Below are positions 1 through 64,000 of a stretch of 64,000 bases of DNA, piece by piece (positions within the stretch are counted from its first letter, which is position 1; each line of letters starts with the position of its first letter). Made by a program: the position numbers and the translations under genes. The notes beneath the pieces were generated by a model. It did no database searches. It was not told where the DNA came from and worked only from the letters and a program-made list of their open reading frames with translations. The stretch is from NCBI RefSeq assembly GCF_013179735.1, contig NZ_JABMEG010000001.1:3162001-3226000 (forward strand), given 5' to 3'. Source of the stretch: Permianibacter fluminis. GTDB taxonomy: Bacteria; Pseudomonadota; Gammaproteobacteria; Enterobacterales; Permianibacteraceae.

Positions 1-1117
1 GCGGCGCCTTGCCATCCATGTTGTAGACATACAGATTGGACGGCGAGGTGTCGGAGTTGACGTAGAACACCATCCGCTTGCTGTCTTTGCTGAAGCTGAT
101 GCTGCGCAGATCGCCCTTCGGCATTTCTGGCAGTGGCAACGCCTTGTTGGTCACGGTGTCCAGAATGCGGACTTCGGTGGAGCCATCGGCATTGATGCCG
201 CTGATCATGTAGCGGCCGTCATCCGAAAAATAAACGAACGAGACATCCCATTCGGCATTGATCAGCGTGTCGCGTTTGCCACCCGCCATGTTGTAACGGA
301 TCGCCTGGGCAAATTCGCCGTTGGCGTCGGTGGTGTAAATCAGGCCAAAGTTATCCGGGGTAAAGGTCGCCGCGCTGTACTGGACAAAACCTTCATGCGG
401 CGTAAGGTGCAGCAACTTTTTGTCCTTGCTGCTCAGATCAACCACAAAAATATCGCTGTCGGCGTTGTTGTTGCTGCGGTTCAAGGCCAGCCAGCGACCG
501 TCGCCACTGAGCGCTTCCGGTTGCATGCCGGCATCGTTCTTGTAGACCATCTCCCGGCGATAGTTTGCGCTGTCGTATTTGTAGACATCAAAAAATTTGG
601 CATCGCGCTCATTGGTCATGACGTAGAAGGACTTGCCGTCCTTGCTGAACCGGATGAACTGCGCCTTCAGTTTGTCGCCGGGGGTCAGATCCGTGATGGA
701 GCCATCCAGCGCGCGAACAAACAGATGGTCCAGCTCGTTGCCACCTTTGTCGCCGCTGTAGAGCACGCGATCATCGGCCGGGAAAAAACTTTCGGCAAAC
801 AGCGCGTCGTCTTTCGAATCGGTCAGTGCGGTCTTTTCGCCGCTGGCCAGGGCAACGCGATAGACATTGAAAACGCCCGACTCGTCAGAATGCAACAGCA
901 CGGCGTCACCGGCAGCATTGATGGAGCTACCGCCATAGCTGACCGTTTCATAGAGCATCGCGGCGCTGTATTGTTTTATTTCCCGCGCTTTGGCGCTGGC
1001 TTGCGCGACCGGCGTGGTGGTTTCCGGCGCCGGCTCATCACCCCGTTCGCAGCCGACCAGGCCAAGCGCGGTCAGGGTCATCACGGTTGCCAGCAATTTA
1101 TTCAAATTTTTCTTCAC
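1..1117 (-). CDS. S9-family peptidase lipoprotein, beta-propeller part (3-prime end outside window)
   Basis: A GTG start at 1117 opens a protein with a lysine-rich n-region, a hydrophobic stretch and a lipobox LVGC around residues 18-21, so it is probably an envelope-anchored lipoprotein. It is followed by a long run of TolB/PD40-like repeats (motifs such as SFSKDSKRMVFYVNSD), the propeller that precedes the catalytic alpha/beta-hydrolase domain in prolyl-oligopeptidase (S9) proteins. The reading frame stays open to the window edge for 372 codons, so the catalytic Ser-Asp-His domain would lie outside and is not seen. A TolB-like propeller lipoprotein without a peptidase domain is the main alternative. 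It is divergent from the M3 peptidase gene; both are exported proteins. Confidence 0.7.
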   Translation of the reverse strand, partial: MKKNLNKLLATVMTLTALGLVGCERGDEPAPETTTPVAQASAKAREIKQYSAAMLYETVSYGGSSINAAGDAVLLHSDESGVFNVYRVALASGEKTALTDSKDDALFAESFFPADDRVLYSGDKGGNELDHLFVRALDGSITDLTPGDKLKAQFIRFSKDGKSFYVMTNERDAKFFDVYKYDSANYRREMVYKNDAGMQPEALSGDGRWLALNRSNNNADSDIFVVDLSSKDKKLLHLTPHEGFVQYSAATFTPDNFGLIYTTDANGEFAQAIRYNMAGGKRDTLINAEWDVSFVYFSDDGRYMISGINADGSTEVRILDTVTNKALPLPEMPKGDLRSISFSKDSKRMVFYVNSDTSPSNLYVYNMDGKAP

Positions 1118-1384
1118 GCCTGATTCCTCTCCATTCTCAGGTAGCCGTGAAACTTACCATAAAAAATCCGCGCAATAGCCGAAATGGCGGGCCGCCGGCA
1201 CTCGGCCGGGTAAGCCGGGCCGCTGAAACGCCTTGTAACGGTTTTGCCGGCTGGCAGCAGCGACAGGGCCGGCTACCATCCCCGGTCTCGCCCGGCGGAG
1301 GGATTCGCTGGCTATTGATCGTCCGGTAAGGCGGCAGGATTGCCCCGCCCTTTGCACCGGCACTGCCATCCGAGGTTTGTCGCG

Positions 1385-3580
1385 ATGCAGAAAACCCGTA
1401 CCTCACCGAAAAACGCCCTGATTGCCAGAACGCTGGTTACTGCCACTCTCGTTGCCACACTGGGCACCAGCATCAGCCATGCCGACGAGACCACCACCCC
1501 GACGGGGTCGCCGGCGATGCTGGCCGCATGGACCGGCCCCTACGGTGGCGTCCCGGCCTGGGACAAGGTCAAGCCGGAGGACTTCGGCGCCGCGTTTACC
1601 GCCGCCATGGCCGACTCACGCGCCCGGGTCGCCAAAATCGCCAGCAATCCCGACGCACCCACCTTCGCCAACACCATCATCGAACTGGAACGCTCCGGCC
1701 GACTGCTGGATCAGGTCTACACCTATTACGGCGTGCATTCGAGCACGCTGAATCTCGGCGAGATGCCGAACATCCAGCGCGATCTGGCGCCCAAGCTGGC
1801 CGCGTTCAATGATGAAATCAATCAGAACGAACCGCTGTTCAAGCGCGTTGAGGCGGTTTACAACAGCCCGGACAAAGCCAAGCTGACGCCGGAAGAACAG
1901 CGTCTGGTCTGGACCTATTACAACGGTTTTGTCCGCTCCGGCGCGACGCTGAATGCAGAACAAAAAGCCCGCATCACCGAGATCAACGGTCGGCTGGCAA
2001 CCTTGTTCAACAACTTCAGTCAGAATCTGCTCGACGACGAAAGCAATCTGTTCACCGTGGTCGAAAACGAATCGGATCTGGCCGGCCTGCCAGCTGATTT
2101 GATCGCCGCCGCCGCCAGCAATGCCGAAGCACGCAGCCTCAAAGGCAAATGGGTCATCAACAACACCCGTTCCTCGATGGAACCGGTGCTGGTCAATGCC
2201 AGCAATCGCGCCCTGCGGGAAAAAGTCTGGCGCACCTATTTCAGCCGTGGCGACAACGGTGGCAAAACTGACAATAACTCCATCATCACGGAAATTCTGA
2301 AGCTGCGTTTTGAGCGGGCCCAGTTGCTCGGTTACAAAACCCACGCCCACTGGCGCGTCGAACCGCAAATGGCCGGCACACCCGAGCGCGCAATGGCCTT
2401 GATGGAATCGGTCTGGACACCAGCCGCCGCGCAAGTGAAAGCCGATGTCGCGGCCATGCAAGCCATCGCCGACAAGGAAGAAGCCTGGATCAAGATTGCG
2501 CCGTGGGACTATCGCTACTACGCCGAGAAACTGCGCAAAGAAAAATACGATCTGGACATGAACGAAGTGAAACCCTATATGCAGCTCGACAAACTGCGTG
2601 AAGGCATGTTCTGGGCCGCCGGTCAGCTTTATGGTCTGAAATTCAAGCTGGTCAAAGGCCTGCCGGTGCAACACCCGGATGTCACCGTTTACGAAGTGAC
2701 CAATGCCAAGGGCAAACACGTCGGCCTGTGGTATTTCGACCCGTACGCACGGCCGGGCAAACGTTCCGGTGCCTGGATGAATGCCTACCGCGGTCAGGAA
2801 AAGCTCGATGGCAACGTGACGCCAATCGTCTCGAACAACTCCAACTTCGTGAAAGGCCAGCCGGGTGAACCGGTGCTGATCTCCTGGGACGATGCGGAAA
2901 CCATGTTCCATGAATTTGGCCACGCCCTGCATGGTATGCTGTCGGATGTGAAATACCCAAGTCTGGCCGGCACTTCCGTCGCGCGTGACTTTGTCGAATT
3001 CCCGTCGCAGATCAACGAGCACTGGCTGTCGACGCCGGAAGTGCTGAACAAATTTGCCTTGCACTACCAAACCGGCAAACCGATTCCGAAAGCACTGGTC
3101 GACAAGATCGAGGCGGCAGAAACCTTCAATGAAGGCTTCAAGACCATGGAATACCTCGCTTCGGCCGTCATCGACATGAAACTGCATCTGGCCGGTGGCG
3201 AGACCATTGATCCGGACAAGTTCGAACGTGAAGAACTGCAGAAGCTCGGCATGCCGGCAGAAATCGTCATGCGCCACCGCACGCCGCAATTCGGCCACGT
3301 GTTCTCGTCCGATGGCTATTCGGCCGGCTATTACTCCTACCTGTGGTCAGATTCACTGACCGCCGATGCCTGGGAAGCCTTCGGCGAAGGCAAAGGCCCG
3401 TGGGACAAATCCGTAGCCGAACGCTTCCGCAAGACCATCCTGTCTGCCGGCAACACCAAGGACCAAGCGGAAGAATTCCGCGAATTCCGCGGCCGCGATG
3501 TCCAAACCGATGCCTTGATGCGCAAGCGCGGCTTTTTGCCGAAAGCAGGCGGCAGCAGCGGTAAAAAAGCGGGTCAGTAA
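1385..3580 (+). CDS. dcp: Exported peptidyl-dipeptidase Dcp-like M3 metallopeptidase
   Basis: Zinc oligopeptidase that removes dipeptides from the C-terminus of peptides. The zinc motif HEFGH lies at residues 509-513 of the 731-residue product, followed by the Dcp-type stretch RDFVEFPSQINEHW. A start at 1385 with GAGG upstream gives a clean Sec signal peptide (basic start, hydrophobic core, SHA cleavage before DET); an in-frame ATG 15 codons earlier (1340) would hide the signal. Length is a little over the usual 680 residues because of the signal and N-terminal linker. The signal peptide suggests a periplasmic enzyme, as for some gammaproteobacterial Dcp homologues; cytosolic E. coli OpdA is the other related group. 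It ends in a strong bidirectional terminator shared with the converging gene. Confidence 0.9.
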   Translation: MQKTRTSPKNALIARTLVTATLVATLGTSISHADETTTPTGSPAMLAAWTGPYGGVPAWDKVKPEDFGAAFTAAMADSRARVAKIASNPDAPTFANTIIELERSGRLLDQVYTYYGVHSSTLNLGEMPNIQRDLAPKLAAFNDEINQNEPLFKRVEAVYNSPDKAKLTPEEQRLVWTYYNGFVRSGATLNAEQKARITEINGRLATLFNNFSQNLLDDESNLFTVVENESDLAGLPADLIAAAASNAEARSLKGKWVINNTRSSMEPVLVNASNRALREKVWRTYFSRGDNGGKTDNNSIITEILKLRFERAQLLGYKTHAHWRVEPQMAGTPERAMALMESVWTPAAAQVKADVAAMQAIADKEEAWIKIAPWDYRYYAEKLRKEKYDLDMNEVKPYMQLDKLREGMFWAAGQLYGLKFKLVKGLPVQHPDVTVYEVTNAKGKHVGLWYFDPYARPGKRSGAWMNAYRGQEKLDGNVTPIVSNNSNFVKGQPGEPVLISWDDAETMFHEFGHALHGMLSDVKYPSLAGTSVARDFVEFPSQINEHWLSTPEVLNKFALHYQTGKPIPKALVDKIEAAETFNEGFKTMEYLASAVIDMKLHLAGGETIDPDKFEREELQKLGMPAEIVMRHRTPQFGHVFSSDGYSAGYYSYLWSDSLTADAWEAFGEGKGPWDKSVAERFRKTILSAGNTKDQAEEFREFRGRDVQTDALMRKRGFLPKAGGSSGKKAGQ

Positions 3581-3626
3581 CACACTCGGCTGGCGATGAT
3601 GTCACTTGGCCTCATCGCCATGAGCA

Positions 3627-3657
3627 AAAAAAGGGCACGGATAACGTGCCCTTTTTT
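3627..3657. terminator. Bidirectional intrinsic terminator
   Basis: Perfect 13-bp stem AAAAAAGGGCACG / CGTGCCCTTTTTT with a 5-nt loop. It lies between two converging genes (dcp and the caspase lipoprotein gene) and has a T-run on both strands. Confidence 0.9.
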
Positions 3658-3675
3658 CCAACAGAGAAAGCCAAC

Positions 3676-6360
3676 TCAGAGCTTCGCCAACTCTGCTCTG
3701 ACATAGTCAGCGCCAACACCAGTTGGCGCCAGTTCCAAGTATGTGTTGAACGCCTGCTTGGCCTGGTCGATTTGTCCCAGCTTGACCTTCACATCACCGA
3801 GGTTGCGATAGGCAACGGAACGTGACGGATCAATTTGCAGTGTTTTCTCATACCAGCGCACCGCCTCCTGATACTTTCCTTGCTGAAAGTAGATGTAACC
3901 CAGGTTGTTGGCGGCCAGAGCAAAATCAGGCCGGTATTTCAGCGCTTCGGTAAACTGCGCTTCGGCAGCCGCATATTGCTGTTCCCGGTACAGCTGCAAT
4001 CCCTTGTCATTGGCACGCTGCGCCAACTGCCGCATGGACGAGCTGACCGCTTTCGGCAACTTGAGCTCCTGCGCCTTGCCCTGCAGATCCAGCACTTTGA
4101 CTGGCGCCGTCGCGCTCAGCTGACTTGCAGCATCAAGCTGCTTGTTCATCGCGATTTCGTCACGTTGTAATTGCTCAGTCTGTGGATTCAGAAACTCAGA
4201 TTCGCCACTCAATTCAAAAATGAATTCGCCGCCTTCCGATCCAGGTAAGCTGCCAAATGCCGGCGTCTGCTGTGAGATGCTGGATACGGCTGGCGCAAGA
4301 TAGGCCGCCAATTCGGTTGCCGTGATCAGCGAGTCACCGTTCAAATCCCCCTTACCCGTCAACGCCTGCAGCAACGCCCATGTGAAGACCGAATGACCAT
4401 TCGGACCGCCGTCAGCAACTAGCTGATCCGCGCCACCAGCGGTCAGCATCTGACGGCCCAGTCGGCGCGAATTTTCCTTTAGATAGCTACCCGAACCGGC
4501 TCCGCGCGTGAGGCCAAGGCCGCTGTAGCAGGCATCCATAACAAACAGCACATGCTTGGCCGTCAGGCTTTCGGCGATATTTTGAATGTCGCTCATGGCA
4601 ATTGCATCGCTGGCAAAAGTTGCAGGATCGGAATCGACCGGAACGATGTAGCCGAGTTCGCGACCCGAGCTCAGCTTGCGAGTGGCGCCGTGACCAGCAA
4701 AGAATACAAAAAGGCGATCATTGCTCTTGACCCCATCATGGGCCAAACGCTCATGAAACAATGACAGAATGGCATTGCGCGTCGCCGCTTCGTTCTGCAA
4801 AACCAGAACGCGCTCACTGGTGAAACCGTGTTGTTCGATCAGGGTGGTGCGGACGGCTTCAGCATCACGGGCGGCATATTGCAGCTTGGGCCACTTGTCG
4901 TAGTTGTCGATACCAATCACGATGGCCCAAGAGTCGCCGTATTCGGTGCTCATGGCCAGCTTGCCAACTGGAAGTTCGGCTTCCTTCGGTACGGTGAAGT
5001 CCTTGCCATCCCAGCCGGCAAAGCGATACCCCTCTGCCACCAGGCGGTCCAGCACCTTGGGCAAGGCTTTTACGGTTCGGTCATGAATGTCGTGAAACAG
5101 GATGATGCCACGACCCTCTTGATCCACAAGTCGCAATACCCGATCCGCAATCGACGTGGGGACCGGATCGGCCCAATCGAGCGAATCGATATTCCACATC
5201 ACCGAAATCAGGTTTGCCTGTGACAACGCAGTCAAACCTTCATCATTGTTGGCGCCATAAGGAAATCGGAACAGGCTGGAGCGTTTGCCGTCAACCGACT
5301 TCAGAACGGCATCAGCCATAGTGATTTCCGATTTCAGTGATTCACCCGTTTCTTTTGACAGTTGAGCATGACTATAGGTGTGGTTGGCCAGCGTAAAACC
5401 CTCGCCAGCTAGCTGACGGCTTATTTCCGCCCGCTTCGACAGCGTGACGATACCGTCCTTGTCGACGGTGCCAAGATTCTTGCCTACGTGGAAGAACACT
5501 GCCGGCGCGTTGTAGCGCTTCAAAATGGCGGCAATTTCACTGGTATAGCTCGCGTGCGGGCCATCATCAAAGCTCAGAACCACCGTCTTCTCAGGCAATG
5601 TGCGGCCAAAAATGGATTTCTGTTGCACCCGCTCGCGTTCCGCCGGTGTTGGATACGGCATGATGTGGCCGTACTGCTTCAAAATGTCGTCCCGAGACAG
5701 TCGCGCTTTCAGCTGCGCAAGATACTCTTGCCACCGCTCCCGCCGCAGTACAATGGCGCGCGTTTCGAAGCGACTGAATATCTGTTTGATCTCCTTGTCA
5801 TACAAGCGCTCGATTTCGTTCAGGGCATCAAGATCCTCGACAATGCGCTTGTGCAACTTGATGGCCGGCAAGGTGCCACTCTTGGTACTGCTCGATTCAA
5901 GCGCAAGCAGCCATTCTCGAAATGCCAGGCGGTCAGCATCAAACAGATCATCAGCCGACTCGACATAGACCAGCAAATCGTCCAGGGCAGCAAACCAATT
6001 GGTATTGCTCGCGTCGGCAAGCGTCGCCGTCTGCGCGAGCAGCGCCTGTAACCGAGCTTGATTTTCATGAAAGATGTACTGGCCGACCTGATTGATGACG
6101 TCCTGCTCTGCGGCATCACGGCCGGGCTCGGCAAATAGCACGATCAACTGCCGATGTGCCAGGACCAGTTCCTGCAACCCCGAACGCAGCGTCGTGCTAT
6201 CAACCGCCACGGCATTCGCGGCTGCAGTGTTTTCTGGTGTGGCCTGCGGCGAAGACGCCACCACATCCGCTTTCTCGGCCGAGGTTTCCGATTGCTGGCA
6301 AGCGCACAGCAGGCAAGCCAGCAACATGCCGCCAGCAACAACAAATGAACGACAAACCAT
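3676..6360 (-). CDS. Lipoprotein fusing NodB deacetylase, caspase-like peptidase, EF hand and TPRs
   Basis: An 894-residue lipoprotein (lipobox LLCA with Cys21). Residues 60-230 are helical and unassigned. Residues 255-460 are a NodB polysaccharide deacetylase: SFDDGP at 263-268, metal-binding HTYSH at 327-331, FRFPYG near 364-369 and LFHD near 421. Residues 475-700 are a caspase-like (C14/metacaspase-type) p20 domain: a VIGIDNY strand, FFAGHG with the catalytic His at 557, and MDACYSG with the catalytic Cys at 611. A textbook EF-hand loop (DLNGDSLITATE, 672-683) follows. Residues 790-885 hold about three TPRs. Both enzyme domains keep their key residues. Deacetylases of this family act on envelope glycans; caspase-like domains cleave proteins, often under Ca2+ control. 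The partners are unknown. Flanking genes are ordinary, with no toxin or defence neighbours. Confidence 0.9.
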   Translation of the reverse strand: MVCRSFVVAGGMLLACLLCACQQSETSAEKADVVASSPQATPENTAAANAVAVDSTTLRSGLQELVLAHRQLIVLFAEPGRDAAEQDVINQVGQYIFHENQARLQALLAQTATLADASNTNWFAALDDLLVYVESADDLFDADRLAFREWLLALESSSTKSGTLPAIKLHKRIVEDLDALNEIERLYDKEIKQIFSRFETRAIVLRRERWQEYLAQLKARLSRDDILKQYGHIMPYPTPAERERVQQKSIFGRTLPEKTVVLSFDDGPHASYTSEIAAILKRYNAPAVFFHVGKNLGTVDKDGIVTLSKRAEISRQLAGEGFTLANHTYSHAQLSKETGESLKSEITMADAVLKSVDGKRSSLFRFPYGANNDEGLTALSQANLISVMWNIDSLDWADPVPTSIADRVLRLVDQEGRGIILFHDIHDRTVKALPKVLDRLVAEGYRFAGWDGKDFTVPKEAELPVGKLAMSTEYGDSWAIVIGIDNYDKWPKLQYAARDAEAVRTTLIEQHGFTSERVLVLQNEAATRNAILSLFHERLAHDGVKSNDRLFVFFAGHGATRKLSSGRELGYIVPVDSDPATFASDAIAMSDIQNIAESLTAKHVLFVMDACYSGLGLTRGAGSGSYLKENSRRLGRQMLTAGGADQLVADGGPNGHSVFTWALLQALTGKGDLNGDSLITATELAAYLAPAVSSISQQTPAFGSLPGSEGGEFIFELSGESEFLNPQTEQLQRDEIAMNKQLDAASQLSATAPVKVLDLQGKAQELKLPKAVSSSMRQLAQRANDKGLQLYREQQYAAAEAQFTEALKYRPDFALAANNLGYIYFQQGKYQEAVRWYEKTLQIDPSRSVAYRNLGDVKVKLGQIDQAKQAFNTYLELAPTGVGADYVRAELAKL

Positions 6361-6517
6361 CTACCACTTTCCTTGACCAAACAGCATGTTGGCGATACCC
6401 GATTCGCAGCACCGATATAGCCATGGTGGATCGTCATGGCGCATGCCAAGCCGGCAACCCCTCACGATAACTGCAACTGGCTGGTCGGTTGAGCTGCCAT
6501 AACCGCCGGGGTTCGGG

Positions 6518-6523
6518 TAGAAT
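6518..6523 (+). promoter_or_regulatory. Probable -10 box for alaE
   Basis: TAGAAT followed directly by GCGCGCC. The same -10 plus GC-rich discriminator recurs upstream of fpr and epmC. No convincing -35 at 17 nt. The predicted transcript starts near 6530. Confidence 0.5.
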
Positions 6524-6532
6524 GCGCGCCAT

Positions 6533-6553
6533 CGGCCACCCTTGCGGTGGCCG
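6533..6553 (+). promoter_or_regulatory. Leader hairpin before alaE
   Basis: CGGCCACC / GGTGGCCG, an 8-bp perfect stem with a 5-nt loop, followed by TTGCTTTT. It sits just after the predicted start of transcription and about 38 nt before the GTG start of alaE. It could be an attenuator or a stabilising 5-prime hairpin. Confidence 0.4.
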
Positions 6554-6590
6554 TTGCTTTTCCTGGGTAGCATACGTCTGGACGTCCACA

Positions 6591-7082
6591 GTGTCGATTG
6601 AAAACCCCACCGCCAAGACCTCCTCGCTCCCTGCCCGCGAGCGTTTGAAAGAGTTCTGGGTTGATGTGTTCGTGATGAACACGTTTTCCTATGCGGTGGC
6701 GGCGCCGCTGGAGCTGATCGTCGCCGACATGAGTTGGCAGGCGCATTTAAAAGTGCGCTTGATGGGCTTGCTGATCAATTCGCTGATCGGCCGGCCTTAT
6801 GGCGTATGGCGGGAATATGTCGTGCAGCGGACCGGCATGAACGAAGCCAGCAGCGCGCTGAAGCGCTACTGGGTCGACTCGCTGGTATTCCTGTCGTTCC
6901 AGTTGCCGGTGTACGTGACCATCATGGCGCTCGGTGGCGCAGATCTGGCCGGTATTTTGAAAGCCGCCGGCACCGCCAGCCTGTTGGCGGGATTCCTCGG
7001 CCGCCCTTACGGCATCTACCTCGACTTTGTTCGCTCGCTGTTCGGTTTGAAACCGATGACGGCGAGCAGCACCCCGGCTTGA
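6591..7082 (+). CDS. alaE: AlaE-family L-alanine exporter
   Basis: Small inner-membrane protein of about 163 residues with four predicted membrane segments. The internal repeat INSLIGRPYGVWRE ... LGRPYGIYLDFVRSLF and the stretch FLSFQLPVYVTIMALGGAD match E. coli AlaE (149 residues), which exports L-alanine. The GTG at 6591 is preferred because it leaves a short soluble N-terminus; upstream in-frame starts would run through the leader hairpin and promoter. The Asp/Glu racemase gene follows after 12 nt, so the two are probably cotranscribed. No strong Shine-Dalgarno is visible before the GTG, so the exact start is uncertain. Confidence 0.8.
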   Translation: MSIENPTAKTSSLPARERLKEFWVDVFVMNTFSYAVAAPLELIVADMSWQAHLKVRLMGLLINSLIGRPYGVWREYVVQRTGMNEASSALKRYWVDSLVFLSFQLPVYVTIMALGGADLAGILKAAGTASLLAGFLGRPYGIYLDFVRSLFGLKPMTASSTPA

Positions 7083-7094
7083 ACGGAGCACAGC

Positions 7095-7793
7095 ATGGCC
7101 CTGATCACGAATTCGGTTGTCGATTCCAAACTGGTGGTTGGCGTCATTGCCGGCACGCCAATTGATACCCGCTTTGGCGTCAATTATCTCGATGCCCATC
7201 AGATCAAGGCTTATGGCCGCTCCATTTCGGAAACCCCGCAGCAGCAAACCGAATTGCAGGCACTGGACCGCAACCAACTGACCGAGCGGACCTTGCTGGT
7301 CATCGAGGAGCTGCAGCGCGCCGGTGCCAACGCCATCATGATTTACTGCAACTCGCTGAGCGGCGCCATTGATCTGGACCGCGTGCGCAAGCAGATTACC
7401 GTTCCGCTGGTGTCACCGCTCGATGTCTACAAAGAGCTGATCGGCAAATACCGCAAGTTTGGTTTGCTGGCGGCCAACTGCCAGAGCTGCGCCAACATTG
7501 AGCGGCTGATTATCGAAGGCGACAGCCAGGCCAAGGTGATCGGCGTCGGTAATTTGCAGATTGTTGAAGACATCGAGAAAGGTTATTCGCCGAAAGCCAT
7601 CATCCGCGATCATGCGTTGGTCGAAATCGGCTCCAGCCTGCGCATGAGCGGCGTCGAGATTCTGATCCTCGCCTGCACCCACTTTGAATATTTCTACGAA
7701 GATCTAAAGGGTCGGGTCTGTCTGGAAATTTTTGAACCGTCCGAGAAAATGGTCGAGCGGCTACAGCAGATGCTGCCGGCCGCTGCCGCCTGA
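7095..7793 (+). CDS. Aspartate/glutamate racemase-family protein
   Basis: A 232-residue protein of the Asp/Glu/hydantoin racemase fold. Both catalytic-type cysteines are present: Cys85 in MIYCNS and Cys194 in LACTHFEYF, each followed by the expected Asn or Thr-His. The start ATG is preceded by GGAGCACAGC. Family members racemise Asp, Glu or other amino acids without cofactor by two-cysteine acid/base chemistry; the substrate cannot be read from sequence. It sits 12 nt behind alaE, which suggests a joint role in amino-acid balance or D-amino-acid production, but this is inference. It is not the essential MurI type by overall sequence. Confidence 0.8.
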   Translation: MALITNSVVDSKLVVGVIAGTPIDTRFGVNYLDAHQIKAYGRSISETPQQQTELQALDRNQLTERTLLVIEELQRAGANAIMIYCNSLSGAIDLDRVRKQITVPLVSPLDVYKELIGKYRKFGLLAANCQSCANIERLIIEGDSQAKVIGVGNLQIVEDIEKGYSPKAIIRDHALVEIGSSLRMSGVEILILACTHFEYFYEDLKGRVCLEIFEPSEKMVERLQQMLPAAAA

Positions 7794-7796
7794 ATC

Positions 7797-7849
7797 GGTT
7801 CATTAATCAATCCGATTTACCATTCAGGTTCACCAATCAAACCAATTCA
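7797..7849. repeat. Two imperfect direct repeats after the racemase gene
   Basis: GGTTCATTAATCAATCC at 7797 and GGTTCACCAATCAAACC at 7827, each ending in an ATTCA. They lie in the 50-nt gap between converging genes. No function is evident. Confidence 0.5.
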
Positions 7850-8455
7850 GGCCTGCAGATCCCGCCAGATCGCCTGCCCTTTGCTGAGGCTGTCCAACAC
7901 CGCGCGGAATTCATCGCGATGGGTGATCGGCAATTGAATCTGCAGGTTCACACGCTCGCCATAGTGTTGGCTGAGCACGTTGGCGCCAATCCGGGCAAGC
8001 TCCCGCCTAACCGAAGCCTCAAGCGCAAAGGCAAACGAAATTTCAGCGCTGCAGCTCGCTACCAGCGCCAGTGTCGGCAACAATGCCAAGGCATCTTTCA
8101 GGGCTTGGCTATAAGCGCGCACCAAACCACCACTGCCGAGCAAGGTGCCACCGTAATAGCGGCTCACCACCACAACCACTTCCGCCAATTCGCTATGTTG
8201 CAAAAGATTCAGCAGCGGCCGCCCTGCAGTACCCACCACCTCGCCATCATCCGAACAGGCAACATCTGCGGTGTTGCCGGGCATGCCGGCGATGTAGGCA
8301 AATGCATTGTGGGTCGCGTCGGCAAATTCGGCGCGCACACTGGCAATCACTTGCTCGGCCTCGCTGCGTGAGCCAGCCCGCGCGACGGTCGCAATAAACC
8401 GGCTGCGCTTGACTTCAATTTCATGGCGCAAGGTGGCAGCAGGAACGCGATTCAC
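7847..8455 (-). CDS. yigZ: YigZ / IMPACT-family protein
   Basis: A 202-residue protein with the N-terminal IMPACT (UPF0029) domain, seen as EVKRSRFIATVARAGS, THNAFAYIAG and the later stretch DDGEVVGTAGRPLL followed by SRYYGGTLLGSGGLVRAYS, then the C-terminal DUF1949 ferredoxin-like domain. This is the usual bacterial architecture and length. The bacterial role is poorly defined; eukaryotic IMPACT modulates translation stress signalling. It is convergent with the racemase gene and upstream of the HExxH protein gene on the same strand. Confidence 0.9.
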   Translation of the reverse strand: MNRVPAATLRHEIEVKRSRFIATVARAGSRSEAEQVIASVRAEFADATHNAFAYIAGMPGNTADVACSDDGEVVGTAGRPLLNLLQHSELAEVVVVVSRYYGGTLLGSGGLVRAYSQALKDALALLPTLALVASCSAEISFAFALEASVRRELARIGANVLSQHYGERVNLQIQLPITHRDEFRAVLDSLSKGQAIWRDLQA

Positions 8456-8517
8456 TTGGCAAATCCGGAGACGGCGGCAACGGCTGGCGATTCTGCGCCG
8501 ACCATCTCAACGCTGCA

Positions 8518-8581
8518 AGCCGTTACCGCCTCTGGCTGTTACCGTCGCTCGCCGTTAAAGTCCCAGGCTGTTAGGGTTTCT
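8518..8581. repeat. Four 16-nt imperfect tandem repeats
   Basis: Successive 16-mers AGCCGTTACCGCCTCT, GGCTGTTACCGTCGCT, CGCCGTTAAAGTCCCA and GGCTGTTAGGGTTTCT share the pattern nGCyGTTAnnG. The last copy contains the stop codon of the gene ending at 8571. Confidence 0.55.
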
Positions 8582-9974
8582 GGCCGGTACCACTTTTGGT
8601 CGCCGTTTCACCGGTGCCGGCGGGTGCAGGCAACCCGTGTTGCAGGACCTGTTTCAGCCATGCGCCAAATTCAGCTTCGATGGTCGACATCGGTTTGCCC
8701 AGCACCTGTTCCACCCGTTTCAGCGCATCCTGATGCGGATTGTCGGCCAGCGCATCGAGATCACGGTCGCGAAAACTGCGATAGACGTCAGTCAGTTTGC
8801 CCTGCTCTTGCAGATACAGAATGAAATAGCGGTTGGCCGCCATTTGCACCGCGAGCTCGCGATTGGACTGACCGTCCTGCCAGCGGTCACGCTCCAGCTC
8901 CTGCACATCAAACGGAAACCAGTCGGAACTGATGACCTTGGCTACCGGAGGAATGTCGCGGGAAAAGCGTTTCAGCAATTCGCCGCGCCAATTGACCAAG
9001 CCGAACAGCTCCTGCTGGCGAAACGTCGAGACTTCATACAGCGAGGCAATCCCCTCGTCCAGCCATTGCGGAATGTCGCCGAAGCCGTTGCGCACACTCA
9101 AATGAAACAGCTCGTGAAACAGGGTTCCAGTATTGACTCCGGTCACCATTGCCACGGCCGATTGATCATTGCGATAGGTGTAGCCAATGGTATTGGGATT
9201 GACCGCCAAACCGTGCAGGCGCTCGGCCAATTGTTGCAGCTCGGCAACGGTTGGCACCAGATAGACACTGACCACACTGGTCGGTGCCGTGATGGCATAA
9301 CGCTGTTGCAAAAAGGCGAAATAGCGATCCAGTTTTGTTGCCAGTTGCTCCAGCTCGCTGACGCTATGTCCGGCGTGGCTTGCAAGCACAAAGCGACCAT
9401 AGCCATGCACGGTGAACTCGGGCACCAAACTGCTGATCTTGGCCTTTGCTTCCGGTAACTGCTGTGGCGTGAACAAGCGTGCCGAGAACTCGGCTTCTGC
9501 AATTTCGCGCACATGCCTCGCCGGATAGGCAAACAAGGAGTTCTCCGAACCCAGGTCGTAATACATCTTGCCTTGCCCGGAAGCGCCCGCCACCAGCACG
9601 GCATGAATGGCGCCAGCAACAGCGAGACGTTCACCTGACAAACCCGCTTGCTGGCACTTTTGCAGTTCGGTCTGCACCTGCTGTCGACTGCTATCATCCA
9701 GCGCGTAGTTATACAGCGTGAAATTCAGCACCCGCAGCCCCCACTCCTGCCGTGCCGGTAAACGACAGGCACTGGTGCCGAGCATGTAGTCCACTTCGGC
9801 GGTGCGACCAAAGGCTTGTTTGCGAAATTCCAGCAGCGCCGTCAATGCCGCCGCGTAATCACCGGCGACCCACTTTTCTTTGCCGGTTTGATACGAAGAT
9901 TCGGCAAAACCCGGCGGAACATAGGCCATCAACAACCAGAGCAGGCTTGACAGCAAAACGCGAGTGGCAGCCAT
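8571..9974 (-). CDS. Secreted HExxH protein, peptidase-MA-like
   Basis: A 467-residue protein with a Sec signal peptide (hydrophobic core, cleavage after GFA) and an N-terminal helical region containing five cysteines. A gluzincin site HELFH lies at 287-291 with WLDEGIASLYE about 20 residues later; that spacing and the second glutamates fit the peptidase MA (M61-like) fold. The substrate is unknown. The stop codon lies within the last of four 16-nt repeats. The preceding gene on the same strand ends 24 nt upstream, so the two are probably an operon. I recognise the fold signature only, not a named family. Confidence 0.65.
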   Translation of the reverse strand: MAATRVLLSSLLWLLMAYVPPGFAESSYQTGKEKWVAGDYAAALTALLEFRKQAFGRTAEVDYMLGTSACRLPARQEWGLRVLNFTLYNYALDDSSRQQVQTELQKCQQAGLSGERLAVAGAIHAVLVAGASGQGKMYYDLGSENSLFAYPARHVREIAEAEFSARLFTPQQLPEAKAKISSLVPEFTVHGYGRFVLASHAGHSVSELEQLATKLDRYFAFLQQRYAITAPTSVVSVYLVPTVAELQQLAERLHGLAVNPNTIGYTYRNDQSAVAMVTGVNTGTLFHELFHLSVRNGFGDIPQWLDEGIASLYEVSTFRQQELFGLVNWRGELLKRFSRDIPPVAKVISSDWFPFDVQELERDRWQDGQSNRELAVQMAANRYFILYLQEQGKLTDVYRSFRDRDLDALADNPHQDALKRVEQVLGKPMSTIEAEFGAWLKQVLQHGLPAPAGTGETATKSGTGQKP

Positions 9975-9998
9975 GATCTGCCCTCCGTAACAAACGCC

Positions 9999-10679
9999 TC
10001 AGGGCGAAGCGTTGGCAGCAGGTGCCGGGTGGGTCTCGCATTCCGGACCGGGAAACAGCGCACAATTTTCCGCTTTGAGTTGCGCGGCCGACGCCAACGG
10101 GATTGGCGCCGCCGTGCTTGGTGCGGCAACTGACGGGGACAGATAAACCGGCACATCGCGAACATCAAAGCTGAACGGGATCACCAGCGTGATCGCCATC
10201 AGCAATGTGCCAAGGCTGGCCAGAATCAAACCGGGCGAACTGCTGGTGATGGCGCCCTTGAAACCATTGCCTTCGACGTTGAGGCTGGTACCCGCCTCGC
10301 GCAATTTGCCGAGCACGAAAATGGCGCCGACCAATGCCAGGATCATGCCGGTCAGAAAACCCAGATAACGGGTCCAGGCGCGCAACATCAACGTGACATT
10401 GACTTGCTGGTAGCGGTGCTCGATCACTTTTTGCTCAAGTGCCACCAGCGTTTGCCATTGCGCTTGCGCAACCGCGACCGCGTCGGTTGCAGCCGGCGCA
10501 TAGACAATGCTGTCACCGGAGCGTATTCGCACTTCCTGGTATAACGAGAACAACAGCACGACGCTGACAATCAGAAAGAACGCTGCCATCAGCGCAATGC
10601 TGCCTGCCATGAACGGCAGCAGCTTGCGTTGCCAGGCTTGTTCATCACGAGCGGCGGCTGCGGTGGCATCCATGACCAT
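9999..10679 (-). CDS. Predicted membrane protein of unknown function
   Basis: A 226-residue protein with three hydrophobic helices: residues 20-50 (LLPFMAGSIALMAAFFLIV), near 115-135 (FLTGMILALVGAIFVLG) and near 155-175 (LILASLGTLLMAITLVIP), followed by a short Ala/Pro-rich tail that contains two cysteines. The start at 10679 is chosen because GGAGG lies 4 nt before it. No family was recognised. Close spacing (24 nt) to the secreted HExxH gene points to a shared job, perhaps anchoring or sensing. Confidence 0.6.
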   Translation of the reverse strand: MVMDATAAAARDEQAWQRKLLPFMAGSIALMAAFFLIVSVVLLFSLYQEVRIRSGDSIVYAPAATDAVAVAQAQWQTLVALEQKVIEHRYQQVNVTLMLRAWTRYLGFLTGMILALVGAIFVLGKLREAGTSLNVEGNGFKGAITSSSPGLILASLGTLLMAITLVIPFSFDVRDVPVYLSPSVAAPSTAAPIPLASAAQLKAENCALFPGPECETHPAPAANASP

Positions 10680-10915
10680 ACGGACCTCCACAACCGGGGA
10701 ATTTGTTTGATACGGCTTGGTCAGTATAGTCCGTTCTTGCGTGGTAACGCGGCCAGTGGCCTTCTGGCCGAATCAGTGCCGGTCATTCGGCTGTTACCGG
10801 TGCAGCAACGTCGGCTTGTTCAAGCGATGGCGGCTAGCGGCGCTACTGTTCAAGCCTTCTGCACCGCGCGATCTCGACTGGCACAGCAGGCCTGAGACAA
10901 CGCGGCACATTCGCC

Positions 10916-11443
10916 TTATTCGAATCGGACGGTCAGATGCTGGCTGTCGTCGCCGATGCCGATCTCGCCGTCCTGTATCGTGCACTGCAGGCTCATGTTG
11001 CGCTGAGCCAGTTTGCCAAGCGCTTCGACGGTTTCGTTGTTCAGGGCACGCACGGTGACGTTGTCGAGCTTGCTCAGCGCATCCTGCATCTGGCTGCGCC
11101 AAACCGCCGCGCTGCGACTGTTGTAGGTGATGATCACCACCTGCTGGGCCCTGCCGGCAGCCTTGCGCAGACGCTTTTCGTCCGGTTGGCCAAGCTCAAT
11201 CCACAGTTCGATTTCATCGCTGAGGCTTTTCTGCCAGAGATCTGGCTCATCTTCGGTACTGATGCCCTTGGTGAACGCCAGGCGCTCATGGGCGTAAACC
11301 GCAAACGCCAGCAAGCGCACCATCATCCGCTCATCGGTTTCCGATGGATGCTGGGCAATGGTCAGCATGTGCGTCTCGTAGTAATGCCGATCCATGTCGG
11401 CAATCTGTAACTCGGCTTTGAAGATGGTGGCTTTCAGTGCCAT
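10916..11443 (-). CDS. yaeQ: YaeQ-family protein
   Basis: The start MALKATIFKAELQIADMDRH and the internal motifs ERLAFTKGIS, DEPDLWQKSL and IELGQPDEKRLRKA are characteristic of YaeQ, a PD-(D/E)xK-fold protein of about 180 residues restricted mainly to gammaproteobacteria. An 11-codon upstream extension to 11476 is open, but the conserved N-terminus begins at 11443. YaeQ was once linked to RfaH suppression; its biochemical role is unsettled. Confidence 0.9.
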   Translation of the reverse strand: MALKATIFKAELQIADMDRHYYETHMLTIAQHPSETDERMMVRLLAFAVYAHERLAFTKGISTEDEPDLWQKSLSDEIELWIELGQPDEKRLRKAAGRAQQVVIITYNSRSAAVWRSQMQDALSKLDNVTVRALNNETVEALGKLAQRNMSLQCTIQDGEIGIGDDSQHLTVRFE

Positions 11444-11533
11444 GCGGGAACCTGCGTATTCCGATGCCAGAAACAAAACAAGCGCGTCAGTGATGGACCG
11501 ACGCGCCTGTTGGCGAAACCGATGGCGTGCAGC

Positions 11534-12307
11534 TTACTTCTCCACGAACGCCCGCTCAATCACATAATGCCCCAGATCACCTTGCCGGGCTTCGGCGAAG
11601 CCCATGCCATTCAGAATGGCGCAGGTGTCCTTGAGCATGCTGGGACTGCCGCAAAGCATGACCCGATCGGTATCTACGTTGAACGGCGGCAAGCCGATGT
11701 CGCTGGCCAGTTTGCCGCTCTGAATCAAATCCGTCACCCGCCCCTGATTGCGGAACGGCTCACGCGTGACCGTCGGATAGTAAATCAGCTTCTGCTGGAC
11801 GATTTCGCCGAAGTATTCGTTGTGCGGCAACTCGCGCTCGATGTAATCGGCGTAGGCCAAATCGTTCACGTTGCGGACGCCGTGCACCAGAATCACTTTC
11901 TCGAACTGCTCGTACACTTCCGGATCTTTGATGATGCTCATGAACGGCGCCAGACCCGTGCCGGTACTGAGCAGGTACAGATGCTTGCCGGGGATCAGAT
12001 TGTCGACGATCAGGGTGCCGGTCGGCTTGCTGCCGACCAGCACCAAATCACCGGCTTTGATGTGCTGCAGACGCGAGGTCAATGGCCCGTTCTGCACCTT
12101 GATGCTGAAAAATTCCAGATGATCTTCGTAATTGGAGCTGACGATGCTGTAGGCACGCAGCAGTGGTTTGCCATTCACCTCAAGCCCGATCATCACGAAA
12201 TGGCCGTTGCGAAAACGGAAGCCCTGATCGCGGGTGGTGGTGAAGCTGAACAGGGTATCGTTCCAGTGACGGACATCGAGTACGCGTTCGGTCGCAAAAG
12301 AAGCCAT
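11534..12307 (-). CDS. fpr: Ferredoxin-NADP+ reductase
   Basis: A 257-residue flavoprotein of the bacterial FPR subclass. It has the FAD motif RAYSIVSS near 50, the NADP-binding STGTGLAPF near 115, the C(G)SPSM nicotinamide motif near 215, and the C-terminal AFVEK that stacks on the flavin in bacterial FPRs. It moves electrons between NADPH and ferredoxin or flavodoxin and serves oxidative-stress defence and Fe-S repair. A promoter-like TAGAAT box lies 37 nt upstream. It is monocistronic by spacing. Confidence 0.95.
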   Translation of the reverse strand: MASFATERVLDVRHWNDTLFSFTTTRDQGFRFRNGHFVMIGLEVNGKPLLRAYSIVSSNYEDHLEFFSIKVQNGPLTSRLQHIKAGDLVLVGSKPTGTLIVDNLIPGKHLYLLSTGTGLAPFMSIIKDPEVYEQFEKVILVHGVRNVNDLAYADYIERELPHNEYFGEIVQQKLIYYPTVTREPFRNQGRVTDLIQSGKLASDIGLPPFNVDTDRVMLCGSPSMLKDTCAILNGMGFAEARQGDLGHYVIERAFVEK

Positions 12308-12343
12308 GGCAGAGTCGGAAGCAGCAGTAACAACGGGGCGCGA

Positions 12344-12349
12344 ATTCTA
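12344..12349 (-). promoter_or_regulatory. Probable -10 box for fpr
   Basis: On the minus strand the site reads GGTAGAATTCGCGCCCC: TAGAAT plus a GC-rich discriminator, about 37 nt before the fpr start. Confidence 0.5.
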
Positions 12350-12437
12350 CCGCGTTTTGTCGCAAAAAGAACCCGCGATAAAGGGTCCGGGGCCAAATCA
12401 AATCCAGCGGGAAAACCGCAGAAAAACAGCGGGAATG

Positions 12438-12476
12438 GTCAGCCCGACCCCGGCCCTGTTCCGCAGCCGGGCTGAC
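12438..12476 (-). terminator. Inverted repeat after the zinc-ribbon gene
   Basis: GTCAGCCCG / CGGGCTGAC, 9-bp perfect arms separated by 21 nt that can pair further. It lies just past the stop of the gene at 12491. There is no U-run directly after it, so termination is uncertain. Confidence 0.4.
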
Positions 12477-12490
12477 GCTACAACCGGGAC

Positions 12491-12865
12491 TCAGGCAGTC
12501 AGACGCGAGTACAGCGTCCGCAGCGGAGCCAAAGGACCACGATACTTGTAGGCAGTGAATTCGCCGGCATCAAAGAATTTGCCCTGGCATTGCGGGCAAT
12601 GCTCGACGGTCAAACCGCTGCCGCCCAACTGCTTGGTCAGCAAGGCGATGTCGTCGCAGCGTGGGCAATCAATATCGTGCTGGCCGTTAAAGATGTTGCC
12701 GATGGCAGCCGAGCCCAAATCCAGCATTTCGCTGTCGCGGATGGCGCCGAGCGTGTCCAACTCGCCATTGTCGAACCACAGCCCCTTGCAGCCAGAACAG
12801 CGATCAATCTCGACCCCGTGCAGCCGGACACTGTCCATTGCCGCATGACATTTCGGACATTTCAT
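12491..12865 (-). CDS. Double zinc-ribbon (zf-TFIIB) protein
   Basis: A 124-residue protein with two TFIIB-type zinc knuckle pairs: CPKC with CSGC (residues 3-6 and 23-26, followed by GLWFDNGEL) and CPRC with CPQC (around 68-71 and 89-92, followed by GKFFDAGEF). The repeat implies internal duplication of a ribbon of about 45 residues. Such proteins are common and uncharacterised; a DNA, RNA or metal role cannot be told apart here. It is divergent from the araC-type gene. Confidence 0.8.
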   Translation of the reverse strand: MKCPKCHAAMDSVRLHGVEIDRCSGCKGLWFDNGELDTLGAIRDSEMLDLGSAAIGNIFNGQHDIDCPRCDDIALLTKQLGGSGLTVEHCPQCQGKFFDAGEFTAYKYRGPLAPLRTLYSRLTA

Positions 12866-13080
12866 GACGCGCTCCTTTCAGATGAGAAATCATCAACTGG
12901 CCGCTAGTCTGACGAAAGAAAGCAAGAAAGAGTTTGATCCAGCGTAAGCGGGCGTGACTGGCGAGATGTTTTGCAACAGCTTGAGCCTGACTGAGGGCTC
13001 AGCTTCCCGCTCGGGCTTGTCGCATTGCGTTGTTAAAAAGCCCCTTGGTGAAAGCGCCGGCGCAGCGAAAAGCGGGCAAA

Positions 13081-13109
13081 AAGACAGCTGAAAAGCGAGC
13101 CGTTATAGT
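13081..13109 (+). promoter_or_regulatory. Promoter of the AraC-type gene
   Basis: AAGACA (13081-13086), 17-nt spacer, TATAGT (13104-13109). The expected transcription start falls on the A of the ATG at 13116. Confidence 0.5.
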
Positions 13110-13115
13110 GTGGGC

Positions 13116-13865
13116 ATGAAACTGACCGCCGACATCCGCCATTACCGCAAGCTTGGTGCCAGCGACAGCCACGGTTATCACCAGCTGCTGGTCGCTGTCA
13201 GCGGCAGCATGGAGCTGGCCATGCAGGGCCGGGAAAATGTCATCACGACCAGCCGCGGCGGCATTGTGCCGGCCGAATGCCGGCATGATTTTGTCGTGAC
13301 CGGTGACAACCAGAGCCTGGTCATCGATGTCGGCGGCGACCCGCAGGAACTGGCCGAACGCGGCCTGCCCGAACTGGATCGCCTGTTCGACAAGGCCAGC
13401 TGGTTTGCCGCCGACCCGGCCTTGCAGCAGCTGGCCCGGTTTGCCGCCCTGGAGCTGCCGCGCCACCCTTCCGACAGCGCCATTGCCCAGCAATTGGCCG
13501 TAACCCTGCTGCTGGCCGTCCAGGGCCGGCCCTTGCAGGACGTTGACCGCAGCCCGCTCGACCTCGCCGTCATCGACAGCTACATCGACCAGCATCTGCA
13601 CGAACCCATCCGGGTCGCTGATCTGGCCCGGCTGGTCCACCGCTCGCCCGGCCACTTTCAGGCGCTGTTCGGGCAGGCGACCGGCCAGAGCGTGCTGCAA
13701 TACCTGCGCAAACGCCGGGCCGAGCTCGCCATCCGGCTGATTGAAAGTACCGATCGATCACTGGCCGACATTGCCACCGCCACCGGTTTTGCCCACCAGA
13801 GCGCGCTGACCCACACCCTGCGCGAACTGACCGGCATCACGCCCGGCCGCTTGCGCCGGCGCTGA
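13116..13865 (+). CDS. AraC-family transcriptional regulator
   Basis: About 249 residues. The N-terminal half is cupin-like (SGSMELAMQGRENVITT). The C-terminal half has the two helix-turn-helix units of AraC proteins: IRVADLARLVHRSPGHFQAL near 165-185 and SLADIATATGFAHQSALTHT near 215-235, ending in GITPGRLRRR. The ATG at 13116 is preferred over the GTG at 13110 because the only good -10 box (TATAGT) ends at 13109, which would make the mRNA leaderless. AzlC/AzlD exporters sit downstream on the same strand; AraC-type regulators often flank azlCD, so these are a plausible target. Confidence 0.85.
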   Translation: MKLTADIRHYRKLGASDSHGYHQLLVAVSGSMELAMQGRENVITTSRGGIVPAECRHDFVVTGDNQSLVIDVGGDPQELAERGLPELDRLFDKASWFAADPALQQLARFAALELPRHPSDSAIAQQLAVTLLLAVQGRPLQDVDRSPLDLAVIDSYIDQHLHEPIRVADLARLVHRSPGHFQALFGQATGQSVLQYLRKRRAELAIRLIESTDRSLADIATATGFAHQSALTHTLRELTGITPGRLRRR

Positions 13866-14071
13866 GCTCGGCACTGACCACCCAGCGACACGACCGGCCA
13901 CCTGCACTAACTCCAGCCCCTAATCTGTTGTTTTGGCAAAAACCACTGCGCTTTTTGCAAGACAAGTAAAGAGAGTTGCCGGCATGCTGAGCCGACTTGC
14001 CGAGCTGACCCGCTCAGATACAGCGACAAACCCCGCCGCCCGTTTCGGCACCCACCACGTTAGCGACCACC

Positions 14072-14452
14072 ATGAACGAACAACCGCCCTCCGCATCACC
14101 ACCTTCAGAGCAACGACCGCCCGTCATCAGCTGGGACGATTTTCAACGGGTCGAATTGCGGCTCGGCACGATCATTCACGCTGAACCGAATCCGACGGCA
14201 AAAAAACCGGCGTATCGCCTGCAAGTGGATCTCGGCCCGCTCGGCATCAAGACGTCGAGCGCGCAAATCACTGCGCTGTATTCGGCGGCCGATTTGCTCG
14301 GTCGGCAGGTGCTCTGCGTGTGCAACTTTCCGCCGAAGCGAGTCGCTGGCGTTACCTCCGAAGTGCTGGTTACTGGCTTCCACGATCACGATGGTCGCGT
14401 CGTGCTGTGCTCGGTGGATCACCCGGTGCCAAACGGCACGCCACTGTTGTGA
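14072..14452 (+). CDS. csaA: CsaA tRNA-binding-domain protein
   Basis: A 126-residue protein with the EMAP-II/tRNA-binding OB fold: VELRLGTIIHAEPNP, YRLQVDLGPLGIKTSSAQI and GVTSEVLVTGF are the CsaA signatures. B. subtilis CsaA acts as a Sec-associated chaperone; the fold also binds tRNA. The N-terminal 18 residues are a Pro/Ser-rich extension. It stands between an AraC regulator and azlC, with about 200 and 50 nt gaps, so operon membership with azlCD is possible. Confidence 0.9.
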   Translation: MNEQPPSASPPSEQRPPVISWDDFQRVELRLGTIIHAEPNPTAKKPAYRLQVDLGPLGIKTSSAQITALYSAADLLGRQVLCVCNFPPKRVAGVTSEVLVTGFHDHDGRVVLCSVDHPVPNGTPLL

Positions 14453-14502
14453 TGGGCGCATGAACGAAAAAAAGACAACGCCAGCATGATGAGCCAAACA
14501 CC

Positions 14503-15267
14503 ATGAACAAAAAGCCCAGTCGCAATCAGCTGCGGTTTATCGCCGGTCTGCAACGCGCATTTCCGCTGTTGTTGCCGCTGCTCGCTTTCGGCATCAGCTT
14601 TGGCTTGTATGCCAGACAGGTTGGCTTTGATAGCAGCGCCGCCATGGCCATGTCGATGATCACGTTTGCCGGCGGCGCCCAATTTGCGGCGCTCGGTGCG
14701 CTTGCTGCTGGCAGTGGTCTCATCGCCGCGCTGTTGGCCGTCTTGCTGATCAACAGCCGTTATCTGAGCATGGGGCTGACACTGGCAAACAGTTTGCCGG
14801 CATCACGCTGGAAACAATTTCTGGCGGGGCAATTGCTGGTCGATGAAACCTGGTTGTTGTCGCGGCGAAAAAACGGCAGGCATCGATTCGAATTTTTTCT
14901 TGCCGTCGGTATTGCCGAATGGCTGATCTGGGCCTTGGGCACCCTGCTCGGACTGGCATTCGCCGAACATTTGCCGGCGCCGGAAACCCTGGGGCTGGAC
15001 ATGGCAATTGCCGCGTTTTTTCTGGCCCTGATGGCCGGACAACTGGACCACCCCGACAAACGCGCCGCCGCCATTGGCAGTGCCGCGCTCGCCCTTTTGC
15101 TGTTGCCACTGGCACAGCCGGGGTTAGCGTTATTGCTGGCGCCGTTACCGGCGCTGATCTGGCTGTCGCTGCGCCGAAACAATGGGGGGAACCGACAGAC
15201 ACCGCCTCAGCGCAACCTGCCAGCGCAGCAAACGGCAGCGGCACAAGCCATCAAGCAACAGGAATGA
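14503..15267 (+). CDS. azlC: AzlC-family amino-acid exporter subunit
   Basis: A 254-residue membrane protein with AzlC signatures: FPLLLPLLAFGISFGLYARQ, MITFAGGAQFAALG and INSRYLSMGL. AzlC forms a two-component exporter with AzlD for branched-chain or related amino acids. The last 35 residues are a polar Gln/Ala-rich tail that adds to the usual length. azlD starts 4 nt after its stop. Confidence 0.85.
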   Translation: MNKKPSRNQLRFIAGLQRAFPLLLPLLAFGISFGLYARQVGFDSSAAMAMSMITFAGGAQFAALGALAAGSGLIAALLAVLLINSRYLSMGLTLANSLPASRWKQFLAGQLLVDETWLLSRRKNGRHRFEFFLAVGIAEWLIWALGTLLGLAFAEHLPAPETLGLDMAIAAFFLALMAGQLDHPDKRAAAIGSAALALLLLPLAQPGLALLLAPLPALIWLSLRRNNGGNRQTPPQRNLPAQQTAAAQAIKQQE

Positions 15268-15271
15268 TGCG

Positions 15272-15580
15272 ATGATTGAAAATAGCTGGTCGGTCGTGGC
15301 CGCGGTCACGGCTGCCACGGCAGCCTGCAAAACCAGTGGTTTCTGGTTGCGCGGCCGCGCGTTGCCATTGCCGATTACCCGTGTACTTCCGGTGCTGGCG
15401 CCAGCCTTGCTGGCTGCCATGGTCATCAACGCCAGTTTTTCCGGTATTGATGCGCCGGTGCTCGATGCCCGAATCGGCGGCCTGTTCGTCGCGACCCTCG
15501 CGCTGCTGCTGCGCTTGCCGCTGTTGGCGGTCATGGCGTTGGCTGCAGGCTCGACGGCGCTGCTGCGAGCGTTCTTTTAA
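15272..15580 (+). CDS. azlD: AzlD-family amino-acid exporter subunit
   Basis: About 102 residues and four hydrophobic segments; TSGFWLRGRALPLP and APALLAAMVINASF fit AzlD, the small partner of AzlC. The ATG at 15272 has AGGAA 5-6 nt upstream inside the azlC end, which indicates translational coupling. A longer upstream reading frame to 15182 overlaps azlC and lacks AzlD similarity. Confidence 0.85.
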   Translation: MIENSWSVVAAVTAATAACKTSGFWLRGRALPLPITRVLPVLAPALLAAMVINASFSGIDAPVLDARIGGLFVATLALLLRLPLLAVMALAAGSTALLRAFF

Positions 15581-15636
15581 TTTGCGGCGAGCGTTTTTGT
15601 CAGCGATCACAGCCGCGACTGAAAACGCCGATCACA

Positions 15637-16926
15637 TCACGTTGCCGCGTTTTTTCGCGAGCGGCTGCGGCTCATCGTAACCCGCCAGGCAATCACCACG
15701 GCCAGCAACAACAGCATGGCGGCCAACAGGAACGGTGCGCCGGGGAAATGCCAGGCTTTACCGGGTGAAATAGCCGCAGCAAAGGTTTGCGTGAACAGCA
15801 CCGGGCCAATCATGCCGGTCAAACCCAGCAGACTGCTGTTGGCCCCTTGCAACTGCCCCTGCTCCTGCGGCGTGACATGTTGCGTCATCATGCTTTGCAC
15901 GGCCGGGCCAAAAAAGCCCATCAAGGCAAATACCGGAATGCCGAGCCAAAACATCCAGCCAACCGGCGACAACGCGTAAATCAGAAAACCGGCGGCACCA
16001 AACCAGAGTCCGGTCAACATCGCGCGACGTTCACCGAGCCAAGGAATGACACGACGCACCAGCGCACCTTGCACGATCACGTTGCAGATGCCGACGATCG
16101 CCAGCGTGATACCGGTAACGGTCGCGCTCCAGCCGTAACGATAACCGACATACAACACAAAGGTGCTGGGCAAGACGTAATGCGCCAGCAAATACAGAAT
16201 ATTGACGCTCGCCAGACCAAACAATTCCGGATGCGAACGCAGCAGTTTGAGTGAGCCGAGCGGATTGGCTTTGGCCCAGGAAAATTTGCCGCGTTTTTCC
16301 GCCGGCAGCGATTCCGGCAGGACAAATAATCCGTACATCGCGTTGATCAAAGTCAGTGCGCCGGCAACCCAGAACGGCAACCGGGTTTCGATACCGCCAA
16401 GCACGCCGCCAAGCGCCGGGCCGACGATGAAACCAATGCCCCACGCGGCGCCGAGCATACCGAAACTGGCCGCGCGTTTTTCTGCTGGCGTGACATCGGC
16501 AATGTAAGCGCCTGCGGTGGAAAAACTGGCGGCCGTGATTCCGGACATGACCCGGCCGATGAACAACCACAGCAGGCTCGGTGCCAGCGCCATCAACAGG
16601 TAATCAAGGCCGAGACCAAAACAGGAAATCAGAATGACCGGGCGCCGGCCAAAGCGATCGGATAGCGCACCGAGCAGCGGCGAAAACAGAAACTGCATCA
16701 ACGCCCAGGCCATCGAGAAAAAACCGACCATGCGCGCGGCGGCGGCGGTATCTCCGGCCAGAAAATGCTCGACCAGCTTCGGCAAGACCGGGATCACCAC
16801 GCCCAGCGCCAGCACATCCAGCACCAGGGTAATGAAGATGAAAATGAAGGCAGCGCGTGGCGCCGTGGGCGAAGCAGGCAACAGAGACACAGACACATCC
16901 GGGGTGGCGCAAACGGCAGGCGCCAT
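15637..16926 (-). CDS. TetA-like major facilitator exporter
   Basis: MFS transporter of about 429 residues and twelve predicted helices. The loop motif GALSDRFGRRPVIL and the N-terminal motif LDVLALGVVIPVLPKL are those of the TCR/TetA (class A-like) drug-proton antiporter family; helix 5 carries GFIVGPALGGVLGG. Chromosomal members are mostly of unknown substrate, so tetracycline export is not implied. An upstream extension to 17010 is open, but 16926 is the first ATG close to helix 1; the start is uncertain. It is convergent with azlD. Confidence 0.85.
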   Translation of the reverse strand: MAPAVCATPDVSVSLLPASPTAPRAAFIFIFITLVLDVLALGVVIPVLPKLVEHFLAGDTAAAARMVGFFSMAWALMQFLFSPLLGALSDRFGRRPVILISCFGLGLDYLLMALAPSLLWLFIGRVMSGITAASFSTAGAYIADVTPAEKRAASFGMLGAAWGIGFIVGPALGGVLGGIETRLPFWVAGALTLINAMYGLFVLPESLPAEKRGKFSWAKANPLGSLKLLRSHPELFGLASVNILYLLAHYVLPSTFVLYVGYRYGWSATVTGITLAIVGICNVIVQGALVRRVIPWLGERRAMLTGLWFGAAGFLIYALSPVGWMFWLGIPVFALMGFFGPAVQSMMTQHVTPQEQGQLQGANSSLLGLTGMIGPVLFTQTFAAAISPGKAWHFPGAPFLLAAMLLLLAVVIAWRVTMSRSRSRKNAAT

Positions 16927-17208
16927 TTCAGCCGGGCCGACCGCCGCAAGCAAGCCCCGGCGGCGGTTCGAGCCATGGTTCTGGCAAAAATAGTGAATCC
17001 GGGCTGTCAACGCGACCGCCGGACCGGCGTTAACTGAGCAAAACCCACGTCGCGAGCCCTGCTGATGACCGCCGCTGTTGCCAGCCTGCAGATACCGTTA
17101 GACTCTGGCCCACTTGGATATGGGGAACGTCGCAGTACGCAGGGAGCGTACGCGACCCAACCAAACGGCGCGACTCCGGTGCGCCGCGGGCTGACCCGGG
17201 ACCGTAAT

Positions 17209-17784
17209 GTGCAGAGTGGCGTCGCTCCAGCAGATGCTTTGCAACAACAGCGCCGACAGCTGGACCAGTTTCTGGCCGGCGTGGAACGACGGGCGCTGCG
17301 CATTGCCGAATTCTCGGTGCGGAACCGGGACGATGCCCTGGAAATCGTTCAGGACGCCATGATGAAACTGGCGCAGAGCTACGGCCACGTCGCCGCCAGC
17401 GACTGGCCGCCGCTGTTCCAGCGCATTCTGCAGAGCCGCATTACCGACCATTTTCGCCGCCAGAAAGTGCGCAACCGCTTGTTCGTCTGGTTCAGCCGCA
17501 ATGACGACGATGACGACTACGACCCCATCGCCGAGGCGCCGGACGAAACCCTGACCAACCCGCTCGACCGGCTGACGCTGGAGCAAGGCAACAGCGCGCT
17601 GGTCGACGCCGTCGGCAAGCTGCCGGAGCGGCAGCGGCAGGCCTTTCTGCTGCGGCATTGGGAAGGCCTGTCGGAAAAGGAAACCGCATTTGCGATGGAA
17701 TGCAGCGAAGGCTCGGTCAAAACCCATCTGTCGCGCGCCATGCATGCCCTGCGCGCCAGTCTGGTCGAGCATAAATTAAGCTAG
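17209..17784 (+). CDS. ECF-type RNA polymerase sigma factor
   Basis: Region 2 (DDALEIVQDAMMKLAQSYGH ... ITDHFRRQKVRNRL) and region 4 (LPERQRQAFLLRHWEGLSEKE, then SEGSVKTHLSRAMHALR) are intact. An acidic linker DDDDDYD lies between them. The GTG at 17209, with GGGA upstream, gives the usual length of about 191 residues. A much longer frame begins at 17065, but a -10-like TAGACT at 17099 lies downstream of that ATG. The DUF3619 gene follows at 55 nt; this pairing suggests sigma factor and membrane anti-sigma. Confidence 0.85.
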   Translation: MQSGVAPADALQQQRRQLDQFLAGVERRALRIAEFSVRNRDDALEIVQDAMMKLAQSYGHVAASDWPPLFQRILQSRITDHFRRQKVRNRLFVWFSRNDDDDDYDPIAEAPDETLTNPLDRLTLEQGNSALVDAVGKLPERQRQAFLLRHWEGLSEKETAFAMECSEGSVKTHLSRAMHALRASLVEHKLS

Positions 17785-17838
17785 TCCGGGACGATGCGTA
17801 ACGATGACGAAGCACAAGCCAGCAGCGAGAGTCTGATC

Positions 17839-18240
17839 ATGAACAGGCAAGAGCAGGACGAAGCCCTGATCCAGCGCAGCCGGGAGGCACTGAACCACAG
17901 TGCCGAGCAACTGGACTATGCCGCCCAACTGAAGCTGCAGCGCGCACGCGCGGCGGCCCTGGCGGCACTGAGCCCGCAGCCGGCCAAAGCGCCCTGGTGG
18001 CAACAGAAAATGCTGTGGCTGGCCGCCATGCCGGCGGCACTGGCGATTGTGCTGGCGCTGCCCTTGCTGCTACGCGCGCCGGCGGCGACCGATGCCGAAG
18101 GTCTGGCGCAAACCGACAGCGAAACGGCCATCGGTTTTGATGACATGGAGTTGCTGGCCGCCGACGCGGATCTCGATACCCTGAACGACATCGAGTTCTA
18201 TCAGTGGCTCGCCGAGCACCCGGACGGCAGCGACGCCTGA
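17839..18240 (+). CDS. DUF3619 membrane protein, candidate anti-sigma factor
   Basis: About 133 residues: a soluble N-terminal half (MNRQEQDEALIQRSREALNH), one membrane helix near 55-77 (MLWLAAMPAALAIVLALPLL) and an acidic periplasmic tail ending near FYQWLAEHPDGSDA. This matches DUF3619 proteins, which regularly follow an ECF sigma gene in beta- and gammaproteobacteria. The anti-sigma role is inferred from context and topology. An earlier ATG at 17794 would add 15 residues without a better ribosome site. Confidence 0.75.
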   Translation: MNRQEQDEALIQRSREALNHSAEQLDYAAQLKLQRARAAALAALSPQPAKAPWWQQKMLWLAAMPAALAIVLALPLLLRAPAATDAEGLAQTDSETAIGFDDMELLAADADLDTLNDIEFYQWLAEHPDGSDA

Positions 18241-18295
18241 GCCGTTCGGCGGACGCTTAAGCCATCCAGCGCCGGCATACTGAGACATCCATACA

Positions 18296-18322
18296 AAAAA
18301 CGTGGCGCAATGCCACGTTTTT
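18296..18322 (+). terminator. Intrinsic terminator of the sigma/DUF3619 operon
   Basis: AAAAACGTGGC / GCCACGTTTTT with a 5-nt loop; perfect stem and a T-run. It separates this operon from lon. Confidence 0.9.
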
Positions 18323-18422
18323 GCCTATACCTAACGCCATCGCAAGGGGCTAAAGCCACCAAGGCGCGCCCCGCCCACCCGACTGGCCGCCAGGATGCAG
18401 GCCGGTGGTGCAGGAGACCGGC

Positions 18423-20831
18423 ATGGCCCCCGAGCCAACAGGCATCAATCCGCTGAATAACGATAAAGCCCACAGCCCCGTCGAAACCTATTTGCCGACC
18501 GAACTCTGCCTGCTGCCGCTGGCCGAGCGGCCGTTCTTTCCGCCACAAACGCTGCCGGTGTTGATGAATGAAGAACACTGGCGGGAAACGCTCGATTACA
18601 TCGGCCATACCGAGCATCGTCTCGCCGGTCTTGTGCTGACCAAGGCTGCCCATCCTGATCACGCAACCAGCGCGGATTTTTATGAAATCGGCACCGTGGT
18701 GCGCGTACACCATCCGGTGGTGTCGTCCGGCAAGGTGCAATTCATTGCCGAAGGCCTGCAACGCTTTCGCATTCGCGAATTCATCAGTCACAAGCCGCCG
18801 TTTCTGGCCAAGATCGATTACCCGCTGGAACCGCGTTACCGCAATGTCGAACAATTGAAAGCCTATGCCGTTGCGATCATCAACACCCTGCGCGACATGG
18901 CACCGCTCAATCCGCTGTACAGCGACGAGCTCAAATTTTTCCTGAACCGGTTCAACCCGAACGAGCCGTCACCGTTGGCCGATTTTGCCGCCAGCCTGAC
19001 CACCGCCAGCCGCGAAGAGCTGCAACAGGTGCTGGAGACCGTGCACCTGCGTGATCGCATGGAAGTGGTCATTGAACTCATCAAGACCGAGATGCAGGTC
19101 GCTCGTCTGCAAGCCAAGATCCGCGAGGAAGTCGAAGAGCGACTGAGCGAACACCAGCGCAAGTTTTTCCTGCGCGAGCAAATGAAAGCCATCCAGCGCG
19201 AACTCGGTATCGCCAAAGATGACCGCACCGCCGACACCGAAAAATTTCGCGAGCGGCTGGAACCCTTGACCGTGCCGGCCGCGCCCCGGCAGCGCATCGA
19301 CGAAGAGCTGGACAAACTCGCCGTGCTGGAACCCGGCTCGCCGGAATACGCGGTAACGCGCAATTGGCTGGATGTCGCAACAGCGGTGCCCTGGGGCAAA
19401 TACAGCAAGGACAATCTGGATCTGAAGCGTGCCCAAGCGGTGCTGGAAAAAGATCACGCCGGCCTCGAAGACGTCAAACAGCGAATCATCGAGTTTCTTG
19501 CGGTCGGCGCGCTGAAAGGTGAAATTGCCGGCTCCATTGTGCTGCTCGTTGGTCCGCCCGGTGTCGGCAAAACCTCGATTGGCCGCTCCATCGCGCACGC
19601 GCTGGAGCGCAAGTTCTATCGGTTCTCAGTCGGCGGTATTCGCGATGAAGCCGAAATCAAAGGCCATCGCCGCACCTATATCGGCGCCCTGCCCGGCAAA
19701 TTAATCCAGGCGTTGCGCGAATGCGAAACCATGAACCCGGTGGTGATGCTGGATGAGATCGACAAGATCGGCAGCAGTTATCAGGGCGATCCGGCATCGG
19801 CATTGCTGGAGGTGCTGGACCCGGAGCAAAACAGCGCCTTTCTTGACCACTATCTCGACGTCCGGGTTGATCTGTCGAAAGTGCTGTTTGTCTGCACCGC
19901 CAACCAGCTCGACACCATTCCGCGGCCACTGCTGGATCGGATGGAGGTGATTCGCCTGTCCGGCTATATCACTGAGGAAAAAATGGCCATCGCCCGCGAT
20001 TATCTGTGGCCACGAACACTGGAACGAGTCGGCCTGTCACGGCGTGATGTCAGCCTGCCGGCACCGGCGCTGCGCAAAATCATCGAAGACTATGCCCGCG
20101 AAGCCGGCGTCCGCAATCTGGAAAAGCAACTCGGCCGCATGGTGCGCAAAATTGTCGTCGAGAAGGTCAACCAAAAGTCACCGGGCAAAACCAGCAAAGT
20201 CGAACTGACACCGGAACGGATCGAGCAATACCTCGGCCATCCGGTATTCACGATTGAAAAACCCGCGCAAGGTATCGGCATCGTTACTGGACTGGCCTGG
20301 ACCGCACTGGGCGGCTCGACCTTGAACATTGAAACCGCCGTCGTGCATCACAAACAGCGCGGCTTGAAATTGACCGGCACGCTCGGCGATGTCATGAAAG
20401 AGTCGGCCGAGATCGCCTACAGCTATGTCGGTGCCCATCTTGCCGACTTCGGCGCCAAAGCCGAGGCGCTCGACAACAGCTTCATCCACATCCACGTGCC
20501 GGAAGGTGCAACCCCCAAAGACGGACCGAGCGCCGGTATCACGCTGGCCACCGCCCTGCTCTCGCTGGCACGCCAGCAACCCCTGAAACGCGAACTGGCC
20601 ATGACTGGCGAACTGACGCTGACCGGCGATGTACTGGCCGTTGGCGGCATCCGGGAAAAAGTGGTGGCCGCGCGCCGGGTTGGCATCCGCGAACTGATCC
20701 TGCCGGAAGCTTGTCGCGGCGACTATCAGGAACTGCCGGCCTACATCCGGAAAGGCCTTTCGGTGCATTTTGTCCGCACCTATGCCGAGGTTGCGGCGCT
20801 GTGTTTTTCAAGCCGAAAACACAGTAAATAA
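18423..20831 (+). CDS. lon: ATP-dependent protease Lon
   Basis: An 802-residue protein. The N-terminal LAN substrate domain spans about 25-215, followed by a coiled coil near 250-270. The AAA+ domain has Walker A GPPGVGKT at 377-384 and Walker B VVMLDEIDK. The protease domain has the catalytic dyad Ser703 (DGPSAG) and Lys746 (GGIREK), spaced 43 residues as in E. coli Lon. It degrades misfolded and regulatory proteins in the cytosol. The start at 18423 has AGGAG 6 nt upstream; a GTG at 18405 is less likely. I saw no sigma-32-type CTTGAA box upstream. Confidence 0.97.
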   Translation: MAPEPTGINPLNNDKAHSPVETYLPTELCLLPLAERPFFPPQTLPVLMNEEHWRETLDYIGHTEHRLAGLVLTKAAHPDHATSADFYEIGTVVRVHHPVVSSGKVQFIAEGLQRFRIREFISHKPPFLAKIDYPLEPRYRNVEQLKAYAVAIINTLRDMAPLNPLYSDELKFFLNRFNPNEPSPLADFAASLTTASREELQQVLETVHLRDRMEVVIELIKTEMQVARLQAKIREEVEERLSEHQRKFFLREQMKAIQRELGIAKDDRTADTEKFRERLEPLTVPAAPRQRIDEELDKLAVLEPGSPEYAVTRNWLDVATAVPWGKYSKDNLDLKRAQAVLEKDHAGLEDVKQRIIEFLAVGALKGEIAGSIVLLVGPPGVGKTSIGRSIAHALERKFYRFSVGGIRDEAEIKGHRRTYIGALPGKLIQALRECETMNPVVMLDEIDKIGSSYQGDPASALLEVLDPEQNSAFLDHYLDVRVDLSKVLFVCTANQLDTIPRPLLDRMEVIRLSGYITEEKMAIARDYLWPRTLERVGLSRRDVSLPAPALRKIIEDYAREAGVRNLEKQLGRMVRKIVVEKVNQKSPGKTSKVELTPERIEQYLGHPVFTIEKPAQGIGIVTGLAWTALGGSTLNIETAVVHHKQRGLKLTGTLGDVMKESAEIAYSYVGAHLADFGAKAEALDNSFIHIHVPEGATPKDGPSAGITLATALLSLARQQPLKRELAMTGELTLTGDVLAVGGIREKVVAARRVGIRELILPEACRGDYQELPAYIRKGLSVHFVRTYAEVAALCFSSRKHSK

Positions 20832-20932
20832 CCTGCCCCGGTTTGACAGTTTGGCATTGTCCAGCTTTGCTTCAGGCACCGGTTTTTCACTGACATTGAG
20901 AAACCGACCATCAAAAGCAAACGGGAGGACAC

Positions 20933-22069
20933 ATGCCTGCTCCGCATAAAAGAACGATTTCTGCAGCTGGCTTATTGCTGGCTCTGGCTGCCAACGCGGC
21001 TATGGCGAGCGAACTTACCATGAACGGATTTCTGTCGGCCGTTGGTGGCAAAGCACTGGAGACAGAAGACAACCCCAATGCCTTTCCCTGCAACTGCGCC
21101 GTGGTCGATTATCCGTTCGTCGGGACCTATGATGAAGACTGGACATTCGATGCAGAAACCACTTTCGGTCTGCAAACCAACTTCAAGGTAAACGACAAGT
21201 TGTCGGTTACAGGTCAAATGGTCGCGCACGGTTCCCAAGATTATAAAACCGATATCGAATGGGCCTACATCAGTTACAACCTCAACGACAGCTGGACTGC
21301 CCAGATTGGTAAAAAGCGATTGCCGCTTTTTTACTACTCGGATTTTTTTGACGTCGGTTATGCCGTGCCATGGATGCGAGCGCCCGGCGATCTGTATGGC
21401 TGGCAGATTGTTGGCTATGAAGGCATCAATGCGCTCTACAACAGCAGCTGGGGTGATTGGGGGGTGATCGGCAACGTCTGGTATGGTCGCGATCAGGACA
21501 ACAATAACGCCCTGCTATCCGATGTTTACTACGGCGTGCGTGTTGATGAAACCTGGAAGGACATGCTGGGTGGTTACCTGGATCTCTCCCGCGACTGGCT
21601 GACCTTGCGGGTGGTCTACATGACCAACAAGGTTGATCGTCTCATTTATGACGAATCACCGCCCCGCGTTCGTCTGGAAGATGAGAAGCAGAAATTCTGG
21701 GGCATAGCCGCCAACATCGATTATGGCGATTTGGTGGTGCGCTCGGAATACAACACCTTTGAACGTCCCGGTGAAGAGAACAAATACAAGGCTGCGCTTT
21801 TCGGTATCGGCTATCGCTTTGGTGACTTCCTGCCCATGATCACGTCGTCCAGCTTTGAGGAAACCGCGACCTGGCCCGATATCGAGAAGCACAATACCCG
21901 GTCGTTCAGCCTGCGCTGGGATTTTGCCAGCTCGGCGGCCTTCAAGATTCAATACGATATTTTCGAGGATGAATCGCGGTATTTCTATTACCCCGATGAA
22001 AACGATCCGGTATCAGACTTTATCGGTGACTCGAAATTACTCACTCTTGGCGTCGATGTAGTATTTTGA
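20933..22069 (+). CDS. Outer-membrane porin-like protein
   Basis: A 378-residue protein with a Sec signal (cleavage after AMA, before SEL). It is rich in alternating amphipathic strands and ends in LLTLGVDVVF; a C-terminal Phe is the usual signal for BAM assembly. The N-terminal third contains one CNC pair. GGGAGGA lies 5 nt before the ATG. It fits the porin-like proteins that accompany PstS-like periplasmic proteins in several gammaproteobacteria; a small substrate-binding gene follows at 11 nt. The substrate is unknown. Confidence 0.75.
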   Translation: MPAPHKRTISAAGLLLALAANAAMASELTMNGFLSAVGGKALETEDNPNAFPCNCAVVDYPFVGTYDEDWTFDAETTFGLQTNFKVNDKLSVTGQMVAHGSQDYKTDIEWAYISYNLNDSWTAQIGKKRLPLFYYSDFFDVGYAVPWMRAPGDLYGWQIVGYEGINALYNSSWGDWGVIGNVWYGRDQDNNNALLSDVYYGVRVDETWKDMLGGYLDLSRDWLTLRVVYMTNKVDRLIYDESPPRVRLEDEKQKFWGIAANIDYGDLVVRSEYNTFERPGEENKYKAALFGIGYRFGDFLPMITSSSFEETATWPDIEKHNTRSFSLRWDFASSAAFKIQYDIFEDESRYFYYPDENDPVSDFIGDSKLLTLGVDVVF

Positions 22070-22080
22070 AGGAGATCAGC

Positions 22081-22491
22081 ATGATGCTACGCATTCTCCC
22101 CCTGTTGCTCGGCCTGATGGCGGGCGCGGTCCATGCCGAAGTCGCCGTGATCGTGCACCCCGGCAACGCGGCTGCGCTGAGCAGCGATGACATTCAAAAG
22201 CTGTTTCTCGGCAAAATAAAAAGTTTTCCGGCTGGCGGCGAAGCCACCCCGGTCAACCTGAAAGAAGGCTCTGCAGTGCGTGAGCAATTCAATCAGGGCC
22301 TGCTGGGCAAATCGGAAAGTCAGGTGAAGGCCTACTGGTCGCAGCTGGTCTTTACCGGCAAAGGCACACCGCCGAAAGAGCTCGACAATGATGAGGCCGT
22401 GAAGGCTTTCGTCGCCAGCACACCGGCCGGCGTTGGCTATATCGATGCCAGCAAGGTCGATGGCACCGTCAAGGTCGTGTTGAAGCAGTAA
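22081..22491 (+). CDS. Small PstS-like periplasmic substrate-binding protein
   Basis: About 136 residues: signal peptide (cleavage after VHA), then IVHPGNAAALSSDDIQKLFLGKIKSFPAG and later GVGYIDASKVDGTVKVVL, typical of the single-lobe PBP-like (phosphate-type) domain. It is much shorter than true PstS (about 330). AAGGAG at 22069-22074 precedes the start. It forms an operon with the porin-like gene. Such proteins often lack any ABC permease nearby, as here, so a classical uptake role is doubtful; oxyanion capture or sensing is possible. Confidence 0.75.
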   Translation: MMLRILPLLLGLMAGAVHAEVAVIVHPGNAAALSSDDIQKLFLGKIKSFPAGGEATPVNLKEGSAVREQFNQGLLGKSESQVKAYWSQLVFTGKGTPPKELDNDEAVKAFVASTPAGVGYIDASKVDGTVKVVLKQ

Positions 22492-22873
22492 CTGTCCGTC
22501 AGTCCGCATGGCAGCAGCACCATCAGGCGCTGCTGCCGTCGCGTCCGGCACTATTCCCATGTGCCGATCCGCTCTATCGACACAAATGCCGGCCATAACG
22601 GCCGCAGTTTGCAGTCACGACAGATTCAGGTATCGTTCCCCTCGCCATGAGCCGCCCAAACGGCCTCATCCAGTTTGTGCTGGCGCTCGTAACAGCGCCT
22701 GTCGAGCTCGGTGTCGCAGCAGACTCGATATCGCGGCCTGTCCAAGCAAGAGATCGATTCAAACCGGCCTTGAGTTCCGCAGCAGCATGAGAGCCGACAA
22801 TCGCTTTCGCCAGTAGCTTTCAACAAACGCCGTCGACAAAAACGAACAGCAATCGCAACAGGACAAGAACAAG
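22492..22873 (+). other. Non-coding gap before the NSS transporter gene
   Basis: 382 nt with no credible gene on either strand. It begins with a hairpin GGCAGCAGC / GCTGCTGCC (22510-22518 and 22529-22537), probably the end of the porin operon although no U-run follows. The last 80 nt are relatively A-rich (AACAGGACAAGAACAAG) and carry the leader of the transporter gene. Confidence 0.5.
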
Positions 22874-24562
22874 ATGAGCAAGCCCATTGAAGGCTGGGGT
22901 TCCCGCATTGGCCTCATTCTCGCCATGGCCGGCAACGCAGTTGGCCTCGGCAACTTTCTGCGCTTCCCAATTCAGGCGGTCGAAAACGGCGGTGGCGCTT
23001 TCATCATCCCCTATCTGACCTGCTTTCTTTTGATGGGCGTGCCGCTGTTGTTGATCGAATGGTCCACCGGCCGGTTCGCCGGTCAGTTTGGCGATCACAG
23101 CACGCCATTCCTGATGCAGCAGCTCGACCCGAAGCGGCATTTCTGGAAATACCTCGGCGTGTTTGGGATTTTTGCCAACGTCGCAGTCGCAGCGTACTAC
23201 TGCTATGTCGAAAGCTGGACCATGGCTTACGTCTATCACTCGGCGGTCGGCACTTTCGGTAGCATGAGTCAGGTCGAAGTCGCGAACTTCTTCACCGCCT
23301 ATACCGATATCAACCAGACCACCAGCGGCATTCCGTACGAGAACATCGTGTTCTTTGTCTTCTGCGTCTTGCTCAACACCTGGATTCTCAGCAAGGGTTT
23401 GGCGGGCGGCGTTGAAGTGACGGCCAAGATCGGCATGCCACTGCTGATTTTGTTTGGCATTTTTCTGGCAATTCAGGGCGTGAGCTTGACCGCCGGCGAA
23501 AACGGCGCCCAGTTTGACGGTACCGTTGGCCTCGATTTTCTCTGGACGCCACAATTTGATTCACTGACCAACCCCAGCGTCTGGTTGGCCGCAGCCGGTC
23601 AGATATTCTTCACGCTGTCGGTGGGCATGGGCACGGTGATCTGCTTTGCCTCATACATCAAGAAACGCCGTGATGTCGCGCTCAATGCCATGACTGCCGG
23701 CTGGTTGAATGAATTTGTCGAAGTAGTGCTTGGCGCCTCCATTTTGATCCCGATCTGCGTCGGCTATTTTGGCGTCGACAAGGTGGTCGAGTTGGTCAAG
23801 TCCGGCGGCGGCTTCGGCTTGGCATTTCAATCACTGCCCTACTTGTTCCAGCAATGGGGTGGCGTGATGGCCGTGCTCGCTGGCGTGTCGTTCTTCGGTT
23901 TACTGTTCTTTGCCGGCATCACCTCCAGTCTGGCGATGGGCACACCGTGGATTGGCTTGCTGCGCTACGAATTTGGCTGGAGCGAGAAACGCGCAGCATG
24001 GTCATTTGGTGGGTTGGTGCTGTTGCTCGGTTTGCCGACAGTGCTGTTTTACGACAAGGGTGTGTTTGGCGAATACGATTACTGGGCCGGTACGGTCTGC
24101 CTGTTCTTTTTTGCCATGGTGGAATCGATACTGTTTGCCTGGGTGTTTGGCATTGACCGGGGCTGGGCGGAGATCAATGACGGCGCGGAGATCCGGCTGC
24201 CATCGGTCTACAAGTTTGTCCTGAAATACATCACGCCAGCGCTGTTGCTGTTTGTCTTTGTTGGCAACCTGTTTATTCCGGCCGGCGCCGACTGGGGTGC
24301 CGCCATCAGCAATCTGGTTGCCGGTAACGGCTGGCAGTTTGATGCCAGTTCGCTGGTTGGCACGGTCAGCAATGCGGGCTTGAAAGCGCAGATCGCTGCG
24401 GCCCAAGTGGCCGGCGACAGTGGCACCGTTGCCACGCTGCAGGAGCGGCTGTTCTATGTGAATGGCGCCCGTCTGCTGCTGCTGGCGACTTTTCTGTTCA
24501 TCACGGCGCTGGTCTACCTCGCCTATCGCAAACGCCTGCATGCCGGGAGGGTACAAGCATGA
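22874..24562 (+). CDS. Sodium-dependent NSS-family transporter, MetP-like
   Basis: A 562-residue neurotransmitter:sodium symporter with about twelve helices. The N-terminal signature SRIGLILAMAGNAVGLGNFLRFP contains the Na+/substrate site of helix 1, and PYLTCFLLMGVPLLLIEW follows. The stop codon overlaps the start of a 38-codon MetS-like gene (ATGA). Paired NSS plus MetS genes are typed as methionine/alanine importers from C. glutamicum MetPS; here the substrate is inferred from the pairing only. The large periplasmic insert near 470-520 (SLVGTVSNAGLKAQIAAAQ) is typical of the long bacterial NSS clade. Confidence 0.9.
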   Translation: MSKPIEGWGSRIGLILAMAGNAVGLGNFLRFPIQAVENGGGAFIIPYLTCFLLMGVPLLLIEWSTGRFAGQFGDHSTPFLMQQLDPKRHFWKYLGVFGIFANVAVAAYYCYVESWTMAYVYHSAVGTFGSMSQVEVANFFTAYTDINQTTSGIPYENIVFFVFCVLLNTWILSKGLAGGVEVTAKIGMPLLILFGIFLAIQGVSLTAGENGAQFDGTVGLDFLWTPQFDSLTNPSVWLAAAGQIFFTLSVGMGTVICFASYIKKRRDVALNAMTAGWLNEFVEVVLGASILIPICVGYFGVDKVVELVKSGGGFGLAFQSLPYLFQQWGGVMAVLAGVSFFGLLFFAGITSSLAMGTPWIGLLRYEFGWSEKRAAWSFGGLVLLLGLPTVLFYDKGVFGEYDYWAGTVCLFFFAMVESILFAWVFGIDRGWAEINDGAEIRLPSVYKFVLKYITPALLLFVFVGNLFIPAGADWGAAISNLVAGNGWQFDASSLVGTVSNAGLKAQIAAAQVAGDSGTVATLQERLFYVNGARLLLLATFLFITALVYLAYRKRLHAGRVQA

Positions 24563-24675
24563 GCACCAGCGGCCTTGTCATGATGCTGACCACAATGATC
24601 TCGGTCACCGCCATCACCGTTTATTTTGTCTGGCGAGTGCTGAAAGCACCGATACAGGATGATAGCGATGAATAA
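24559..24675 (+). CDS. MetS-like small subunit of the NSS transporter
   Basis: A 38-codon gene whose ATG overlaps the transporter stop as ATGA. The product is one membrane helix (LVMMLTTMISVTAITVYFVW) followed by RVLKAP and an acidic tail QDDSDE. Size, single helix, position and the overlap match the MetS small subunit that accompanies MetP-type NSS transporters. A terminator begins on its stop codon, so it is the last gene of the operon. It is short enough to be missed by length-filtered gene calling. Confidence 0.8.
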   Translation: MSTSGLVMMLTTMISVTAITVYFVWRVLKAPIQDDSDE

Positions 24676-24705
24676 AGAAAAACCCGCTGCGGCGGGTTTT
24701 TCTTT
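24674..24705. terminator. Bidirectional terminator after the MetS-like gene
   Basis: AAAGAAAAACCCGC / GCGGGTTTTTCTTT, a 14-bp perfect stem with a 4-nt loop. It overlaps the TAA of the MetS-like gene and also faces the converging DUF3703 gene. Confidence 0.92.
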
Positions 24706-24760
24706 AGATGGAAGAGCGGACAGAAATCGCAATTGAATACACAACAACCCGCAGCTGAGA

Positions 24761-25158
24761 TTATCGTTTCTGCGCCGCCCGCTCCCGCGCCCTGACGATC
24801 CCTTGCCACGAGGTTTCGTCCTTGATCAGAATCTCGCGCAGATCATCCGGAATGGGCATTTCAGCAAATGCGCTGACATCGGCGCCGCCGGTATTGCCGA
24901 CGGGAACCTTGCCAATCAATGAACCGATAAAACCGCCGATGATGCGAATCACCTGACCGATGATTTCCCAGGCATCGCGACGCTGCCAGCCGGTTTTCAG
25001 AAACCAGATATGGGTGCGGGTGTGAGCGATGGCGTGGTGCTGGCCGAGAATGTGGGCGCGTTCCAGCAGGCGAAACGCTTCGCGCCATTCACCACGGCGA
25101 TAGGCCGCTTGAGCGGCCAGCATTTCTTGCTCGAAGGCAGAGCGCAATTGTGGGTGCA

Positions 25159-25159
<1 letters not shown>
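24761..25159 (-). CDS. DUF3703 protein
   Basis: About 132 residues. RSAFEQEMLAAQAAYRRGEW, AFRLLERAHILGQHHAIAHT and GNTGGADVSAFAEMPIPDDL are the DUF3703 signature. A hydrophobic loop (IGQVIRIIGGFIGSLIGKV) may touch the membrane. The ATG at 25159 shares its A with the hemH stop (TGATG), so translation is coupled to hemH. The family has no assigned function; linkage to ferrochelatase hints at a heme or metal context but is not proof. Confidence 0.8.
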
Positions 25160-26969
<1,810 letters not shown>

Positions 26970-27071
26970 CCGCCCGACGCCGTTTGCGGCAAGTAAAAAT
27001 CAGCTCTAACTGTTTAATCCAGCAAGACTTTTTGCCTACGTACGGGTGACGCTTCCGGGCTGATTGCCGGC

Positions 27072-28520
27072 TCAGTTGGCACCCTCGTCGCGACTACCGG
27101 ACATCAGTCGCGCCATCCGATCCAACTCTTCCGAGTGGGCGCGAACGTCGGCGTACAGTTGCAGCGCGGTCGCCTCGTCCATGCCGAGCACCGCCAGCGC
27201 ATCGGCCGGCAGGGTTTGATCGGTGATGTCGCCGATGCCATCGCGGGCCAGCAGCGCATTGGCGAGCCGAACCAGTTGCACGTAAGCGGCGGCACTGCCT
27301 TTGTAGTCGTCGTCATGGTGGTGGGCGGTGACCTCGACCACTTCCTCCGGCATTTTCCAGTGGTTCATCAGCCAGCTGCCAAGATTGGCGTGACCGAGAC
27401 TGACCAGCTTTTGCGAACTGCCGACACACAAAATGCGCCGCTCGATGGCCGGCAAACCGCAACCGGGATTGGCCAGACACATCTTGTTGAGCAGGAAGTA
27501 TTCGGGTTGGAACAGATGGCCGAGCAGCAGCACACCGAAGTTGTGCAGCAGGCCGCAGAGGTAAGCGGTGCCGGGTTTGATGCCCAGCGCACGCGGTAGC
27601 AGCCGGGTCAGGCCCTGCACCACGGCGGCGTTGTACACCGCATGGCGCCAGAAATTGTCGAGCCCGAGCGGACCGTCCGCTGCCAGCTTGAACACTTTGC
27701 CGGCAGCGATGCCCAGCGCCAGATTGCTGACGATGTCGAACCCCAGCACCCGGGTAATGGCGGTCTGAATGGAGTCGACATTGCCCCGGTAGCCAAAGAA
27801 GGACGACCGGGCGTAGCGGATGACCTGAGCCGCGATGCTGGGGTCCATCTCGACCAGCTCGGACAGATCCTTGGCGGTCGAATCCGGATCACTGACAAGC
27901 TGCAGAATCTGGGTCGCCACCGCCGGAATCGCCGGCAGCCGGTAAACCTGCTCCAGTTTTTTCTGCACCTCGGCATCGGACGGCAAATTCAGCCGGGCGA
28001 TTTGCTGGCTCAGGTCGGCGCCATCAAGCCCGCACGGTGCCGGCGCCACCGGCACCACGGCCGAAATCGTGCCTTTGACCGCGCGGCCACAGAGAAAACC
28101 GTAGGACTGGCCGCTCACCGAAATCAGCGCGGTATGGGCGCCGGCCTCAAACCAGATGCGGTCGTGGCGCAGCAGCGCCTCTTCGATCACCGCGCGCAGT
28201 CCGTAAGGCTCAGGGACAGGCGGGTGCGAGCCGGGTTCGCAATCGGAGAAGCGGCGATCGGCTTCAGCCCGGGTCAGCGGTTGCACCGTCCGGCCCAGCA
28301 GCTTGCCGGCCTTGTCGAGGTCCAGCACGCTGTTCAAGGGAATGATGGCCATCAGCAACTGGACGCCATCGCTGAGCAGAACTGCCCGGGCGAACTGACC
28401 TGCCGGCGCCTGACAGCTAGCAGCCGCCTCTTCCAGGGTGTCGGTGCGGGGATGAATGTGTTCCTGAAAGCCAACGCCATTGGCGGTCAGAAAGCGGCGC
28501 AAGGTGGTGGCAATGGCCAT
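27072..28520 (-). CDS. YbaK-domain plus HDOD-domain protein
   Basis: About 482 residues. Residues 1-165 resemble YbaK/ProX aminoacyl-tRNA deacylase domains (TLRRFLTANGVGFQEHIHP; LLSDGVQLLMAIIPLNSVLD). Residues 185-390 are an HDOD domain (YRLPAIPAVATQILQLVSDP; VEMDPSIAAQVIRYARSSFF; HAVYNAAVVQGL), followed by a C-terminal helical tail. HDOD proteins resemble inactive or divergent HD phosphohydrolases in bacterial signalling. The YbaK part may be a sensor rather than an enzyme. The ATG at 28520 is chosen since the conserved MAIATTLRRFL starts there. Confidence 0.85.
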   Translation of the reverse strand: MAIATTLRRFLTANGVGFQEHIHPRTDTLEEAAASCQAPAGQFARAVLLSDGVQLLMAIIPLNSVLDLDKAGKLLGRTVQPLTRAEADRRFSDCEPGSHPPVPEPYGLRAVIEEALLRHDRIWFEAGAHTALISVSGQSYGFLCGRAVKGTISAVVPVAPAPCGLDGADLSQQIARLNLPSDAEVQKKLEQVYRLPAIPAVATQILQLVSDPDSTAKDLSELVEMDPSIAAQVIRYARSSFFGYRGNVDSIQTAITRVLGFDIVSNLALGIAAGKVFKLAADGPLGLDNFWRHAVYNAAVVQGLTRLLPRALGIKPGTAYLCGLLHNFGVLLLGHLFQPEYFLLNKMCLANPGCGLPAIERRILCVGSSQKLVSLGHANLGSWLMNHWKMPEEVVEVTAHHHDDDYKGSAAAYVQLVRLANALLARDGIGDITDQTLPADALAVLGMDEATALQLYADVRAHSEELDRMARLMSGSRDEGAN

Positions 28521-28696
28521 AGTGGTAGAGCGAGCTCCCAACCGGCACTGATGTCTCTGGGCAAAAGCATAGCCGAGAACGCTGCCGACATCGTTGAACC
28601 GGCGCCAGAATTTGTTGTTTTGTTTGGCCCGCTGCTTACACGCGCGGGCTCAAGGCATGACACGGCTACCACAGCACAGCAATGCGCCCGCAGGAA

Positions 28697-28727
28697 TGAC
28701 AAAGCCCCGATTAACGGGGCCTTGTCA
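28697..28727 (-). terminator. Terminator-like hairpin after htpG
   Basis: TGACAA-AG-CCCCG / CGGGG-CC-TTGTCA around a 4-nt loop. It lies 34 nt past the htpG stop. The stem is nearly continuous; the U-tail is weak. Confidence 0.6.
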
Positions 28728-28760
28728 TCAGGCTAATGTCGGCAACGCCGGCAGCGCCCC

Positions 28761-30656
28761 TCAATGGGCCAGCAAACTCAACAGCAAACGATTCAGCCGC
28801 AGACTGTAGCTGCCCGGATCTTCCAGCTGACCGCTCTCGGCCAGCCGCGCCTGATCGAACATCAGCTCCAGCAAATCGGCGAACCGCGCTTCATCGGCTT
28901 CGCGATCCAGGCGCTGCATCAAGGGGTGCGCCGGATTGATCTCGAATACCGGCTTCATGATCGGTACTTCCTGACCGCTTTGTTTCAGCAGGCGGGCGAT
29001 ATGCGAACCCATGTCCTGCTGCTCACCGACGACGCACGCCGGTGAATCGGTCAGCCGTGAAGTGACCCGCACCTCTTTCACCCGCTCGCCCAGCACCGCC
29101 TTGACTCGCGCCACCAGACCGGCGGCCTGCGACCCGGCTTCTTTCTGAATCGCTTTTTCGGTTTCGCTCTCCAGCCCGCCCAGATCGAGCTCACCACGTG
29201 TCACCGACACCAGCGGCTTGCCATCGAACTCGTGCAGATAACTCAGCATCCACTCGTCGATACGGTCGGTCAGCAGCAACACTTCCACCCCTTTCTTGCG
29301 GAACACTTCCAGGTGCGGACTGTTTTTGGCGGCGGCAAAACTGTCAGTCGAAATGTAGTAAATCGCTTTCTGTTCCGGCTTCATCCGGCTGACGTAATCG
29401 GCCAGCGCGATGTTCTGCACCGGAGTATCGGTGTGGGTGCTGGCAAAGCGCAGCAGCTTGGCGATCTGATCCTTGTTGGTCGCATCTTCGGCCGGACCTT
29501 CTTTCAGCACCTGACCGAATTCGTCCCAGAATTTCTGATACTTCTCCGGCTCTTTCTGGGCGATGTCTTCCAGCAGGCTCAGTACTCGCTTGACGCCCTG
29601 TTTGCGCAGCGTGTCGGTAACTGCGCTGTCCTGCAGAATTTCCCGCGAGACGTTAAGCGGCAGATCCGCCGAATCGAGCACACCCCGGACAAAGCGCAGG
29701 TAAATCGGCAGGAACTGTTCGGCGTCATCCATGATGAACACGCGCTTGACGTACAGCTTGACGCCGCGCGGCCGATCACGATTCCACAAGTCATACGGCG
29801 CCCGCGCCGGAATGTAGAACAGCGAGGTAAACTCGTGCTTGCCTTCGACTTTGGAGTGCGTCCACGCCATCGGATCTTCAAAGTCATGCGCGATGTGTTG
29901 ATAGAACGCCTTGTACTCGTCGTCAGAAATCTCGGACTTGGCCCGCGTCCACAGCGCGGTGGCCTTGTTGGCGGTTTCAAACTCCGCGGTCGGTTCGCCT
30001 TCGTCGTTTTCCTGCGGCAATTGCACCGGAATGGCGATATGGTCGGAGTATTTGTGGATGAGATGGCGCAGACGCCAGGCTTCCAGAAACTCTTTCTGAT
30101 CTTCCTTCAGATGCAGAATGACATCGGTGCCGCGCTCTTCCTTGTTGATGGTCTCGACGCTGAATTCGCCGTCACCCGCACTCTCCCACTGCACCGACTG
30201 GTCGGCCGGCGCGCCGGCAGCCCGACTGCGCACCGTGATGCGATCGGCGACGATAAAACCCGAATAGAAACCGACCCCAAACTGGCCAATCAGGTTGGCA
30301 TCTTTCTTCTGGTCACCCGACAGTTTGCTCAGAAACTCGGCCGTGCCTGACTTGGCAATCGTGCCCAGATGCTGGACCGCTTCGTCGCGGGTCAGGCCAA
30401 TGCCGTTATCGCTGATGGTCAGCGTGCCGGCCGCCTTGTCGACCACCAGCCGAACACGCAGATCATTGTCGGTGCCGAGCAACTCCGGTTGCGCCAAGGC
30501 CTTGAACCGCAGCTTGTCGGCAGCATCGGCGGCATTGGAGATCAGCTCACGCAGGAAAATTTCTTTATTGCTGTACAGCGAATGCACCATCAGCTGCAGC
30601 AGCTGTTTAACTTCGGTTTCAAAACGGCGAGTTTCGCGGGTCGCGGCAACGGACAT
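28761..30656 (-). CDS. htpG: Chaperone HtpG (Hsp90)
   Basis: A 631-residue Hsp90. The GHKL ATPase motifs are [14 protein letters not shown] (near 38-51), ISDNGIGLT (near 82-90) and [17 protein letters not shown] (near 123-139); the middle-domain catalytic Arg sits in [11 protein letters not shown]. Cytosolic ATP-dependent chaperone. A clear sigma-32-type promoter lies about 64 nt upstream, so heat-shock control is expected. Confidence 0.97.
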
Positions 30657-30719
30657 GGTGTGGCTCCGTAAAACAAGGGGATCAGAAAATGCCGTGGCGA
30701 GAGCCGCGGCGCTGCCGGC

Positions 30720-30748
30720 TATTTGGGGCCGGCCTACGGTTTTTCAAG
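30720..30748 (-). promoter_or_regulatory. Sigma-32-type heat-shock promoter of htpG
   Basis: Minus strand CTTGAAA (30748-30742), a 13-nt spacer, and CCCCAAATA (30728-30720). It matches the CTTGAAA-N13-15-CCCCATNTA pattern and points at htpG. Confidence 0.8.
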
Positions 30749-30777
30749 AGCCTGAGGGAAACGGCGATACTCGACGG

Positions 30778-30812
30778 CCGAACTCTGACGACCGAACTCT
30801 GACGACCGAACG
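30778..30812. repeat. 14-nt tandem repeat, about 2.5 copies
   Basis: CCGAACTCTGACGA twice in perfect tandem (30778-30805), then a partial CCGAACG. It lies upstream of the htpG heat-shock promoter. Confidence 0.7.
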
Positions 30813-30904
30813 CTGGCAATCGACAATCGGCTGGCGACCCAAGCTGGCTAGCAGCGTCGAGTAAACGGTCGCGAAGGCCGCAATGCTGCTGTACAAACGG
30901 CGGC

Positions 30905-31357
30905 TCAGTTGAGCGTTGGCGCGCTGCCCTTGGCCGTCGACGCCTGTTGGGCCTGCGTCTTCAGTTTCTGGACCAGATTGGCCGGCAATTCGACGCCGAC
31001 TGCGGCCCCCGGATTGAGCACAATGCCGGCGCCATCCGCGATGCCGTTCAGCAACCAGCGAAAATCGATCTGCAAGCCAAACTTGAACGCTGGCGCCCGC
31101 TGCAGCCAGGCCACCGAGCGCTCCGGCGCGGTAAACATCGCTACCACCGGAATGCCGGATTGGCTGTTGAGTACCAGCACGGAAATATCCGGCGTCCAGC
31201 TGCCACCTTCCGGGATCTCTCTATCGATCAGAATGAACACCTGACTGTCGCACAGCAGCGGAAAAAAGGCAGCCGGCAACAGTCGACCATTCTGGGTATC
31301 GACCAGCGCCTGTTCGAGCGGGTTCATCGGCGTGAATGTCGGGTTGGCATCGGTCAT
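30905..31357 (-). CDS. SseB-family protein
   Basis: A 150-residue protein with the SseB N-terminal domain: NPLEQALVDTQNGRLLPAAFFPLLCDSQVFILID, then VVAMFTAPERSVAW and GIVLNPG. Function is unknown; E. coli SseB is weakly linked to serine sensitivity. It lies 21 nt after recR and is the last gene of the dnaX-ybaB-recR cluster. Confidence 0.85.
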   Translation of the reverse strand: MTDANPTFTPMNPLEQALVDTQNGRLLPAAFFPLLCDSQVFILIDREIPEGGSWTPDISVLVLNSQSGIPVVAMFTAPERSVAWLQRAPAFKFGLQIDFRWLLNGIADGAGIVLNPGAAVGVELPANLVQKLKTQAQQASTAKGSAPTLN

Positions 31358-31378
31358 CGCGGCACTCGCGTCTCGAAA

Positions 31379-31978
31379 TTACTTGAACGGCCGCCGACCA
31401 GCAAACGAATGGGCGAGCGTGCCACCGTCGACAAACTCCAGCTCGCCACCCAGCGGCACGCCGTGGGCAATGCGGGAGATGGTCAGCGGCAGGTTTTCGC
31501 ACAAATCGCGGATGTAGTGCGCCGTGGCATCGCCTTCGACGGTCGGGTTGGTCGCCAGAATCAGTTCGCTGACCTCGCCTTCTTTCAGGCGTTTGATCAA
31601 TTGCGGCAAGCCGACTTGCTCCGGGCCGACGCCATCCAGCGGCGACAAATGACCACGCAAGACAAAATAGCGGCCACGGTAGCCACCGGTGTGCTCGATG
31701 GCATAGACATCGGACGGGGTTTCAACTACGCAAAGCAGCGCCGGATCACGGCGCGGATCGCGGCAAATGGCACAGACTTCTTCATCGCTGAAGGTACGGC
31801 AGCGCTGGCAGTCGCGCACGCCGTCCATGGCCTTGGTCAAGGCATCGGCCAGACGCCGGCCACCGGCACGGTTGCGATCGAGCAACTGATACGCCATCCG
31901 CGTTGCCGATTTGTTGCCGACACCGGGCAGCACGCGCAGCGCGTCAACCAGTTGCTTGATAAGAGGACTGCTTTCCAT
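31379..31978 (-). CDS. recR: Recombination protein RecR
   Basis: A 199-residue protein with the N-terminal helix-hairpin-helix ([21 protein letters not shown]), a C4 zinc finger (CQRC ... CAICRD near 57-75), a Toprim domain ([19 protein letters not shown]) and the C-terminal Walker-B-like [19 protein letters not shown]. It loads RecA at gaps with RecFO. A REP palindrome separates it from ybaB. Confidence 0.97.
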
Positions 31979-32010
31979 TTACAGCGCGGCGCTCAATGTG
32001 AAAGAGGGCT

Positions 32011-32071
32011 TGTAGGAGCGGCCTTGGCCGCGATTCGTTCCAAAACAATCGCGGCCAAGGCCGCTCCTACA
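32011..32071. repeat. REP palindrome pair between ybaB and recR
   Basis: Perfect 25-nt inverted arms beginning TGTAGGAGCGGCCTTGGCCG, an 11-nt loop, and outer GGGCT / AGCCC. It belongs to the REP type with core GTAGGAGCGG-CTTG-CCGCGA known from pseudomonads and xanthomonads. A related copy lies at 54536-54602. Confidence 0.9.
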
Positions 32072-32090
32072 GCAAAAGCCCGGTACGAAA

Positions 32091-32414
32091 TCAGAACGGC
32101 ATCTTGAAGCCGGGCGGCAGTGCCATACCGGCGGTCAGCGAATTCATTTTGGCGCTGGAGGTCGCTTCCACTTTGCGGACGGCGTCATTGATGGCCGCTG
32201 CCAGCAAATCTTCCAGCATTTCCTTGTCTTCCTTCATCAGGCTGTCGTCCAGCTCGACCCGCTTGACATCATGTTTGCCGTTCATGGTGACCTTGACTAG
32301 GCCCGCGCCCGATTCGCCAGTCACTTCCAGCAATGCAATCTCCTGTTGCGCTTTCTGCATGCGGGCTTGCATGTCTTGCGCCTGCTTCATTAGATTGCCC
32401 AATCCGCCTTTCAT
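32091..32414 (-). CDS. ybaB: YbaB/EbfC nucleoid-associated protein
   Basis: A 107-residue dimeric DNA-binding protein. [20 protein letters not shown], the [20 protein letters not shown] strand pair and the Gly/Pro-rich tail LPPGFKMPF are typical. It sits between dnaX and recR, its usual place. The conserved start is at 32414; an upstream extension to 32474 is ignored. Confidence 0.95.
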
Positions 32415-32487
32415 GGTGATGTCCTCTTTGCAAATTGACTCAAGATAATTTTTCAACTCAAGGTGATTTTTCAACGGCTCTGCGCGA

Positions 32488-34293
32488 TCAGTGCAAAGAC
32501 CGTATGGTGTCCGGCAGCAACCGGCCCTGACTGAGACTCAGCAGCTCGTTCAGCCGTGGATCGCCCTGCAATGACGCCGCCGCCGAGGCCTGTTTTTCTG
32601 CCGCGCGCTGGCTGGCCAGATCACGTGCTGTCATGGCACCTGCGGGCATGTCACTGGTCAGCACCAGCGTGATGGAACGGTCCAGCAAGCTGGACAATCC
32701 GGTTTCGATTTCTTTCATCCGCGCGGGCGTCAGCATGTCCATGCGCTGGCTGTCGGCAGCAAGGGTAAAGCGCTCGCCGTCGCAGCGCACCAGCGCGGTA
32801 TTGCGCGCCAGATTGTCAGCGAGCCCGACCAGCTTCATTTCATCAATCCAGTCGAGCCATTGATTGCCCAGCTGCACGAGGCTGGCGTGATGCCAGTTGT
32901 CCGGATTCAGTGCACTTGGTGCACGCTCGGCAACCGACGCAGCACTGGTATTGGCACTGGCAGTCGCGGTTGTCGCTGTCGGATTCACCGCAACCGTAGC
33001 TGCGACTGGCATTTTTTCTGCGGTCGCCGGGACTTCGGTCACCACAGCGGTGACAACAGCCGGTGTATCGAGCGCCGGCGCGCGAGCTTCGGCAATGCTG
33101 TTGCCAGAATTTGCAACGGTGCTGGTCGTTACTGACGTAACGCTTGCTGCCGTGACAGCGGTTTTCGTCACCGCTGCCGACGTCGTGGCAACGGGCGCGG
33201 CGCGGCGTTCGCCCTCGCCTACCGGGCGAAAGGCCAGCATCCGCAGCAACGTCATTTCCAGCCCTTCCCGGCCGCTTGGTGCCAGCGGCAAATCGCGCCG
33301 ACCGTGCAAGGCAATCTGGTAGTAGAGCTGAATATCGGCAGCGCCGAGCGCACCGGCCAACTGCCGGCAAAGCGCCTGTTCGGCATAACTGCTTTGCGGC
33401 AACTGCTGCACCACGGCAGCACCGTGCAGCAAACTCAGCAGCTCCGCCAAGACCGCCTCGTGATCCGGGGCAAAACTTTCCATTGCGGCGACCGCCTGCA
33501 TCACGGCAGCGACATCGCACTGACACAAGGCATTGACCAATTCCGCCAGCGAGGCGTGCTCGATAAATCCGAGCATGTCGCGAACATCGGCCGTTTTCAG
33601 TTGGCCCTGACCGTGGGCAATGGCCTGATCCAGCAGGCTGAGGGCGTCGCGCAAACTGCCGTTGGCCGCGCGCGCCACCAGCGGCAGTGTCGACTCTTCA
33701 AACGGCACGGTTTCGGTTTTCAGGATGTGGCTCAGCCGGGCAACGATCTGCTCGGGAGTCAACGCCTTCAAATGGAATTGCAGGCAGCGCGACAGCACCG
33801 TCACCGGCAGTTTTTGCGGGTCCGTGGTCGCGAGCAGGAACATCACGTGCGGCGGCGGCTCTTCCAGCGTTTTCAGCAGCGCGTTGAAACTGCTGTTGGA
33901 GAGCATGTGCACTTCGTCGATCAGGTAGACCTTGTAGCGGCCACGGGTCGGCAGGTACTGGACGTTGTCGAGCAAGTCGCGGGTATCTTCGACCTTGGTC
34001 CGCGAGGCGGCATCGACTTCGATCAGGTCGACAAAGCGACCGGAATCCACTTCCTGACAGGCCGCGCACTGGCCACAGGGCGTCGCCGAGACACCAAGCT
34101 CACAGTTGAGGCACTTGGCGAAAATCCGGGCGACGGTGGTCTTGCCGACCCCACGAGTGCCGGTAAACAGATAGGCATGATGAAGACGCTGCTGGCCAAG
34201 CGCGCTTTGCAGGGCTTTCAGCACATGGCCTTGACCGACCATGTCGTCAAAGCGGCGAGGCCGCCATTTCCGTGCAAGTACCTGATATGTCAT
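32488..34293 (-). CDS. dnaX: DNA polymerase III subunit gamma/tau
   Basis: A 601-residue clamp-loader ATPase. It shows [19 protein letters not shown], Walker [10 protein letters not shown] near 45-52, a zinc finger CGQCAACQ near 76-83, DEVHMLS, and sensor SRCLQF. A low-complexity Ala/Thr/Val linker (about 365-470) precedes the C-terminal tau domain, which binds the polymerase and helicase. I did not see an E. coli-like A-AAA-AAG slippery site, so a short gamma form is not predicted here. Confidence 0.97.
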
Positions 34294-34485
34294 GGTTTAG
34301 ACAACGGCCGAGGTGACTACAGCGAGGCGCGAATGCTACCACGGGCGAGGTCGTGGTTGGTGGCCGATAGCAGCGCAAAGCCAGCAGTGCACGACTGCGG
34401 CGCAGGCATCAGCGACTAGCAATATGCCACTAACGGACGATCACACCGATCTAGATGATTGAAGGAGACTGAAACGGGGAAATGG

Positions 34486-34598
34486 GTGGCAGCCTGCAGA
34501 GCACGACCGCGGCGCACGCATCAACGACTACCGTTGCTCCCTTCCGGGCCTGGCGGGGTTCACCGTCTAGCGTCGCGCGGGCACCCTGCAGACCGCCA
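34486..34598 (-). ncRNA. ffs: Signal recognition particle 4.5S RNA
   Basis: The minus strand contains the SRP core: AACCCCGCCAGGCCCGGAAG followed by GGAGCAACGGTAG, the conserved GGAAG tetraloop region and the asymmetric internal loop that bind Ffh. The ends pair (GGCGGTCTGCAG with CTGCAGGCTGCC), giving an E. coli-sized hairpin of about 112 nt. Ends are estimated from the helix. It lies upstream of dnaX on the same strand. Confidence 0.92.
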
Positions 34599-34671
34599 TT
34601 GAACGGTAGCCGGGACCGGCTGAAGCCGAATTGAGGCTGGGTACTAACTGAAGGCGGCAACAAATGAGATA

Positions 34672-34762
34672 TGGCGGAGAGAGCGGGATTCGAACCCGCG
34701 ATACGGGGTTACCGTATACACACTTTCCAGGCGTGCTCCTTCAACCACTCGGACACCTCTCC
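34672..34762 (-). tRNA. tRNA-Ser (anticodon GGA)
   Basis: 91 nt including encoded CCA. Acceptor GGAGAGG / CTCTCC, D-loop CCGAGTGGTTGAAGGAG, anticodon loop CTGGAAA giving GGA, a long class II variable arm (TATACGGTAACCCCGTATC) and T-loop GTTCGAATC. The variable arm confirms serine. A possible promoter CTGATT-17-TATAGC lies at 34774-34802. Confidence 0.97.
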
Positions 34763-34801
34763 TGAATCTCACTGCTATACGCTGATCAATGCGGCCAATC
34801 A

Positions 34802-34851
34802 GCGCCCTTTTCCAGACGACCAGCCCAAACGTGGGGGGTCGGAAAAGGCGC
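34802..34851. repeat. Inverted repeat between tRNA-Ser and pilU
   Basis: GCGCCCTTTTCC pairs with GGAAAAGGCGC (one bulge), with inner GACC / GGTC. It may end transcription coming from either side or form a leader structure. Confidence 0.5.
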
Positions 34852-34957
34852 GCTAGCTTACCCATTCGACCCCGGCTTGGCAAACGCTTTGCCCACAGGT
34901 CAGGATTCGACCGATAACAAACGCTCGTACAGATAACGGCTGTTGGCTTTCCTTTGC

Positions 34958-34963
34958 TATATT
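34958..34963 (+). promoter_or_regulatory. Extended -10 for pilU
   Basis: TGCTATATT (extended -10), about 40 nt before the GTG start. It is flanked by two direct repeats GTTGGCTTTCC at 34942 and 34966, a possible operator. Confidence 0.4.
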
Positions 34964-35001
34964 CCGTTGGCTTTCCCCACCCTTCATTCCGGAAACAACA
35001 A

Positions 35002-36126
35002 GTGGACATCAAATTATTATTGCGCCTGATGGCCGAAAAGAACGCTTCCGACCTGTTCTTCAGCACCGGCGCGCCGCCGCACATGAAAATCGAAGGCGTT
35101 TCCACGCCGATGGGATCCGGCCCACTGCCACCGGGCGCGATCAAGGAAATTGCTTACGCGCTGATGGACCCCGGCCAAATCAAAGAGTTCGAAGAAAATT
35201 GGGAAATGAACTTCGCGCTGGCTGCCGATGGCGTTGGGCGATTCCGCGTCAACGTGTTCAAGCAGCGCGGCGAAGTCGGTATTGTCATGCGCCACATCAA
35301 GTCCAATATTCCGCATATCGACACGCTGAAGCTGCCGCCGATCATCAAGAACCTGATCATGGAGCGGGTCGGACTGCTGTTGATCTGCGGCCCGACCGGC
35401 TCAGGCAAGTCGACCACGCTCGCCTCGCTGATTGACTACCGCAACCGGCGTGAAACCGGCCACATTCTGACCATCGAAGATCCGATCGAATTCCTTCACG
35501 ACCACAAGCTGTCAATTGTCGACCAGCGCGAAATCGGCGTTGACACCAAGAGCTTTCACTACGCGCTGAAGAACGCCATGCGGGAAGCACCCGATGTGAT
35601 CCTGATCGGTGAAATCCGCGACTCCGAAGCCATGGAGCATGCACTGAATTACGCCCAGACCGGCCACCTGGTCTTGGCCACCATTCACGGCAACAACTGC
35701 CGGCAAGTGCTGGACCGGATCCGCAACCTGTTCCCGCAAGACATGCGCGGCCATGTGATGAAGGAATTGTCGTCGGTACTGAAAGGTATCGTCTCGCAGC
35801 GGCTGGTCAAATCCGGTACCGGTGCCCGGATGCCGGCCGCCGAAGTGATGATGATGGCACCAGATATTGCCGAGATCATTCAGAAAGGCTTTCTGGAAGA
35901 CCTGCCGAAAGCAATTGAGAAAAACTATGTCGACGGCATGCGCACGTTTGACCAGTCGCTCTATGACTTGTACAAGGGCGGCCTGATCACCCGGGAAGAT
36001 GCGCTGTTCTACGCCGAATCGAAAACCGACCTCAGCCTGCGCATGCGGCTCGGTGAAGCCGGCGACAAAACCAATGTACAGCCGGTGGCGAAAGAAAAAG
36101 CCAATCCGTTCAAGACCGAGCTGTAA
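35002..36126 (+). CDS. pilU: PilU-type twitching motility ATPase
   Basis: A 374-residue hexameric retraction ATPase of type IV pili. The N-terminal LLLRLMAEKNASDLFFSTGAPP aligns better with PilU than PilT. Walker A GPTGSGKST is at about 130-138, the Asp box ILTIEDPIEF, Walker B VILIGEIRD and the His box TGHLVLATIHGNN follow; RTFDQSLYDLYKGGLI is near the end. The GTG at 35002 starts the conserved VDIKLLL; earlier in-frame ATG at 34954 lies upstream of the -10 box. No pilT is adjacent within the window. Confidence 0.9.
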   Translation: MDIKLLLRLMAEKNASDLFFSTGAPPHMKIEGVSTPMGSGPLPPGAIKEIAYALMDPGQIKEFEENWEMNFALAADGVGRFRVNVFKQRGEVGIVMRHIKSNIPHIDTLKLPPIIKNLIMERVGLLLICGPTGSGKSTTLASLIDYRNRRETGHILTIEDPIEFLHDHKLSIVDQREIGVDTKSFHYALKNAMREAPDVILIGEIRDSEAMEHALNYAQTGHLVLATIHGNNCRQVLDRIRNLFPQDMRGHVMKELSSVLKGIVSQRLVKSGTGARMPAAEVMMMAPDIAEIIQKGFLEDLPKAIEKNYVDGMRTFDQSLYDLYKGGLITREDALFYAESKTDLSLRMRLGEAGDKTNVQPVAKEKANPFKTEL

Positions 36127-36191
36127 TTTCGCCGGTCCTGTTGCTGCGGTGTTGCCTGCCGCGTCGGTTGCACGACAGGCAGCGCAGCAGC

Positions 36192-36226
36192 AAAACAAAA
36201 GGGCGCCAGCGGCGCCCTTTTGTTTT
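36192..36226. terminator. Bidirectional terminator pilU / methyltransferase
   Basis: AAAACAAAAGGGCGCC / GGCGCCCTTTTGTTTT with a 3-nt loop; a 16-bp perfect stem between converging genes. Confidence 0.92.
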
Positions 36227-36247
36227 CTTGCATTTACGTGCCAGCCA

Positions 36248-37063
36248 TCATTTGCCCGGCTTGACGAACTTCAGCGTCATGCGGTCGCTCTCACCAATGG
36301 CGAGATACTTCTCCCGGTCCTTATCGCCGTTGGTCAACGTCGGAGGCAAAGCCCAAACGCCATTTTCATGATCGGCGTTGTCCTTGCTGTTGGCGTTGAT
36401 CTCGGATTTCGCCGCCAGCTTGAAACCCACGCTTTCCGCCATTTTGATCACGTAGGCTTCGTGCATGTAGCCACTTTTTTCCTGATCGCTGTCGGGCCGA
36501 GCGGCCGGCAGGCGATGCTCGACAACACCGAGCACGCCACCCGGCTTCAACGCGGTGAACATGGCCTTGAAAGAGGCCTGTACATTGGCATCACCGCCAC
36601 CCCGCATCCACCAGTTATGGACATTGCGGAAAGTCAGCACCAGATCGGCACTGCCGGCCGGCGCCACGGCCAGCTGCGTCGGCGGATTGAATACCGTCAG
36701 CTCAACCTTGCCATAAATCTCGGGCTTGGCCGCCAGCTTGGCCTGATAAGCCGCGAGGTTCTTCTTGTAATAGTCGCTGGTCGAATTGGGATCAAAATGG
36801 GCAGCGTAGAATTTGCCATTTGCCTTCAAATACGGCGCCAGAATCTCGGTATACCAGCCACCACCACCGGGCCAGATCTCGACCACGGTCTGATTGGGTT
36901 TGAGGCCAAAAAACGCCAAGGTCTCTGCCGGATGGCGGAAGCCATCGCGGGCAACATTGGCCGGTTCACGATGGCTTCCCGCCAGCGCTTGTTGCAGCTC
37001 GGTATCGGCAGCTGCCGCCGAGAAACTCAACACCAGGGCGACCGCGGCAATCAGTTGCTTCAT
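36248..37063 (-). CDS. Exported class I methyltransferase-like protein
   Basis: A 271-residue protein with a Sec signal peptide (MKQLIAAVALVLSFSAAAA, cut before DTE) and a Rossmann methyltransferase core: VVEIWPGGGGWYTEILAPYL (SAM motif I), a DLVLTFRNVHNWW block and LKPGGVLGVVEHR. This is the COG4798 predicted methyltransferase group. SAM is not expected in the periplasm, so either the signal is not cleaved or the domain works on another ligand. It is upstream of the pilU terminator and 51 nt downstream of where nadA begins to diverge in function; no link to either is clear. Confidence 0.8.
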   Translation of the reverse strand: MKQLIAAVALVLSFSAAAADTELQQALAGSHREPANVARDGFRHPAETLAFFGLKPNQTVVEIWPGGGGWYTEILAPYLKANGKFYAAHFDPNSTSDYYKKNLAAYQAKLAAKPEIYGKVELTVFNPPTQLAVAPAGSADLVLTFRNVHNWWMRGGGDANVQASFKAMFTALKPGGVLGVVEHRLPAARPDSDQEKSGYMHEAYVIKMAESVGFKLAAKSEINANSKDNADHENGVWALPPTLTNGDKDREKYLAIGESDRMTLKFVKPGK

Positions 37064-37114
37064 GGGTTCTGCTCCATCCGTTAACGAGGAATAGCGGTTT
37101 GCAAAAAAATCAGC

Positions 37115-38170
37115 TCAGGCACGCCCCACCGAACGCACACCACGCTGCTGGGCAAAATCCAGCATGCGTTGCAGCGATTGCAGTGCTCCGGGGATCACCG
37201 CCGGATCGACCGTGATTTCGTGTCCCGGTTCCGTAAACACGGCAGCCAGATTGTCCAGCGCGTTCATCCGCATCCACGGACAGTGCGCGCAAGACCGGCA
37301 ACTGCCACCGGCACCGGCAGTTGGCGCAATGATGAATTCCTTGTCCGGTGCCGCCTGTTGCATCTTGTAGAAAATGCCGCCGTCGGTGGCAACAATCAAT
37401 TGTTTGTGCGGCAAGGTTTTGGCTGCGTTGATCAACTGCGAGGTCGAGCCGACCGCGTCGGCCAGCGCAATGACCGACTCCGGTGATTCCGGGTGTACCA
37501 GCACGGCTGCATCCGGATACATGGCCTTGCTTTGCGCCAGCGCTTTGGCCTTGAATTCGTCGTGTACGACACAGGTGCCATTCCACAGCAGCATGTCAGC
37601 GTCGGTTTTTTCCTGAATATAACGGCCGAGATTTCGGTCCGGCGCCCAGATGAGTTTCTCACCGCGCTCGCTCAGGTATTCCACCACGTCGACGGCAATG
37701 CTGGATGTCACCACCCAATCGGCGCGCGCTTTGACCGCCGCCGACGTGTTGGCATAGACAATGACCGTGCGATCCGGATGGGCATCACAAAACGCAGCGA
37801 ACTGGTCAGCGGGACAACCCAGATCAAGCGAACATTCCGCCTGCAATGTCGGCATCAGAACGCGCTTTTCCGGATTCAGAATCTTGGCCGTTTCGCCCAT
37901 GAAGCGGACGCCGGCGACAATCACCGTCGACGCCGGATGACGGTTGCCAAATCGGGCCATTTCCAGTGAGTCCGACACACAGCCGCCGGTCTCTTCGGCC
38001 AGCTCCTGCAAGTCGGGGTCGGTGTAGTAATGCGCCACCAGCACGGCATCTTCAGCGCGCAACTGCTGCTTGATGCGCTCGCGCAATTGCGTACGTTCCA
38101 CGGCGCTGAAATCACGCGGCGGCAAGGTGGCTGGGATCTCCAGCCGAATGGCTTCAGGCACGGCGCTCAT
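37115..38170 (-). CDS. nadA: Quinolinate synthase
   Basis: A 351-residue [4Fe-4S] enzyme condensing iminoaspartate with DHAP in NAD synthesis. The three repeated domains and the cluster cysteines are visible: [25 protein letters not shown] and [15 protein letters not shown]. The substrate motif [19 protein letters not shown] is near the N-terminus. The C-terminal [11 protein letters not shown] is typical. No nadB or nadC in the window. A TATAAT box lies 36 nt upstream. Confidence 0.97.
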
Positions 38171-38206
38171 GAGGGTATCCGGAGCGGACTAGCATCAGGT
38201 TGCGGG

Positions 38207-38212
38207 ATTATA
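38207..38212 (-). promoter_or_regulatory. Perfect -10 box for nadA
   Basis: Minus strand GTATAATCCCGC: TATAAT about 36 nt before the nadA ATG. I see no clear -35 at 17 nt. Confidence 0.45.
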
Positions 38213-38269
38213 CGCCGTCAGCCGGCAACACGTGGTTCCCACCGTAACCGGATGTTTATCGGCAGAAAT

Positions 38270-38298
38270 AAAAACGGCCAGCAAAGCCGGCCGTTTTT
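38270..38298 (-). terminator. Intrinsic terminator of the cold-shock gene
   Basis: AAAAACGGCC / GGCCGTTTTT with a 9-nt loop, 20 nt past the csp stop. It also lies between csp and the start of nadA. Confidence 0.85.
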
Positions 38299-38317
38299 AT
38301 AGTGACATCGAACGCGG

Positions 38318-38533
38318 TTAGACCACCGTCACGTCCTGGGCTTGCAGGCCTTTCTGGCCTTGGCCGACGACAAACTCGACTTGCTGGCCGTCCACCAAGG
38401 AACGGCGACCGCCATCAGCGCGAATTTGGGTGTAATGCACGAACACGTCGTTGCCACCCTGTTCCCGCATGATGAAACCGAAACCCTTTTCGTCGTTAAA
38501 CCACTTCACTGTGCCTTTTTCGCGATTCGACAT
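38318..38533 (-). CDS. Cold-shock-domain protein
   Basis: A 71-residue CspA-type OB fold that binds single-stranded RNA/DNA. RNP1 is KGFGFI, RNP2 is [22 protein letters not shown] is canonical. The start at 38533 has AAGG 10 nt upstream. The C-terminal [14 protein letters not shown] is usual. Which csp paralogue it is cannot be decided. Confidence 0.95.
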
Positions 38534-38791
38534 ACTCAAATACCTTTACTCTATGGCTGTACTGGTGCCTGAATTTGCGCAGGAAACTTGCGCGGCGAGC
38601 GCGATAATAGCATTTCCAATTTACCGGCCAAGCGGATTTTGCCCCGGCAAATTGGTGCCAGCGGAACAACGCGGACGCGTGTTCAAATCAAGGCAAGGAG
38701 CTGGGAATACGGCCGGATAATTTTTGACCAATCACGGCCAGCGTCCGCTGCGCGGCGGGCCAAGAGCCTGTTTTTACCGGATTGGAAAACA

Positions 38792-38819
38792 AAAAACGCC
38801 GGCAATTGCCAGCGTTTTT
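38792..38819 (-). terminator. Terminator after tRNA-Lys
   Basis: Minus strand CAAAAACGCTGGCAATTGCCGG then CGTTTTTT: a stem AAAAACGC-nGGCAA / TTGCCnGCGTTTTT, 12 nt past the tRNA 3-prime end. Confidence 0.8.
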
Positions 38820-38830
38820 GCTCGAATAAA

Positions 38831-38906
38831 TGGTGGGTCGGGCGAGATTCGAACTCGCGACCAACGGATTAAAAGTCCGCTGCTCTACCGACTGAGCTAC
38901 CGACCC
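38831..38906 (-). tRNA. tRNA-Lys (anticodon UUU)
   Basis: 76 nt with encoded CCA. Acceptor GGGTCGG / CCGACCC, D-arm GCTCAGTCGGTAGAGC, anticodon loop CTTTTAA giving UUU, T-loop GTTCGAATC. It lies 64 nt downstream of iscX on the same strand but has its own promoter. Confidence 0.98.
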
Positions 38907-38923
38907 ATCGCGAAGAGGCCGCT

Positions 38924-38951
38924 ATCTTACGGATTTTCTTCCGGAAATCAA
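38924..38951 (-). promoter_or_regulatory. Promoter of tRNA-Lys
   Basis: Minus strand TTGATT, 16-nt spacer, TAAGAT, then the GC-rich discriminator AGCGGCC. Transcription would begin about 10 nt before the mature tRNA. Confidence 0.55.
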
Positions 38952-38970
38952 GCGGAAAGGGAAAAGGTTT

Positions 38971-39171
38971 TCAGTCAGTTTCATCAATCCAGGCTTGCTG
39001 GATGGCTTCCAGTACTTTCTCGCCACTGCGGGCCGGATCGTCCGCAAAATCAGGTAGTTGCAGAACCCAGTTGCGAAGGTCCACGAAATTGACAAAGGCC
39101 GGGTCCACGTCCGGATGGCGGTCCGACAGCGCGATGGCGATTTCCAGAACATCAGTCCATTTCAGTGCCAT
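38971..39171 (-). CDS. iscX: Fe-S assembly protein IscX
   Basis: A 66-residue acidic protein: LKWTDVLEIAIALSDRHPDVDP and FVDLRNWVLQL match IscX (YfhJ), the frataxin-like regulator of IscS that binds iron. It is the last gene of the isc operon, 18 nt after fdx. Confidence 0.95.
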   Translation of the reverse strand: MALKWTDVLEIAIALSDRHPDVDPAFVNFVDLRNWVLQLPDFADDPARSGEKVLEAIQQAWIDETD

Positions 39172-39189
39172 AACCTGCTCCCCGTCTGC

Positions 39190-39528
39190 TCAATGCCGTT
39201 CCGATGCCAGATTGATGGTGTAGCGCGGGATCTCGATCGTCAGATCCTGCTCCGCCACCTTGGCCTGACACGACAACCGCGACACCGGCGTCAAACCCCA
39301 TGCGCGATCGAGCAGATCGTCCTCGTCTTCGTCGCTTGCCGCCAGCGACTGAAAGCCCTGCTTCACCACCACATGGCAGGTCGTGCAGGCGCAGGCCATT
39401 TCGCAAGCGTGATCGATACCAATCTTGTTGCGCAGCGCGACATCAAGAATGGTTTCACCCGATTTTGCCTCAACGGTCGCGCCGTTCGGGCAGAGTTCCG
39501 GATGCGGAAGAAACGTCAATTTTGGCAT
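39190..39528 (-). CDS. fdx: ISC-type [2Fe-2S] ferredoxin
   Basis: A 112-residue adrenodoxin-type ferredoxin. Cluster cysteines are at 42, 48, 51 and 87, the same numbering as E. coli Fdx, with the extra Cys46 that E. coli also has. It supplies electrons to IscS/IscU assembly. A start at 39528 gives the conserved MPKLTFLPHPELCP; a longer frame to 39558 is ignored. Confidence 0.97.
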   Translation of the reverse strand: MPKLTFLPHPELCPNGATVEAKSGETILDVALRNKIGIDHACEMACACTTCHVVVKQGFQSLAASDEDEDDLLDRAWGLTPVSRLSCQAKVAEQDLTIEIPRYTINLASERH

Positions 39529-39585
39529 AGCAATCCGTACCTGAAGCCACGGCAACAAAACGCTGTCGCCGTCGGCAAAAATATA

Positions 39586-41442
39586 TTACAGCTGCTCGAG
39601 CGATTGCCCAACCAGCGCCGCCGCAATGCTGCGGTCCATCCGGCGCGCAGCAAATGCGGCACTTTGTCGATCCAGCTCGGCAATCGCCGATTTGATCGCG
39701 GCGACATCGTCACCAGCAGCAGTCCGTTCCAGCACCTGCATGGCGACATGCAAGGCCTCGCGTTCGGTCGCGCTCAACAATTCGCCATCACTGCGCATTG
39801 CGGCCCGTAGCGCCACCAACACCCGGTCGGCATCGACCTGCTGCTCGCGCAGCAGCCGCGCCTGCATATCCTCGCGAGCGTGTTGCATCGACGCTTCCAG
39901 CATTTCCCGAATACTGCTGTCACTGAGCCCATATGAAGGCTTGACCTGCACCGAGGCCTGAACGCCGGTATGCGTCTCCTGCGCCGAGACACTGAGCAAA
40001 CCATCGGCATCGACCTGAAAGCTCACCCGAATACGGGCCGCACCCGCGACCATCGCCGGAATGCCGCGCAACTCAAATTTGGCCAGCGACCGGCAATCCT
40101 GAACCAGTTCCCGTTCGCCTTGTACCACGTGAATGCTCATGGCCGTTTGACCGTCAGCAAACGTGGTGAACTCCTGGGCCCGGGTCACCGGAATAGTTGT
40201 ATTGCGCGCAATCACTTTTTCAACGATACCGCCCATCGTCTCCAAACCGAGCGAGAGCGGGATGACATCGAGCAACAGCAGATCATTTTCGCTCTTGTTG
40301 CCGATCAGTACATTGGCCTGAATGGCGGCACCAATGGCCACCACTTTATCCGGATCGATGGTGGTCAATCCGTCGCGACCAAAAAACGCTGCGACCGCCT
40401 CACGTACCGCCGGCATCCGCGTCGAACCACCGACCAGCACGCACTCGCGAATCTCGTCAAGCTGAACGCCGGCATCGCGAATGCAGCGACGGCAGGCCTG
40501 CATCGTGCGCTTGATAAAGGGCTCCGCCAGTTGCTTCAGCTGCTCGCGGCTTACCGCGACATCGCCCTTGCCGAGCACATTGACCGTCACGGTTTCCTGA
40601 ATGCTCAAACACTCTTTGACGTGCCGGGCCAATTGCAACAAGGTGCGCAGCGTCTTGCTGTCGGCATTGGCATCCTGATTCACTGCAGCGGCCAGCACCA
40701 GCGCCAACGCCCCATCGATATCGTCGCCGCCAAGCGCGCTGTCGCCGCCGGTGGCCAGCACTTCAAACACGCCGCGCGCGAGGCGCAGAATGGAAATATC
40801 AAAGGTGCCACCGCCGAGATCGTAAACGGCAAAAACGCCCTCTTCCCGGCTGTCGAGACCGTAGGCAACAGCGGCGGCGGTTGGCTCGTTCAGCAAGCGC
40901 AGCACATTGAGTCCGGCGAGCTGCGCCGCATCTTTGGTCGCTTGTCGCTGGGCGTCATCAAAATACGCCGGAACGGTAATGACAACGCCTTGCAGGCTGT
41001 CACCGAGCGAGGCTTCGGCGCGGCGTGCTAACACTTTCAGAATTTCGCTGGATGCTTCCACGGGCGTGCGCGGACCGGCCGCCGTGACAAAGGCCGGCAG
41101 GCCATCCGGCGTGCTGACAAATTGGTGAGTGGCGTGGCCGGTCAACTGATGGATGTCAGCCATACCGCGGCCCATCAGGCGCTTGACCGACAGCAGGGTG
41201 TTGGCGGCATGCTCGGCAGCGCTGTCACGCACCAGGCGGCCCACCTGGACACTGCCATCGGCAAGATAACGCACAGCGGACGGCAACAGGTGCTCGCCAC
41301 TTTCATCAGCCAGCGTTTCGGCGCTGCCGCTGCGGACGCTGGCAATCAGAGAGTTGGTTGTGCCCAGATCAATACCGGCAGCCAGCCGATGCTGGTGCGG
41401 TGCGGTGCTCATGCCCGGTTCGGCAATCTGTAAAAGCGGCAT
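39586..41442 (-). CDS. hscA: Fe-S chaperone HscA (Hsp70)
   Basis: A 618-residue Hsp70 dedicated to IscU. N-terminal [15 protein letters not shown] then [14 protein letters not shown]; ATPase motifs [15 protein letters not shown] and [14 protein letters not shown]; substrate-binding domain after [16 protein letters not shown]. The start at 41442 fits the HscA-specific N-terminus. It works with HscB to release the cluster from IscU. Confidence 0.97.
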
Positions 41443-41573
41443 GGCCTTCCTCGTCAAACCCAATACGGTGGCGGCATCTGCCGGCGGAACAATCCATCGG
41501 CAATCAGCACTCGCCTACTCGCACAGGGGCAACACAGTCAGCGCCTGATCACGAATGCGTCACCGCGATTCGC

Positions 41574-42107
41574 TCAGGCTTCATCCAGCACTGCGTTGAT
41601 TTCGTATTCGGTTTCTTCCCGCAACTTGCGGAAGAACATCAGTTTCTGAATTTCGGTACGGCCCTGGACTAGATGCAAATGCATGAGGTCGGCAAATTCA
41701 CGCGCCAGCTTCTGTTCCTGCATCTGCTCCAGCTGGCGAACGCGCGTGGCAAACGCTTCCAGCGCCGCCAGTTCCCGATCTGCGTGCAGACCTTCGAGCT
41801 CTTCACGCAGCTCCATCTGCTCGAACAGAAACGCCTTGTCCTGAATGGTTTGTTCGTCCTGCCAGTTGCCGCCATGCTGCTGCAACAAATAGCGGGCCCG
41901 GCTGACCGGATCACGCAGGGTCTGAAACGCATCGTTGATGCGCGCGGCCTGGCTGACCGCCATCAGCCGCTCGCTTTCACCGGCGTTGGCGTAGCGATCA
42001 GGATGCACCGCCTTTTGCAACTCGCGGTAACGGCGAGTCAAGTCATCGCGATCAAGCGCATAACTCGGCGACAACCCGAAAAGGGCAAAGTAATCGTTGG
42101 CAGTCAC
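41574..42107 (-). CDS. hscB: Co-chaperone HscB
   Basis: About 177 residues. J domain DYFALFGLSPSYALD with HPD in QKAVHPDRYANAG, then the C-terminal three-helix IscU-binding domain (EQMELREELEGLH ... KLMFFRKLREETEYEI). It stimulates HscA and delivers IscU. There is no ATG near the conserved start. The GTG at 42107, 15 nt after the iscA stop, is the best candidate; a TTG or upstream overlap with iscA (to 42152) is the alternative. Confidence 0.9.
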   Translation of the reverse strand: MTANDYFALFGLSPSYALDRDDLTRRYRELQKAVHPDRYANAGESERLMAVSQAARINDAFQTLRDPVSRARYLLQQHGGNWQDEQTIQDKAFLFEQMELREELEGLHADRELAALEAFATRVRQLEQMQEQKLAREFADLMHLHLVQGRTEIQKLMFFRKLREETEYEINAVLDEA

Positions 42108-42121
42108 AGCGGGTTCAACAT

Positions 42122-42448
42122 TCAGACAGTGAAGCTTTCGCCACAACCGCACTCACCCTTGACGTTCGGGTTGTTGAACTTGAAACCTTCGTTCAAGCCT
42201 TCGCGGACGAAATCGAGTTCGGTGCCATCGAGATAGACCAGACTCTTCTTGTCGATGATGACGTTGACGCCCTTGTCATTGAACACGGCGTCTTCTTCTT
42301 CATTGATGCCATCGACAAATTCCAGCACGTAGGACAGACCGGAACAGCCGGTCGTCTTGACGCCCAGGCGGACGCCAAAGCCTTTGCCGCGATTGGCCAA
42401 AAACTTGCGCACCCGATCTGCTGCGCTATCCGACAACATGATGGCCAC
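42122..42448 (-). CDS. iscA: A-type Fe-S carrier IscA
   Basis: A 108-residue protein with the three A-type cysteines at 35 (TTGCSGLSY), 100 and 102 (GECGCGESF). It carries iron or clusters to client proteins. Standard position after iscU, 25 nt downstream. Confidence 0.97.
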
Positions 42449-42473
42449 GATGCTCGCTCCTCAACCGGTTCGC

Positions 42474-42866
42474 TCAGTTCTGGGTCTGTTCGCGCTTGGC
42501 TTTGTAATCGGCCACCGCTGCCTTGATGGCATCTTCGGCCAGCACCGAGCAATGGATCTTGACCGGCGGCAAGGCCAGCTCTTGGGCGATATCGGTGTTC
42601 TTGATCAGCGCAGCTTCGTCGAGCGTCTTGCCCTTGACCCACTCGGTCACCAGCGACGACGACGCAATCGCCGAGCCACAGCCATAGGTCTTGAACTTGG
42701 CATCTTCGATGCGACCATCCTTGCCGACCTTGATCTGCAGCTTCATGACGTCGCCGCAAGCTGGCGCACCGACCATGCCGGTACCGACATCGCTGTCGTT
42801 CTTGTCGAGCGAGCCGACATTGCGCGGATGCTCGTAATGATCGATGACTTTATTGCTGTATGCCAT
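42474..42866 (-). CDS. iscU: Fe-S scaffold IscU
   Basis: A 130-residue scaffold. Cluster ligands Cys37, Asp39, Cys63, His105 and Cys106 have E. coli numbering; the HscA recognition site LPPVK is at 99-103. GAGGTG lies just before the ATG. The upstream gap to iscS is unusually long (172 nt) because it holds a decayed copy of the iscS 3-prime end. Confidence 0.98.
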   Translation of the reverse strand: MAYSNKVIDHYEHPRNVGSLDKNDSDVGTGMVGAPACGDVMKLQIKVGKDGRIEDAKFKTYGCGSAIASSSLVTEWVKGKTLDEAALIKNTDIAQELALPPVKIHCSVLAEDAIKAAVADYKAKREQTQN

Positions 42867-42928
42867 GGTACACCTCGTAAAGCATGAATTCTGTTTCGAG
42901 CAACGCCTGATTCAGTGCAAAGACCGGC

Positions 42929-43006
42929 TTAGTGCGCGGCCCATTCGACTTGGCTCAAGTCGACGCCATCCTTGTACATTTCCCGGAAGTGCCGAGACAT
43001 TTCACG
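42929..43006 (-). pseudogene. Remnant copy of the iscS 3-prime end
   Basis: Read on the minus strand this encodes [19 protein letters not shown] followed by VEWAAH and TAA. The real iscS ends [27 protein letters not shown] at 43039. About 77 nt match with roughly 13-15 differences and one 3-nt indel. The 5-prime rest of the gene is absent. A 23-codon frame starts at the ATG at 43000, but no expression is implied. Confidence 0.85.
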
Positions 43007-43038
43007 CCGCCTCAAACACCTCCGACGTTTGCGCGTTC

Positions 43039-44253
43039 TTAGTGCGCAGCCCACTCGACTGTGGAGAGGTCGACCCCGTCTTTGTACATTTCCCACAGCG
43101 GTGACATCTCACGCAAGCGGGTGACGGCCTTGCGAATTTCCGCAATGGCAAAATCAATCTGCGCTTCGGTGGTGAAGCGGCCGATGGTGAAACGCAGCGA
43201 ACTATGAGCAAGCTCATCGGAACGACCGAGCGCGCGCAGCACGTACGACGGCTCAAGGCTGGCCGAGGTACAGGCCGACCCCGACGATACCGCCAGATCT
43301 TTCAACGCCATGATCAGCGATTCGCCTTCGACATAATTGAAGCTGACATTGAGGTTGCCAGCGACCCGGCGGTCGGCATCACCGTTCAAATGCACTTCTT
43401 CCAGATCCTGGATGCCGTTCCAGAGCTTGTGACGCAATTGCAGCACGCGCTCGTTTTCTGCCGCCATTTCCAGTTTGGCCAAACGATAGGCTTCGCCCAT
43501 GCCGACGATCTGATGGGTCGGCAGCGTGCCCGAACGCATGCCACGTTCGTGACCACCACCGTGCATTTGCGGGGCGATACGGGCACGCGGCTTGCGGCGC
43601 ACATAGAGCGCGCCGATGCCTTTCGGGCCATAGGTCTTGTGACTGGTCAGTGACATCAGATCAACCGGAGTCTTTTCGACATCGATGACCAATTTGCCCG
43701 TTGATTGGGCCGCATCGACGTGAAACAGAATGCCGCGGGCGCGAGTCATGGCGCCGATGGCGTCGATATCCTGGATGACGCCAATCTCGTTGTTGACGTG
43801 CATGATCGACACCAGAATGGTGTCAGCACGCAAACTGGCTTCGAGCTTGGCCAGATCAATCAGGCCATTCGGCTCCGGATCCAGATAAGTCACCTCATAG
43901 CCCTGCCCTTCCAGATAGCGGCAGGTATCCAGCACGGCCTTGTGCTCGGTCTTGCAGGTGACAATGTGCTTGCCCTTGTCCTTGTAGAACTCGGCCACGC
44001 CCTTGATAGCAAGGTTGTCCGATTCGGTCGCGCCGGACGTCCAGACGATTTCACGCGGATCGGCGTTGATAAGTTCCGCAACAAACTGGCGCGCCTCTTC
44101 GACCGCTTCTTCGGCTTGCCAGCCGAACTTGTGCGAGCGCGAAGCCGGGTTGCCGAACAGGCCATCCTCGGTCAGGCATTGCATCATTTTTTCCGCGACG
44201 CGCGGGTCAACCGGCGTGGTCGCCGAGTAGTCGAGATAAACCGGCAATTTCAT
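43039..44253 (-). CDS. iscS: Cysteine desulfurase IscS
   Basis: A 404-residue PLP enzyme that takes sulfur from cysteine for Fe-S clusters and tRNA thiolation. PLP Lys206 (SHK), active-site Cys328 ([20 protein letters not shown]) and the start [20 protein letters not shown] all match E. coli numbering. The C-terminal VEWAAH tail, which contacts IscU, is the segment that is duplicated just downstream. An upstream extension to 44292 is ignored. Confidence 0.98.
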
Positions 44254-44288
44254 AGGGGTTACCGCTTGCATGAGCATCAAACTCCGCC

Positions 44289-44831
44289 TCAAACGCCAGA
44301 AGCAACGCCGCGCTTGGCGACGGCTGGCGTGGATTCTTCCAATTCAATCGCGATCAGTCGCGCACTATCGATACGAGCGTTATCGCTTTTTGCATCACGC
44401 CGATGCTGACGTTCGGCAATGTGCTGGACCTCGCGCCGGGCAACGACCTGCGCCAGGCTGATACCGCTCAGAAAGTTGTAAATCTGGTTGCTGAGATCGA
44501 GCCAGAGCCGATGGGTCAGGCACTCTTCGCCTTCGTCACAGGTGCCGGTGCCGCCACAGCGGGTGGCGTCGATGTTTTCGTTCACAGCAGTAATGACCTC
44601 GGCCACATTGATGGCGTCGGCGCTGCGGCCAAGCCGGTAACCGCCACCGGGACCACGGACACTGGTGACCAGCCCTTCGCGGCGCAGCTGGGCAAACAAC
44701 TGCTCCAAGTAGGACAGCGAAATGCCTTGTCGCGCCGAAACCTCGGCCAGCGCCACCGGACCTTCGTCATGGTGCAGCGCAAGATCCAGCATGGCGGTAA
44801 CGGCGTAACGGCCTTTGGTGCTCAGTTTCAT
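44289..44831 (-). CDS. iscR: Fe-S cluster regulator IscR
   Basis: About 180 residues. Rrf2-type winged helix ([49 protein letters not shown]). The [2Fe-2S] ligands Cys92, Cys98, Cys104 and His107 have E. coli positions. It represses its own operon when the cluster is loaded. The start at 44831 is canonical. The C-terminal tail is about 15-20 residues longer than in E. coli. Confidence 0.97.
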
Positions 44832-44873
44832 GATATCCAACCGGCAGGAATGCCCGAGCGGGCAACTGGGGCA

Positions 44874-44905
44874 ATTATACAAAAGACCGAGTGTTTTAGT
44901 AAATT
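44874..44905 (-). promoter_or_regulatory. isc operon promoter with IscR-like box
   Basis: Minus strand TTTACT (-35, 44903-44898), 18-nt spacer, perfect TATAAT (44879-44874). TTTACTAAAACACTCGGTC overlaps the -35 and spacer and resembles the type I IscR site (GACTrwwwyAGTC-like), so autoregulation is likely. Confidence 0.65.
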
Positions 44906-44991
44906 ATCTAAAGCGCCGGAATATTCCCGCCCGCCACCGCAAATCTGGATTCATTTTCTATATGAATCAATAAATTGAAAAACAAACCTCA

Positions 44992-45750
44992 TCAAATGAA
45001 GTAATCGATGCCGTTGGCATCGTGTTCATCCAACAATGGCTGGAAGGCACGTTTGTCCAGGGACGGCAGCTCTGCACAGTCCAGCCGGATGCCGTTGCTG
45101 CGCAACGTGGTCTCGAGCAGACGCATCCGGGCATCGGTGGCGGTGATGTGTTGCAGCAGGCTGGCCAGCGCCGGCGACAGCGGGTCGCGCATGCTGGTGT
45201 CCACCCCATAAGGTTGGAAGCCATCGGCCTTGCGCTCGTCGGCGCCGAGCACCTTGCCCGGAATGCCAACCACGGTTGCGCCGGCCGGCACTTCCCGGAC
45301 GACGACAGCATTGGAGCCGATACGGGCACCGTCGCCGACAAAGAACGAACCCAGCACCTTGGCGCCGGCGCCGACCACAACGCCCTTGCCCAAGGTCGGG
45401 TGACGTTTGCCCTGATTCAAACTGGTGCCACCCAGCGTGACGCCTTGATAAAGGGTGCAGTCATCGCCGACCTCGGCGGTCTCACCAATCACCACGCCCA
45501 TGCCATGATCGATTAACACCCGCCGGCCAATCTTGGCCCCGGGATGGATCTCGACCCCGGTCCACCAGCGGACCCAGCCGGACAGCCAGCGCGCCAGCCA
45601 GCGCAGCTTCCAGCGCCAAAGCCGGCTGGTCAGCCGCTGCCACCAGATGGCTTGCAAGCCGGGATAGTTGGTCAACACATCAAAGACATTGCGCGCGGCC
45701 GGGTCATGGGTCAGCACATTGCGAATGTCTTCTCGAATACGGCCAAACAT
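44992..45750 (-). CDS. cysE: Serine O-acetyltransferase
   Basis: A 252-residue enzyme that makes O-acetylserine for cysteine synthesis. N-terminal helical domain, then a left-handed beta helix: IHPGAKIGRRVLIDHGMGVV with the catalytic Asp-His, VIGETAEVGDDCTLYQGVTLGG, and the acetyl-CoA loop. The C-terminus is short and differs from E. coli, so the cysteine-feedback tail cannot be predicted. It starts 2 nt after trmJ. It feeds cysteine to the downstream IscS. Confidence 0.92.
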   Translation of the reverse strand: MFGRIREDIRNVLTHDPAARNVFDVLTNYPGLQAIWWQRLTSRLWRWKLRWLARWLSGWVRWWTGVEIHPGAKIGRRVLIDHGMGVVIGETAEVGDDCTLYQGVTLGGTSLNQGKRHPTLGKGVVVGAGAKVLGSFFVGDGARIGSNAVVVREVPAGATVVGIPGKVLGADERKADGFQPYGVDTSMRDPLSPALASLLQHITATDARMRLLETTLRSNGIRLDCAELPSLDKRAFQPLLDEHDANGIDYFI

Positions 45751-45752
45751 GC

Positions 45753-46529
45753 TCAGTCCTCGTTCTGATCGGCAGCATCGCCCGGACCGGTCGCCTCGCC
45801 GCCTGCTGCGGTCGCTTCCTCGGTCGCGCGCAGCATGCCGCGCAGGATATTGACCTCGCGCTGGCTCGGCCGCGCCCGCAGGTACAAGCGGCGCAGCCGC
45901 TCGAACAGCTTTTCCGAGGCGGTCGGTTTGAGGAACTCTATCTGCAGCAGTACCCGCTGCATATGCACAAACAGCTCATCCATATACTCGGCCGACGCCG
46001 GCAGATCGCGCAGATCACCGGGCTCGGTCGGCACCACCGCGCCGGTCACGGTCGCCATTCGCAGCTCATAGGCAATGAGTTGCACGGCCGACGCCAGGTT
46101 CAAGGAGCTGTAGTCCGGATTGGCCGGGATATAAACGTGGTAATGGCAGAGCGCCAGCTCATCATTAAAGAGGCCATGCGCTTCGCGGCCGAACAGAATC
46201 GCGGCCGGCAAACCGCCCGGCTCGTCGCGCAGCCGTTCGGCAATCTGGCGCGGGTTCAGTACCTCGAACTGCAGGCCGCGGATGCGGGCCGACGTACCGA
46301 TGACCGTCCGACAGCCGGCAACGGCTGCCTCGACACTGTCATGGACTTGCGCTGCCAGCAGCACATCGAGGCCGCCACAGGAGCGGGCCCGGGCTTCGCC
46401 GTCGATGGCGTCGCGCGGATTGACCAGCCGCAAATCGGTCAGGCCCATGGTTTTCATGGCCCGCGCGACCGCGCCGATATTGCCGGAATGCTGGGGATGA
46501 CTGAGGACGATGCGGATCTGGTCGAGCAC
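45753..46529 (-). CDS. trmJ: tRNA (cytidine/uridine-32-2'-O)-methyltransferase TrmJ
   Basis: A 258-residue SPOUT enzyme: N-terminal IRIVLSHPQHSGNIGAVARA, knot region LFGREAHGLFNDELALCHYH, then YIPANPDYSSLNLASAVQLI. It methylates position 32 of several tRNAs. Start is a GTG. It carries a C-terminal extension of about 95 residues as in E. coli TrmJ. cysE follows at 2 nt, a common gamma arrangement upstream of isc. Confidence 0.93.
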   Translation of the reverse strand: MLDQIRIVLSHPQHSGNIGAVARAMKTMGLTDLRLVNPRDAIDGEARARSCGGLDVLLAAQVHDSVEAAVAGCRTVIGTSARIRGLQFEVLNPRQIAERLRDEPGGLPAAILFGREAHGLFNDELALCHYHVYIPANPDYSSLNLASAVQLIAYELRMATVTGAVVPTEPGDLRDLPASAEYMDELFVHMQRVLLQIEFLKPTASEKLFERLRRLYLRARPSQREVNILRGMLRATEEATAAGGEATGPGDAADQNED

Positions 46530-46560
46530 GGCGGGCCGTCGGATTCGGGTCTGGTCTGGC

Positions 46561-46580
46561 AGATGGCCGGCTGGCCATCT
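46561..46580 (-). promoter_or_regulatory. Leader hairpin of trmJ-cysE
   Basis: AGATGGCC-n4-GGCCATCT: perfect 8-bp stem with a 4-nt loop. It lies between the -10 box (46597-46602) and the GTG start of trmJ, so it is at or near the 5-prime end of the mRNA. Confidence 0.55.
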
Positions 46581-46596
46581 TGAACGAAGGTCGCGG

Positions 46597-46602
46597 ATTC
46601 TA
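46597..46602 (-). promoter_or_regulatory. Extended -10 for trmJ
   Basis: Minus strand TGCTAGAATCCGCGACC: extended -10 plus GC-rich discriminator. Confidence 0.55.
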
Positions 46603-46632
46603 GCAGGTCAGCCGGAAATCCGCCGACCACGA

Positions 46633-46662
46633 TTGGCGGCCGGCGGCCGATTCTGCTACTCT
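46633..46662 (+). promoter_or_regulatory. Promoter of suhB
   Basis: TTGGCG, 18-nt spacer, TACTCT (with TGC before it), then TCGCGCCC. Transcription would begin about 35 nt before the suhB ATG. Confidence 0.6.
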
Positions 46663-46703
46663 TCGCGCCCGAATTTTCCGCTCTTTTCCAACACGGTTCT
46701 GCC

Positions 46704-47486
46704 ATGCATCCGCTGCTTACTATTGCCGTACGGGCCGCCCGCGCGGCCGGCTCCAGCCTGCTCCGCACGATGGAGAATTTTGACAAGCTCAAGGCGAGCG
46801 CCAAAGGTCGTAACGACTTTGTCTCGGATGCCGATCACAAGGCAGAACACGCCATCATCGAGACCATCCGCAAGTCCTATCCCGAGCACGCCTTCCTCGC
46901 CGAGGAAAGCGGTCAACAAGGCGACAACGAAGTCGTCTGGATTATCGACCCGCTCGATGGCACCACCAATTACCTGCACGGTCTGCCGCATTTCTGCATC
47001 TCGATTGCCGCCCAGATCAAAGGCAAAGTTGAACACGGCCTGATTTACGATCCGCTCCGCGACGAGCTGTTCACCGCCTCGCGCGGCGGCGGCGCCATGT
47101 TGAACGGCAAGCGTATGCGGGTATCCGGCAAAGTCCGTTTGGAAGAAGCCTTGCTGGCCACGGCGTTCCCGTTCCACGGCATCGTCTCGATGGACAAATA
47201 CATGGCCGGCTTCAATTCGGTCTACCCGAATTGCAGTGACATCCGCCGCATGGGCAGCGCTGCGCTGGATTTGGCCTATGTTGCCGCCGGTCGTTTCGAC
47301 GGTTACTGGGAATACGGCGTCAAGACCTGGGATATCGCCGCCGGCACGCTGATGGTGCTGGAAGCCGGCGGTCTGGTGACCGACATGAATGGCGGCACCG
47401 ATTTTGGCGGCGCCAACGGCATTGTTTGCGCCAACCCGAAACTGTTCAAACCGCTGGTGCAGGCGCTGAAAGGTCAAACGGCCTGA
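46704..47486 (+). CDS. suhB: Inositol-1-monophosphatase SuhB
   Basis: A 260-residue Mg2+ phosphatase. Metal ligands Glu67, Asp82, Asp85 in LAEESG and IDPLDGTTNY, and the second motif WDIAAGTLMVLEAGG. In gammaproteobacteria SuhB also binds the rRNA antitermination complex; that role is family knowledge, not visible here. It is divergent from trmJ and ends in a strong terminator. Confidence 0.95.
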   Translation: MHPLLTIAVRAARAAGSSLLRTMENFDKLKASAKGRNDFVSDADHKAEHAIIETIRKSYPEHAFLAEESGQQGDNEVVWIIDPLDGTTNYLHGLPHFCISIAAQIKGKVEHGLIYDPLRDELFTASRGGGAMLNGKRMRVSGKVRLEEALLATAFPFHGIVSMDKYMAGFNSVYPNCSDIRRMGSAALDLAYVAAGRFDGYWEYGVKTWDIAAGTLMVLEAGGLVTDMNGGTDFGGANGIVCANPKLFKPLVQALKGQTA

Positions 47487-47524
47487 GCGTTGACCGCTAG
47501 CGCCGCAAAAAAAAAACTGAAAGA

Positions 47525-47556
47525 AAAGCCGGGCCACGAAAGTGGCCCGGCTTTTT
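47525..47556. terminator. Bidirectional terminator suhB / GNAT
   Basis: AAAAGCCGGGCCAC / GTGGCCCGGCTTTT, 14-bp perfect stem closed by a GAAA tetraloop, with U-run. Confidence 0.95.
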
Positions 47557-47584
47557 TATTTCTTGAAGTCACGAAGCAGAAGCT

Positions 47585-48013
47585 TCAAGTCGGCGGTCGC
47601 GGCAGACTGTAGCTGACTTCCACTGCATTTTTCATCGCGCCACGCTGCCAGCCTTTGGCCAGATAGAACCGATCGGCGCGGGTGTTGATGCTGGTACTCA
47701 AGATCACCTGTTGATGACCGTTTTGAAACAGCCACTCGGTCGCCAGCGTCAGCAACTGACTACCGATACCGCGGTCTTCAAACCCGGGGCGGACGAACAA
47801 GGCCCAGATTGAGCCATCGGCGCTGGCGGCATAAGAAAAACCAACGATAGCGCCATCCTGTTCACAGACCCAGCCACGGCCCAGACGGTCGAGATAGTCC
47901 TCGCACAACTGCGGCGTGACCTTGCTCGGATCGGACAGCACATTCTCTTTCACGAGAAAACGAATCTCGAAAATGGCCGGGATATCCGCTGCGTTAGCGC
48001 GCCGAAAGTTCAT
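47585..48013 (-). CDS. GNAT-family N-acetyltransferase
   Basis: A 142-residue acetyltransferase: FRRANAADIPAIFEIRF, IVGFSYAASADGSIWALFV and the acetyl-CoA motif PGFEDRGIGSQLLTLATEW. The late motif STSINTRADRFYLAKGWQR is typical. Substrate unknown. It lies 36 nt after the ABC permease gene on the same strand. Confidence 0.85.
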   Translation of the reverse strand: MNFRRANAADIPAIFEIRFLVKENVLSDPSKVTPQLCEDYLDRLGRGWVCEQDGAIVGFSYAASADGSIWALFVRPGFEDRGIGSQLLTLATEWLFQNGHQQVILSTSINTRADRFYLAKGWQRGAMKNAVEVSYSLPRPPT

Positions 48014-48049
48014 TCCTTTACTCGTTGGTTTCTGTCTCTGGTCGGCAGT

Positions 48050-49606
48050 CTAGCGCTGCTGCCAGCGCCGAACCAGCCACACCAACAGCACCAGCCCGGC
48101 GGCTGCAATACCATACCCAAGGCGGCTGCCATCCGTTGCCACATTGTTGATGCCGGCAAAATCAAAGCCGGGTTCGCTGTGGGCATTGAGCGTCATGTAA
48201 ATCAAAAACAGATAACCACCCGCAAACAGTTTGCTGCCGCGTGACATCACACCAATGGCAACGGTGGCGGCCGCACAAAACAGCAATCCCACCACCAACG
48301 TCAACGCCTGAACCGGATCGGCGATCAGCAAACGAACCAGCGCCACACCGACAAACAGCAGCAGGGTCAAGACCGCGCCAGCCAACTTCCAACGTAGAAA
48401 ACGCTCGGGCAATCGCGGCGCGGCGGCCAGCACCTGCCACATGCCGGTTTGCTGATCCCGCACGCCCAGCTCGGCCGTTGCCAACGCGCCGGCACTGAGG
48501 CTGAAAACCAGCGTATTGGCGACATCGGCCGTCGGCACCACCAAGGCGACGATATTGCCGATGAGCAACAGCAGCAGCCAAATCGGCGTCGCCGTCAAGG
48601 TCAGCAAAACATCGGACAATACGTGCGCCAGTGGCGCCGGCAAATTCGGCAACACGGTCCAGAACGGCCGCAGCAAACGCCGCAGAAACTGCAGCCGGCG
48701 ATTGATGCCGGCCCACCAGGCCACACCAGCGGTTACCGCATCGGCTTTGACCTTGTCCGGGTTGTAGCGATGAAACCGGAAAACGGCCAGTGCCAACAAC
48801 AGCATCGGCGGAACCAATGCCAGACAACGGACCAGCACCAGCGACCAATCGAGGCCGTGCAAGGCAATCGGAGGCAAGCTGCTATCAAAGTCGCCAAACC
48901 CCACGCTGAGATTGCTGCTCGCAAACTGCGTGCTCAGTTGCACCACGATAAAGCCCATGCCAGTCACATCGAGCATGCCGGCCCAACCGGAAAGCGATTT
49001 GCTCTCGCCCGCATTGATAGTGGCTGAAAGCAAACCGCCCCAGATAAACAAATAAAGCACATCACCAAAGCGACCGCGCAACCAGCGCTCGCTCTCAAAC
49101 CACAAGGCTATTGCCGACACAAACAGCACCTGCGGCACGAAAATGACGCCATAGACCGCCAGAAAATCAAAAACATTAATCGCCGCTTCACCGCGCAGCA
49201 ACTGCACCAGCATGCCGCCAGGTATCATCGCCAGGACAACGCAGCCGAGATACGCGGCATTGCCGAGCCATTTCCCGAGTATCAGCGCACTGCTGCTGGC
49301 TGGTGTTGCCGCCAACACCGCGCCCATCCGAACCCGGACATCACGACTAAGGCTGTTGCTGATCAGGTAATAGCCAGCCAGGGAAATCAGGATGGTTGCC
49401 AGACTGCTGCCACCGAGCGCAATCGCCAGCGAGTCATACAGCACACGCTGGCTGCCGGAGCTGATCACGGTATAACCCGATGCCGGATCCGGCACCATCC
49501 AGAAGCCGCCGATCATCATCAACACCATCATGATGAGGGTGCTGAGTCGGCGTAGCCGCAGGATCATTTCAACACGGGCGACCTGGAAAACGGTTGAGCT
49601 GAACAT
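48050..49606 (-). CDS. ABC-2-type transporter permease
   Basis: A 518-residue protein with about twelve hydrophobic helices, starting with a cytosolic N-terminus then LSTLIMMVLMMIGGFWMV. GAVLAATPASSSALILGKWLGN is typical of the ABC-2 permease coupling region, and appears again in the second half (WQVLAAAPRLPERFLRWKL), so it is a double-length permease. It starts 2 nt after the ATPase gene. Substrate unknown. Confidence 0.85.
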   Translation of the reverse strand: MFSSTVFQVARVEMILRLRRLSTLIMMVLMMIGGFWMVPDPASGYTVISSGSQRVLYDSLAIALGGSSLATILISLAGYYLISNSLSRDVRVRMGAVLAATPASSSALILGKWLGNAAYLGCVVLAMIPGGMLVQLLRGEAAINVFDFLAVYGVIFVPQVLFVSAIALWFESERWLRGRFGDVLYLFIWGGLLSATINAGESKSLSGWAGMLDVTGMGFIVVQLSTQFASSNLSVGFGDFDSSLPPIALHGLDWSLVLVRCLALVPPMLLLALAVFRFHRYNPDKVKADAVTAGVAWWAGINRRLQFLRRLLRPFWTVLPNLPAPLAHVLSDVLLTLTATPIWLLLLLIGNIVALVVPTADVANTLVFSLSAGALATAELGVRDQQTGMWQVLAAAPRLPERFLRWKLAGAVLTLLLFVGVALVRLLIADPVQALTLVVGLLFCAAATVAIGVMSRGSKLFAGGYLFLIYMTLNAHSEPGFDFAGINNVATDGSRLGYGIAAAGLVLLVWLVRRWQQR

Positions 49607-49608
49607 GA

Positions 49609-50466
49609 TTAACCGCCGTACTGCATCAGCCAGGTGAACACGTCATCCAGATCCGGCGTTGCCGGCAAGGCTGACGGCAGCGGCTGCTCGGGATGCACCA
49701 ATCGCAGCGTCCAGTTTTCACCATCACGTACGGCCTGCGTGACTTTGTATTGCTTGCGATACTGCTCCAGCTCGGCAGAGCTCGCGGAAATTTGCCAGAC
49801 CTTGCCAACGACTTCGTGGATCAGCCGTTCAGGCCGATCAAAACGCAGCAAACGGCCCTCCTTCATCACAGCCAGCTGGGTCGCGATGGAGGCAATGTCG
49901 GACACGATATGGGTCGACAGAATCACCAGCTTGCCGGTACCGTTCTCGGAAAGCAGATTGCGAAACCGCAAACGCTCTTCTGGATCCAGTCCGGCCGTGG
50001 GTTCATCGACGATGATCACATCCGGATCATTGATCAAGGCCTGGGCAATACCGAGCCGCTGGCGCATACCACCGGAATAACTGCTGGCAGGACGGTCCGC
50101 AACCTGATGCAGATTGACCAGTTCCAGCATGGACTGAATGCGGCCCCGCTCCTTGACGCCTTTCAACGCCGCGACATATTGCAGCAGCTCGCGCGCGCTC
50201 AGATTGTCGTAAACGCCGAAATCCTGCGGCAGATAACCGAGCCGCGCCCGCAGCAGGTCCGGTTTGTCCACGATATCGTCACCACGGAAACGAATGCTGC
50301 CAGCGGAAGGCTTCGACAGTGTGGCGACCATCTGCATCAGCGAGGTTTTGCCGGCACCGTTGTGACCCAGCAGACCGAGCACGCCTGCGCCCATCGAAAA
50401 ACTGACCCCGTCAACGGCCTTGACGCCATTGCGATAAGTTTTACTAACGTCCTGCAACGCCAACAT
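49609..50466 (-). CDS. ABC transporter ATP-binding protein
   Basis: A 285-residue ATPase: Walker A GHNGAGKTS, Q-loop YLPQDFGVY, signature YSGGMRQRLGIAQAL, Walker B VIIVDEPTAGLDPEER, H-loop ILSTHIV. It pairs with the permease that begins 2 nt later. The ATG at 50466 with GGTGAG upstream starts at the conserved LALQDVSKTY; an extension to 50703 overlaps the terminator of the TonB receptor gene. Confidence 0.93.
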   Translation of the reverse strand: MLALQDVSKTYRNGVKAVDGVSFSMGAGVLGLLGHNGAGKTSLMQMVATLSKPSAGSIRFRGDDIVDKPDLLRARLGYLPQDFGVYDNLSARELLQYVAALKGVKERGRIQSMLELVNLHQVADRPASSYSGGMRQRLGIAQALINDPDVIIVDEPTAGLDPEERLRFRNLLSENGTGKLVILSTHIVSDIASIATQLAVMKEGRLLRFDRPERLIHEVVGKVWQISASSAELEQYRKQYKVTQAVRDGENWTLRLVHPEQPLPSALPATPDLDDVFTWLMQYGG

Positions 50467-50568
50467 GCTCACCGCCCCTGAAAAATGCCTATCCGCACTG
50501 TGCCCGATGCCGGTGTGTAAACCTCCGGGCAGCGGTAAGCAAATGTTGCGGTCGCGATGTGCGGCCGA

Positions 50569-50596
50569 AAAAAAGCCGCCTTGCGGCGGCTTTTTC
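50569..50596 (-). terminator. Terminator of the TonB-receptor gene
   Basis: AAAAGCCGCC / GGCGGCTTTT around TTGC with flanking A/T runs, 14 nt past the receptor stop codon. Confidence 0.9.
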
Positions 50597-50609
50597 TGTC
50601 CTGGAACAA

Positions 50610-53048
50610 TCAGAAGGTGTACGAGCCGACCAATGAATAGGTCCGGCCGTTGTAACCCCACTGCGCGGTTTCCAACGAGTACGGCAAGGTGACGCCATTC
50701 CAATCGCCATGCTGTTTCTTCGGATACTTGTCAGCAACGTTGTTGATCATGCCACGCACGTTGAAGCCATTGCCGAAGTCATACGCCAGATTCAAGTCAA
50801 AAATCCAGGCGCCATCATCGACGTAGTCGTAAGTCGGGTCATCAGCAAGATAGACCGTCTTCACGGAACCGAAATAGTTCGCCGCGGCACCAAAGGTCCA
50901 GGTATCGGTCACGTGACGCGCCGAAATGGTGTGGCGATTTTTCGGCGAGTAGCGCTCGATACGAGCTTCTTCATGACGGTCAAAATACACCTGGCTCAAA
51001 TCGCGATTGGCGCCGGTGATGCCCGCCAGCACGCCCGGCAAGTCGTCAATGCTTTCAACCGTGGTCTTGTTGTAGCTGGAAGCAAAGGTGTATTCCATCC
51101 GACCCGTGCCAACGTCATGGCGGAAGTTCACCACCAGATCCGCTCCGAGCGTTTGCGTATCGATGGCGTTGGTAAAGAAAGCGGCCGCACCGACATCATC
51201 CGGCAGGGCATCATCGATTTCTGTCGCATCGCTTGGATAGAACAAGCCGGAGATGGCAATCCGATCACTGATATCAATCCGATAGATATCCAGTGTCGCT
51301 TCCAAGCCCATATCGAACTTGGTAACCCAGCCCAAGGTGTAGCTCTTCGAATCTTCCGGCTTCAGCTCAGGAATGCCCAGCTGCTGTGCAACGTCGCTCT
51401 CAATCGAGTAGATGCCCGAGATCAGCGTCGCGCCGGCTTCAATTTGCGACGACAGCTGGCTATAACCAATCTGCTGCAGGGCTGGTGCCCGGAAGCCATC
51501 GGCGATAGAAGCCCGCATGCTGAAATGATCGTTGAAGCTCAGGTAAGCCGCCAGTTTGCTGCTCAGATCCGTGCCGAAATCTTCGTAGTCCTCGTGACGC
51601 AGCGCCGCTTCCATGCGGAAGCTGTCGGTGAACTCCATCGACGCCTCGCCGTAGATCGCGCTGCTATCGCGTTCCAGATGGTTGGCTTGTGCCGGTGACC
51701 ACCCCGGAAACACTTGGATGCCAGGCTTGGCATCCGGCAATCCCCATGGCTGATCGCCGTAGTATTGCCAAGAGTACTCATCGCCAGCGGTAATCTGCGA
51801 TTCTTCACGGCGCATTTCTGCCCCAAAGGCCAGCGCCAGTGTTTTGCTGCCGAGTGAAACATCGCCGCTGACATCAAAGTTCAGGGTCCGCTGGCCAAAC
51901 ATCAATTCGCCGGCATCGGCACTGGTCGGCACCGTCGACGGGTCGTTGTCCGGGCCGTAGCCATAGGAGAAGTTCTGCGAATTGCTGATGAAAAAGCCAA
52001 AGCTGTTTTCGCCATCAACCACCGACAAGTCGGCATTCCAATTACCAATATCGAAGCGCAAGCCAAGTGCGATGGACTTGTCTTCGACATCAGAATTGAT
52101 CAGCGGCAGAAAGCCGTTCGGGTGTACGTCCAAAACCGGCGTCGGGATCGTTTGGCAATAAGTGATGCCAGAGTTCGGATCATTTTCATCGCAACGGGCA
52201 TAGCCGGCGGATTCGGCTTCACGCTTGGAGTAACCACCGAAGGCATACAACTCTGCGCTACCCATTGGCATTTCGAAATTGAAGAATGCCGTTTTTTGCT
52301 CCAGTTCCGGCTCACCAAAACGCCATTTGTTGCCCGACGGGTCCGGCTCGGCACGATTGGTCGGATCCGCTTTCTTGTATTCTGCGGTCAGATTCAGCAC
52401 GCCTTCGCCGACGCCAAAACCGGTGTTGACGGAGGTCAGGCTGGTATCACCATCGCCTTCCGAGGTCTGACTGAATGTCTGGCTGACGGAAGTGCCCAGG
52501 TTTTTCTTCAACACCACGTTGATCACGCCAGCGATGGCATCGGAACCATATTGTGCAGAGGCGCCGTCACGCAGCACTTCGATGCGTTCAACCGCGCTCA
52601 TCGGAATTGAATTCAGGTCGGTGCCGGCCGTGCCGCGACCAACCGAATAAATGTGGATCAGCGCGCTCTGATGCCGACGCTTGCCGTTGACCAGCACCAG
52701 AGTCTGGTCCGGGCCCATGCCGCGCAACATCGCCGGCTTAACGTGGTCGGAACCATCGGCAACCGACATTTCAACAAAGTTAAACGACGGCGCAATCAGC
52801 TCCAGTGCGTTGCCGACATCGGTGGCACCGGCCTTGCGCAGGTCGTCACCGGAGATCAGGTCGACCGGCACGGCGGATTCATTTTCGGAGCGTACAGCAA
52901 CGCGCGAACCGACCACCTGGACCCGCTCTTCATCGCCGGCGGTATCGGCCGCGAGGGTGATGGCTGGGGTGGCGAGGACGGTGGCAATGGCAAGAGACAG
53001 GGGGGCACAGCGGCGATAAAACGATTGAGGGGTTGTCATTTTTCTCAT
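50610..53048 (-). CDS. TonB-dependent outer-membrane receptor
   Basis: An 812-residue protein. Signal peptide ends ITLAADT; the plug domain spans about 35-150 (VDLISGDDLRKAGATDVGNAL, VNGKRRHQSALIH, RIEVLRDGASAQYGSDAIAGV), followed by a 22-strand barrel ending SLVGSYTF with the terminal Phe. AGGAAGGA lies just before the ATG at 53048. The plug has the QYGSDAIAGVIN motif of ferric-siderophore/vitamin and carbohydrate receptors; ligand unknown. No tonB or regulator is adjacent; the ABC exporter follows. Confidence 0.93.
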   Translation of the reverse strand: MRKMTTPQSFYRRCAPLSLAIATVLATPAITLAADTAGDEERVQVVGSRVAVRSENESAVPVDLISGDDLRKAGATDVGNALELIAPSFNFVEMSVADGSDHVKPAMLRGMGPDQTLVLVNGKRRHQSALIHIYSVGRGTAGTDLNSIPMSAVERIEVLRDGASAQYGSDAIAGVINVVLKKNLGTSVSQTFSQTSEGDGDTSLTSVNTGFGVGEGVLNLTAEYKKADPTNRAEPDPSGNKWRFGEPELEQKTAFFNFEMPMGSAELYAFGGYSKREAESAGYARCDENDPNSGITYCQTIPTPVLDVHPNGFLPLINSDVEDKSIALGLRFDIGNWNADLSVVDGENSFGFFISNSQNFSYGYGPDNDPSTVPTSADAGELMFGQRTLNFDVSGDVSLGSKTLALAFGAEMRREESQITAGDEYSWQYYGDQPWGLPDAKPGIQVFPGWSPAQANHLERDSSAIYGEASMEFTDSFRMEAALRHEDYEDFGTDLSSKLAAYLSFNDHFSMRASIADGFRAPALQQIGYSQLSSQIEAGATLISGIYSIESDVAQQLGIPELKPEDSKSYTLGWVTKFDMGLEATLDIYRIDISDRIAISGLFYPSDATEIDDALPDDVGAAAFFTNAIDTQTLGADLVVNFRHDVGTGRMEYTFASSYNKTTVESIDDLPGVLAGITGANRDLSQVYFDRHEEARIERYSPKNRHTISARHVTDTWTFGAAANYFGSVKTVYLADDPTYDYVDDGAWIFDLNLAYDFGNGFNVRGMINNVADKYPKKQHGDWNGVTLPYSLETAQWGYNGRTYSLVGSYTF

Positions 53049-53289
53049 GTTCCTTCCTGGCGAAAATCCGAATTGTTGGCATCGGTAAAGCGGCTGCAAT
53101 CGATAGCGCGATTGGAATCCCTGGCTGCCGGCAGCTGACGCGACCACGACGCGACCGCCCGACTATAGCGATTGACCAGAAGGCTGAATAGCCCCGCCCG
53201 CCCGCCGCGCGAATATGCCAATCCGTTGCTTGCTGCAGAGCATCATCGGTCCCTAGAATCGGCCGCTTACCGAACAGGAAGCTTGCAAG

Positions 53290-54486
53290 ATGGCCAACCC
53301 AATGGACGATTTTCCGCGGCTGAACCGGCTGCCGCCTTATGTTTTCAATGTCATTGGCGACCTGAAGATGGCCGCTCGCCGGCAGGGCGACGATATTGTC
53401 GACTTCAGCATGGGCAATCCGGACGGACCGACGCCGCCTCATATCGTCGCCAAGATGGTCGAAGCCGCGCAGCGGCCCGACACCCATCGCTATTCCGTGT
53501 CCAAGGGCCTGCCGCGGCTGCGCAAGGCCATCGCCGACTGGTATCACAAACGCTATGACGTGAGCCTCGACGCGGAAAAGGAAACCATCGTCACCATCGG
53601 CTCGAAGGAAGGCATTGCCCACCTCTGCCTGGCACTGCTTGATCGTGGCGACACCGTGCTGGTGCCGAACCCCTCCTACCCGATTCATATCTACGGTCCG
53701 GTCATTGCCGGCGCCGATGTCCGCAGCGTGCCGATGACCGATCCGCAATCCTTTCCGGAGCGGCTGGAAGAAGCGCTGCGCACGCATTACCCGAAACCGA
53801 AAATGCTGATCCTGAACTTCCCATCCAATCCGACGGCGGTGACGGTGCCCGATGGCTTCTTTGAAAAAATCGTCGCCTTGTGCCGCGAGTACGGTGTCTG
53901 GCTGGTGCACGATCTTGCCTATGCCGACATCGTGTTTGATGGCTACAAGGCGCCGTCGCTGCTGCAAGTGCCGGGCGCGCGCGATATCGCGGTCGAATTT
54001 TTTACGCTGTCGAAAAGCTACAACATGCCGGGCTGGCGGGTCGGCTTCATGGCTGGCAATGCCAAATTGGTCAACGCGCTGGCGCGCATCAAGAGCTATC
54101 ACGATTACGGCATGTTCACGCCGATTCAAATCGCCGCAATCCACGCGCTGGAAGGCCCGCAGGATTGCGTGCAGGAAATCTGCGAGATCTATCGCAAACG
54201 TCGTGACGTGCTCTGTCAGGGCCTGCACCAGCTCGGTTGGCCGGTCGACATTCCAAAAGCGACGATGTTTGTCTGGGCCAAAATTCCGGCCGCTTACCGC
54301 GAACTCGGCTCGCTCGCCTTTGCCAAGAAGCTGTTGGAACAAGCGAAAGTGGCGGTCAGCCCTGGCATTGGTTTTGGCGAATACGGCGACGAATACATCC
54401 GCTTTGCCCTGATCGAAAACGAAGCGCGAACCCGGCAGGCACTGCGCGGCATCAAAGCCATGTTCAAAGCGGATGGGGTTGGCTGA
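53290..54486 (+). CDS. alaC: Alanine transaminase AlaC
   Basis: A 398-residue class I/II PLP aminotransferase: [64 protein letters not shown] and the PLP-lysine motif [16 protein letters not shown] are all AlaC (YfdZ) signatures. It converts pyruvate and glutamate to alanine. Starts at either ATG (53290 or 53302). Three 18-nt repeats begin 2 nt after the stop. Confidence 0.93.
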
Positions 54487-54487
54487 C

Positions 54488-54541
54488 TGTCACGGACATT
54501 GTAAGTGTCACGGACCTTGTGATTGTCATGGACCCTGTAGC
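54488..54541. repeat. Three 18-nt imperfect tandem repeats
   Basis: TGTCACGGACATTGTAAG, TGTCACGGACCTTGTGAT and TGTCATGGACCCTGTAGC, immediately after alaC. The last copy runs into the REP palindrome. Confidence 0.85.
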
Positions 54542-54602
54542 AGCGGGCTTGCCCGCGATGACTTTCCACATCGAAACCATCGCGGGCAAGCCCTCTCCTA
54601 AG
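54536..54602. repeat. REP palindrome after alaC
   Basis: Left arm TGTAGCAGCGGGCTTGCCCG plus CGATG and a nearly complementary right arm ending CCTAAG, 17-nt loop. Core GCGGGCTTGCCCGCGATG is the classic Pseudomonas-type REP and relates to the element at 32011. Confidence 0.9.
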
Positions 54603-54873
54603 CTCGACTGTCCGATTGCCTTGGTGCCGTGGCCGCTTCCAGATCCAGTAGCCAGATCATGGCTTCCGCCGCCGAGCTGCCGCACATTTCGGCCGATGGC
54701 TGCAGGCTGGAACAGAAAGCCGGCCGCTCCGGCTTGCCAAACAGGCGGCAACGCAGTTGCTCGTCGAGCTGCACGCACGGCACACCCGCCGGTTTGCCGT
54801 TTGGCATGCCGGGTATCGGGCTGGTGATAGAGGGCGCAATGCAGCAGGCGGCGCAGGCCGGGCGGCAATCCAT
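54598..54873 (-). CDS. YkgJ-type cysteine-cluster protein
   Basis: A 91-residue protein with the YkgJ/zinc-iron-chelating cysteine set: [20 protein letters not shown] near the N-terminus and VPCVQL, LRCRLFG, AFCSSL later. The usual family length is 85-130. The TAG stop lies in the right arm of the REP palindrome, so the REP may set its C-terminus. It is divergent from folE across a perfect palindrome. Confidence 0.8.
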
Positions 54874-54945
54874 GAAGGGCTCGAAAACATCCTTGGCCCA
54901 TGCGACATCTGATTGCCGCCGGACCGCGTAAGAGACGGCCTGTTT

Positions 54946-54971
54946 GGCCGGTATGCGGTATCATACCGGCC
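54946..54971. promoter_or_regulatory. Palindrome at the ykgJ-folE intergenic region
   Basis: GGCCGGTAT / ATACCGGCC, 9-bp perfect arms, 8-nt centre containing part of a -10-like TATCAT. It could be an operator for folE or a hairpin leader. Confidence 0.45.
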
Positions 54972-55012
54972 CTTCGCCCTGCCCGCCCCTGAAAGCTCGC
55001 CGAGGTTGCCCC

Positions 55013-55597
55013 ATGTCCGACAAAGCCGCGCCCTTGCCCGCGACTGAACAAATCGCCGCCCTGTACAGCCAGATCCTGAGCCAGCTCGGTGAAGACGTGA
55101 ATCGCGAAGGCCTGCGCGACACGCCAATGCGCGCTGCCAAAGCCATGCAATTCCTGACCAAGGGCTATCACGAAACGCTCGATGAAGTGGTCAACGATGC
55201 CATTTTCGAATCGGAAACCGATGAGATGGTCATCGTCAAAGACATCGAGCTGTACTCGATGTGCGAACACCATCTGCTGCCGTTCGTCGGCCGCTGCCAT
55301 GTCGCTTACCTGCCTTCCGGCAAGGTGATTGGCTTGTCGAAAATTGCCCGTATCGTCGACATGTTTGCCCGTCGCATGCAGATTCAGGAAAACCTGACCA
55401 AGCAGATCGCCGAAGCGGTCATGGCCGTGACCCATGCCAAGGGCGTTGGTGTGGTGGTGGAAGCCAAGCACATGTGCATGATGATGCGCGGCGTCGAGAA
55501 GCAGAACTCGACCATGACCACGTCGGTCATGCTCGGTTACTTCCGCAAATCGCAGGCAACGCGCACCGAATTCCTGAAATTGATCGGCCGCGGTTGA
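55013..55597 (+). CDS. folE: GTP cyclohydrolase I
   Basis: A 194-residue enzyme, first step of folate/queuosine-precursor synthesis. Zinc ligands Cys84 ([11 protein letters not shown]), His86/87 region and Cys155 (MCMMMRG) are intact, so this is the zinc-dependent FolE1. [20 protein letters not shown] is typical. The ATG at 55013 is preferred over an upstream start at 54944, which lies in the palindrome. Confidence 0.97.
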
Positions 55598-55687
55598 CCG
55601 CTCCGTTCAGCAGCGAAGGCGCCAGATTCACGAACGCCTTCGCTGCCGCACCATCACCTGATCAATCCCCACCCAAACTGATTGCCC

Positions 55688-57598
55688 ATGGCCGGACTTG
55701 CCACCGTCGATTACGCCGACCTCAGCTGGGAAGCTGACGGCACGCCCCGCTCGCAGCAATTTGACGATATCTACTTTTCTCGCGCTGGCGGTCTCGCCGA
55801 ATCCACTTACGTTTATTTGCGTGGCAACCACATTCCCGAGCGCTGGCCCGGACATTTTGCCGAGCAAGCGGCCTTTCATGTCTTTGAAGCGGGTTTCGGC
55901 ACCGGGCTCAATTTCCTGCTGACGTTGCAGGCGTTTCTGGCCAACCAGCCGCCACGCGCGCAACTGCGCTATGTCGCGGTCGAACGGTTCCCGTTGCAAC
56001 CGCAGGATCTGCAGCGTGCACTCGCCAGCTTTCCCGAACTGGCGCCGCTCGCCGCGCAGTTGCTGGCGCAATATCCCTTGCCACTGCGCAACTGGCACAC
56101 GCTGCACTTTGCTGCCGGGCAGGTACAACTGACCTTGATCTTCGATGACATCGCCAACGCACTACCGGCTCTGCAGCAAACCGATTGGCGATTCGATGCC
56201 TGGTATCTCGATGGCTTTGCTCCGGCCCGTAATGGCGAGATGTGGGCCGAGCCACTGTGGCCGGTAGTGAAGGCGCTGGCACGTACCGGCTCAACGGCCA
56301 GCACGTTCAGCGCGGCCGGTGTCGTTCGCCGTGGCTTGCAGAGTGCAGGATTTGACGTAAAAAAAGTCGCCGGCTTTGGCCACAAGCGCGACATGACAGA
56401 AGCCCGTTTCGTCGCGCCGCAGTACCCGCAAACGCGCAAGCGGGAGCAACTGCCGTATCACGCCAGTCTGCAACGGCCCGAGGAACCGGTGTTCATTGTC
56501 GGCGCCGGCATCGCCGGCGCTGCCACCGCTTATGCATTGGCAATGCGCGGCATTTCGGTGGTCGTGCTGGAGCAGCAGGCAGAAACCGGCGGAACCTTGC
56601 GTCAACACGCGGCAGCGCTGGCCAGTCCGCGCTGGAGTCGCGATCACAATGTCCGCAGCCGCTTTCAGCTGGCGGGGCTGTTGCTGTTGAAGCAGTGGGC
56701 GCAAGCACTGCAATCAACCGACCCGGCTCGGCCAATCATTCTGCAGCAAGCCATTTTGACCGTGCTGACGGACGCCGACTGCGCGCGTGAACAGACTCTG
56801 CTGCACGAGCTGGGCATTTTGCCGACGCTGGCAGATTGGCTCGATGCGGCATCCGCCAGCGCCATTGCCGGCGTGCCATTGCAGCACACCGCGGTGCGGC
56901 ATCATCTGGCATTGTCGGTTGATCCGCAGGCTTTGTGTTCCGCGTTGTTGACGCACCCGTTGATTACGGTTCGCCATGGCGTAGAGGTAATCGACTTTAC
57001 GGCCAATGAAGCCGGCGTTGCGCTGCGCTTGCATAACGGCGAACAGGAACACTGCGCACAACTCGTGCTCGCTACCGGTGCCGCCAGCATGACCCGCCTG
57101 GCACCGTTGCCATTGCGACCGGTGCGCGGCCAAAACAGCAACCTGCCAGCAACAACAACCAGCAGCGCGCTGCAACTACCACTGCGTTTTGGTGGCTACC
57201 TGACACCGGCCCAACACGGGCGGCACATTCTCGGTGCCAGTTACGATGGAGGTGAATGGGATCCGGCGTTGCGGCTGGAAAGTCAGCAGCAGAATATCGC
57301 TGCGCTGGCGTGGGCGTTGCCGGAACTGGCGACAGCCTGGCAACACGAGCCCGTGCAGGGCGATGTTGGTCATCGCCTGGTCAGCCCCGATCGCTCACCG
57401 CTGATTGGCGCGCACCCGACTCAGGACAGGCTCTGGCTTAATCTCGCCCACGGCTCACACGCACTGATGACAGCCTGCGCAGGTGCGCAGGTGCTGGCGG
57501 CACAACTGGCCGGCGAGCCGATGCCGTTTCCACTCGACTGGCTGCGCGCCGTCGCACCGGCGCGCTTCCGCCACTATCTGACTGACGATATCGGTTGA
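55688..57598 (+). CDS. mnmC: Bifunctional MnmC (tRNA wobble-uridine modification)
   Basis: A 636-residue fusion. N-terminal MnmD methyltransferase: FEAGFGTGLNFLLTLQAFLA near 60, WYLDGFAPARNGEMW near 170-185. C-terminal FAD oxidase: VFIVGAGIAGAATAYALAMR near 268-286, VVLEQQAETGGTLRQHAAAL, and AHGSHALMTACAGAQVLA. It turns cmnm5s2U into mnm5s2U. The ATG at 55688 follows a TTG at 55682. Confidence 0.95.
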   Translation: MAGLATVDYADLSWEADGTPRSQQFDDIYFSRAGGLAESTYVYLRGNHIPERWPGHFAEQAAFHVFEAGFGTGLNFLLTLQAFLANQPPRAQLRYVAVERFPLQPQDLQRALASFPELAPLAAQLLAQYPLPLRNWHTLHFAAGQVQLTLIFDDIANALPALQQTDWRFDAWYLDGFAPARNGEMWAEPLWPVVKALARTGSTASTFSAAGVVRRGLQSAGFDVKKVAGFGHKRDMTEARFVAPQYPQTRKREQLPYHASLQRPEEPVFIVGAGIAGAATAYALAMRGISVVVLEQQAETGGTLRQHAAALASPRWSRDHNVRSRFQLAGLLLLKQWAQALQSTDPARPIILQQAILTVLTDADCAREQTLLHELGILPTLADWLDAASASAIAGVPLQHTAVRHHLALSVDPQALCSALLTHPLITVRHGVEVIDFTANEAGVALRLHNGEQEHCAQLVLATGAASMTRLAPLPLRPVRGQNSNLPATTTSSALQLPLRFGGYLTPAQHGRHILGASYDGGEWDPALRLESQQQNIAALAWALPELATAWQHEPVQGDVGHRLVSPDRSPLIGAHPTQDRLWLNLAHGSHALMTACAGAQVLAAQLAGEPMPFPLDWLRAVAPARFRHYLTDDIG

Positions 57599-57611
57599 GT
57601 GCTTGCCGGCC

Positions 57612-57926
57612 TTATTTGACCGCAACCTGACGGCTCGACAGCTCCGACTCGACCACACGTTCTTCTTCAACCGGCGCCAGCATCGGCAGTGGCTGCAAGG
57701 CCAGCTGCTGCCAGTTTTGCGGGATCGCATCGCGCAGAATCTGTTGCTGGGCCTGCTTGCCGCTCTCGCGAATATTCGGCAATGACGGTGCAGCGGCTGA
57801 CGAGGCAACCGTCTGAGTGCTGGCTTGCGGATGAACCATTTTGCTTGCTGCCGGCTGCGCGGCCTGACTGACATCGCAAACCGCCAACAGCGCAGTGGCG
57901 ATGACGACGGTGGTGATGACGTTCAT
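57612..57926 (-). CDS. Small secreted protein of unknown function
   Basis: 104 residues with a Sec signal peptide (hydrophobic core, probable cut after SQA) and a polar Gln/Ala/Pro-rich mature part with no cysteines. GGGAGT precedes the ATG at 57926. A hairpin CCGGAG-CAAT-CTCCGG (57949-57964) is in its leader. It converges on mnmC with a 13-nt gap. No family recognised. Confidence 0.5.
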   Translation of the reverse strand: MNVITTVVIATALLAVCDVSQAAQPAASKMVHPQASTQTVASSAAAPSLPNIRESGKQAQQQILRDAIPQNWQQLALQPLPMLAPVEEERVVESELSSRQVAVK

Positions 57927-58036
57927 GGGTGACTCCCTTCCTGTTACGCCGGAGCAATCTCCGGTGTTGCCAGATTGCCGGCAAAGCATTGCAGGGCAAT
58001 GAAGGGATTACGGCAATTTGTTTAAGGCAAGCACAG

Positions 58037-58086
58037 GCATAATTGGCAAAAAGCCCAGCAACTGCCGGGCATTTTGCCAATTATGC
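58037..58086 (-). terminator. Long hairpin after the COG3199 gene
   Basis: 20-bp arms GCATAATTGGCAAAAAGCCC / GGGCATTTTGCCAATTATGC with one mismatch and a 10-nt loop. On the minus strand an inner GCCCGGCA-GT-TGCTGGGC stem is followed by TTTTT, so it can terminate the gene ending at 58167. Confidence 0.8.
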
Positions 58087-58166
58087 TGAACCCGGTGGCA
58101 CGCATTTGCACACCCGCCGCAACAGCTTGAAACATGCTGGCCGACCGGAACGACACTCTCTGGCAG

Positions 58167-59288
58167 CTATTGCAACGGATACAGCGCCTCACTGCGATAG
58201 CCGGTGACCACGCGAATCGGTCCGGAATAATCCCGGTCCAGCTCGGGGTCGCCGCTATCCGTCAGCAGTGGCCGCCCTTGCAGACTTTGCAGCTTGCCGG
58301 GGCTGGCGACCACGCTGATCGCCTGACGGCCCAGACGTCGCAATATCCGCGGGCTCAGCTGCTGATTGCCGCGACCGAAAACGTGGCCCTGACCACCGAT
58401 AACCGTGACCACCAGCGCTGCTTTCGGTTCGTTTTGCAGCAGATTCCAGAGTGTCGCTTCGGTGGCATCTTTGCTCAGCAACTGGCCGGCCTTGACCACA
58501 TCGACGCCGAGCAAACTGCCCTCAATTCCGAGCCGTTGCTTGATCGCCATGCAGGTGGTTCCGGAGCCGAGCAAATAAGCAACGTCGTCCGCCATTTCAT
58601 CAACGATTTGCTCGGCGATATCGTCTACCACCTGCGTTTCAACCGCCCGCGCACTTTCCTTGCTTTGTTGAAGCAAAGGATGCGCCGGCACTTTCAGATA
58701 ACCAAACAAGCGCGCCCGGACATTGCCGGCCCGATAGGCGTCTTCGTCGAGATCTTTCACTTGCGCGCTGGTCAGCTCCAGCGGTTTGCCCTGACAGAGA
58801 TCGGCCAGCACTTCACCGGCGGCCTGCGGGCTGACGGCATACACCGCCGAATGGATTTTTACTCCGGCCGGAATCCCGAGCACCGGCGCCAGCTCACTGA
58901 CACCAAGCGCATTCAACTCCGAATAGACATCGCGTGCTGTGCCATCGCCACCGGCAAACAGGATCAAGCCCAACTGCTGCGCAGCCAGCGCCTTGATCGC
59001 GGCAACGGTATCGGCAGCTGATGTGAATTCGCCGTTGGCGTGATAGACAATCTGATGTTGAAAACCGAGCTGCTGCAAGACATCAGCGCCCATGGCGCCG
59101 GCCGCGGTGTGAAAGCGCAATTGCTCCCGCCAGGGCAAGAGCTTTTCCAGCGCGGTGCGGGTCCGGATGTTCGCGCGTGGTTCGGCGCCGAGCGCGAGCG
59201 CCTGATCACGGACATTGTCGCTGCCTTTGAGGGCAACGCTGCCACCAATACCCGCCCAGGGATTGATCACCAGACCGAGATTCAGCAT
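58167..59288 (-). CDS. ATP-NAD kinase-like protein (COG3199)
   Basis: A 373-residue protein of the NAD kinase/diacylglycerol kinase superfamily: GLVINPWAGIGG at the N-terminus, LGLILFAGGDGTARDV with the GGDGT nucleotide motif near 115-120, GIPAGVKIHSAVYAV, and GVDVVK. These larger relatives are distinct from NadK; activity is unproven. Upstream it carries four 16-nt repeats. Confidence 0.85.
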   Translation of the reverse strand: MLNLGLVINPWAGIGGSVALKGSDNVRDQALALGAEPRANIRTRTALEKLLPWREQLRFHTAAGAMGADVLQQLGFQHQIVYHANGEFTSAADTVAAIKALAAQQLGLILFAGGDGTARDVYSELNALGVSELAPVLGIPAGVKIHSAVYAVSPQAAGEVLADLCQGKPLELTSAQVKDLDEDAYRAGNVRARLFGYLKVPAHPLLQQSKESARAVETQVVDDIAEQIVDEMADDVAYLLGSGTTCMAIKQRLGIEGSLLGVDVVKAGQLLSKDATEATLWNLLQNEPKAALVVTVIGGQGHVFGRGNQQLSPRILRRLGRQAISVVASPGKLQSLQGRPLLTDSGDPELDRDYSGPIRVVTGYRSEALYPLQ

Positions 59289-59328
59289 GCCTATCCTCTC
59301 TCCCCTTGCACCGGCCAGCGATAGCTTC

Positions 59329-59392
59329 AGTTATGAATTGCACTAGCTATGAATTGCACCAGTTCTTGATTGCCGCAGTCATCGATTGCTCA
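59329..59392. repeat. Four 16-nt imperfect tandem repeats
   Basis: AGTTATGAATTGCACT, AGCTATGAATTGCACC, AGTTCTTGATTGCCGC and AGTCATCGATTGCTCA, consensus AGTyATnnATTGC. They fill the gap between epmC and the COG3199 gene, 41-104 nt upstream of the latter. Confidence 0.8.
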
Positions 59393-59421
59393 AACTGACG
59401 ATGACAGAAGCCAGCGATGAC

Positions 59422-60021
59422 TCAGCACGGCGACTGCGGCGCCGAAACCGGTTCGCCCTGCCGAAAGACCTGCTGCAAAGCATCGAAGAATTGCTGCGCA
59501 CGGGGTGGCAAGCCGGTCGAAAAATAGTGCTGGCACTGCTGGAACACGGCCTGGCGAAAAGCCGCGCTGGCATCATTGCCCTGCGGGCCGGCGGCGAGAT
59601 TGTCTGCTGACAGATTGAACCGTATACCGGCCGCCCGGCTCAGCGCCCATTCCACGGCCTGCGGTTTGACTTCGACCCGTTCGAACTCGGCCTGCTGCGC
59701 GGCGTTGCGACCATCGGGCTGATACCAGTAACCAAAGTCGTGCAATTGCCGGCGCGCTGCGCCCGCCAGACACCAGTGGGCGATTTCATGCAAGGCACTG
59801 GAAGCGAAGTCTTCACGGAAAATGATCCGGGCCGGCTGCGTTTCGGTTGCCGGCAGATACTCCGGCTCGGCACCACCGCCAACCAGCACGGTGCGTTCGG
59901 ATTCGGCAAAGCAGGCATTGAACACGGCGATCAAGGCGGCCGCATCGGGCGTCGGGCCACGGCGGTCAGCCAGCTCCTGGCCAGCAATCGGCAAACTGAA
60001 TACTGCAGAACTGGACACCAC
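59422..60021 (-). CDS. epmC: Elongation factor P hydroxylase EpmC
   Basis: About 199 residues. ALHEIAHWCLAGAARRQLHD and FGYWYQPDGRNAAQQAEFER plus VEVKPQAVEWALSRAAGIRF are the EpmC (YfcM) signature; HExxH-type metal ligands are present. It hydroxylates the beta-lysylated lysine of EF-P. efp, epmA and epmB are not in the window. The start is unclear: no ATG; GTG at 60021 or 60018. Confidence 0.88.
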   Translation of the reverse strand: MVSSSAVFSLPIAGQELADRRGPTPDAAALIAVFNACFAESERTVLVGGGAEPEYLPATETQPARIIFREDFASSALHEIAHWCLAGAARRQLHDFGYWYQPDGRNAAQQAEFERVEVKPQAVEWALSRAAGIRFNLSADNLAAGPQGNDASAAFRQAVFQQCQHYFSTGLPPRAQQFFDALQQVFRQGEPVSAPQSPC

Positions 60022-60066
60022 GCACCCGCCCAACGACTGAACCGAAAGCCACGCAAAACGGCGCGC

Positions 60067-60072
60067 ATTCTA
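60067..60072 (-). promoter_or_regulatory. Probable -10 box for epmC
   Basis: Minus strand GGGTAGAATGCGCGCC, the same 16-nt string as at alaE. Confidence 0.55.
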
Positions 60073-60232
60073 CCCGAAGCCGAGTCCGGCGCCCACGTTC
60101 AGCCGGTCGGGAAAGTCCTGCCAAAGCCAGCAAGCCGGAGATTTGACGGTATACTCTGGTACAGCTTAGGCCGTTTGCGGGCAATGGCCCCGGTACCGTG
60201 AGGACGGCGACCACCGATGAGATGCGACTACC

Positions 60233-61474
60233 GTGAATAACCGCCAGCGTATTTCCGTCAGCGAGCTTCGGCTCGGCATGTGCGTTATCGATCTCGACCG
60301 GCCCTGGCTCGAAACACCGTTCCTGATCCAAGGCTTCATCCTGAGTACCGAGGCCGATATCAAAGCGGTCCAGCAATATTGCCGGTACGTCTACATCGAC
60401 CCACGCCGTGGCGCTCTGCCAACCTCAAGCAAAGACCGCGGTCAGCAGAATCTGGATCGCAACAGCAGCTTCAGTCTGTTCCAACGCAGTGAACCACCAG
60501 CACCAAAACGGGCGGTCGAAGAAGAACTGCCGGATGCCCGCAAAGTGCATGCGCGCGGCAGCTCGCTGGTGCGCGGCTTCATGGATGACATCCGCTTTGG
60601 TCGGGTGCTTAACGTCAAGGCCATTGAGGAAGGCGTGGCCGATACCGTTGACAGCGTGCTGCGCAATCCGGATGCCATGATGTGGCTGGCGCAGTTGCGC
60701 AAAAAGGACGCCAGTCACGAACAGCATTGCCTGAACGCCTGCATTCTCGCGGTGACGTTTGGCCGCCACCTCGGTCTGCCGCGCGATGAACTGCAAAAGC
60801 TGGGCATCTGTGCGCTGCTGCACGATGTCGGCAAACTGCAGATCCCGGATGCCGTGCTGAACAAGACCGGGCCGCTCAGTGAAGCCGAGCTGGCCACGAT
60901 GCGCAAACATACCGATTTTGGTCGGGTCATTCTGATGTCGGCACGCGAGCTCTATCACGGCGCTATCGACGTTGCCCACAGTCACCACGAGTGGGTGGAC
61001 GGCACCGGCTACCCGCGCGGTCTGAACGGCGGCCAGATTTCACCCTTTGCCAAAATCATTGCCATCGTCGACACCTACGACGACATTATTGGCGAGCATG
61101 TTTATCGCGGCGAACGCACGGCGTTCGAGGCCTTGAAAGAAATCAATGCCGGCCGCGGCAAGCAGTTCGATGAGTCGCTGGTCAAACACTTCATCGACAT
61201 GATCGGGGTGTTTCCGGTTGGCAGTATTGTCGAGCTTGGCAGCGGCGAAGTCGGCATCGTGCTGGCACAAACGCCGAACAAGCCGATGCTGCCGCGCGTG
61301 GTGTTGCTGCTCGATGCCAACAAGCAGCCGCGCAAGGAACAAATACTGAATCTGGCCATGCCGGCGGCTGAAGGCGCACCGGCCCACCGGGTAGTGCGCG
61401 TGCTGCGCCGTGGCGATTACGGTCTCGACCCGCAGCAACTGCAGGAACGCGGCCTGATGGCCAAGATTCCCTGA
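60233..61474 (+). CDS. HD-GYP domain protein (candidate c-di-GMP phosphodiesterase)
   Basis: A 413-residue protein. DUF3391-like N-terminal part (VSELRLGMCVIDLDRPWLE), then the HD-GYP domain: LLHDVGKLQIPD with His197-Asp198, MRKHTDFGR, HSHHEWVDGTGYPRG with GYP at 259-261, and AIVDTYDDI. All metal and GYP residues are intact. GTG start; TATACT lies at 60150. Two unknown genes follow closely. It probably lowers c-di-GMP. Confidence 0.9.
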   Translation: MNNRQRISVSELRLGMCVIDLDRPWLETPFLIQGFILSTEADIKAVQQYCRYVYIDPRRGALPTSSKDRGQQNLDRNSSFSLFQRSEPPAPKRAVEEELPDARKVHARGSSLVRGFMDDIRFGRVLNVKAIEEGVADTVDSVLRNPDAMMWLAQLRKKDASHEQHCLNACILAVTFGRHLGLPRDELQKLGICALLHDVGKLQIPDAVLNKTGPLSEAELATMRKHTDFGRVILMSARELYHGAIDVAHSHHEWVDGTGYPRGLNGGQISPFAKIIAIVDTYDDIIGEHVYRGERTAFEALKEINAGRGKQFDESLVKHFIDMIGVFPVGSIVELGSGEVGIVLAQTPNKPMLPRVVLLLDANKQPRKEQILNLAMPAAEGAPAHRVVRVLRRGDYGLDPQQLQERGLMAKIP

Positions 61475-61542
61475 CCCCACTCTTTTGCCAACACCAAGCG
61501 AGTCGGCATGCAGCAACCAAGACGAGCCCATTTGATCACGCC

Positions 61543-61971
61543 ATGACAGCATTTCCGATGAATGATATTTACATTGAAGACTTCCACCGCGACGTCGCCA
61601 TCGCGCTAATCCGGTTGTACGCGACCTTTCCGCGCCCGGCTGCGCTGTATGTCGACGAGATCGCCGGCAGCGATGACCCGGATGAATTTGGTGTGCAATC
61701 AGAGCGGCATCAACGCTGTCTCGGCAGTTTGATCTGGCTCGGCGAAGAGGGCGTGATCCGTTATCGCGACATGATCGGCTTGGAAGGTATCGACGCCGCA
61801 GTGCTGACACTGCGCGGCTTTCGCGCCTTGCACGAAGGTCAAGGCCCGGCGATCGAACAACTCACCATCAACACCGTTCGGGAGGCTCTGCGCGAACGCA
61901 ATTCGGAAGCCGTCAAGCGCAGTGTTCAGCGTTTTTTCAGCAGCTATGTCCTGCAACGCGGACCGGACTGA
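61543..61971 (+). CDS. Uncharacterised protein
   Basis: 142 residues, mixed alpha/beta, no signal or membrane segment. Notable stretches: YIEDFHRDVAIALIRLYATFPRP and QRCLGSLIWLGEEGVIRYRD. It lies 68 nt after the HD-GYP gene and 3 nt before the next. No family recognised. It could be a partner of the HD-GYP protein. Confidence 0.65.
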   Translation: MTAFPMNDIYIEDFHRDVAIALIRLYATFPRPAALYVDEIAGSDDPDEFGVQSERHQRCLGSLIWLGEEGVIRYRDMIGLEGIDAAVLTLRGFRALHEGQGPAIEQLTINTVREALRERNSEAVKRSVQRFFSSYVLQRGPD

Positions 61972-61974
61972 GCG

Positions 61975-62232
61975 ATGCGTCTGGAAATCATCAAGGTGAA
62001 CGCCGACCGGCTCGATCCGGAGTGTCTGGTCGTCACCTTGCGCCACGTTCCCGGCAGCATCGCCCGCTTCATGCTCGGCGCGCGCGACAAGGTGGTGACC
62101 TATAAAGGTCAGGTCAGTGCCTGGTACGTCCCGCCCAGTTTTCGCCCTGCCGATGCCGACACCAGTCGCTTTCTCGACAGCATTGCCTCCTCGCGTGAGT
62201 TCGCGCATCTGCGCCCTGCCCGTCGCTCCTGA
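61975..62232 (+). CDS. Uncharacterised protein
   Basis: 85 residues, cytosolic, basic tail (LRPARRS). LRHVPGSIARFMLGARDKVV is the most conserved-looking segment. It starts 3 nt after the stop of the previous gene, so the two form an operon. No family recognised. Confidence 0.6.
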   Translation: MRLEIIKVNADRLDPECLVVTLRHVPGSIARFMLGARDKVVTYKGQVSAWYVPPSFRPADADTSRFLDSIASSREFAHLRPARRS

Positions 62233-62351
62233 CACCACACTCGCTTTTATCAAGCAAAATCATTTGCCTCGCTGACGCGACTCTCGTCCAATAGCGATAC
62301 CGCTGGCAACGCTGCCGCGGCTGCAGAATGCAATGCTCAGGAAGAGATGAC

Positions 62352-63518
62352 ATGACCGACCTCCGCTGGCAGCGGGCCGTACTCAAAATTGGTAGCAGCT
62401 TGATCGCACCCGACCGCGATGGCTTGTCGGACCGTTACCTGAAAGCGATCGCCGCGTTCATCACAGCTGCCAACCGCAGTGGCCGCGAATTGGTGGTGGT
62501 GTCATCGGGCGCAGTCGCTGCCGGCCGGGCGCTGTTGCCGCAGGCCGGTGATCGCAGCCGACAAACGCTGGTGCGTAAACAGGCGCTCGCCGCCGTCGGT
62601 CAGGCCCAGCTCATGCAGTGCTGGGCCAGCCAGTTGCAGATGCCGGTCGCACAGCTCCTGCTGACCGCCGATGATCTGCAAGACCGCCATCGCTTCGTCA
62701 ATGCCCGCAACACCCTGCGCGAATTGCTCAGCCTGGGTTGCCTGCCGATCATCAACGAAAACGACAGTGTCGCCACTGATGAATTGAAAGTCGGTGACAA
62801 CGACAATCTGGCAGCGCATGTTGCCGCTTTGGTCGACGCCGATCTGCTGATCATCGGCAGCGACATCGATGGCTTGTACGATCAGAATCCGCGCACCACG
62901 CCGAACGCAAAAAAAATTGCAGTCGTCGAACGCATCGATGCGACGGTACTGGCGATGGCGGGCGGCAGCGGCTCGGCCGTTGGCACCGGTGGCATGATCA
63001 CCAAACTGCAAGCAGCAGAACGAGCCACCTCGCGCGGCATCGCGACGGTGATCGGTGATGCACGAAATCCGGATTTCCTTACCTCGCTGTTGGCTGATGA
63101 TTGTCAGGGTGACTTTGATTGTCAGGGAACCCTGTTCCGTGCCCATGGCGAACCGCTGCGGGCGCGCAAGCATTGGTTGCAGCACACGCTGACGAGCCGC
63201 GGCCAGCTGCAGATTGATGCCGGTGCCTGGCAGGCCTTGCGTGAACGTGGCGCGTCGCTGTTGCCATCCGGCATACGGCAGGTCAGTGGCGATTTTCAGC
63301 AAGGTGACGCCGTAGACATCACCTTGTATCAGGACGACGGCGTCCGGCTGCTTGGCAAAGGCATCAGTCAATATGACGCCGGCGTACTGACCGGCATCCG
63401 CGGCATGCGCAGCGACGAAATTACCCAAAAACTCGGCAACACCGGCCAGGACTGCGCCATTCACCGTGATGATCTGGTGCTGTATCTGTCGCCTATTGAA
63501 CAGGAGTCATCACTGTGA
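62352..63518 (+). CDS. proB: Glutamate 5-kinase
   Basis: A 388-residue enzyme, first step of proline synthesis. Amino-acid kinase domain ([52 protein letters not shown]) and a C-terminal PUA domain ([20 protein letters not shown]). AGGAAGAG precedes the ATG at 62352. The stop overlaps the proA start. Confidence 0.96.
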
Positions 63519-64000
63519 GCGCGTTACTGCAGCAGCAAGTTGCGGCAACCCGCGCGGCCGCACCGGTTGTCGCGCCCCTCGACGCCGACACGCGCAATGC
63601 GCTGTTATTGGCAATGGCCGATGCCATCAACAACCAGCAAGCAATGCTGCTCGCCGCCAACGCACGCGATTTGCAAGCGGCAACCGAACGCGGCCTGTCC
63701 GCTGCCATGATCGATCGGCTGGCGTTGAACCCGGCGCGTCTGGCAGCGCTGGCAACTAGTCTGCGTGAGGTTGCCGCGTTACCCGACCCACTCGGCAGCC
63801 GACGTCCGTTCAGTCAACCGGCATCCGGAATTTCGGTGTTCAAGCAGCGCATTCCGCTTGGCGTCATTCTGATGATTTATGAGGCGCGGCCCAATGTCGC
63901 GGTTGATGCGGCAGCACTCTGTCTGAAATCCGGCAATGCCGTGCTGCTGCGCGGCGGCTCGGAGGCACGTCACAGCAATGCCGCGATCGGAATATTGTGG
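63515..64000 (+). CDS. proA: Glutamate-5-semialdehyde dehydrogenase (3-prime end outside window)
   Basis: GTG start overlapping the proB TGA (GTGA), with AGGAG 9 nt upstream. The 162 codons seen encode [20 protein letters not shown] and [20 protein letters not shown], ProA signatures. It reduces glutamyl phosphate; the catalytic Cys lies beyond the window end. Confidence 0.96.

Follow-up and report, generated by a model that had tools for sequence, protein, structure and literature searches.

The window, by which we mean the whole stretch of 64,000 nucleotides that was analyzed, contains the genes iscR, iscS, iscU, iscA and hscB on the minus strand. The coordinates of the features discussed below are given in Table 1. 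The working IscS protein was 83% identical to the IscS of the same-genus genome G001, and phylogenetic analysis placed the body of the protein in one cluster with that of G001 (support 100/99). Two start codons are candidates for iscS, at 44277 and at 44253 (MKLP...), and the family profiles begin at the latter. The iscR product was additionally compared with the profile NF008110 and scored 223.2, which is under the cut-off of 275. Note that the stop codon of iscS occupies positions 43039–43041 and iscU starts at 42866, both on the minus strand, which leaves a gap of 172 nt between the two genes, exactly as an earlier note on this DNA had stated.

Table 1. Features of the isc locus in the window and the basis of their assignment
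Feature	Position	Strand	Basis
iscR	44289..44831	-	TIGR02010 IscR, 209.9 bits (cut-off 207.55)
iscR stop and iscS leader, likely source of the 17-mer	44281..44297	-	sequence match
iscS, working copy (gene of copy A)	43039..44277	-	TIGR02006 IscS, 737.5 bits (cut-off 643.2)
Copy A of the repeat, last iscS codons and stop	43038..43094	-	direct repeat D1
DNA separating the iscS stop from the repeated block	42985..43038	-	contains pieces like the iscR–iscS junction and like LREMS
17-mer GGTGTTTGAGGCGGCGT, 15/17 like 44281–44297	43004..43020	-	tied for best local hit, both strands of the window searched
ORF ATG...TAA, 23 codons and stop	42929..43000	-	read from sequence
Copy B of the repeat, the remnant	42928..42984	-	direct repeat D1, HMMER match, tail pattern
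Spacer from the remnant to iscU, with GAGGTG ahead of the iscU start	42867..42928	-	sequence
iscU	42474..42866	-	TIGR01999 iscU, 227.6 bits (cut-off 192.4); 91% identical to G001 IscU

The 3' end of iscS is present a second time between iscS and iscU. A search of the window for repeats of at least 30 nt lying at most 400 nt apart gave two families. The longer one is formed by the two iscS tails (57 nt, 81% identical, 110 nt apart), namely copy A in the working gene and copy B, the remnant; the other family measures 33 nt at 79%. A HMMER search revealed a second IscS match in the genome, covering query residues 387–417 with 71% identity (E 1.1e-4), and a degenerate pattern of the tail had exactly two matches in the window and was found in 0 of 100 shuffles. 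A 331-nt DNA query from the region gave no match besides itself in the whole genome at E up to 0.001. Upstream of the 57-nt block, a weaker homology reaches back to the codons for LREMS (11 of 12 nt), and this match was equalled by 3 of 20,000 simple shuffles and by 2 of 2,370 window pieces. The figures of about 77 nt and about 80% identity given in the earlier note were confirmed. In the remnant, the SPLW stretch is changed to SRHFR with three extra nucleotides and the frame is kept; 17 codons and the stop are intact.

Among 715 distinct ORF ends taken from the window and from loci chosen around iscS, a list that includes spurious frames and is thus a rough control, four have a downstream repeat of 36 or more of 54 nt within a distance of 300 nt. 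Three of them are the iscS cases; the fourth, at window position 34419 on the plus strand, has 38 of 54 nt repeated in this range, and its ORF may not be a gene.

The short ORF that runs through the remnant reads ATG TCT CGG CAC TTC CGG GAA ATG ... TAA, and a weak GAGG ends 9 nt before its ATG. A comparison of the 23-residue peptide with Pfam and NCBIfam gave no match. The remnant contains a perfect 8-bp hairpin with a 3-nt loop at 42945–42963 (TCGACTTG AGC CAAGTCGA), which is absent from the working tail; 22 of 200 shuffles folded equally well. The stretch from the working stop to the repeated block can be folded as an imperfect hairpin (z −1.9, with 10 of 200 shuffles as good), and the fold of the gap together with the iscS end was no better than chance (z −0.47). 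No promoter- or terminator-like sites were found in the region 42800–43200, and the Rfam search of positions 42400–44900 gave 0 matches at E up to 1. The spacer between the remnant and iscU opens with GCC after the TAA, and the same is seen after iscS in G001.

Divergence of the two copies and origin of the spacer

Over a block of 54 nt, copies A and B showed 11 nucleotide differences, which correspond to seven synonymous codons and a single amino-acid change, namely T in the gene and Q in the remnant. This divergence was simulated with the gene held at omega 0.05, with the same mutational time for the remnant, and conditioned on 10–12 differences. None of the 17,863 accepted simulations of a freely drifting remnant had one amino-acid change or fewer. 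When omega 0.5 was set for the remnant, 15 of 29,021 simulations were as conservative, and the share was 1.5% at omega 0.2 and 14% at omega 0.05. Because neutral drift of the remnant since the split is rejected by these simulations, the remnant probably formed the end of a functional iscS, or was itself selected, for most of the divergence. As a duplicate, its sequence would be compatible only with a copy that worked until recently or is still working. The word "decayed", which the earlier note had applied to the second copy, therefore fits poorly, since the intact codons and almost entirely synonymous differences leave only the LREMS–SPLW part altered. Parsimony over the 54 nt with G001 as the one outgroup assigned three silent changes to the remnant and about seven to eight to the gene. 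The Q residue is common to the remnant and G001.

The 40 nt after the working stop were then compared with the window, and their best local match was the iscR–iscS junction, tied with one place on the opposite strand. The junction match consists of GGTGTTTGAGGCGGCGT in the spacer and GGCGTTTGAGGCGGAGT at the junction, with 15 of 17 nt identical. In both pieces, 11 nt separate the TGA, which is the iscR stop at the junction, from the ATG that follows. Only 10 of 4,000 dinucleotide shuffles matched the junction as well as the spacer did, and other disjoint pieces of the window scored as high in 1 of 2,015 cases under strict scoring and in 5 of 2,015 under loose scoring. The possibility that the spacer is a copy of the iscU leader was rejected, as 2,462 of 4,000 shuffles were as good. 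We take this as moderate evidence that upstream DNA of iscS sits between the copies, the match being a short one that was first spotted by eye. A spacer of this kind would be expected if the whole iscS gene had been duplicated with its upstream region and most of the second gene had then been deleted.

It may well be, with the chances about level in our judgement, that the remnant is the last piece of a second, tandem-duplicated iscS that collapsed by deletion. The tandem duplication would have taken in iscS along with its leader and the end of iscR. Both copies would then have been under selection at the protein level while their silent sites diverged, a step that the substitution pattern supports. 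Subsequently, a deletion would have removed nearly the whole second copy and joined its start region to the Met codon of LREM, possibly via a shared ATG. A piece of the leader with its ATG, the last codons with the stop and the old spacer to iscU would be what remains. The remnant is most likely functionless today and lengthens the gap, with iscU having its own GAGGTG ahead of the start. The same-genus genome G001 (n = 1) has a single iscS and an iscS–iscU gap of 34 nt, and two complete adjacent iscS copies were not seen in this lineage, where the same-genus sample is one genome. Two origins had been offered in the earlier note, and the one in which iscS was duplicated and the copy lost its 5' part is the better supported of them, owing to the junction-like spacer and the protein-level selection.

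Extra iscS tails in other genomes

The iscS–iscU gap was readable in 27 of 29 loci of relatives and ranged from 17 to 72 nt, except for a gap of 147 nt in G002. This 147-nt gap (locus L006) contains inverted repeats of the GTCCGGCTTGAGCCGGAC kind. In this comparison of gaps, which the earlier note had proposed, G001 showed no remnant.

The order was represented by 394 genomes, a sample of a larger group, which were searched with the tail pattern, allowing up to one mismatch. The pattern was found in 307 of the 394 genomes, with more than one match in G000 (two), G196 (two), G274 (three) and G295 (two). The two matches of G295 are located on different contigs, and the second is in other sequence, judging by the letters. 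In a protein search of the same order set, G000 and G274 were the only genomes with multiple matches. The survey of the class included 339 genomes, G000 and some of the order genomes among them; 143 had a match, and more than one was found in G000, G499, G654, G677 and G729. The matches in G677 and G729 are different tails on different contigs. In G499 (L107/L108) and G654 (L109/L110), two iscR–iscS–iscU sets with the same iscS tail were observed, located 22 kb and 101 kb apart, respectively.

Extra tails within the iscS–iscU gap were seen only in the window genome and in two genomes of the family f12, in which 24 genomes were searched: G196 has one such tail and G274 has two. The tails are near-identical within each of these two genomes, so that the history in f12 may be plain recent local duplication. 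In the tree, G196 clusters with G216, which has no extra tail, and not with G274, which means at least two changes, that is, two gains or one gain with losses. The spacers of G196 and G274 are similar to each other, and the G196 unit matched G274 with 89% identity over 82 positions, the tail included. The ATG that follows the spacer opens only four codons in both genomes (MSLH, then a stop), with synonymous differences between them. Hairpins were observed in the f12 spacers, namely at 1460–1497 of L064 (G196; z −5.0) and at 443–483 and 541–581 of L059 (G274; z −2.2). A mobile hairpin was considered for f12 and rejected, since the 96-nt unit of G196 had no good match outside iscS in six genomes (next best E 0.1).

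Under loose scoring, 24 (G274) and 30 (G196) of 4,000 shuffles matched the genome's own iscR–iscS junction as well as the f12 spacers did, and 2,860 and 3,590 of 4,000 were as good against the own iscU leader. Each of the three spacers (window, G196 and G274) scores highest against its own junction, and the G274 spacer matches it through to the start ATG. Under strict scoring, the f12 junction matches were not significant (349 and 1,814 of 3,000 shuffles as good). Other disjoint pieces of the locus were as good in 0 of 89 (G274) and 8 of 301 (G196) cases with loose scoring and in 5 of 89 and 35 of 301 cases, respectively, with strict scoring. The full G274 spacer is better matched on the other strand inside an upstream gene of the locus (score 29 vs. 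18 for the junction). This place, at about 2629–2664 (+) of L059 on the strand opposite to isc, is the best strict match of the G274 spacer in the locus and may be either chance or a second source of the spacer. On these comparisons, which are mixed, the three cases may have an origin in common, as G274 suggests and G196 indicates only weakly.

In two other f12 genomes, IscS ends abnormally just after SPLW/SPVW (L087 of G093, 7000–8193; L088 of G163, 9937–11130). These breaks were considered as insertion sites, and this was rejected; they were reread as deletions, as no iscU-like ORF of at least 110 residues was found in the fetched stretches. In these stretches, iscR and iscS are followed by another gene, which we take to be a peptidase. 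Judged from the fetched stretches only, the IscU-binding tail seems to have been lost together with iscU.

Alternative origins of the remnant

The f12 cases bring in a different origin, in which slippage or template switching would have duplicated about 110 nt locally (the iscS end with the spacer) and a complete second gene never existed. The extra tails of G196 and G274 are near-identical to their own iscS end, two of them stand in tandem in G274, the spacers fold and the start of the repeated block falls close to the same codon as in the window. These extra tails of another family, which begin near a common codon, are the unusual part, and they raise the question of whether such events tend to happen in the iscS–iscU gap or the leftovers are retained for some reason. 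In the window, however, the copies differ at 20% of the block and almost only silently, which is not expected of a free-floating tail and would fit a local duplication only if the tail itself were selected or often converted. We consider this origin of the window remnant unlikely.

The silent divergence could also be explained without a long-lived duplicate if DNA of another species' iscS had replaced the native end by partly illegitimate recombination. The tail of copy A would then be foreign, and copy B would be the displaced native end. Recombination with another iscS allele was the second origin offered in the earlier note, which had also proposed aligning both copies to related iscS genes. 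The alignment, made with G001 only, showed copy B to be the nearer one (11 vs. 15 nt differences for copy A), the spacer after copy B begins like that of G001, and the codons of copy A are rarer (1.1 percentile in resampling). The distance of copy A from G001 is, however, ordinary for the gene, as 109 of 389 windows of iscS were at least as different. The codon rarity, striking at first, became weak under a wider control (5th percentile of 15,982 windows; 8 of 45 ORF ends as extreme, iscS counted), and codon usage was rejected as proof of a foreign tail. In addition, the clustering of the IscS body with G001 speaks against a foreign allele, and the spacer resembling the iscR junction is left unexplained by it. 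We regard the replacement as rather improbable.

A further possibility considered was the scar of a departed integrative element, for which the iscS 3' end would have served as attachment site and which would have brought in a new end for the gene. In tRNA genes, such elements are typically recognized by a regenerated gene end together with a displaced fragment (PMC4383910). Among 18 viral contigs with the tail pattern, however, nine had a full iscS, nine had an unrelated protein and none had the tail alone. The widely spaced pairs of identical tails in G499 and G654 proved to be two iscR–iscS–iscU sets each, and the 54-nt spacer of the window leaves no room for a gene and is similar to host DNA. 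No integrase or element was found between two iscS tails in the surveys of 394 order and 339 class genomes, in which the gaps were opened in a minority. Tail matches at E up to 10 were obtained for 4 phage records and 26 plasmid records. The element scar, with no support across viral contigs, phages, plasmids and class-wide tail pairs, was rejected as highly improbable. As for the viral contigs with a full iscS, iscU was located within 400 nt in five of the nine and not in the other four. The four viral-classed contigs with a full-length iscS and no iscU within 400 nt (L095, L098, L100 and L106) possibly carry phage-borne desulfurases.

Finally, the 23-codon ORF could be a selected mini-gene, translated and kept since the IscS tail peptide acts, for example by meeting IscU. 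The ORF is intact and in frame with the tail, its ATG stands after the weak GAGG, and conservation is at the protein level. According to PMC2854127, the IscS C-terminus is needed for IscU binding: IscU contacts the last IscS helix (Arg379–Lys391), and IscS without 376–404 fails to bind IscU. The remnant retains the residues after this helix, but the SPLW part of the helix is changed. The earlier note had held that a conserved small gene in relatives would refute a mere relic, and no such gene was found: the remnant is absent from G001 of the same genus, the ORF from the equivalent ATG ends after four codons in G196 and G274, and the extra tail of G196 is frameshifted. Conservation before the deletion would explain the pattern equally well. 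A working mini-gene is thus possible and not favoured, given its absence in G001 and its breakage in f12, and we hold selection on the peptide for such a role to be very unlikely. Still fainter in our estimate is a broader idea, in which duplicates would repeatedly, and in different families, collapse at the same Met codon to their own start region and tail; in the window the intact 23-residue peptide would be translated with its tail under selection, perhaps tuning the pairing of IscS with IscU or the translation of iscU.

Comparison with known systems

Taken as a relic of a collapsed tandem duplicate, the remnant would illustrate on a small scale how a gene of an essential type may be duplicated in an operon and the duplicate then collapse, leaving a start region and a tail. 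The literature searched on iscS with integrase, attB or genomic islands, on iscS–iscU intergenic duplication and on gene remnants gave no title on such a remnant. The gene order and the families around the remnant match those of the known iscR–iscS–iscU–iscA operon, and the difference is the iscS–iscU gap, which is 172 nt in the window vs. 17–72 nt in 26 of the 27 relatives read. As at Islander-type attachment sites (PMC4383910), a complete gene end is followed in the window by another copy of it; in contrast to such sites, no element is present here and the 54-nt spacer resembles the host iscR–iscS junction.

As in a truncated tandem paralog or pseudogene remnant, a short homologous 3' piece adjoins the working gene here and does not do so in the related G001. 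The remnant of the window is, however, diverged at silent sites and conserved as a protein, and it seems to have retained a leader with an ATG. We take it to be of the kind generally named a partial gene duplication or truncated tandem paralog. This kind of event is ordinary, and the noteworthy part is the protein-level conservation together with the extra tails in another family.
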